Source of the DNA: Candidatus Aenigmatarchaeota archaeon
GTDB lineage: Archaea > Aenigmatarchaeota > Aenigmatarchaeia > GW2011-AR5
Reading direction: 5' to 3'
Length of the DNA: 34,919 bases
Assembly: GCA_016180925.1 (NCBI GenBank)
Contig: JACPAH010000015.1
Span: 1-34,919, forward strand
Under the pieces are notes generated by a model that did no database searches, had not been told where the DNA came from, and worked only from the letters and a program-made list of their open reading frames with translations. The position numbers and the translations under genes are program-made. Position 1 is the stretch's first letter. Every line of letters starts with the position of its first letter. Of this stretch, positions 1 to 34,919 are shown in pieces.

Positions 1-1319
1 CTCCATTTCTCGTAGTCCTCTATGAGCCTGTATATGACGTCGGAATGGAGCAGCTTTATCCGCTTGTCGCCCGCGAACTTCTCCGCCTCGTCGGACGGCT
101 TTACGTTGAAACCTATCACTATTCTGTTGGCGAATTCCCCGTTGGCCTCTGCTGACATGATGTCCTTCCTGGTTATGTCGCCCATCGACGCCTCTCTTAT
201 AGAGTGAGATTTGAATATGACCTTCAGCGCATCCAGACTGCCGACGTTGTCGGCTTTCAGTATGAGCCCCTCCTTCTCGTCGTGAACCTCTATGCTTTCT
301 ATTTCCTTCTCCATCTCCTCCAATATCTTCTCCGCTTCCTCCAGCGTGCCGGCAGTCCTCAGGTAGGAGCCGGCTGCTATGGTGTCGTCAAAGCCGGGCG
401 AAGATATCTTCACGCCGGCTGCCGCCGTTGCCTCGTCTATGCTCCTGAACTTCTTCTCGGCTCTCATGTCGCGGAGCTTTTCCGGTATCAGCAGGGCCCT
501 TATCTTGGCTATCTTTGGGCTCCTTCCGCCAACTACTATTATGTCGCTTTTCCTCACCGTGCCGTTGTATATTATGGCGTCAATTGTCGTTCCGTGGCCG
601 GCCAACTCCCTTACCTCGAGTATCATCCCCTCGCATTTTTCGCTCAGCGCGAGCTTGTCCTTCAGGAACTGCTGGGACAGCCCTATGAGCGTCACCAGAA
701 GGTCGGGGATGCCGTCGCCGTTCTTCGCCGAGACCGGCACCGCCGCGACCGTTTTTGTGAAGTCCTGTACCCTGTCGTAGCGGTCGGTCGGGAAGCCGAA
801 TCGGGAAAGCTCCTCCATGAGTGAGTAGAACTCCTTCTCGAACTCGCCCTTCACGTCGTCTGTCTGCCTGTCAAAATTCTCGAGGAAGCAGTCGCCGCTT
901 TCCCACCCGTCTATCCTGTCTATCTTGTTCACCGCTATCACGAAAGGCGTCTTTTCCATTCTGAGTATCTCTATGCTTTCCTTCGTCTGCGGCATTATCC
1001 CCTCGTTTATGTCCACCACGAGGATGGCAAGGTCGGCTATGCTGCCGCCCCGCCTCCTGAGAGTCGTGAAGGCCTCGTGTCCCGGCGTGTCTATGAAAAG
1101 AAGTCCTGGGACGCTGAGCTTGAAGTTGAATTTAGAAAGAAGAGTTCCGCACAGCCTCTCTATGGTTTCTAGCGGTATTTCAGTCGTTCCTATGGCCTGC
1201 GTTATTCCGCCGGCTTCCCTGCTGGCTATGGCGGTCTGCCTTACCCTATCGAGAAGTGAAGTCTTGCCGTGATCCACATGGCCGAGAACGGCAACTATAG
1301 GCTGCCTTAGAGATGTCAT
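1..1319 (-). CDS. infB: Translation initiation factor aIF5B (IF-2 family GTPase), N-terminal part; C-terminus runs off the left edge
   Basis: Manual minus-strand translation: MTSLRQPIVAVLGHVDHGKTSLLDRVRQTAIASREAGGITQAIGTTEIP...LLFIDTPGHEAFTTLRRRGGSIADLAILVVDINEGIMPQTKES...FVIAVNKID: G1-G4 GTPase motifs and typical aIF5B switch sequence. Confidence 0.95.
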   Translation of the reverse strand, partial: MTSLRQPIVAVLGHVDHGKTSLLDRVRQTAIASREAGGITQAIGTTEIPLETIERLCGTLLSKFNFKLSVPGLLFIDTPGHEAFTTLRRRGGSIADLAILVVDINEGIMPQTKESIEILRMEKTPFVIAVNKIDRIDGWESGDCFLENFDRQTDDVKGEFEKEFYSLMEELSRFGFPTDRYDRVQDFTKTVAAVPVSAKNGDGIPDLLVTLIGLSQQFLKDKLALSEKCEGMILEVRELAGHGTTIDAIIYNGTVRKSDIIVVGGRSPKIAKIRALLIPEKLRDMRAEKKFRSIDEATAAAGVKISSPGFDDTIAAGSYLRTAGTLEEAEKILEEMEKEIESIEVHDEKEGLILKADNVGSLDALKVIFKSHSIREASMGDITRKDIMSAEANGEFANRIVIGFNVKPSDEAEKFAGDKRIKLLHSDVIYRLIEDYEKW

Positions 1320-1386
1320 ATCTGCCACCGTTGAAACTCATACCGAATTATCCGCTCCTTAATCACAGACATTTATGACAGAAATC

Positions 1387-1476
1387 TTTAAAGGAATAGT
1401 ATTCCTTTAAATGTCCAAAATCCCATCTTAGCGGTGGGATTTTTAAGATGCCAAAAACCTAATGGTTTTTGAGCAT
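1387..1476. repeat. Intergenic hairpin train (three stem-loops) between ndk and infB
   Basis: TTTAAAGGAAT-AGT-ATTCCTTTAAA; AAAATCCCA..TGGGATTTT; ATGCCAAAAACC-TAAT-GGTTTTTGAGCAT. Confidence 0.85.
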
Positions 1477-1516
1477 ATATAAACACGAACTTTCAGTCTG
1501 TTTCGAAATAGCCGAT

Positions 1517-2038
1517 TCATATTTCAGGAAACCAGAGCGCTATCTCTTTCCCGGCTTCTTCCGCATTCCCCGACGCGTGTATGAGGTTTTTGACCGGCCG
1601 CTTCTCCGAATTGGCCTTCGATATGGTGTCTGTCCCCATGTCGCCGCGTATCGTGCCCTTTTCAGCCGTGGCGGGGTCTGTATACCCTGTTATCTGCCGC
1701 ACGCGCTTTATGGCATCGTCCCCCCCGATTATCATTGCGACAACCGGACCGGATGTCATGTATGAGCGCATCCCTTCCACTATCATCATCCCGTAATCCA
1801 AGAGCTTCTTCTCCGTGTCGAGCTTCTCACCGGCCTTCACTCCTTTCTGCCCTATCGATATCAGGTAGTCCTTGCCGGAAGGATAATGCTTCTGTATAAG
1901 CTCCCTGCTGGCGTTGAGCATCTTCATCTTCTTCACCTTGAGGCCGCCGTTCTCGTAGTATGATATTATTTTCCCTATCATGCCCCTTTGCACGCCGTCG
2001 GGCTTTATAACAACCAAAGTCTCTTCCAAACGAATCAC
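1517..2038 (-). CDS. ndk: Nucleoside diphosphate kinase
   Basis: ETLVVIKPDGVQRGMIGKIISYYE start and the NDK core are recognisable; active-site region reads ...IHASGNAEEAGKEIALWF (H-[AG]-S). Confidence 0.93.
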   Translation of the reverse strand: MIRLEETLVVIKPDGVQRGMIGKIISYYENGGLKVKKMKMLNASRELIQKHYPSGKDYLISIGQKGVKAGEKLDTEKKLLDYGMMIVEGMRSYMTSGPVVAMIIGGDDAIKRVRQITGYTDPATAEKGTIRGDMGTDTISKANSEKRPVKNLIHASGNAEEAGKEIALWFPEI

Positions 2039-2094
2039 CTGATTTTCCTTTGTGCGAAAGTTTAAGAATATCGGGATAATAATGAAAGGTTGAT

Positions 2095-2349
2095 ATGAAC
2101 AGAAATCTCGAGAAATATAAAACCATACTCAACAATTCCATTATGGCTTTAGCGAAAGCAGGGGCGGCCGGTTCGCCTCGCTTCGTTATGATGTACAGAG
2201 GGGTGTGCCAGCGAGTTGAAAGTCTTGAAAGGCTGGGATTTGGAGATGACAATGTGGTTGAATACAAAAAACTCCTTAACCGCGTTTACGACAGGTTCCC
2301 GGACAGGTTAAAAGGTGAAGGAATCGGAAAATACAAGCTCGATCCTTGA
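2095..2349 (+). CDS. Hypothetical protein
   Basis: 84-aa ORF between ndk and S10; no recognised family. Confidence 0.5.
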   Translation: MNRNLEKYKTILNNSIMALAKAGAAGSPRFVMMYRGVCQRVESLERLGFGDDNVVEYKKLLNRVYDRFPDRLKGEGIGKYKLDP

Positions 2350-2422
2350 TAACCGCGACTTTAATACTTTGGCCTAGATTATAAGTAATTGTAATTCGTG
2401 CGTATCCGAAAGAGTGGTTTGG

Positions 2423-2749
2423 ATGAATGTAGCAAGAATAAAGCTCACGGGGAAGGACCCGAAGGAACTTGACATTTTGTGCAGCGAAATCAAGGATGTT
2501 GCAGTCAAGACGGGCGTGGCCGTGTCGGGCCCCATACCGATGCCCACAAAGAGGCTCCGCGTCCCGGTGATGAAGACTCCGTGCGGCGACGGAATGCACA
2601 GGGGAGGCGGCGGTGGCAACTGGGAGACATGGGAGATGCGTATTCACAAGCGGATTCTTGACGTTGGCGCCAACGACCGGGTCCTGAGGCAGATAACCAG
2701 AATAAGGATACCCAGAGACATCAATATTGAGATACAGCTCACTGACTGA
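2423..2749 (+). CDS. rps10: Ribosomal protein uS10
   Basis: MNVARIKLTGKDPKELDILCSEIKDVAVKTGVAVSGPIPMPTKRLRVPVMKTPCGDG...WEMRIHKRILDV; Gly-rich MHRGGGGGNW stretch in the loop. Confidence 0.93.
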   Translation: MNVARIKLTGKDPKELDILCSEIKDVAVKTGVAVSGPIPMPTKRLRVPVMKTPCGDGMHRGGGGGNWETWEMRIHKRILDVGANDRVLRQITRIRIPRDINIEIQLTD

Positions 2750-2783
2750 TTCTTCTTATAAAGGCTTCTGTCGAAATAATTGC

Positions 2784-2990
2784 ATGAATTATAAAGCAGT
2801 TGCTGTTCTGGCTGCTGTCGCTGCCGGTACGGCAGCCGTGGTTTACCTCGCTTCCGTGGGAAATGGAAGAAAAGCTTGCAGGAGTGTCGTGGACGAGATG
2901 CTCGGGGAGCATCCGGGACTTCCGGTAGGCTTCGGGCCCTACAGAGATGCTCCGAAAGGGCGCAGGCCGGACTTCCCGGAAGCCGTGTGA
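2784..2990 (+). CDS. Small protein with one predicted N-terminal transmembrane segment
   Basis: MNYKAVAVLAAVAAGTAAVVYLASVGNGRK... hydrophobic segment then soluble tail; start chosen at the internal ATG. Confidence 0.5.
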   Translation: MNYKAVAVLAAVAAGTAAVVYLASVGNGRKACRSVVDEMLGEHPGLPVGFGPYRDAPKGRRPDFPEAV

Positions 2991-3193
2991 GAGGCCGTTT
3001 TTGCCCGCCGATTTTCAAGTGTTTTTGTCAGCTGTTTTGCAGGATAACGGGTTAAGTGCCCGGTTTTTGTGAAAACCAAACACTTAAAAAGATTCTGTTG
3101 TAAAACAACTAGACGGCTATATCATAAGCGGATGTTTTCATCCGAAAACACGTTCAAATGCCGTTTTATGCGCATCGATAACGATTATCGACT

Positions 3194-3199
3194 GGAGGT
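3194..3199 (+). promoter_or_regulatory. Shine-Dalgarno sequence of EF-1A (GGAGGT)
   Basis: ACTGGAGGTAGTTCATAATG directly upstream of the start codon, just after hairpin CGATAA-CGA-TTATCG. Confidence 0.75.
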
Positions 3200-3207
3200 A
3201 GTTCATA

Positions 3208-4476
3208 ATGGCAGAAAAGAAACCGCACTTTAACCTGGTAACGATAGGTCACGTCGACCACGGCAAGTCGACCCTGGTAGGCAGATTGCTCTACGACACG
3301 GGAGCCATAAAGGAGGAGCAGATGAAGAAGCTCAGGGACCTCGCCAAGGAGCTCAAGAAGGAAACCTTCGAGTTTGCTTTCGTCATGGACAACCTCAAGG
3401 AAGAGAGGGAGCGCGGCGTCACGATAGACATCATGCACAAGAGGTTCGACACGAACAAGTTCTATTTCACCATAATAGACGCTCCCGGACACAGGGACTT
3501 CGTCAAGAACATGATTACAGGCACTTCCCAGGCTGACGGAGCTATATTAGTATGTTCGGCCAAGGAAGGCGTCCAGGAGCAGACCAAGGAGCATGCTTAT
3601 CTTGCAAAAGTGCTCGGCGTGAAGCAGGTCATAGTGGCGATAAACAAGATGGATGCTGTTGGTTATGACGAGAAGAAGTATGCCGAAACAAAGGAGGCAA
3701 TGACAAAGCTCCTGAAAGGCATCGGGTACAAGACAGAGGAGATAAACTTCGTGCCCACTTCAGGTTACGTGGGTGACAACGTCGCCAAGAAGAGCGACAA
3801 GACGGCATGGTACAAGGGCCCGACTCTCGTCGAGGCTCTGGACATGTTCACCCTTCCGGAGCAGCCAGTGGACAAGCCTCTGAGGGTTCCCATACAGGAT
3901 GTTTACACGATTACCGGCATCGGCACCGTCCCTGTGGGCCGTGTGGAAACAGGCGTCCTGAAGGTCAACGACAAGGTTGTTTTCGTGCCTTCCGGGACTC
4001 AGGGCGAGGTGAAGACCATAGAGATGCACCATGAGCAGTCTCCTGAGGCGAAGCCCGGCGACAACATAGGCTTCAACGTCCGAGGCGTCGGAAAGGGTGA
4101 TATAAAGAGGGGAGATGTCATGTGCCACCCGCAGAATGCGGCCAAGAAGGTCAAGGAGTTCACGGCACAAATCGTTGTTTTGAACCACCCGTCGGTCATC
4201 TCGAAAGGCTACACTCCGGTGTTCCACGTGCACACATCTCAGGTAGCGTGCACTGTGACCGAGATAACCAAGAAGCTTGACCCGAAGACGGGGCAGGTCG
4301 CGCAGGAGAATCCGGACTTCATAAAGACCGGTGACGCCGCTATCATAAAGTGCGTTCCCACAAAGCCGCTCATAATAGAGAAGCAGACCGAGATACCGCA
4401 GATGGCGCGCTTCGCGATAAGGGACATGGGCCAGACCGTGGCTGCAGGCGTCTGCATAGATGTCGTGCCTGCATAG
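3208..4476 (+). CDS. tuf: Elongation factor 1-alpha (aEF-1A)
   Basis: [45 protein letters not shown] motifs; full length 422 aa. Confidence 0.97.
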
Positions 4477-4578
4477 CCCGCGATTATTCTTTTTTCAATC
4501 ATCTATTTTTTTGGCGGTCTTACTCCATCACATATTGCAGAAATAAAGGGAAGCAAAGAAAGGTTTAGTAAGGAATAT

Positions 4579-4872
4579 TTAACATTTTTTTAAATTTTCA
4601 TTTATTTGTCTTTCAATTATTTCTTTACTGATTCCCATACTTTCTATATACACTTTCCCGAAAGACGATATTTCATATTTACTATATGTTGTTTCTACAA
4701 ACCCAATGTTTGTTAAGACAGATAACTTCTTTTTTACTATATCTTGACTAATAGAAACATCATTAGATACCTGTTCTAATGTTCTCGGATTCCAATGATA
4801 AAGAGCTATAAGTATGGCAAGTGAGTCAGAGTCATCAAAAATAGTAAGAAGCTCATTTTTCATGGCAGGCAC
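4579..4872 (-). CDS. Small winged-helix/HTH-like regulator
   Basis: HWNPRTLEQVSNDVSISQDIVKKKLSVLTNIGFVETTYSKYEISSFGKVYIES resembles an ArsR/MarR-type wHTH. Confidence 0.5.
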   Translation of the reverse strand: MPAMKNELLTIFDDSDSLAILIALYHWNPRTLEQVSNDVSISQDIVKKKLSVLTNIGFVETTYSKYEISSFGKVYIESMGISKEIIERQINENLKKC

Positions 4873-4908
4873 CTATATATATATGTACGCAATTTATAAG
4901 AATTTCTA

Positions 4909-5301
4909 TTATTCATTTAACTTCACTCCAAGACGTTTTCTGACTCTTAAAACCAGCTTTCTTTCCCTCAATTCCTCATGTAGCAGCTCGCATAATTCTT
5001 CGGCTGTATCGTACTCTATCTTGGTCTTGTTACTACCACAAAGCCATCCATCTATCATTGAACCAAGAGGTACACCCCTTTTGATACAAAATATGGTCTT
5101 TTCTGGATCTTCTTTATTGTTTTCTTCAGCCAATGTTGAGTTATGACCGGATTTTTTAAGATAATCATTTACTTGTGTCGTAGGATACGGATTCGGAAGG
5201 TCTGTAAATGTATTACCACAGACTAAAATATCTAAAGAGTCTGAATCTACATTTCCTCTTGCAAGCCGTGCAATATCAAAATAATTTGTTATTATAATCA
5301 C
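4909..5301 (-). CDS. Hypothetical protein
   Basis: 130-aa ORF, no recognised family. Confidence 0.45.
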   Translation of the reverse strand: MIIITNYFDIARLARGNVDSDSLDILVCGNTFTDLPNPYPTTQVNDYLKKSGHNSTLAEENNKEDPEKTIFCIKRGVPLGSMIDGWLCGSNKTKIEYDTAEELCELLHEELRERKLVLRVRKRLGVKLNE

Positions 5302-5417
5302 CGTTGTGGTTTATTGTCAATACTTTGAAAAAAGCGTTTAAATCCTTGAAAGTCCCACAAATGTCACACAAAACGAGGAGAAGAAAACTTTAAAGACAAA
5401 TATTTAGAAATAGAAGC

Positions 5418-5543
5418 ATGGGAAAGAGAGTTTGTTATAAGTGTTCGCATCCTGTAAATTGCGACGAATGTGGAGAATGTTGTGGACATTGCTGTAGGTG
5501 GGAAAAAGACCAATTAAAACAAATGAGCAAAGGCAAAAAATAA
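5418..5543 (+). CDS. Cys-rich small protein (41 aa)
   Basis: MGKRVCYKCSHPVNCDECGECCGHCCRWEKDQLKQMSKGKK*; several closely spaced Cys consistent with metal binding; below the ORF-track size cutoff. Confidence 0.5.
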   Translation: MGKRVCYKCSHPVNCDECGECCGHCCRWEKDQLKQMSKGKK

Positions 5544-5597
5544 AGTCCAATCTGTTACATCAACCTCAAAGTCCCGTAGATGTTACAGAACGAGCCT

Positions 5598-7847
5598 CTA
5601 TAACGACAGCGGCGCGTCCTTGTTGAGGCCCTTCTTCTCGCGTATCCTCTGGATAACGCCCTGCTTCAGCTCTTCAGGCAACTTCTCGAACATCACGTCT
5701 ATCAACTTCTCGAACATCACGTCTATCAATGAGTAAAAGCCTTTGCCGCCTGTGGCGCTCTTCAGCTGGCCTTCGAACCCGAACATCTCGGCGACTGGCA
5801 TCTTCGCCTGTATCTGCGCCGCGCCCATCTCTGTCTTGACATCCATCACCTGGCCCCTCTTGTTCTGCACCTGGTTCATGGCAGGCCCCATCAGCTCCTC
5901 AGGGACGTCTATCCTTATCACCTGTATCGGCTCCAGTATGGACGGCTTCGCCCTCAGTATGGCCTCCTTTATCGCATCGCTTACCGCAGGCAGGACCTGC
6001 GCAGGCCCCCTGTGTATCGCGTCCTCGTGAAGCTTCGCGTCATCTATCATGATTTTCATGCCGGAGCACGGCTCTCTGGCGAGCGGCCCGCTGTCCGTCA
6101 CGCTGGTGAATGCCTCGATTATCAGCTCCATGGTCTCGTTCAGGTACTGTATGCCCTTGGTTCCGTCTATGAGGAGACACCTGTTGTGGATTTCCTGCAG
6201 CTTCTTTGCCTCGTTCCTCGGCAGCCCGGCCTCAGTAAGCTGCTGGGTGACCTCCTTTATGTACTTCCTGACGTTCTTCTCGTTTATCTTACCCTCTGCA
6301 AGCGCCTCGTAGACGCCGTCTTCCAGGGGCTCGACTTTCATGAAGAACCTGTTATGCTTGTTTGAAGACTTTCCCTCGACGACAGGGCTCCCGCCCCTTA
6401 TCGTCTCCCTGTATATGACTATCGGCGGCGACGCGACTATTTCTATTCCCTTGTCCTTCAGCGGCCTCTCTATCTTGGCGTCTATATGGAGCTCGCCGAG
6501 GCCCGATACCAGATATTCCCCTGTTTCCTCGTCTATCTTCACCGTGAGCGTGGGGTCTTCCCTGCTGACCTGCTTGAGGAACCCGATGAGTTTTGGCAGG
6601 TCCTTCGGGTCCTTGCACTCGACGCTCTTCGTGACGACAGGCTCGAACATGTGCTTTATGGCCTCGAACGGCTCTATCTCCTTCTCGGGGTCGCACAGCG
6701 TTTCCCCGGAAAAAGTGTCAGTCAGGCCGACTATGCCGACGATGTTGCCTGCCGGTATCTCATCCATCTGCACCCTCTGGGCGCCCTTGTAGACGGAAAC
6801 CTGCTGTATCCTCTTTGTCATGTGCTGGCCCACAAGCCTTACTTCCTGCCCCTTCTTCACCATGCCCGAGAATATCCTTCCAGCAGCGACCAGGCCGGCG
6901 TGCGGGTCAGGCACTACTTTCGTTATTATCATCGCGAGAGGCCCCTTCTCGTCCATGTTCAGCATGTTTTTCCCGGCTTCGCTGCCGACGTCCCCGTGCC
7001 ATATCTTGGTTATCCTGTACTTCTGCGCTTCCTTCGGGTTCGGAAGGTGCCTCGTTACCATGTTGAGAACGACCCTGTGGAGCGGCGCCTTCTTCGAAAG
7101 CTCATCATCCCTTCCGGACGATGTGTATTCTATTACGTCCTTGAACGATATGTTGTTCTTCTTCATGTAGGGTATGGATATCGCCCACTTCCTGTATCCC
7201 GAGCCGAACGCGACCGAGCCGTCGTCCACCTTCACAAGCCATTTCTCGGCAAATTCCTTCTCGGCATATTTTTGTATGAGCCTGTTGACCTGCGTTATTA
7301 TGGCCACGAAGCGCTGCTGCATCTGCTCCGGCGTCAGCTTCAGCTCGCGAATCAGGCGGTCAACCTTGTTTATGAAAAGAACCGGCTTCACCCTTTCGCG
7401 CAAAGCCTGCCTCACCACGGTCTCCGTCTGCGGCATCACGCCCTCGACCGCGTCAGTGAGGATGACCGCGCCGTCCACCGCCCTCATGGCCCTCGTGACG
7501 TCGCCGCCGAAGTCGACATGCCCCGGCGTGTCTATGAGGTTGATAAGATAAGATTTGGTGCCGTCATCAGTCTCGACATCATGTACCATGGACACGTTGG
7601 CGGAGAAAATCGTGATACCCCTTTCCTGCTCCTGCTTGTCGAAGTCCGTGAAGAGCTGCTGGCCGGCAAGCTCCTCCGACATCATGCCTGCTCCCGCTAC
7701 AAGAGAGTCGGTAAGAGTTGTCTATTCGGATTTCAGAGAATATCTCTAAAATTTTCCGTGGTCGATATGGGCTGCAATCGCTATGTTCCTTATCATCTCG
7801 GGCTTGTGCATCAGTTCCGCTATGAGCTCGGTCTTGTCTTTTGCCAT
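5598..7847 (-). CDS. fusA: Elongation factor 2 (aEF-2), interrupted by a putative 30-nt intron at 7724-7753
   Basis: Exon 1 MAKDKTELIAELMHKPEMIRNIAIAAHIDHGK; after removing 30 nt it continues TTLTDSLVAGAGMMSEELAGQQLFTDFDKQEQERGITI... to IREKKGLNKDAPLSL. The ORF track only shows the downstream part (5598-7685). Confidence 0.93.
5679..5726. repeat. In-frame tandem duplication 2 x 24 bp in the fusA 3' part
   Basis: CAACTTCTCGAACATCACGTCTAT repeated exactly, giving SLIDVMFEKLIDVMFEKLPEEL. Confidence 0.97.
7724..7753 (-). other. Putative BHB-type mRNA intron (30 nt) in fusA
   Basis: mRNA CACGGAA|A-AUUUUAGAGA-UAU-UCUCUGAAAU-CCGAAU|AGACAACUC: 10-bp inner hairpin, CGG/CCG central helix, 3-nt bulges AA|A and AU|A; contains two in-frame UAG; removal restores HGK-TTL. 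Confidence 0.8.
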
Positions 7848-8009
7848 GATATATCCTCCAATATAATATGCGTCTTTGAAAATTGTTCCGGTGAAACAAG
7901 TAGAAGACGCCGCTACTCCAGTCAATAAAACAAAAGTGCACCCTTCATTTTCATCTCTATTTTATTTGAAGGGAAGATTAAAATAGGTTTCTTTTGCCTC
8001 TCTTAATCT

Positions 8010-8215
8010 TATAATGCCGGAATTCTCCCCGGATTTCGGCATGCAAATCCGCATTTGAAAATGTGGATTTATAGTGCTCCAAGGAAACATTCAGGATATT
8101 AGTTTTCTTGGGCACTATCTGCGGAAGACAAAGTATTCCGAGATGCCAAAAAGCTTCGCTTTTTGAGCATATGTGAAGCAAATAAACATGTCGGGATTCT
8201 TTATTTGCTTCACTT
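8010..8215. repeat. Intergenic hairpin cluster in the divergent fusA/phosphatase region
   Basis: ATGCCGGAA..TTTCGGCAT; AAATCCGCATTT..AAATGTGGATTT; ATAGTGC..CCAAG..CTTGG.GCACTAT; CGGAA..TTCCG; CAAAAAGC-TTC-GCTTTTTG; GAAGCAAATAAA..TTTATTTGCTTC. Confidence 0.85.
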
Positions 8216-8242
8216 TATAAGCATTGTTCCGGAAAGATTTTC

Positions 8243-8860
8243 ATGAAAATCTTCCTTATACGCCACGGCGAGACGGTGGAGAACGCGCAGCACATCGTCC
8301 AGGGCCAGGCGTACGGCAGGCTGTCGCCGAAGGGGATGGAGCAGGCGAAGAAAGTCGCGAGCCGCCTCGCCAAAGAGCATATAGACGCTGTAATCTCAAG
8401 TCCTCTGGAGCGCGCCGACCTTACGGCCCGGGAAATCGCCAGACAGCACGGCCTCAAAATAATATATGACGACCGGATATCCGAGAGGAAATTCGGGAGC
8501 CTCGAGGGCATAACGAGGGACGAGTATTTCGACATGATGGAAAAGTCCGGGCTGCCGAAGCATGAGTTCAGGCCTTCGGGAGGCGAAAGCTATATTGACA
8601 TGAAAGAAAGGATAGGGTCGTTCTACAGGATGCTGCTCGAGAAATACGCGGGCAAGACGGTCGTCGTCGTCGCTCACGGCAGCCTCAACAGGGTGTTCCT
8701 CTCCGTCGTCAACCACGTCCCCCTAGAGAAAGCCCATGACGTGCAGCAGGAGAACGCCTGTGTCAATATTATAGAAATCGCTGGCGGCAAGCCCGTTGTC
8801 CGCCTCGTGAACTGCACGGAGCATCTCGGCGAAGAGGCGGCGTCGAAGGGCAGGTTTTAG
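8243..8860 (+). CDS. Histidine phosphatase superfamily protein (phosphoglycerate-mutase-like)
   Basis: MKIFLIRHGETVENAQHIVQGQ...SSPLERADLTARE...VVVVAHGSLNRV: RHGE motif plus second His. Confidence 0.92.
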   Translation: MKIFLIRHGETVENAQHIVQGQAYGRLSPKGMEQAKKVASRLAKEHIDAVISSPLERADLTAREIARQHGLKIIYDDRISERKFGSLEGITRDEYFDMMEKSGLPKHEFRPSGGESYIDMKERIGSFYRMLLEKYAGKTVVVVAHGSLNRVFLSVVNHVPLEKAHDVQQENACVNIIEIAGGKPVVRLVNCTEHLGEEAASKGRF

Positions 8861-8877
8861 CCGGATGTGATAGAAAC

Positions 8878-9543
8878 TTACCTGGCGCCGCCCGCTTCGC
8901 GCTCAACGCGGTCCTTTTCCTTCACCGCATATGAGTCGGTTGAGCCCTTGTATGCGGCGTATATCTCGTCAGCAAGCGCCTCATGAGTGCGCTTCTTCTT
9001 GTTGAAAGCCGACCTGTAAGCGGCCTGCGCGAAAAACCTCAGCGTCTTGTCGACCCTCCTCTGGGGCGCCGTGACGACGGCCTCCCTTGCGACTATGCTG
9101 CCAAGCTGGTATGTCATTATCTCCTCCCTCAGCGCTGAATTCTCTATGGCCCTGACGAGTATCTCGACGGGATTCTTTTTTTCCTTCTTCTCCAGTATGT
9201 CAAGCGCCTTCTCCACGATCTCAAGGGCTGTCGAGAAACTTCCGCCGAATTTTCCTGATGTAAGCTTGTGCTTCTTTCCTGCGTGGCCCGAAATCATCAT
9301 ATGCAGTGCGAGCCTCTCGACCACATGCATCCTGGACTTGTGGAACCTGTTCCTGTGGGTGCCTGCGGAGCGCGGCAGCAACCGCGGCTCTATATTTATG
9401 TAGTTTTTCATGCCGAGATCCATGAGCTCGAAATTGGAATCCCATCTGCCGAAAAGCTTCATGCCTGTGAACTTCGTCTTTTCCCTTTTCTCGATGCCCT
9501 GCTTCTTTGTCCTTCTCTTCGCGGGCCTTTTTTCCTTCATCAT
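8878..9543 (-). CDS. rps7: Ribosomal protein uS7
   Basis: KLFGRWDSNFELMDLGMKNYINIEPRLLPRSAGTHRNRFHKSRMHVVERLA...QLGSIVAREAVVTAPQRRVDKTLRFFAQAAYRSAF. Confidence 0.95.
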   Translation of the reverse strand: MMKEKRPAKRRTKKQGIEKREKTKFTGMKLFGRWDSNFELMDLGMKNYINIEPRLLPRSAGTHRNRFHKSRMHVVERLALHMMISGHAGKKHKLTSGKFGGSFSTALEIVEKALDILEKKEKKNPVEILVRAIENSALREEIMTYQLGSIVAREAVVTAPQRRVDKTLRFFAQAAYRSAFNKKKRTHEALADEIYAAYKGSTDSYAVKEKDRVEREAGGAR

Positions 9544-9547
9544 GTCA

Positions 9548-9973
9548 TCACTTCGTGGATCTCTGCTTCCTTCCCGTCCGCACCATTTCAAGGGAGAGGT
9601 CGTTCACCTTGAAGACCTTGAACTTCAATCCTGACATGGAGCCGACCGAGCCGCCCTGCGAGCCTCCCATGCCCTCGACGATAACCTGGTCGTGCTCGGA
9701 AATATGACTTATCGCCCCGCTCTTCGGCACGAATGCCGTTACCTGCTTGCCGTTCTTCACCAGCCTGACCCTGACGCACTTTATGAGGCCGGAATGGGGC
9801 TGTTTCTGCTCTATCATCCTCTTTTCAAGGACTATTCCGCGGGCCTGCGGGGCGTTCTCCATCGGGTCCTTCTTCTTCTTCAGTTGCAGGACGCGGGTCC
9901 TGTATTTGGTCTTCTTCCATCTGAACCTTTTCCTGTCCCTGCTCAGCTTTCTAGCACCGAATTCTCCCGTCAT
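9548..9973 (-). CDS. rps12: Ribosomal protein uS12
   Basis: ...DPMENAPQARGIVLEKRMIEQKQPHSGLIKCVRVRLVKNGKQVTAFVPKSGAISHISEHDQVIVEGMGGSQGGSVGSM. Confidence 0.95.
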   Translation of the reverse strand: MTGEFGARKLSRDRKRFRWKKTKYRTRVLQLKKKKDPMENAPQARGIVLEKRMIEQKQPHSGLIKCVRVRLVKNGKQVTAFVPKSGAISHISEHDQVIVEGMGGSQGGSVGSMSGLKFKVFKVNDLSLEMVRTGRKQRSTK

Positions 9974-10027
9974 TGTTATCCTTCTATAAGATGAAAGACA
10001 AAGTATAAAAAGTGTTTTTTGGAAATG

Positions 10028-10429
10028 TCACTTGACCTTGGCCTCGACGCCGAACAGCCGCTTCAGGAAGTGGTTGATTATCCTTATGTAGCTGCCGTTT
10101 TTCCCTATCGCTCTCGGCCTGCTGGCGGGCTTTATCCTCACCTGCACCATGTCGCCGTCCCTCTGCACCTGCTGCACGTCCTGGAACACGTTCCTTATGA
10201 ACTGCTCCATGTCCGGCGAGTACTCTAACACCCGTATCCTCTTCTTGAACGCGCGCTCGGCGTTCTTTATCTTCGCGCCGCCCTTGCCGACCGCGAGGCC
10301 GTACTGGCCCTCGCCTACCACGAAATATATGTCGCCGCTGTCCTCGGCGAAGTCCATTACCGAAGAATTCGTCAGGTTCTGGAACATGTTTATAGACTGT
10401 ATCTGACTGGCGTCCAGGGTAACTTTCAT
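10028..10429 (-). CDS. nusA: NusA-like transcription factor (KH domains)
   Basis: GEGQYGLAVGKGGAKIKNAERAFKKRIRVLEY...RPRAIGKNGSYIRIINHFLKRLFG; position between S12 and L30e. Confidence 0.93.
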   Translation of the reverse strand: MKVTLDASQIQSINMFQNLTNSSVMDFAEDSGDIYFVVGEGQYGLAVGKGGAKIKNAERAFKKRIRVLEYSPDMEQFIRNVFQDVQQVQRDGDMVQVRIKPASRPRAIGKNGSYIRIINHFLKRLFGVEAKVK

Positions 10430-10441
10430 TTTATCACTATG

Positions 10442-10747
10442 CTATTGGTAGCCGACTAGTGCGACCGGGAAGGGCTTCCCTATCTTCGTTCCCAGGTCGG
10501 CCTGGTCTCCGGTGAAGCCGACAATTTCGACGCTGCTCTCGTTGAATTTCGTGGCGTCCTTTATCCTCTTCAGAAGGAAATCCGGGCAGTTGGAGGACAG
10601 GACTACTTTCCTGACTTTCCCGCTGTTTATGGCCTTCACTACTTCCCTCGTTCCTGTCACGGGACTGCCGTCCGGGAGCTTTTCTATCGTTTCCATATAC
10701 CCTTCGCCTCCGGCGAATCGTATTGCCATATTATTTGTATACCCCAT
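10442..10747 (-). CDS. rpl30e: Ribosomal protein L30e
   Basis: GTREVVKAINSGKVRKVVLSSNCPDFLLKRIKDATKF...DLGTKIGKPFPVALVGY. Confidence 0.92.
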   Translation of the reverse strand: MGYTNNMAIRFAGGEGYMETIEKLPDGSPVTGTREVVKAINSGKVRKVVLSSNCPDFLLKRIKDATKFNESSVEIVGFTGDQADLGTKIGKPFPVALVGYQ

Positions 10748-10830
10748 ATCTCCGATAAGCCGTATCCCATTTTATTTTTCACAACCATTCGCCTTCCATA
10801 TAAAGGAACATTGCATATTTTATAAAGGTT

Positions 10831-12563
10831 TTATTTCTTCCTGGCCAGCGCCTTCATCTTTTCCATGTCTATGCCAAGTTTCACCATGCCGGTGCCGACA
10901 GGGGCTATCTGGCCCACTATTATGTTCTCTATTATGCCGTCGAGCCTGTCTGTCTCGCCGGAGAACGAGGCGTTTATCAGGTGCTTCTTCGTCTCCTCGA
11001 AGTTGGCTCTCGCCAGGACGGACGACTTCTTTCCGGAAACGCCGTAGCGTCCTATGTCCTTCACGGTGCCGTCGAAGCTCATCATGTCGGCCAGCAGCAG
11101 GATATGCCTGACGTCCACGTCCAGCCCCTGCTCGCCCAGCGTGTTCAGCGTCTCGCGGAGTATCATGTTCCTCGCGGCCTCTATGCCGAGCACCTCGAGG
11201 ACCTGGTAGATGTCGTTTGTCGTGGTCCTGTGTATGTCGACTCCGTCTATCTGGAACACTTTCTTGAGGTTGCTCCCCGTGGTCTGTATTATCCAGTCCT
11301 CGTTGTCCTTTATGACGACGACGTTGTCTATGCTCTGGATTCCCCTTATATGGAGCCTCATCGCCTTCGTCTTCAGCTTCCTCAGGTTCTTTATGTTCTC
11401 CTTCTTGGGCTTTATTGTTATCTTCCTGCCTCTTGAGCTTATTTCTGCTTCCTTGATGTACTTCTCTATGACCGACTTGGTGATGTCCCTGTCGGACTCG
11501 TTGTCAAGCTCGAGCTCTATCGAGTTCTCCGCCAGGTCTATCGAGTCGGATAGTATTATGTCGGCAATCCTGCTCTCCTTTATCGTGTTCGCTATGTCCC
11601 TCGCCTTCTCCTTCGTGTTGTATTCGGCCTTCAGGTATATTATCATGTTCTTCGCGAAGCTCTTCCTGGTGTCGAATATTTCTATCAGCCGCGGCAGCCC
11701 GTGCGTGACCTTGCTCAGCCTGTCGCTCTGCGATGCCATGGTGTACGAACGCATGCGTGACCTTGCTCAGCCTGTCGCTCTGCGATGCCATGGTGTACGA
11801 ACGCATGGTGTTGTGCACAATCAGTCCTTCTGATGTTGTAAATGTGTGATTTTCATCAACAGTAATATCATAAACATATGGTGCCGATGGCTCTATTTTG
11901 TTGATTTCCGTTATTTCATCCCATAAAATTCCTGACTTTGATATGATTCTTGATAAAAACACGTTATTTCCAGACACCATAGTATTAGTTGCAAATAAGT
12001 CAGATAAATTTTTTATTGCGGGTATTTTGTCCCCGATTTTCAAATCCTTGCCGGCAGTTGGAATTATTTTTCCATTCATTTTGGTTACAAAAGAATGATA
12101 TGCAGTTGCCTTTACACGACGCCCTGACTTTGTTTTCACCTCCAGCAGAAATTCAGGGCTCTTATGTCTGCAAAAAGCTGTAATCCTTTTCCATTCCATT
12201 CGTTCATTTCTATCAAGACTTGGAACCAGAATTTCAGCTTCATCCGGCAGGTTTCTTATTTCATAACTGCCGAATTTTTCGTATCCTTCGTTCATCACGC
12301 TATCTACAATCTCTCCTATTGTAACTGTATAAATTCCTTCTTTGAATTTGACGAGTATTTTTTCGCTGAAATCAGTACACATCTGGGTCGCCGGCTCGGA
12401 AATGCTCTGCGCGGCTATTATGCCTATCGCTTCTCCCGGCTCGTACATGTATTTTATCACGAGCTTCTGCAGGAGCGCGTTTTTCTTCTCTCTGCTTGTC
12501 GCTGAGCTTGTTCTCCTTGCAGTATTTCTCGAAATCCTCCGCCGTCTTCTTTGAAAGCATCAT
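10831..12563 (-). CDS. rpoA2: DNA-directed RNA polymerase subunit A'' with in-frame mini-intein; reading frame broken as assembled (+1 at T5 run 12480-12484; 52-bp duplication at 11703-11806)
   Basis: MMLSKKTAEDFEKYCKENKLSDKQREEK / LLQKLVIKYMYEPGEAIGIIAAQSISEPATQM / intein / TMRSYTMASQSDRLSKVTHGLPRLIEIFDTRKS...PVGTGMVKLGIDMEKMKALARKK. Confidence 0.93.
11703..11806. repeat. Exact tandem direct duplication, 2 x 52 bp, inside rpoA2
   Basis: GCGTGACCTTGCTCAGCCTGTCGCTCTGCGATGCCATGGTGTACGAACGCAT occurs at 11703-11754 and 11755-11806 without mismatch. Confidence 0.98.
11810..12379 (-). mobile_element. Mini-intein (~190 aa) in RNAP A'', no homing endonuclease domain apparent
   Basis: Starts CTDFSEKILVKFKEG (Cys1, block A), GRRVKATAYHSFVT (block B TxxH), YVYDITVDENHTFTTSEGLIVHN (blocks F/G ending His-Asn) followed by Thr+1; no LAGLIDADG motif between B and F. 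Confidence 0.92.
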
Positions 12564-15037
12564 CCCAATATCCTCTCCATGTTGACCTTTCCGCCGTCGC
12601 TCTTGGCCGGGTCCACGCCGTCCTCGCCGGCGACGAACTGGATTATGTGGTTCTTGCTGTCGCGAACCGTGCCGTCGTATTCCACCCTGAGGTCCTGCAG
12701 CGCCGAGACAAGGCGCCTCTCCATGTAGCCCGAGTGCCTTGTATGGAGTGATTTGTCCATGAGATTTTCCCTTGAGTTCATGGCGTCAAAGAAAAACTCA
12801 AACGGGTCGAGGCCGACCTTGTATCCGTGGCTGACGAAGCCCTTTGCCTTGAGGCTCATCTCCCCGGGCTTGAACGCCGATATAGTCCTGTTCACGTATC
12901 CCCTGTTTATCCTCTCCCCGCCAAGCGTTTCCTGCCCGACGAATCCGCATATTTGCGTCAGGTTGACGAAGCTTCCCCTCGCCCCCGTCCTGGCCATGAT
13001 GACGGCCGAGTTCCACGGAAGGTCGCCTTTTATTATCTCGTTCGCCTGGTTCGAGGCCGAGCCGCCGAGCTGGAGTATCCTGTTCTCGAGGACCATCTCG
13101 GGCGTCATCCCCGGCACCTTCTCCGTGCGCCCCGCGTTGTAGTCCTTTATGAGCTTCTCCGCTGTCTCCTCATATTCCTCGAGTATCTTCTCTATCCTCT
13201 TGGACGCCTTGTGGCTTATGTCCTCGTCGCTGATGGATATGCTGAATCCCTTGCGCGTTATCACTTCCAGCGCCAGCCTCGATATGCTGTCGATGAATTT
13301 CCTCGTGGTCTCGTGGTCGTATTTCCTCTCTATGACGTCTATGAGCTTCCCCTTCTTCTCGCCAAGGGACCTGTCGTCTATGACGCCCTTCTTCAGGACG
13401 CCGTTCTTTATTACGACTTCCTCGCCTGACGACGACTTGTATTCCACGCTGAGGTCCTTCGGGAGTATCATGCTGAATATCTCCTTGCCCGTATACTCCT
13501 CCTTCGCCTCGAAATCTTCTATGCCTATCGAGAACAGGAGGTCAGCGGCTTCCTGCTTCGTGAACCTGGCGTCGTCCTTCGTGAGGAGCCATGCGCCTGT
13601 TATGTGGTCGTGCTTTCCGGCTATCACAGGCAGTCCGTATCTCGGCGACCTTATGTGCTTCTCCACGCTCATGAGCATCCTCGCCTCGGTCTGGGCTTCC
13701 ACCGTCTGCGGGACGTGTATGTTCATCTCGTCCCCGTCGAAGTCGGCGTTGTATGGTATCGTCACCGCCAGGTTGAGGCGGAGCGTCCTGAACGGCATGA
13801 CCCTGACGCGGTGGGCCATCATGCTCATCCTGTGCAGGGAAGGCTGCCTGTTCATCACGACTATGTCGCCGTCCTTGAGATGCCTCTCGACCATGTACCC
13901 GACGTCTATCTCGTTGGATATGTCCTTCTTGTTTTCGTCCGTTATCTTCTTCCTGACATTGTCCATCCTGACGACGTAGTTCGCGCCGGGATATGCGGCG
14001 CTTCCGTTGAGTATGAGGCTCTTCATGAGCTCGATGTTGCTCTTGTTCACCTTTTCGGATACCGTGAGTTCCCTCGCGATTTCGAGCGGCACCCCTATCT
14101 CGTTGATTGATATCTGGGAGTCGGGCGTTATGACGGTACGCGCCGAGAAGTTGACCCTCTTGCCCGAGAGGTTGCCGCGGAACCTGCCTTCCTTCTTGCT
14201 CAGCCTCTGCATGAGCGTCTTTAGCGCGCGGCCGGACCTGTGCCTTGCCGGCGGCAGGGTCGATATCTCGTTGCTCATCAGAGTCGAGATGTGGTACTGG
14301 AGAAGCTCCCATATGTCCGCTATTATGAAGTCGGGCGCGCCTATCTCCAGGTTCTTCCTCAGCCTTTCGTTTATCCTGACTATGTCCACGAGCTTGTGCG
14401 TGAGGTCGTCCTCGCTGCGCTCCCCGGTCTCGAGCGTTATCGACGGCCTCACGGTCACGGGCGGTATCGGGAGTATCGTCAGCACGAACCATTCCGGCCT
14501 GCCGCCCTTTATCTTCAGGAGCTTCACGTCGTCGTCGCTTATCTTCTCGAGGCGCTGCCTGACTTCCTCGCTCGTGAGCTCGTTCTTGCCCTCCCTGAAG
14601 GACGTGGGCTTCTGGTATTCCATCTCCTTCTGCTTGGCCTTGCAGTGGGGGCATGTCATCTTCCTTTTCTTGTATATCAGTGCCAGGGGATTGCTCATCT
14701 TCTTCACGTCCTCCTCGTTCGCGAGGGGCCTTGAGCATTCCCTGCATGTTGACATGAGTATGAGATAAATTTTCTTCCCGTACAGCGGGTGGACGACGGG
14801 TTTCACGAGCTCCAGATACCCGAAATGGCCCAGGCACTGGCCGATGGTGCCGCCGCATGTCCTGCACCTCAGTCCCGGGTCCACCACGCCGAGGTGGAGG
14901 TCCGCGAGCCCGTTGTCTATCGGATAGCCGTCCGGGTCGTAGAGCTCCGCGTGCTCTATCTTCACCATTGACATCTCCTTTATTATCTTGGGCGACAGGA
15001 ACCCGAAGCCTATGGATTTTATGTTAGTCATGAGCAT
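12560..15037 (-). CDS. rpoA1: DNA-directed RNA polymerase subunit A'
   Basis: MLMTNIKSIGFGFLSPKIIKEMSMVKIEHAELYDPDGYPIDNGLADLHLGVVDPGLRCRTCGG...NADFDGDEMNIHVPQ catalytic motif; start overlaps the rpoB stop (TGATG). Confidence 0.97.
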   Translation of the reverse strand: MLMTNIKSIGFGFLSPKIIKEMSMVKIEHAELYDPDGYPIDNGLADLHLGVVDPGLRCRTCGGTIGQCLGHFGYLELVKPVVHPLYGKKIYLILMSTCRECSRPLANEEDVKKMSNPLALIYKKRKMTCPHCKAKQKEMEYQKPTSFREGKNELTSEEVRQRLEKISDDDVKLLKIKGGRPEWFVLTILPIPPVTVRPSITLETGERSEDDLTHKLVDIVRINERLRKNLEIGAPDFIIADIWELLQYHISTLMSNEISTLPPARHRSGRALKTLMQRLSKKEGRFRGNLSGKRVNFSARTVITPDSQISINEIGVPLEIARELTVSEKVNKSNIELMKSLILNGSAAYPGANYVVRMDNVRKKITDENKKDISNEIDVGYMVERHLKDGDIVVMNRQPSLHRMSMMAHRVRVMPFRTLRLNLAVTIPYNADFDGDEMNIHVPQTVEAQTEARMLMSVEKHIRSPRYGLPVIAGKHDHITGAWLLTKDDARFTKQEAADLLFSIGIEDFEAKEEYTGKEIFSMILPKDLSVEYKSSSGEEVVIKNGVLKKGVIDDRSLGEKKGKLIDVIERKYDHETTRKFIDSISRLALEVITRKGFSISISDEDISHKASKRIEKILEEYEETAEKLIKDYNAGRTEKVPGMTPEMVLENRILQLGGSASNQANEIIKGDLPWNSAVIMARTGARGSFVNLTQICGFVGQETLGGERINRGYVNRTISAFKPGEMSLKAKGFVSHGYKVGLDPFEFFFDAMNSRENLMDKSLHTRHSGYMERRLVSALQDLRVEYDGTVRDSKNHIIQFVAGEDGVDPAKSDGGKVNMERILG

Positions 15038-18000
15038 CACTCTTCCGAATTTATCCTCGGATATATGCCTAAGCATTTCAGCTCGTCGAGCATGAGCTTG
15101 AATGCGTAAGACATCTCGACATCCGTTATCTTGCTCTTCTTGCACACCGCGCAGTATTTCTTCCCCTTGATATGGTCTTCCACCGCCACAAGCCCGCACT
15201 GCTTGCATACCGGTATCGTGTACTTGTCTGAGCTGAACCTCTCCTTCAGGAGGAGCGCAGCTCCGTGTGCTATTAAACAGTCCTTCTCCATTTCCCCCAG
15301 CCTCAGCCCGCCCTGCTTTGCGCGGCCCGCGGTGGGCTGCTTCGTCAGCAGCGTAACGGGCCCTCTTGCCCTTGCCTGGAGCTTGTTGGCGACCATGTGA
15401 TGCAGCTTCTGGTAGTAGCACGGCCCGACGAGTATGCGGCCTTCGAGCTTCTTCCCTGTCACGCCGTGGTACATCGGTTCCTTGGCATCGTCCCTGAATC
15501 CCATGCCGGTGAGGGCCTTCCTCATTGACTCCTCGCTCACGGCCTCGTCGCTGTTGAACGCCGACGCGTCTATTCTTGCTCCTGTGAGCGCCGACACCTT
15601 GGCGGCTATAATCTCCAGGAGCTGCCCTATGGTCATCCTGGACGGTATTGCGTGCGGATTGACTATGATGTCCGGTATCACGCCGTTCTCCGTGAAAGGC
15701 ATGTCCTCCTCCGGGATTATAAGCGATATGACGCCCTTCTGGCCGTGCCTGCTGGTGAACTTGTCCCCGAGCTCCGGTATCCTCTCTGTCCTGACGTTTA
15801 TCTTCACGAGCTTGTTGCCGTTTATTGTTTCGCTCACGATGACGTTGTCGACTATCCCTTCCTCGCCGTATCTTATGATTTCCGACGTTTCCCGCCTGTT
15901 CTCCGTTTCCGACATGAAGCTTTCAACAGGGCCAAAAAAGCGAAGCGGCGATACCTTGCCCACTATGACGTCGCCCGCTGCAACCTCTATTTCCCTGTTT
16001 ATCACGCCGTCCTGGTCCAGGCTGGCGTATGACTCCTCTGTCTTGTATCCGTTGACGCTCTTGTCCGGTATCTTTATCTCGTCCTTCTCTATGCCCCAGT
16101 ATTTTTTCTCCTCGGTGACATAGCTCCTGAAGAAATAAGACCTTCCGAATCCCCTCTCTATGGAGGCCTTGTTGAATACTATCCCGTCTTCCATGTTGTA
16201 CCCCTTGTAGCTCATCATCGCTATTACTATGTTCTGCCCCTGGGGATGCTCGTCAAGGTTGACCTGGTCCGTCACTGCTGTCGTGACCAGCGGTATCTGC
16301 GAATATGCAAGTATGTCGGATTTCGTGTCGGTCCTCATGAGGTAGTTTGTCGCGAATATTCCGAGGGCCTGCCCGAACATCTTGGCGCCGAAATTCACCC
16401 TGTCACCCCTGTCGTGGGTCGGGAAAGGAACGAGCGATGCGGAAAGCCCGAGGATTATGCCGTCGTTTATTTCCATGTGGCTCCTGTCATTGTCCATGTA
16501 GTTCCTGTTCAGCGCCACGTATGAATTGTTCTCCTCCTCGGCGTCCAGATATTCGATAATGCCGTTCTTTATCAGCTCGTTCCATGATATTTCACCTTTC
16601 TTCAGCTTTTCCATATGCTCTCCGGTGAGCCTGGGCTTTCCGTTCTCCGCTATTATAAGGGGCCTCTGCAGCCTCCCGGAATCGGTGTTTATGTGGACTT
16701 CCTCGAACTCCGGAACGAAGGACACGTTTATCCCCGAATCCAGGGCGCCTGACCTTCTTTTGTCGCGGAGCTTCTGCACGAACTTTTCCGGCTGGTCCGT
16801 CATGCATAGTATCTTCCCGTCGAGAAGCACGACATGCTTGCCTTCCGTGATGCCCTTCATGTCTATCGGCATCTCCTTCTTTGCCATGTCAAGTATCGGC
16901 TCTTTTTCCTTCTCTGTCGAGGTGTCCGATATCATGGCCATTATCGCGAGGTATTTCCTCAGGCCTATGTTCACCCCTTCAGGCGTCTCCTCCGCGCACA
17001 GCCTTCCCCAGTGCGTCCCGTGCAGCGCCCTGGCCTCGAAGTGCTCTTGCGAAGACGAAAGGGGCGATATCACGTTCCTCAGATGCGCTATGGTCCTTAC
17101 GAAGTTCGTCCTTTCGAGGCGCTGGCAGACGCCTGTCCTTCCGCCTATCCACTGCCCTGTCGCCATGTGCGAGACTATCCTCTTCGTCAGGTAGTCGCTC
17201 TCAACTATGGACTTTATCGAGGGCATCTTGCCCCTCTTGACGAGCTTCTGGTATGAGTATACTATCCTCGAGACGAGGCCGTATTTCCCGAGCAGGACCG
17301 ACCTGAAGAGTATTTCCATGAAGTCGCCGACCATCCTGAGCCTCTTGTTGGAGTAGTGGTCTATGTCCTGTTCGGCGGCCTTCTTCATGCCCACCTTCAG
17401 TATCTTCTTCACTATCTTTGACAGGTAGATGGCCTTGTCCATCCTAGCCTTCTTATCCTGGCCGAGGTGCGGCAGAAGGTACTTGTCCAGTACGTCGTTG
17501 ACGCGCTTGTCGCTGTATTCCTTCTGGGTTATCTTCATCTTCTTGCTGATATAGTCCTTGCCCTCGTCGACCGTCTTGACGTCGGACTCGTAAATGTTGA
17601 AGTATATCTCCTGCATCTCGTCCCTTTCGCTGGTTATGGCCTCTATTACCTCCTTGTCGGTCTCCATTCCCAGCGCCCTCAGGAGGACAACTGCGGGCAG
17701 CTTCTTCACGTTCGCGAACGATATGGTTATTATGCCGTTCTTTCTCTCTATGAGGTGCCTCTGCACGAAGCCCGACGCCTCGGAGTTTATCCTGGCGCTT
17801 TCGCCGTCCTTCTTCACCTCTATTATGGGCCTGTTCGAGAGGACCTCCTCCACCATGACTATGACCCTCTCCGTGCCGTTGATTATGAAATAGCCGCCGG
17901 GATCCCTCGCGTCCTCCCCGCTGTTCACGAGCTCCTCCTCGCTGAGTCCGCTCAGCGTGCACATCTTGGACTTCAGCATTATAGGCAGGTCCCCGAGCTT

Positions 18001-18333
18001 CACTTCCTGGGGCTCCTGCTTCACGCCGTTTATGATGGGTATCATCTCGACGTATATTGGGGAAGAATAAGTCAGGTCTCGTATCCTCGCCTCGAAGGGG
18101 GTGATGGTGCGGGTGGCGCCGTCGGCCTCCTTGACGCACGGCTGGGGTATCCTGACCTTTCCGAGCTGTATCTTGAACTCGGCGAGCTCGGGCGTCTCGA
18201 GCTGTATCTCGCCTATCTCGTTTATTATCTTCTGGACGCGGAAATCAACGAATTCGTTGAACGACTTTATCTGGTGGTCTATGAATCCGACGGAATCCTT
18301 GAAAGACTTAAGCAGTGTTTTGTACTCCTCCAT
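15037..18333 (-). CDS. rpoB: DNA-directed RNA polymerase subunit B (unsplit)
   Basis: 1098-aa ORF; ...SSSQEHFEARALHGTHWGRLCAEETPEGVNIGLRKYLA...GQKGVISLIIPEEDMPFTENGVIPDIIVNPHAIPSRMTIGQLLE. Confidence 0.97.
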   Translation of the reverse strand: MEEYKTLLKSFKDSVGFIDHQIKSFNEFVDFRVQKIINEIGEIQLETPELAEFKIQLGKVRIPQPCVKEADGATRTITPFEARIRDLTYSSPIYVEMIPIINGVKQEPQEVKLGDLPIMLKSKMCTLSGLSEEELVNSGEDARDPGGYFIINGTERVIVMVEEVLSNRPIIEVKKDGESARINSEASGFVQRHLIERKNGIITISFANVKKLPAVVLLRALGMETDKEVIEAITSERDEMQEIYFNIYESDVKTVDEGKDYISKKMKITQKEYSDKRVNDVLDKYLLPHLGQDKKARMDKAIYLSKIVKKILKVGMKKAAEQDIDHYSNKRLRMVGDFMEILFRSVLLGKYGLVSRIVYSYQKLVKRGKMPSIKSIVESDYLTKRIVSHMATGQWIGGRTGVCQRLERTNFVRTIAHLRNVISPLSSSQEHFEARALHGTHWGRLCAEETPEGVNIGLRKYLAIMAMISDTSTEKEKEPILDMAKKEMPIDMKGITEGKHVVLLDGKILCMTDQPEKFVQKLRDKRRSGALDSGINVSFVPEFEEVHINTDSGRLQRPLIIAENGKPRLTGEHMEKLKKGEISWNELIKNGIIEYLDAEEENNSYVALNRNYMDNDRSHMEINDGIILGLSASLVPFPTHDRGDRVNFGAKMFGQALGIFATNYLMRTDTKSDILAYSQIPLVTTAVTDQVNLDEHPQGQNIVIAMMSYKGYNMEDGIVFNKASIERGFGRSYFFRSYVTEEKKYWGIEKDEIKIPDKSVNGYKTEESYASLDQDGVINREIEVAAGDVIVGKVSPLRFFGPVESFMSETENRRETSEIIRYGEEGIVDNVIVSETINGNKLVKINVRTERIPELGDKFTSRHGQKGVISLIIPEEDMPFTENGVIPDIIVNPHAIPSRMTIGQLLEIIAAKVSALTGARIDASAFNSDEAVSEESMRKALTGMGFRDDAKEPMYHGVTGKKLEGRILVGPCYYQKLHHMVANKLQARARGPVTLLTKQPTAGRAKQGGLRLGEMEKDCLIAHGAALLLKERFSSDKYTIPVCKQCGLVAVEDHIKGKKYCAVCKKSKITDVEMSYAFKLMLDELKCLGIYPRINSEE

Positions 18334-18452
18334 TTCTTCACCAGCCGACGGACAGACCTTTATGTAGCACTTATAATTTTAAAAAGTGGGCGCGACAATC
18401 TTTATTCTAATATAACAAAAGCTTAAAAGGCTTGTGAGTGGGAAAATCCGGC

Positions 18453-18716
18453 TCAGACGACGACCCTGTAGTAGATGTATTCGCCGGCAACCATCGAGTT
18501 CCTCGTTATCTTCAGGATGTCGCCCTTCTTCGCGCCTATCGCTTCCACTGCCGGGTCGTCTTCCTTTATCCTCGGGAGCTGCTTCGGCGTTATGTTGAGC
18601 CTTTTCAGCAGCTCGGCCTTTTCGTCGGCCGAGAGCGTGGCGTGCTTCGGCACCAGGACGCTCTCGAAGATGTTTATGTGCTTCTTCTCTTCCTTCTCTT
18701 TCGTCTTGGCTGCCAT
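18453..18716 (-). CDS. rpoH: DNA-directed RNA polymerase subunit H
   Basis: INIFESVLVPKHATLSADEKAELLKRLNITPKQLPRIKEDDPAVEAIGAKKGDILKITRNS. Confidence 0.95.
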   Translation of the reverse strand: MAAKTKEKEEKKHINIFESVLVPKHATLSADEKAELLKRLNITPKQLPRIKEDDPAVEAIGAKKGDILKITRNSMVAGEYIYYRVVV

Positions 18717-18860
18717 GATTATCTACATTATGTAACGAATGTTACTTTATAAATCCATCGTTTCTTGGGCGGCGGATTTGTGTGTGAAAACCAGGGGTTT
18801 TCAGCATCTCAAAAAGCCTTGCTTTTTGCAGATGTGTAAAAAATCTGGGAATTTTTGCAT

Positions 18861-19352
18861 TTATAAAACGTTGTTTTTGGGGAAAACAGCCTCATATCCG
18901 TAGCCCGGATGCTCTATGATAAATGCCTTGAACAAATCCTTGACCCTTCTTTCCAATTCCTCAAACTGCCCCGCATATAAATCTGCATGATGCCCAACAG
19001 CAGGATTAATCTGCGTTCGGTCGCCGACCTTGATGCAATTCATTCCCTGCTTTCTTATTACATCTAAAAATTCATCTTCCCAATTGGCATTTCTCGGAAT
19101 TTGTGAATTAAAATCGCGGGCAGATACAGAGTAGTCTGTTTGACCTTTTGTGCGATATTGTACACCGTCGCGGTCTTCATCTCTGACAAAGCCTAATACC
19201 TCATAACCTGCTCCAACACAGATGTCGACAAGTGCAAAAACTCTGTAAAATTCATCTCGTTTTATATCGACGCCATAAACAGCAAAAGCAGGCCTTAACC
19301 CGTCTTCAAATTCTACTTTATATTCAAAATTATTATCTTGTCTTGCAACCAT
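18861..19352 (-). CDS. Hypothetical protein
   Basis: 163-aa ORF MVARQDNNFEYKVEFEDGLRPAFAVYGVDIKRDEFYRVFALVDICVGAG...; no recognised family. Confidence 0.55.
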   Translation of the reverse strand: MVARQDNNFEYKVEFEDGLRPAFAVYGVDIKRDEFYRVFALVDICVGAGYEVLGFVRDEDRDGVQYRTKGQTDYSVSARDFNSQIPRNANWEDEFLDVIRKQGMNCIKVGDRTQINPAVGHHADLYAGQFEELERRVKDLFKAFIIEHPGYGYEAVFPKNNVL

Positions 19353-19402
19353 ATATTTTCGCCGTCTACAATTTTTCTCAAAAAGGATTTAAATGTAAAA
19401 CC

Positions 19403-20085
19403 TCATCGCCCGTAACCCACAGAAAAGCCCGCATAAGCCTTGTCGTCAAAGCCTTTCTTCATGCCTTTCTGGAATCTTGCGAAAGCCTTGAAGGAAAGTC
19501 CGCCTGCGGAGAACGGGACGCCTGCCTCTCCCGTGGCTATGCTGAAGCCTGAACCCTCTATGAAATATCGGTTGTTATACTGGACGCCGGCGTTCGCATA
19601 GAAAGGAATCCTTCCGGCACGCCCTTTGTAGTTCACTTTCACATGAACATACCTTCCCCTCTCATTTTCGAGGCTGCCGCCTTCGAGGTTCTGGACGACC
19701 TTGACGCTCATCCCTTCTTTCTGCATCGTAAGCCACAATTCATGGATTCTTCCGTCTTATCCTGGCCTATGCCCATCAAATCGAAGAAGTTGTATGAAGC
19801 GTCAAAATCCATTCCTCTGTAAGTTCCTCCATAGCCCGTTGTTATATCGGCTTCGGTAAGGCCTTTTGCCGTATTGACATTTGACCACAGCATCCCGTAG
19901 AAGCCGTTTCTGCCCGCCATGACCGAGGACTGGATTACAGGCTCTTCCTCAAGAACAAAGCCCGGGGAGGCTACATAAGCGCCGTTCAGTGTGATATTGG
20001 CACCAACTGTCGTATCGGATTCAGCCCCATGCGGCAGAAATGTTGCCAACATCGTTGCTCCCGCAATCCAGGCTGTTTTTCTCAT
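19403..20085 (-). CDS. Secreted, beta-strand-rich hypothetical protein, split by an apparent -1 frameshift near 19737
   Basis: N-part MRKTAWIAGATMLATFLPHGAESDTTVGANITL... has a signal-like N-terminus; C-part WLTMQKEGMSVKVVQ...AYAGFSVGYGR in another frame; alternating aromatic/Gly strands. Confidence 0.6.
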
Positions 20086-20135
20086 ACCAAAAGCATTTCA
20101 AAAATCTTCTTAAACGCAGTGTTCAATTGGGATTC

Positions 20136-20597
20136 ATGAAGGCAGTGTCATATTACCTCAATTCCGTCATGAAGGACGTGACGGCTATGGGCGGCATAAC
20201 GTTCTACGCCGTTCTACTTGTGTTCTCGTATTTCCTGGACATCCGGGTATTCTACAAGCTCCTGGCAGGAGCCTTCCTGATGTATATTATTAACGTCCCT
20301 CTGAAGCTGGTTTTCTACAAGGACAGGCCCAACAAGATGGGGTACAAGGCTTTGTGGGAGAAGTTCGAGGCGTCATCGTTCCCCAGCGTCCATTCCGCAA
20401 GGGTGATATTCCTCGCCCTGGTCTTCTGGACTACTTCGATGCCGCTTCTGCTGAAGGCGTTCGTCGTCCTGGTAGCCGCGCTTGTCATGGTTTCGCGCGT
20501 GTGGCTGAAGAAGCATTTCTGGAGCGACGTTGCAGCCGGCATAATCTCCGGCCTGGTTATATTCTACATAGCGGAGAATTTTGTGATATTGCTGTAA
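20136..20597 (+). CDS. PAP2-superfamily membrane phosphatase
   Basis: KLVFYKDRPN, PSVHSAR and SRVWLKKHFWSDVAAG correspond to the three PAP2 motifs (KxxxxxxRP / PSxH / SRxxxxxHxxxD). Confidence 0.88.
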   Translation: MKAVSYYLNSVMKDVTAMGGITFYAVLLVFSYFLDIRVFYKLLAGAFLMYIINVPLKLVFYKDRPNKMGYKALWEKFEASSFPSVHSARVIFLALVFWTTSMPLLLKAFVVLVAALVMVSRVWLKKHFWSDVAAGIISGLVIFYIAENFVILL

Positions 20598-20734
20598 TTC
20601 AGGAATGAAAAACACCTGACAAAAATAGCGATATGGTTAAAATATGGATATCGCATGTCCGGAACTAATGTTTCACAAAGAAAGTATATTTTAAATAGAG
20701 AAAAATCAATGATTCAATCGCCTTGGATGGAATT

Positions 20735-20826
20735 GCCTCAGCCAGAAATGGCGGCAAAGGTAGTGTAGCGGTCTAGCATATGGCCCTGTCACGGCCATGA
20801 CCCGGGTTCGAATCCCGGCCGAGGCG
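20735..20826 (+). tRNA. tRNA-Asp(GTC) with a 19-nt intron at position 5/6 (20740-20758)
   Basis: Exons GCCTC (20735-20739) + GG TA GTGT... (20759-20826) give a perfect GCCTCGG/CCGAGGC acceptor, TGGCC-CTGTCAC-GGCCA anticodon arm, CCGGG-TTCGAAT-CCCGG T arm; 73 nt mature. Confidence 0.93.
20740..20758 (+). other. tRNA intron, acceptor stem 5/6 (AGCCAGAAATGGCGGCAAA)
   Basis: Canonical BHB: central helix TGCC/GGCA, 5' bulge TC|A, inner helix GCC/GGC, 3' bulge AA|G. Confidence 0.9.
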
Positions 20827-20913
20827 CTTATGTAGGGCCTGTATTTTGAAAACCAGAGGTTTTCGAAATGTAGGCGCAATTTCGAAGAAATTGGGCCTGT
20901 AGCTCAGCCTGGT

Positions 20914-20958
20914 AAACTTCTTTCGGAAAGAAGTTTAATCAAGAAACGAGTTCAGGAT
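20914..20958 (+). other. tRNA-Lys D-loop intron (45 nt, position ~20/21)
   Basis: Central helix CCTG/CAGG, bulges GT|A and AT|A; removal gives the consensus D-loop AGCCTGGTA. Confidence 0.9.
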
Positions 20959-20975
20959 AGAGCACCTGCCTCTTA

Positions 20976-21018
20976 CCCCCGTAAAATGGCCTCGACTTTG
21001 CGCCAGCAAAGGGGAGAA
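20976..21018 (+). other. tRNA-Lys canonical 37/38 intron (43 nt)
   Basis: Central helix CTCT/GGAG, bulges TA|C and AA|A. Confidence 0.9.
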
Positions 21019-21056
21019 AGCAGGGAGTCGCGGGTTCGAATCCCGTCGGGCCCACT

Positions 21057-21977
21057 TCATTCATTCTTCAGGAATCCATAATTTTTCTTCAAAGTTCTTA
21101 CAAGAAAATCTATGATTTGGTCGTATTTCCCGTCATTTGCCGCCCTGACTGCCCGCAGATAATTGTTTCGATCCTTTACATAAATATTGATTTCAGGATA
21201 ATTATTCTTCTTTAGTATGTAATTCATTAGAAGGCGGCATACCCTTCCATTTCCGTCTGTAAATGGATGTACGCTCACAAACTTCATCGAAAGCAAGGCT
21301 GCAAGTTCCAGCGGATGCAGATTTTTGTTTTGTTTATACCAAACTATAAGGTCTTTCATTAACTTTGGTATATCTCCGTGGTTCGGCAACTCAACATCGG
21401 AGCCAAGGATGAAAACCGGAACTTTCCTGTATTTTCCGCGCTTTTCGTCTATATCCTCCATCAATACCCAATGAAGTCTTTTTATTAACCATTCATTTAT
21501 ATCTCCTTGGTAAGAAAGGAGATACTCAAGCGCTTTTTTATGATTTTTTGCCTCGTAAATCTCGCGCAAAGATATATTTTTCGGCGCTACACCATCGTTT
21601 ATTATCATCGATGTTTCTCTTTTGTTTGCAGTGCTGCCCTCAATGGCATTGGAATTGTAAGTAAGCTCGGTAAAAAACCACTCATTAAATTTTCCTGAAA
21701 TTACTTTGCCTCCTTTTTTCAGATAGTTAAAAAAACGCAGTCTTATAATTTCAATAAAATCCTTCTGTTCTTCCGTAAGATAATTCGTTTTGACGAGAAG
21801 CTTATCAAAATTCTGCAGTTCCTTTTTAATTTTCTCTTCTGATAAATGTCCTTCGCCGATGTATTTCCTTACCTTTTTCCATTTATTGTCATCGCGTATA
21901 GTATGAACTATGTAATTATATCGCTTCCTGTCGCGCATCTTTATTTCGTGATATGGCATACCATTATATACGTCCAC
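21057..21977 (-). CDS. Fic/DOC family protein with N-terminal inhibitory-type motif
   Basis: Fic motif HPFTDGNGRVCRLL; N-terminal YNSNAIEGST matches the (S/T)xxxE(G/N) inhibitory motif. Confidence 0.92.
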   Translation of the reverse strand: MDVYNGMPYHEIKMRDRKRYNYIVHTIRDDNKWKKVRKYIGEGHLSEEKIKKELQNFDKLLVKTNYLTEEQKDFIEIIRLRFFNYLKKGGKVISGKFNEWFFTELTYNSNAIEGSTANKRETSMIINDGVAPKNISLREIYEAKNHKKALEYLLSYQGDINEWLIKRLHWVLMEDIDEKRGKYRKVPVFILGSDVELPNHGDIPKLMKDLIVWYKQNKNLHPLELAALLSMKFVSVHPFTDGNGRVCRLLMNYILKKNNYPEINIYVKDRNNYLRAVRAANDGKYDQIIDFLVRTLKKNYGFLKNE

Positions 21978-22051
21978 ATATATTTAAATACTTAATTTTG
22001 TGCCCGTATAGGTATATTCGCCATATTTCAGAATCTAGAGTCGGGCCCATT

Positions 22052-23380
22052 TCATAACATGGTCGTCTCGGAAACTACTTTTTCTGTCGTGAGTGAATAA
22101 GACTTGCCTCCGGCAAGAAGCAATTCCGGTACCGGAGGCCGCGTGTTGTAGTTTGTCATCTCCATGGCCTTCACGTAAGCGCCTGTTGTCAGGAACGCTA
22201 CCACATCGCCTTCTCTGGGGCGCGTCGTTTCCCTTCTTATCGGGTCGCGTGAAAGAAAGTCGCCTGTCTCGCACACGTTGCCTGCGAACATGAATTTCCC
22301 TTCAAGCTCCGAGTCGGCCCTCCCGCAAAGGACTATGTGGTGGTGTGAGTTGTATACTTCAGGCCTCGGTAGGTGGTTGAACCCCGTATCCAGCCCCACG
22401 ACTGTCTCGCCGCTTTTTCTCTTCACGTCCGTGACCGTGGCGAGCAGTATGCCTGAATCGCCTGATATGTATCTTCCGGGCTCGAATGCCAGCGCGTCCG
22501 GGACGAGTCCTGATTCGTCGACTCTTGTAACCGTTTCATCTGCATACCTTTCAACCGGGAACTCACGGTGCTCTTTCCTGTATCTTACTCCGGGCCCGCC
22601 CCCAAAGTCTACGTATCCCAGGTTGCGTCCCATGTATCCATGTGCATCTTTCGCAACTCCCAGTGCAGCATCCAGGTTCCCTAGAAATGCCACTATTTCC
22701 TCTTCCGTCCTCCAGTTGGAGCCTATATGGAAGTGCAGTCCTGCAACGCCAAAAATTCTATCGGCTTCCCTGACGACATCATGAATATCAGACATGTCCA
22801 CGCCGAATTTTGTCGGCACTTCTTCGCCGTGTATCGTGACGCGTCCTGTTGTTATGTTCTCGGGAACGTGGCCGGCTCCTGTGACGCCAGGGTCCACCCT
22901 TATCGATACCGGAAGGACGCGCCTGGAGCCACTTCTTCTACAGTTGGCTTCTAACATCCTGCCTACCTGTCCGGCAGAATCTATATTAATCCTTACTCCG
23001 AGGTTAAGCGCCATGCGCATGTCACCAACGCTGACGCTGGAGCCGGTGTAAAGTATCTTCTCCGGTGCATAACCTGCGTCGACAGCAAGCATGGCCTCGC
23101 CCGGGGAAACGGCATCAATCCACGCGCCCTCTCGACAAAGCAGCTCCAGTATTCCTCTATGGGAATTGGTTTTCATCGCATAGTGCACTCTTACAGGTAT
23201 TTCTGTGCGGCTGGCCAGTGCATCGTGAAATCTCCTGTAGTTCTGGACAGCGCGGTCGCCGTTGTATACGTGGAGCGGCGTCCCGTATACATGCGCAAAG
23301 GCTTCTGCTCTCTGCCCTCCTATATAGAGATTTCCGTCTCTGGATTCAAGATGACCCGGAATTTCCCACCACATTTTCAT
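22052..23380 (-). CDS. lysA: Diaminopimelate decarboxylase
   Basis: VRVHYAMKTNSHRGILELLCREG (PLP Lys), FHIGSNW, YVDFGGGPGVRY, EPGRYI. Confidence 0.93.
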   Translation of the reverse strand: MKMWWEIPGHLESRDGNLYIGGQRAEAFAHVYGTPLHVYNGDRAVQNYRRFHDALASRTEIPVRVHYAMKTNSHRGILELLCREGAWIDAVSPGEAMLAVDAGYAPEKILYTGSSVSVGDMRMALNLGVRINIDSAGQVGRMLEANCRRSGSRRVLPVSIRVDPGVTGAGHVPENITTGRVTIHGEEVPTKFGVDMSDIHDVVREADRIFGVAGLHFHIGSNWRTEEEIVAFLGNLDAALGVAKDAHGYMGRNLGYVDFGGGPGVRYRKEHREFPVERYADETVTRVDESGLVPDALAFEPGRYISGDSGILLATVTDVKRKSGETVVGLDTGFNHLPRPEVYNSHHHIVLCGRADSELEGKFMFAGNVCETGDFLSRDPIRRETTRPREGDVVAFLTTGAYVKAMEMTNYNTRPPVPELLLAGGKSYSLTTEKVVSETTML

Positions 23381-23583
23381 GCACCTCTCAGCTATGCTAT
23401 AAATCTGCAGATTTCCAGCGTTTTAAAACGGTGGTGGAAATCTGAGATGCTCAACGAACTTGTTGTACTTGAATAATCCACCGTCTGAAGACGGTGGTCG
23501 TTGACAATTACAATATCTTTGTTGCCGGGCTTCTTAAAAGTTGGAGGAAATTACGCGGGAATTACAGAAGAAAAAACATAAAT

Positions 23584-23701
23584 GGTTAGCAACGTGCCCG
23601 ATTTCCCAAGCCTTCGCTCAGTACTCTCATGGCCGCTGGATGGATTCTCTTCCGTGTTCGAAATGGGAACGGGACTACCCCATCCGCCATGGTCGCCAAC
23701 C
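23584..23701 (-). rRNA. 5S rRNA
   Basis: Minus strand GGTTGGCGACCATGGCGGATGGGGTAGTCCCGTTCCCATTTCGAACACGGAAG...AGCGGCCATGAGAGTACTGAG...GTTGCTAACC with closing terminal stem. Confidence 0.93.
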
Positions 23702-23883
23702 AAGATTATATCTGGAAGAAACGGATTTAAATCCGCAGAATTCCACTGCTTTTGCCCAAAACTTTGGAAGAACTTTGTTTGCTCATTTGACATTTTCAAC
23801 ACTCTCTTTGTCCATAGAAACGCTTAAAAGCTTTTGTTACCAAATAGAAGTTACTAAATGGTGGGCATTTGGTGGGTGTAGTC

Positions 23884-24117
23884 ATGAAAAAGAAAGGGAT
23901 GCTGGGCAGGAGGAACGGGAAGAACATGTTCGGCAGGATTAGGGGTTACCTCACGAAGGATGACATAGCCATTCTTGATGAAGCCAGCAAGCGCGTCTAC
24001 AAGCACGCGAAGAACCCGGCGAAGCATTACCAGTGCGGCGAGTGCGAGTATCACTGGCTTTATTCGAGCATGAAGTGCCCTGTCTGCTCATCCATGCAGA
24101 TTAAGCAGGTTGCATGA
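23884..24117 (+). CDS. Small zinc-ribbon protein
   Basis: HYQCGECEYHWLYSSMKCPVCSSMQIKQVA: CxxC...CxxC. Confidence 0.65.
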   Translation: MKKKGMLGRRNGKNMFGRIRGYLTKDDIAILDEASKRVYKHAKNPAKHYQCGECEYHWLYSSMKCPVCSSMQIKQVA

Positions 24118-24135
24118 TTTTTTCTTAATCAAAAA

Positions 24136-24253
24136 TCCCCCGACTGGGATTTGAACCCAGAACCTCACGGTTTCTGTTTAAAGCACCCGCTGGGTGCCTT
24201 CTTCTTTGAGAAGAAGACTACAGCCATGCGCTCTACCGTTGAGCTATCGGAGG
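24136..24253 (-). tRNA. tRNA-Tyr(GTA) with a 46-nt 37/38 intron (24172-24217)
   Basis: CCTCCGA TAGCTCAACGGTAGAGCG CATGG CTGTAG|A CCGTG AGGTT CTGGG TTCAAAT CCCAG TCGGGGG A; archaeal C1-G72. Confidence 0.93.
24172..24217 (-). other. tRNA-Tyr canonical intron (46 nt)
   Basis: Central helix CTGT/ACAG, bulges AG|T and AA|A; interior contains two tandem hairpins. Confidence 0.92.
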
Positions 24254-24321
24254 CATTCCTTTTTGGCCTCTAAGAACACCAGATGTGTTCTTCAGAGATT
24301 AGTAAAACTAGTGCATTCCAT

Positions 24322-24392
24322 GATTTAAATCCGAATTCCTTTGGAATTTGAATTAATCGGCATTTGATAAATGCCGATTTAAATCCGAATTC
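24322..24392. repeat. 17-bp direct repeat (GATTTAAATCCGAATTC) flanking a hairpin, downstream of the aminotransferase stop
   Basis: Exact copies at 24322-24338 and 24376-24392; inner hairpin ATCGGCATTT-ATC-AAATGCCGAT on the minus strand. Confidence 0.9.
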
Positions 24393-25605
24393 ATGCGAGT
24401 CTTTTCTGGAAATCCTTTATCCTTTCCATGCCTTCCTCGATGTCCTCCGGCGCGGCCGCGAATGAAATCCTTATGTGCCCCTGCCCCAGGGAGCCGAACG
24501 TCTCTCCGGGTATGGTGGCGACGCCCTCCTCTGCAAGAAGCCTCTTCGAATAGTCAAGCGAGCTGATATCCCTCTCATACCTGACAAACGCATAATAGGC
24601 GCCCTTCGGCTCAGCGTATTCGAAGCCGTCTATTTCCGCCGCTTTTTTCCTCAGAAGCTTCCTTCTTCTGTCCAGTTCAGTCCTGAATCCTTCGACGTGA
24701 TCCCTTGATCCCGTGAGCGCGAAATATGCCGCAAACTGCGACAGGGAGGGGGCGCATATGGACTGGGCGTCATGGAACTTTATCATGGCATCAAGCAGTT
24801 TCCTGTTCCTTGTATGGACATAGCCTACCCTGAAACCCGTCATCGCCTCCTCCTTCGAAGCAGTGAGGCACGTCACGAGCAGTTCATCCATTTCCTGAAT
24901 ACCGAGCGACATCATGCTTACATGCCTTTCGCCGTCATATGTGAGAAATCTGTACGCCTCGTCGCACAGGACATACGTCCCGTTTTCTGCCGCTATCCCG
25001 GCCACTTCCCTGATATCATCCTCCGAAAATATTTTTCCGGTCGGGTTCGCCGGGGTGTTTATGACTATCAGCTTCGTCCTTTCGCTCACAGAATCCCTCA
25101 GGCGCTCCATATCCAGCTTCCAGCCCTCTTCTTCCATGAGGGGCGCATAAACAGGCACGCCTCCCCACATGAGCGTGACAATTCTCATGGGCTCGTAATG
25201 CGGGTTCGTGAGGATTACTTCATCGCCGGGATTCACTACAGATGCCACGGCCTGGCCGAGCCCTGCCATGCTCCCGGCCGATATGTATACGTCTTCAGGG
25301 CGGGCACCTATCTTTTCGGCAACCGCTTCCCTCAGTTCCGGCAATCCGGGCTGGAGGGTGTACCGGTTTATGTCCGGCTCATGCAGGATTGCATGGGCAA
25401 TCCTTTCCTTCACGTATTCAGGCAGGGAGAAAGGCGGCGTGCCCTGTCCGAGGTTTATGACCCTGCCTTGATAAGTTCTTCTCCTTTCAGCCAGGAGGTC
25501 TGTCATCTCTCTTATAAGGGAGCGCGGCCCCATGTCCGCAACCCTGTCCGCAAGCGGCTTCGGCATGTAGTTCTTATGTTGCAAAAGGATTAAACCTGTT
25601 TTCAA
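24391..25605 (-). CDS. PLP-dependent class I/II aminotransferase
   Basis: INLGQGTPPFSLP, ISAGSMAGLGQ, NPANPTGK-like INTPANPTGKIFS, LVTCLTASKEEAMTGFRVGYV. Confidence 0.93.
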   Translation of the reverse strand: MKTGLILLQHKNYMPKPLADRVADMGPRSLIREMTDLLAERRRTYQGRVINLGQGTPPFSLPEYVKERIAHAILHEPDINRYTLQPGLPELREAVAEKIGARPEDVYISAGSMAGLGQAVASVVNPGDEVILTNPHYEPMRIVTLMWGGVPVYAPLMEEEGWKLDMERLRDSVSERTKLIVINTPANPTGKIFSEDDIREVAGIAAENGTYVLCDEAYRFLTYDGERHVSMMSLGIQEMDELLVTCLTASKEEAMTGFRVGYVHTRNRKLLDAMIKFHDAQSICAPSLSQFAAYFALTGSRDHVEGFRTELDRRRKLLRKKAAEIDGFEYAEPKGAYYAFVRYERDISSLDYSKRLLAEEGVATIPGETFGSLGQGHIRISFAAAPEDIEEGMERIKDFQKRLA

Positions 25606-25619
25606 CGCAATTATCCGGT

Positions 25620-25970
25620 TTATATAGAAAATGGTTCTGTAACTGCTGGTATCACCCGTCCAGCATATCCAAATTCTCTACCTCTTTTTATATCCTCTGC
25701 AAGTCCTTCGCAACGTCCCGCTTCATGAAGATAATGACTGACACTACGGCCTTCTGTAAATCGATAATCTGGCGTATTTGCTATTTTTCTCCAAGTATCT
25801 GCAAGGTTTCTTAAACCTTCTGCTAGAGCCTGTCTTACCCATTGGACAGGATAAGTACCTTCATCTACAAGTTGCATAGATGATACAAAAGAACTGTTAT
25901 CACCGTCTCTTCTCATACTGTCAAGGTAGTCTCTCATACTTTGTAATAAAGATGTAGGCATATAATTCAA
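25620..25970 (-). CDS. Hypothetical protein
   Basis: 116-aa ORF, no recognised family. Confidence 0.5.
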   Translation of the reverse strand: MNYMPTSLLQSMRDYLDSMRRDGDNSSFVSSMQLVDEGTYPVQWVRQALAEGLRNLADTWRKIANTPDYRFTEGRSVSHYLHEAGRCEGLAEDIKRGREFGYAGRVIPAVTEPFSI

Positions 25971-26151
25971 TTATTTACTATTTAGTAATATTTATAAGCT
26001 TTTTGGTGCTCCGCTCACCGAAGTTGTTTATCTGCAGAAGCCTCTATAAAACTCACAACTTCAGTTGTGAGATAAACACAAAGAGGCTTCTGCGATGACA
26101 AAGATGTTGGAAACCGCCATCTTCAGATGGCGGAGATATAAACATCTTTGA

Positions 26152-27570
26152 TCATTCTTCCTTCCTGCGCCTTCTTATGGAAAACTTCTTCTTCTCCTGC
26201 TCCTCGCTTACCACCATGCCCAGCCTCGGGGAGAACGACTTGAGCTCTATCTGTATGTTGTTGTGCTTAAGGCTGGCTTTTGCAGGCGGCAGCGACAGCT
26301 CTCCATGAACGCCGAATACCGGCAATATCTTGTATGAAAGGACGCGCTCCTCATGCGGGTACAGGTCCTTCACCGCCCACGTAAGCTCCGTCCCAATATG
26401 GGTTTTCTTCTTCTTCGGGGCCGGCCCGTGCTCGTGCCTGAACTCGAAGACTGAAGGCACGAAGTCCGTCACCGACACATGGTTGACCTTCCTTCCCGTG
26501 CCGTTCTTCAGGTCGATGCCAACAGTGAATTCCTCGCCCTCCTCGATGAATTTCTTCTGTATTATGTACTTGCGTATGCGGACGCTGCGCAGCTTGAAAA
26601 GTATTGCCCACACGGCTATTATCAGGGCGATTATTATTATGAAGAGAGGCGAATAATCGACGAAGTATACGACGCTCTTCTCTTCACCGGGTTTTATCGT
26701 CTCGAATCTCCACACGAATTTTCCGCCGTCCTTGCTGAGCGGGGTGTCTCCAGATATGAATAATGCGTCAAAAGGCGAGATGTCCTGCTCGATATCATAT
26801 GAGCTTTTCGCGAAGTTGCCGTCGTTCACGACGGTAATCCTCTTCCCGTAGCCGAAGAGAAGCGAAAACTTCCCTGCATTTTCGCTTATTATGGCCTTTC
26901 TTGCTACGGTGAAATATCCCGTGCTTGACTTGGCCTCGCTGCCGTAAGCTATCATCACCCTCACTTCGTAATCCCCTTCACCGGCCCCCGCCGGGAGAGA
27001 CAGCGTCTGTATGGCTGTTTCTGTCGCATCCGGGTCCAGCGCTTCTATCTTCTGCACAAGCTCCGTGACGCCGCCCGAAGGCGAGACAACTTTTGTGCTG
27101 ACTGTTATATCCTTCACCTGCACAGTCTTCGTGCTCTTGACCTTTGTCCTTATCTCGACCTCGCCCTTCGGGACCAGGTTCCCGGTCGACCTTATGCTTT
27201 CAATGTCGATGATTTCCCCTTTCTCTACCCTGACGAAAACGTCCTTCTTGGCGAAGCCGGATACAGGCGATGACGCTATTATGGCGAACCTGTAGGTGCT
27301 TGGCTGGGTATCGATATAGGGAGAAACCGTGAAATCTGTCGTCCTGGAACTGCCGGCCACGTCAAGCGTCCCGTACGAGAGGGAAACCCATGGCTTTGCG
27401 TCTATTATGCCGAGGCTCACGACGCTGCTTTCGGTGTCGCTGACTGTTATCAGGACCGTCTTGGATTCCCCTGCCCTTACCGTTATGGTGTCGTCCGTTC
27501 CGCTTACGCTCAGGGCGAGCGAAGCGCCGGAAATGAGTAGTATAAAAAGTAATGCCGATACAGCCTTCAT
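26152..27570 (-). CDS. Secreted/membrane protein with Ig-like extracellular repeats and one C-terminal TM segment
   Basis: Signal peptide MKAVSALLFILLISGASLALS, Ig-like beta repeats, TM SPLFIIIIALIIAVWAILF, basic tail. Confidence 0.65.
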   Translation of the reverse strand: MKAVSALLFILLISGASLALSVSGTDDTITVRAGESKTVLITVSDTESSVVSLGIIDAKPWVSLSYGTLDVAGSSRTTDFTVSPYIDTQPSTYRFAIIASSPVSGFAKKDVFVRVEKGEIIDIESIRSTGNLVPKGEVEIRTKVKSTKTVQVKDITVSTKVVSPSGGVTELVQKIEALDPDATETAIQTLSLPAGAGEGDYEVRVMIAYGSEAKSSTGYFTVARKAIISENAGKFSLLFGYGKRITVVNDGNFAKSSYDIEQDISPFDALFISGDTPLSKDGGKFVWRFETIKPGEEKSVVYFVDYSPLFIIIIALIIAVWAILFKLRSVRIRKYIIQKKFIEEGEEFTVGIDLKNGTGRKVNHVSVTDFVPSVFEFRHEHGPAPKKKKTHIGTELTWAVKDLYPHEERVLSYKILPVFGVHGELSLPPAKASLKHNNIQIELKSFSPRLGMVVSEEQEKKKFSIRRRRKEE

Positions 27571-27702
27571 AATGAGAACATTGTAAAAGGTTGCATATAA
27601 ATGTTATTCGCGCGTAATGCGTCAAAAAAACGTAGTTTTTTGGCATCTCAGAGGATTTAATCCCCTGCAGATTACGTCGCAATGGCGGTGTATGGCTGCG
27701 AA

Positions 27703-28023
27703 TCAGGGAGCAATTCTCTTTCCTGTTTCCAGGTCTATCACGGCTATGACCCGCGGGGTGCAGGTTTTGGCGGCGTTCATTATCAGGTGCGGCTCCTCGG
27801 TCTCTATCTCCTTGACCCATGTCCCCTTTGCAGTGGGGTGCGGGGTGCCTTCCAGTAGGTCCGCCTTGAATTCCTCGTCAAGCTTGAAGTTGTAGGGGTC
27901 CGAAAGTATGCAGTGCCCGGATGAAATGCAGCCGTTCTTGTTGTATATTATGCGGAGCCTGTACTTCTTCCTTGTCTTCTTGTCGTGTTCGTACCTCTTG
28001 TCGTCGCCGAGGATTGTTGTCAT
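27703..28023 (-). CDS. Ferredoxin-like protein
   Basis: NKNGCISSGHCILSDPYNFKL...AAKTCTPRVIAVIDLETG: reduced Cys set typical of single-cluster ferredoxins. Confidence 0.7.
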   Translation of the reverse strand: MTTILGDDKRYEHDKKTRKKYRLRIIYNKNGCISSGHCILSDPYNFKLDEEFKADLLEGTPHPTAKGTWVKEIETEEPHLIMNAAKTCTPRVIAVIDLETGKRIAP

Positions 28024-28058
28024 GAATAAGAATAACTTTTAGAATCTATTAAAAGTTG

Positions 28059-28403
28059 TCATAAATAACCTTCGACAACGATTCTGTTCCATTCAGGATG
28101 CTTCTTCAGAAACGTGTCCTTCACATATGGGCATGTGGCTATTATCCTGAGACCGTTCTTCTCCGCGAACTCGAACGCCGCCAGAGAAAGCTTTTCCGCC
28201 GTTCCCTGCCCTCTCATGCTTTCAGGCACGAAGACATGGTGGACGTCCATGATGTCGTTCACTCTTGTATACCCCAGAACGGCCTCGTCGTCCCCGCAGT
28301 CTATGTAGAACTTCTGACCCGTTTCGTCGTGCACAATCTCTCCTGTAAGCTCTTTCTTCTCTTCCTTCTCCATGTCCTCTCCCCTGAGCTGGAAGTCGTC
28401 CAT
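28059..28403 (-). CDS. GNAT-like acetyltransferase (small YidJ-type)
   Basis: ETGQKFYIDCGDDEAVLGYTRVNDIMDVHHVFVPESMRGQGTAEKLSLAAFEFAEKNGLRIIATCPYVKDTFLKKHPEW. Confidence 0.82.
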   Translation of the reverse strand: MDDFQLRGEDMEKEEKKELTGEIVHDETGQKFYIDCGDDEAVLGYTRVNDIMDVHHVFVPESMRGQGTAEKLSLAAFEFAEKNGLRIIATCPYVKDTFLKKHPEWNRIVVEGYL

Positions 28404-28533
28404 GAGAAGAGTATTGATTGAATGTATTAAAAACGAAGAAAGGCTTCATACTCATTCCCACACTTTTCCCATTAACGTGTGAAAGCAACGCTTAATAACA
28501 GGGATTGACAAAATAAATCAATAAGTGTCGACC

Positions 28534-29112
28534 ATGACAGAAGCAACTGCAGCTGTTGAAACGGGTGAATCTGGTATTTCTGAAATGGGTTTGTATGATG
28601 AAGGTCCTGATACCATATCTCCCGTGTTTGTTGGTAAACCTACATTCACGGAACAGCCGGTTGTGAAGAGACCGGCAGGCGCTGAGATAAGGAATCCCCC
28701 TTCTTTGGGCCCGTATGGCTTCACTGAAGAGGAGCGTGGGTTCGTCTTAGGGCTGCAGAACGAGAGAATCGCTACGGAAAAATTCTTTGAGAGTTTTATT
28801 ACAGGAGATGTCGGCACGCCTTATACGGTGAGAGAGATGCTCGCGAAGGGGAGGAGGCCGGAGGTCCAGGAATACCTGATTGTAAGATACTTATTTGACA
28901 ATGGGATTTATGATGAGCATGGCGAGCTGCCGGTCGTTGGAGAAGTCAGGAGATATATGGCGAAGAAGAAAGGCGGAATCGTCAGGGAAGGAGACTTCAG
29001 CTACGCCAATCTGGAAAGGTACTGCAGGGAGAGCGGGCTCAGCGAAACTGCGGCCGACCGTATCCTCGGCACAGCTGTTATGATGTTTGCAACAAAGCCC
29101 GGATTCTACTGA
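28534..29112 (+). CDS. Hypothetical protein
   Basis: ~192-aa ORF, no recognised family. Confidence 0.55.
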   Translation: MTEATAAVETGESGISEMGLYDEGPDTISPVFVGKPTFTEQPVVKRPAGAEIRNPPSLGPYGFTEEERGFVLGLQNERIATEKFFESFITGDVGTPYTVREMLAKGRRPEVQEYLIVRYLFDNGIYDEHGELPVVGEVRRYMAKKKGGIVREGDFSYANLERYCRESGLSETAADRILGTAVMMFATKPGFY

Positions 29113-30060
29113 CTATCTTGCCTTCTTCTTCGGCTTTTCGTCGCCGCTCTCACCCAGATGCTTGTAGGCGCTGTAGGCGGCGGTGACGCCTTCGGCTACT
29201 CCTGTTATCGCCTGCTTGAACTCCGTATCCGCGACATCGCCTGCGGCGTACACACCTTCGATGTTGGTCCTTGACATCCTGTCTATTATTATCTCACCCT
29301 TCTCGTTCAGCTTTACCCCTAACTTCTTCGCAAGCTCGGACAGGGGTATGTGGCCGATTTCAATGAAAAGCGCGTCAAGCGGGAGTTCCTTCTTCCCCTT
29401 GTATGGATTGTCCAACATTGCGCGGTTCACAAACTTGTTCCCCCTTATCTCCTTCACGTTGCTCCTGTTTATTATCTCTATCTTGGAGTTGTTCTCGACT
29501 CGCGTCATGTTGACGGGTTCTGGCCGTATATTCTCGCCGCGGTAAATTATGTACACCTTTTTCCCATAGTCTGACAGCAGGAGCGCCTCCTTTGCCGCCG
29601 AGTCGCTGCCGCCGACAACGCCTATCACCTTGTTCTTGTACATGGCGCCGTCGCACAGCGCGCAGTAATGCACCCCGCGGTTGGCGAACTCCTTCTCCCC
29701 CGGAACGCCGAGCTTCCTCCATATCGTGCCTGTCGCAAAGAGTATTGTTTTCGCGCCGAATGTCCCGCTTTCCGTCTTTAAAGAAAATAATTTGCCTTTC
29801 TTCCCGACATCTGTCACCTTCTCCTCGACGATGTCTATCTTGTAGTCCTTGGCGTGTTCTATCAGCTTCTCGGCAAGCTCGCCGCCTGTCAGCTTCTTGA
29901 ATCCTGGGTAGTTTTCCACTGTGTCGGTGAGGGTTATGGTGCCGCCCATGTTGTCGGCGAATATGACGACCTTGAGCTGGAACCTTCCCGCGTACATGGC
30001 GGCCCCGAAGCCCGCGCACCCGCCTCCTATTATAGCGATGTCGTAGAGCTCTTTCATCAT
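29113..30060 (-). CDS. trxB: Thioredoxin-disulfide reductase
   Basis: IIGGGCAGFGAAMYAGRFQL, YCALCDGAMYKNK (CxxC), GVYAAGDVAD. Confidence 0.93.
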   Translation of the reverse strand: MMKELYDIAIIGGGCAGFGAAMYAGRFQLKVVIFADNMGGTITLTDTVENYPGFKKLTGGELAEKLIEHAKDYKIDIVEEKVTDVGKKGKLFSLKTESGTFGAKTILFATGTIWRKLGVPGEKEFANRGVHYCALCDGAMYKNKVIGVVGGSDSAAKEALLLSDYGKKVYIIYRGENIRPEPVNMTRVENNSKIEIINRSNVKEIRGNKFVNRAMLDNPYKGKKELPLDALFIEIGHIPLSELAKKLGVKLNEKGEIIIDRMSRTNIEGVYAAGDVADTEFKQAITGVAEGVTAAYSAYKHLGESGDEKPKKKAR

Positions 30061-30195
30061 AAAGAATTGGAGCCGGGGGTTAAATAACTATTTCATCAGA
30101 AACCGAAAATTTCTGTGAAATCAAAGTCAAGCAAATCTTGACTTATGATTCGGCAAATCGCGCCGATTTTTAAGCTTTGCGGCTAAATTATCATC

Positions 30196-30366
30196 ATGAA
30201 AAAAGGCGCCGGCGGATGGTTTATCATTCTCAGCATTATAGGCATACTCGTTGGCATCATGATGGTCATAACAGCTTGGGGCGGCAGCTCCATGAGCCCC
30301 ATGCTCACTCTGCTGATAGGCATCTTCGTCGTAATAAAGGAGATTCTGGACATAGCCCACGGCTAG
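30196..30366 (+). CDS. Small membrane protein (56 aa)
   Basis: MKKGAGGWFIILSIIGILVGIMMVITAWGGSSMSPMLTLLIGIFVVIKEILDIAHG*: two hydrophobic helices; below the ORF-track cutoff. Confidence 0.6.
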   Translation: MKKGAGGWFIILSIIGILVGIMMVITAWGGSSMSPMLTLLIGIFVVIKEILDIAHG

Positions 30367-31079
30367 AAGAGTTCAAGATGCCTTACCAGATGTTCCTTCA
30401 GGTACCTTTCCCTGTACTCATGGCCAAGGGATTTCATCGGCTCTTCAATAAGTCCTGCTTCTTTCCTCAGGCTTCTGCTTATGTCCCTGACAGATGCAAG
30501 TCTTCTCTGGCTCATGGCGTCCGACCTTGGTATGACGCGCTTTAGTATTGGAGTCTGAGGTATTTCATCGAACCTGTATTCAGTCTCTGAGATATCTTCA
30601 CACATTTCAGCCACCTCACCGATGATGGGACAATCCGAGAACTCGTCTCTGGCCAGAAGCTTTTTTATACTTGAACTTAATCCGGGGTTTCTTGGAAAGT
30701 TATACTGATAATTGGCCACGATTCTGGCGTGCGTTCTCGCCCTGTAGTAGGCTTTCCTTGCTTCTGGCGTCTCGCTCCATGTGTATTTATCAAACCTTTC
30801 CTGGATGCGCCCGGCCTCTCCTTCAGTTATGCCGGTTCTGTCCTTGTACCTCTCGAGTTCGAGTGGAAATAAGTAGAAAAGGCTGAATGGTCCTTCGCCA
30901 GTAAAGAATGTCTCTGCTTCGCTCTGCCCCGGAATGCCCGCAATATAGTCCTGGAGCGGCACCGGACCCTGGAATGTGTTGACGGCGGTGCCTTCAAGTG
31001 GGCACTCCAGTCTCAGCGCCTCCATTATGTTTTCCATGCATTTCCAGTATCTTGTCCGTTCAGCCAGAAGCATTTTCAT
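30363..31079 (-). CDS. Hypothetical protein
   Basis: 238-aa ORF; overlaps the upstream ORF by 20 nt. Confidence 0.5.
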   Translation of the reverse strand: MKMLLAERTRYWKCMENIMEALRLECPLEGTAVNTFQGPVPLQDYIAGIPGQSEAETFFTGEGPFSLFYLFPLELERYKDRTGITEGEAGRIQERFDKYTWSETPEARKAYYRARTHARIVANYQYNFPRNPGLSSSIKKLLARDEFSDCPIIGEVAEMCEDISETEYRFDEIPQTPILKRVIPRSDAMSQRRLASVRDISRSLRKEAGLIEEPMKSLGHEYRERYLKEHLVRHLELF

Positions 31080-31383
31080 TCCCTTTCAGGGCGCTGAAGT
31101 CCTGCGCCTGCATGTAGTATCCTTTCCTGAAGAAGTCTTTCATCAGGCTCTCGGCTTCGGGCGTCAGGAAGGCTATCTTCACATTCCTTATTTCCTCTAT
31201 GTGGAGAAGCCCAAGAGAGGCGATGTTTTCCAGCGTCCTTGTCTCCTTCTCGTCAACTGTAGAATACTCTCCGCCCTCCTGCTTTATCTTCTTGAGCCAG
31301 TGGGCTATGCTGCGGATGTATGTTTTGCTGTCGCCGCTCTTCATCTTCTGGACGAGCATTCTGTCCAGCGCGTCAATGTCCAT
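31060..31383 (-). CDS. Hypothetical protein
   Basis: 107-aa ORF overlapping the start of the next gene. Confidence 0.5.
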   Translation of the reverse strand: MDIDALDRMLVQKMKSGDSKTYIRSIAHWLKKIKQEGGEYSTVDEKETRTLENIASLGLLHIEEIRNVKIAFLTPEAESLMKDFFRKGYYMQAQDFSALKGNENASG

Positions 31384-31421
31384 TCATAGAAGTTAATAAA
31401 AAAGAATAAAAAGAGATTAAG

Positions 31422-31622
31422 CTATTTCTTGCCCTTCTTCTTTTTCATCGACATGTATCCGATTACAAGGCCGATTATTATGAGGACAACGCCAAGCCCT
31501 ACATGGACCGTATGTTCCGCGCCGAAGCCGACTCCCGAGCTGACATGTGTTTCATGAGGAACCAGGGCATAGAACAGTCCTACCAGAATGAGTATTACTC
31601 CGAGAACCTTTTTTCCATCCAT
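31422..31622 (-). CDS. Small membrane protein
   Basis: MDGKKVLGVILILVGLFYALVPHETHVSSGVGFGAEHTVHVGLGVVLIIIGLVIGYMSMKKKKGKK; start reassigned to the ATG near 31622. Confidence 0.6.
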   Translation of the reverse strand: MDGKKVLGVILILVGLFYALVPHETHVSSGVGFGAEHTVHVGLGVVLIIIGLVIGYMSMKKKKGKK

Positions 31623-31671
31623 CTTTTCACCTCCGGTATGATTATAAGATGGATTCATGTAATATATATAC

Positions 31672-31800
31672 ATGCTGTACCCATGCAGGATATGCAAGTT
31701 CAGATACAGAACAAAGGGCATGGCCAACAAGTGCTACAAGTGGTGCTCCATGCACAAGTCGTGCAATCTTGGAATCATAAAGCATGCGGTGAAGGATTAG
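31672..31800 (+). CDS. Cys-rich small protein (42 aa)
   Basis: MLYPCRICKFRYRTKGMANKCYKWCSMHKSCNLGIIKHAVKD*: CxxC...CxxWCxxHxxC. Confidence 0.5.
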   Translation: MLYPCRICKFRYRTKGMANKCYKWCSMHKSCNLGIIKHAVKD

Positions 31801-33194
31801 CGCCTGTAAGGCCCGGAGACGCCTTCATAAGCAGTCTTCCTGCCTTTGTATGCGGCTGGCAAACCATAGAACGTGTTGGTGAGCTCCCCTGTCTGCAGCG
31901 AATAGTTCGACCTCTCAAGCTGGTATCCTTTTATGGTCGTTGTTCCGGATGGCTGCGGCGCTTTCATCGGCGTTTCGCCCGCTTTTACCATCTCTGGCTT
32001 CTTTATGTACGACGGGACGCCCATCGATGTCCTGAATTTCCATAAAAGCTCTCGGTCTTTGACTGATAAGGCGTAGAAGTGGCAGTCCCACGAGCCGAAA
32101 TAAAGGATTCCGTTGTTAATGCAGGGGGAAGATAAAATTTCATTGTCCGCAAGGAATCGCCACACAAGTTCCCCGTTTTTGCAGTCCAGTGCGTACATAT
32201 TGTGGTCGGAAGAGCCTATGTAAACTGTTCCCTCGTGCGCGAACGCCGATGAAACTATCTTGTTGCCCGTCTGGAACTTCCATTTTATGCGGCCTTTGAG
32301 GTCTATTGAGTACACTTTTCCGTCATAGGAGCCGCAGAATATTGAATCTTCAAATATTGCGGGAGAAGAAGCGCCGCACTTGTTCACGAAGAGCTTCCAT
32401 ATCAGGCTCGAATCTTCTGCGTCAATGCATTTCAAGTGGGCGTCCCATGAGCTTACAAATATTCTGCATCCTGAAGCCTTCGGGATTTTGTCAAACGACC
32501 TTTTTCTGCGGCTGCATATCTCATCATTATTCCTGTCTATCACTAGTGGATTCTGCGAGGCATACTCTCCTATGTACCGTTTCCATATAAGCTTTCCTTC
32601 TGCTGAGATGCGGTAAAGAAAGCCTCCCAGATTGGTGAAGGTCAGCGAGTCGTTGAATGCGCATGGGGAATGGAAGAATTCCCTGTTTGCCGCCTGGAAT
32701 TTCCACATCTCCTTTCCGTCCTCAAGAGACAGCGCATGCAGAATGCCGTCATTGGAGCCTATGTATACAATGCCTTCCGCAATGCAGGGCGTTGCCCATA
32801 CCTTCTTTCCGGCAGAGAATTTCCACATAAGGTCACCGCTTTTTGAAAATGCATAGACATGACCATCTCCGGATCCTGCAAGCACATAGTCATTGTAAGC
32901 CGTCGGAGTTGACCATACCATATCCCCCGTCTTGTAGCTCCATTCCTTTTCCCCATCATAATTCAAAGCATAAATGAATGTGTCATTGCAGCCGAAGAAT
33001 ATCATCCCGTCTCCTGCAAGAGGCGACGAAAGCATGCTGCCACCCATTCCTATGCTCCATGCCCTGTTAGGTGTTGAGTCTGAGATGTCGATGGAAAAGT
33101 CCGAATCCTTCAAGTCGTCCATAAATAATAATTGACAAGAATTCTTTAAAACGCAGCAAAACCAATAAAATTGTATGCATGTGTTCAAGGACAA
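31797..33194 (-). CDS. PQQ-like beta-propeller repeat protein
   Basis: Repeated DGxxYALxxxxGxxxWxFxxxxxxxSSPxxxxGxxYxGS blades. Confidence 0.85.
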   Translation of the reverse strand: MSLNTCIQFYWFCCVLKNSCQLLFMDDLKDSDFSIDISDSTPNRAWSIGMGGSMLSSPLAGDGMIFFGCNDTFIYALNYDGEKEWSYKTGDMVWSTPTAYNDYVLAGSGDGHVYAFSKSGDLMWKFSAGKKVWATPCIAEGIVYIGSNDGILHALSLEDGKEMWKFQAANREFFHSPCAFNDSLTFTNLGGFLYRISAEGKLIWKRYIGEYASQNPLVIDRNNDEICSRRKRSFDKIPKASGCRIFVSSWDAHLKCIDAEDSSLIWKLFVNKCGASSPAIFEDSIFCGSYDGKVYSIDLKGRIKWKFQTGNKIVSSAFAHEGTVYIGSSDHNMYALDCKNGELVWRFLADNEILSSPCINNGILYFGSWDCHFYALSVKDRELLWKFRTSMGVPSYIKKPEMVKAGETPMKAPQPSGTTTIKGYQLERSNYSLQTGELTNTFYGLPAAYKGRKTAYEGVSGPYRR

Positions 33195-33480
33195 GTTCGG
33201 CAGAAATGTCAGGCTGACTGATGAGAGGCTCGGCCATATTCTGGAGCACCCGGAGCTTTCTAATCCTATAGATAAGATAACAGAAACGCTTATGTTTCCT
33301 TCGATTGTCCTGAAAAGCGAAGATGACTCTTATGTCTGGCTTTATTACCGCCCCTATAAATTCAATGGCGAAAAAAGCTTTTTATTGGTAATAGTCAAAA
33401 TAAGCAATGGAGAGGGCTTTGTCATAACGGCATTTTATGTCAGAAACCTCCAGAAAGGTGAAGTTATATGGAAGGCTTAA
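33175..33480 (+). CDS. Small protein resembling phage/TA-associated PBECR/DUF4258-type families
   Basis: MHVFKDKFGRNVRLTDERLGHILEHPEL...VWLYYRPYKF..FLLVIVKISNGEGFVITAFYV. Confidence 0.5.
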   Translation: MHVFKDKFGRNVRLTDERLGHILEHPELSNPIDKITETLMFPSIVLKSEDDSYVWLYYRPYKFNGEKSFLLVIVKISNGEGFVITAFYVRNLQKGEVIWKA

Positions 33481-33683
33481 AGGTATGGTACGATGAAGAA
33501 GGGGATTATTTGGAGTTCTCCATAGTCAAGAGGAAAGGGATTTTTGAGGATGATGGGCATGGCATTTTCAAGCGCATAGACCCGAAGACCAAAGAAGTGA
33601 TAGGGTTTGGCGTCATTAATTTCAAGAAAAAGCTCAAGAAGAACAAGCAGATAGACCTGCCGATTAACATAAAAGTTGTTTAA
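33468..33683 (+). CDS. DUF2283-like small protein (putative antitoxin)
   Basis: MEGLKVWYDEEGDYLEFSIVKRKG...GHGIFKRIDPKTKEVIGFGVINF; overlaps the preceding ORF by 13 nt. Confidence 0.6.
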   Translation: MEGLKVWYDEEGDYLEFSIVKRKGIFEDDGHGIFKRIDPKTKEVIGFGVINFKKKLKKNKQIDLPINIKVV

Positions 33684-33692
33684 TTTTTCCGG

Positions 33693-33815
33693 TTAATCCT
33701 GGCTCTTCAGGCAGCGCGGGCACTCAGGAATTTCTTCCCATTGCCCGAAGAGCTTGACCCTCTTCATCTTCATCTTCCCGCCGCAGACGTTGCATGTGAA
33801 CTCATGTTCTTCCAT
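33693..33815 (-). CDS. Small zinc-ribbon protein (40 aa)
   Basis: MEEHEFTCNVCGGKMKMKRVKLFGQWEEIPECPRCLKSQD*: two CxxC knuckles. Confidence 0.6.
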   Translation of the reverse strand: MEEHEFTCNVCGGKMKMKRVKLFGQWEEIPECPRCLKSQD

Positions 33816-33825
33816 GTTATCACGC

Positions 33826-34293
33826 TCAGTGGCAGACCTTCTCCCCGCGCTTTTCGAGGTATTTCTGGTGGTATTCTTCTGCCGGGTAGAAATCCTTCGC
33901 GGGAGCTATTTCTGTGGATATGGGTTTCTTGCGTTTTTTCTGCTCCGTTTTCTTCGACTTTTCAGCCGCAGATTTCTGCTCTTCACTGGAGTAAAAGATT
34001 GCCGACCTGTACTGGGTTCCTGTGTCAGGGCCCTGCCTGTTGACCTGCGTCGGGTCGTGGATGCTCCAAAACACCTTAAGCAGATTCTCGTATGAGGCAA
34101 CTTTTGGGTCGAATTCCACTAACACGGCTTCAGCATGCCCTGTGTCGTCGTTGCAGACGTCCTTATACGAGGGATTCTGAGTCCTCCCTCCCGTGTACCC
34201 TGCGAAGGTCTTCTTGACGCCCTTCACATTGTCGAATGATGCCTGCACTCCCCAGAAGCACCCTGCGGCAAATATCGCCTTCTCCGTTTTCAT
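33826..34293 (-). CDS. msrA: Peptide methionine sulfoxide reductase A
   Basis: AIFAAGCFWGVQASFDNVKGVKKTFAGYTGG...YKDVCNDDTGHAEAVLVEFDP. Confidence 0.95.
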   Translation of the reverse strand: MKTEKAIFAAGCFWGVQASFDNVKGVKKTFAGYTGGRTQNPSYKDVCNDDTGHAEAVLVEFDPKVASYENLLKVFWSIHDPTQVNRQGPDTGTQYRSAIFYSSEEQKSAAEKSKKTEQKKRKKPISTEIAPAKDFYPAEEYHQKYLEKRGEKVCH

Positions 34294-34326
34294 GAAGCCT
34301 CGAGCGAGAGTCGAACTCGCGACCTT

Positions 34327-34357
34327 TTAAGGAGAATTGTGGAAATCACGAATTCTT
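34327..34357 (-). other. tRNA-Thr intron 2 (31 nt, 42/43)
   Basis: AAGAATTCGTGATTTCCACAATTCTCCTTAA; central helix AAGG/CCTT, bulges TA|A and AA|A, inner helix AGAATT/AATTCT. Confidence 0.88.
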
Positions 34358-34371
34358 TACCTTACCAAGGT

Positions 34372-34388
34372 TTAGCGGCATTGCTGCT
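34372..34388 (-). other. tRNA-Thr intron 1 (17 nt, 28/29)
   Basis: AGCAGCAATGCCGCTAA; central helix AGCG/CGCT, bulges TT|A and AA|A, inner GCA-GCAA-TGC hairpin. Confidence 0.88.
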
Positions 34389-34455
34389 AACGCTCTACCA
34401 ACTGAGCTATCGAGGCGCAGTTAAAATGTTGTAGACAAATAATTAAATACGTCTG

Positions 34456-34919
34456 ATGGATATGTATTTCATGCTAAACAGAGCGGCTCTGGGAATTGCG
34501 CTTCTGGTTGCTGTCAGCGCATGCGTCCAGACGGGGAATGTCGCAGGGGATGATAGCATGTCAAAAAACAGGCTGGTTATTTTCGATACTTCAATGGGGA
34601 ACTTTGCCGTGGAGCTTCTGCAGGACAAGGCGCCGCAGACGACGGCGAATTTCATCAGGCTTGCGCAGAGTGGATTTTATGACAGCACCACCTTCCATCG
34701 CGTCATAGACGGCTTCATGATACAGGGGGGCGACCCGAGCGGCGACGGCACTGGAGGCCCGGGATATACGATAAAAGACGAGTTCGGTCCGGGGCTCAGG
34801 CACGATTCTCCCGGCATCCTGTCGATGGCCAATGCCGGCCCGGACACCGGAGGCAGCCAGTTCTTCATAACCGTCGCGCCTGCGCCGTGGCTTGACGGGA
34901 AGCACGCAATTTTCGGGAA
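34456..34919 (+). CDS. Cyclophilin-type peptidyl-prolyl isomerase with lipoprotein-like signal; runs off the right edge
   Basis: [12 protein letters not shown] lipobox-like; [52 protein letters not shown]...[21 protein letters not shown]. Confidence 0.93.

What the first reader, a model, noticed from the sequence alone, without database searches (positions are those of the whole stretch)
20740..20758. tRNA-Asp split by a 19-nt intron inside the acceptor stem (position 5/6)
The first exon is only 5 nt (GCCTC). The gene looks truncated until AGCCAGAAATGGCGGCAAA is removed, after which GCCTCGG pairs perfectly with CCGAGGC. A textbook BHB is present (TGCC/GGCA, TC|A, AA|G). The central helix uses the T at -1, outside the mature tRNA, so splicing probably precedes RNase P trimming. 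Introns at unusual tRNA positions are established in Thermoproteales and in ARMAN/Micrarchaeota with broad-specificity endonucleases, but one this close to the 5' end is very unusual.
Basis: partly seen in the sequence, partly recalled or inferred. Interest (0 to 1): 0.88.

Follow-up and report, generated by a model that had tools for sequence, protein, structure and literature searches.

The report
tRNA-Asp intron inside the acceptor stem
In a tiny archaeon the gene for the aspartate tRNA is interrupted only five letters from its start by a 19-letter removable insert, and a spare copy of the tRNA's first seven letters just upstream may hold the molecule in shape until the insert is cut out.

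Summary
Removing 20740-20758 joins GCCTC to GG and gives a complete tRNA-Asp(GUC) with a perfect 7-bp acceptor stem. The unspliced gene is invisible to ARAGORN. A bulge-helix-bulge at exactly that boundary occurs in 7 of 200,000 shuffles. A second genus of the same family (G006, a record labelled Candidatus Aenigmatarchaeota) has the same gene: GCCTC | 20-nt intron | GG. All pairing positions of the motif are kept, the intron loop differs, and the tRNA bodies differ at 8 positions including two compensatory pairs in the anticodon stem. That argues against a pseudogene or artefact. Of the 160 phylum genomes held, only these two match. Position 5/6 is rare but not the extreme: a 3/4 intron is reported in Thermoproteales. 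So it is a new variant of a known kind. In both genomes GCCTTGG lies exactly 15 nt upstream of exon 1 and pairs 7/7 (one G-U) with the acceptor 3' strand. Exon 1 cannot pair in the acceptor stem and in the splicing motif at once. Folding predicts that this leader strand frees exon 1 for splicing. That switch is inferred. No RNA data were available.

The parts
20690..20697 (+). TATA-like promoter element TTTAAATA
   Evidence: Best-scoring 8-mer upstream; 22 nt before GCCTTGG, 37 nt before GCCTC. Median gap to the mature 5' end in related tRNA genes 26.5, quartiles 21-34 (noisy).
20720..20726 (+). Leader strand GCCTTGG: substitute ('placeholder') 5' acceptor strand, pairs 7/7 (one U-G) with 20819-20825
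   Evidence: MFE fold; conserved 7/7 at the same 15-nt spacing in G006; only 1 of 53 intact tRNA-Asp genes has a 7/7 match upstream
20727..20734 (+). Leader spacer ATGGAATT; its last base T (-1) pairs in the splicing motif
   Evidence: AATAAACT in G006: same length, 4 of 8 bases differ, final T kept
20735..20739 (+). tRNA-Asp exon 1, positions 1-5, GCCTC
   Evidence: Restores GCCTCGG/CCGAGGC on splicing; intact GCCTCGG 5' ends in relatives
20740..20758 (+). 19-nt intron at position 5/6
   Evidence: Splicing motif with 5' bulge 20738-20740, inner helix 20741-20744/20749-20752, central helix 20734-20737/20753-20756, 3' bulge 20757-20759; shuffle test; homologous 20-nt intron in G006
20759..20826 (+). 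tRNA-Asp(GUC) exon 2, positions 6-73; anticodon GTC 20788-20790
   Evidence: Rfam RF00005; ARAGORN on the spliced sequence
20819..20825 (+). Acceptor 3' strand CCGAGGC, contested by the leader strand and the spliced 5' strand
   Evidence: Pair probabilities

Best explanation
This is a functional tRNA-Asp(GUC) gene with an archaeal protein-spliced intron in the acceptor stem between positions 5 and 6. The splicing endonuclease cuts UC^A and AA^G, a ligase joins GCCUC to GGUAG, and RNase P then removes the leader. Confidence 0.8 refers to this core; it is inferred from anatomy and conservation, not from RNA data. Second, inferred step (about 0.4): exon 1 would have to pair both with the acceptor 3' strand and with intron GGCA, which exclude each other. 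The leader strand GCCUUGG takes the acceptor 3' strand in the precursor, keeping a tRNA-like closed stem and freeing exon 1 for the splicing motif. After splicing the Watson-Crick GCCUCGG displaces the weaker GCCUUGG (one G-U), which re-creates the RNase P site.
For: Exact cloverleaf after splicing, none before. Motif rarer than 1 in 10,000 in shuffles. Same exon, intron and leader architecture in G006, another genus; intron loop diverged but every motif pair kept. tRNA bodies differ at 8 of 68 positions, including two compensatory pairs in the anticodon stem. Only tRNA-Asp found in the genome. Splicing endonuclease present, with a loop (QLKKGPKSAKEH) that aligns without gap to the broad-specificity N. 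equitans subunit 3iey_A and is absent from the narrow M. jannaschii enzyme 1a79. RNase P RNA present. For the switch: without the leader strand exon 1 pairs with the acceptor strand (P 0.95-0.98) and the motif is lost (0.01-0.04); with it the central helix has P 0.74-0.92 in G000. With tRNA arms enforced, after splicing the exon holds the stem in G000 (0.87 v 0.12), but a perfect GCCTCGG leader would win (0.79).
Against: No transcript evidence. Assembly 81% complete, so a second tRNA-Asp could be missing; the congener G001 (76% complete) yielded no tRNA-Asp at all. Only two sequences carry the architecture, with identical acceptor strands, so there is no covariation for the leader pairing. The outer helix of the motif is weak. 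Folding numbers are secondary-structure only: without enforcing the tRNA arms the leader strand still wins after splicing in G000 (0.86 v 0.12) and in G006 (0.69 v 0.30), and with arms enforced the contest in G006 is even (0.48 v 0.51). In G006 the central helix is only 0.14-0.27 even with the leader (0.00 without). Random leader sequences of the same composition also leave the central helix at 0.57-0.68 in G000. A 7/7 leader strand by chance occurs in 1.4% of shuffles, so the switch is suggestive only.
Confidence: 0.8

Rival explanations
1. The leader copy GCCTTGG is the real mature 5' strand, and the whole 34 nt between it and position 8 is removed (splice at GCCUU^GG..AAA^GG, or positions 6/7 or 7/8).
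For: GCCTTGG sits 22-25 nt after the TATA element, the usual distance for mature 5' ends here (G006 by eye); GCCTTGG is the genuine 5' strand in some family members; ARAGORN accepts the product as tRNA-Asp with one G-U pair; in G006 the bases before it (TGCC) could also pair with intron GGCA.
Against: No inner helix forms next to such a 5' site, and in G000 the central helix would contain a C-A mismatch; it leaves the perfectly placed UC^A motif, its conserved GCCTC and the Watson-Crick match to CCGAGGC unexplained in both genomes.
Confidence: 0.1
2. The 5/6 intron is real, but the leader GCCTTGG is only a relic of a short tandem duplication of the 5' end, without function.
For: Leader and exon 1 regions look like 15-nt tandem copies (AATYGCCTTGG / AATTGCCTCAG in G000; AATAATTGCCTTGG / AATAAACTGCCTCAG in G006); G030 shows a similar GCCTCGT GCCTCGG doubling without any intron there (L005).
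Against: GCCTTGG is identical in two genera while 4 of 8 spacer bases have changed; it removes a real structural conflict in the folding model; only 1 of 53 intact tRNA-Asp genes has such a strand.
Confidence: 0.4
3. A dead or mis-assembled tRNA-Asp copy; the real gene lies in the missing 19% of the genome.
For: Assembly incomplete; no expression data.
Against: Independent assembly of another genus has the same structure; compensatory anticodon-stem changes between the two; perfect cloverleaf and promoter; no other copy found.
Confidence: 0.05

Closest known systems
Non-canonical bulge-helix-bulge tRNA introns of Thermoproteales, including the 3/4 acceptor-stem intron (Sugahara et al. 2008, cited in PMC4090602)
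   Same: Short protein-spliced intron at an unusual tRNA position, even in the acceptor stem near the 5' end; rich multi-intron tRNA set
   Different: Position 5/6; Aenigmatarchaeota lineage; exon 1 accompanied by a conserved leader copy of the 5' acceptor strand (whether the 3/4 cases have one was not checked)
ARMAN/Micrarchaeota pre-tRNAs and epsilon-2 endonuclease with ARMAN-specific loop (PMC4033280, PMC12397907)
   Same: Relaxed motifs at varied positions served by an endonuclease with a lineage loop carrying lysines
   Different: Here a single ~193-aa subunit with a loop like the N. equitans alpha subunit, not a three-unit protein
Split and permuted tRNAs with leader or trailer pairing (PMC3218864)
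   Same: Leader sequences take part in forming the splicing motif; tRNA-Asp also affected in Aeropyrum and Thermosphaera
   Different: One continuous transcript with exons in order; the leader pairs with the mature acceptor 3' strand instead of a partner half

Membership tests
Archaeal BHB (endonuclease-spliced) tRNA intron | Removal restores a canonical tRNA | tested here: met
   ARAGORN tRNA-Asp(gtc), 7/7 acceptor
Archaeal BHB (endonuclease-spliced) tRNA intron | 4-bp central helix flanked by two 3-nt bulges, cut after the second nt | tested here: met
   TGCC/GGCA with UC|A and AA|G; 7 of 200,000 shuffles; conserved in G006
Strict hBHBh' motif (sub-type) | Helices on both outer sides | tested here: not met
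   Inner helix 4 bp present; outer helix only two weak pairs (sequence; fold). Relaxed HBh'/BHL forms also belong to the family and are accepted by broad-specificity enzymes (PMC6379350)
Archaeal BHB (endonuclease-spliced) tRNA intron | Splicing endonuclease encoded in the genome | tested here: met
   PF01974 at G000:C12:15922-16200, E 1.3e-27; best solved relative 1a79. The position I take to be the catalytic lysine reads Ala-Arg or Ala-Lys in the six genomes compared
Archaeal BHB (endonuclease-spliced) tRNA intron | Spliced junction seen in RNA | not testable with these tools
   No RNA data
Leader requiring RNase P | RNase P RNA in the genome | tested here: met
   RF00373 at G000:C9:20923-21267, E 3.4e-19, below the curated cut-off score
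tRNA ligation | RtcB ligase in the genome | not tested

The most novel reading that the evidence does not exclude
A pre-tRNA conformational switch: a leader-encoded, slightly weakened copy of the 5' acceptor strand acts as an intramolecular placeholder that lets an acceptor-stem intron form its splicing motif, and is displaced by the spliced strand afterwards.
Probability: 0.4. Interest if true: 0.8.

Novelty: new variant of a known kind. Interest (0 to 1): 0.62.

Why it matters
An intron this deep in the acceptor stem sets up a direct conflict: the same five exon bases are needed by the tRNA stem and by the splicing motif, and the 5' end cannot be defined until splicing is done. The gene suggests how evolution can solve that, with a spare strand in the leader, and it fixes an order of processing (splice, then RNase P) that can be tested in vitro. 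It also shows why automatic tools can miss an essential tRNA in DPANN genomes.

Tried and rejected
Pattern CTGTCAN{14,44}GGTTCRAR missed even the query gene because the gap was too long by one; repeated correctly. The GTDB scan gave 28 loci, of which 27 are bacterial, about the number expected by chance (my estimate), and one is G006. Inexact searches for the intron junction in the rest of the order gave only chance matches outside G000 and G006. TATA spacing was examined as a test of which 5' end is real: GCCTTGG fits the quartile range, GCCTC (37) lies outside it but inside the full spread, so it is weak evidence; for G006 the automatic motif caller chose a different box and the 25-nt gap was counted by eye. 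Considered and rejected: group I intron (far too short), split or permuted tRNA (exons contiguous and in order), assembly artefact (seen in two assemblies).

Full report
Observation. Between 20735 and 20826 the window encodes GCCTC, a 19-nt insert (20740-20758) and a tRNA body beginning GG. With the insert in place ARAGORN finds nothing and Rfam aligns a mispaired 5' strand. With it removed, ARAGORN returns tRNA-Asp(gtc), 7/7 acceptor pairs and discriminator G. The insert boundaries coincide with a splicing motif: central helix UGCC/GGCA, bulges UC|A and AA|G, inner helix GCCA/UGGC closed by GAAA. In 200,000 dinucleotide shuffles, 7 gave any intron with a perfect acceptor and full motif.

Conservation. 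Of about 55 tRNA-Asp genes recovered from the 160 phylum genomes held, nearly all have an uninterrupted 5' end; introns elsewhere (D loop, anticodon loop, T loop) are common. One other genome, G006 (same family, different genus), has GCCTTGG-AATAAACT-GCCTC-AGCCTATAAACGGCGGCAAA-GG, followed by a tRNA-Asp body with, by reading the sequence, two further introns. An exact pattern search over all 160 genomes finds only these two. All motif pairs are kept while the hairpin loop differs in sequence and length. The two tRNA bodies differ at 8 of 68 sites; four of these form two compensatory changes in the anticodon stem (27:43 and 29:41 in standard numbering). This is the pattern of a working gene.

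Lineage. G006:C78 has the length and sequence of JACQNX010000013.1, 'Candidatus Aenigmatarchaeota archaeon NC_groundwater_1266'. The window genome is in the same GTDB family, so it is inferred to be an aenigmatarchaeon. It has 843,696 bases and is 81% complete.

Machinery. One splicing endonuclease gene of about 193 aa is present. Its segment RGVQLKKGPKSAKEHTKW aligns without gap to the N. equitans alpha subunit (3iey_A), whose enzyme has broad specificity, whereas the narrow M. jannaschii enzyme (1a79) lacks six residues there (specificities from PMC6379350). A lysine-bearing loop next to the active site is what gives broad specificity in Crenarchaeota and ARMAN-2 (PMC6379350). That this loop does the same here is inference. 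RNase P RNA is present. RtcB was not tested.

The missed feature. Fifteen nt before exon 1, at 20720-20726, the leader reads GCCTTGG, which pairs 7/7 (one U-G) with acceptor strand CCGAGGC; the minimum-energy fold uses it. The same 7-mer lies at the same spacing in G006, where 4 of the 8 spacer bases have changed. Among 53 intact tRNA-Asp genes one has any 7/7 strand upstream; shuffles give 1.4%. A 7/7 strand and an acceptor intron together occurred in none of 200,000 shuffles.

How it may work. Exon 1 is needed in two exclusive helices, the acceptor stem and the central helix of the motif. Without the leader strand, exon 1 sits in the acceptor stem (P 0.95-0.98) and the central helix falls to 0.01-0.04. 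With it, the leader holds the acceptor strand (0.99) and the central helix forms (0.74 with tRNA arms enforced, 0.92 free). After splicing, with arms enforced, GCCUCGG holds the stem in G000 (0.87 v 0.12) and is even in G006 (0.51 v 0.48). If the leader were GCCTCGG it would keep the stem (0.79 and 0.96). So the conserved U-G pair is in the direction a switch needs. Caveats: without enforcing the arms the leader wins after splicing in both genomes; random leader strands of the same composition still allow 0.57-0.68 central helix in G000; and in G006 the central helix reaches only 0.14-0.27 with the leader. The splicing step is the well-supported part; the switch is a testable inference at about 0.4.

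Alternatives. The leader strand could itself be the mature 5' end, with 34 nt removed; the TATA spacing (22 nt, v 37 nt for GCCTC; median 26.5 in related genes) is compatible, but no proper motif marks that cut and the conserved GCCTC would be unexplained. Or the leader strand is a duplication relic: leader and exon regions look like 15-nt tandem copies, and G030 shows a GCCTCGT GCCTCGG doubling (L005). That rival is about as likely as the switch.

Known background. Introns at many non-canonical positions, including 3/4, are reported in Thermoproteales (PMC4090602), and acceptor-stem introns are mentioned in general in PMC12397907. No paper on Aenigmatarchaeota tRNA introns was found in the held library, nor one describing a leader placeholder strand, but the library is partial. 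Verdict: real, rare, a new variant of a known kind, with an unusual conserved leader element.

Noticed in passing
window 20893-21054 (+): tRNA-Lys with anticodon CTT carrying two introns, one in the D loop and one at the anticodon; missed by ARAGORN and by Rfam at the gathering score. Most tRNAs in this genome carry introns.
   Followed up: partly
L196:147-728 (G000:C12), L113, L114, L116, L120, L124: The Aenigmatarchaeota splicing endonuclease has Ala-Arg or Ala-Lys (IRAR/IRAK) where solved archaeal enzymes have the VRK motif, whose Lys I take, from memory, to be catalytic; conserved in all six genomes compared.
   Followed up: no
L005 1480-1510 (G030): GCCTCGT directly before GCCTCGG at the 5' end of an otherwise normal tRNA-Asp: another tandem doubling of the 5' acceptor strand, without an acceptor intron.
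   Followed up: no
L183 (G006:C78): tRNA-Asp with three introns (5/6, anticodon loop, variable loop), in a contig that also seems to hold a 5S rRNA upstream; gene neighbourhood differs from the window.
   Followed up: partly
window 23584-23700 (-): Stand-alone 5S rRNA gene, with two intron-containing tRNAs at 24136-24253 (-) and 34296-34416 (-).
   Followed up: no
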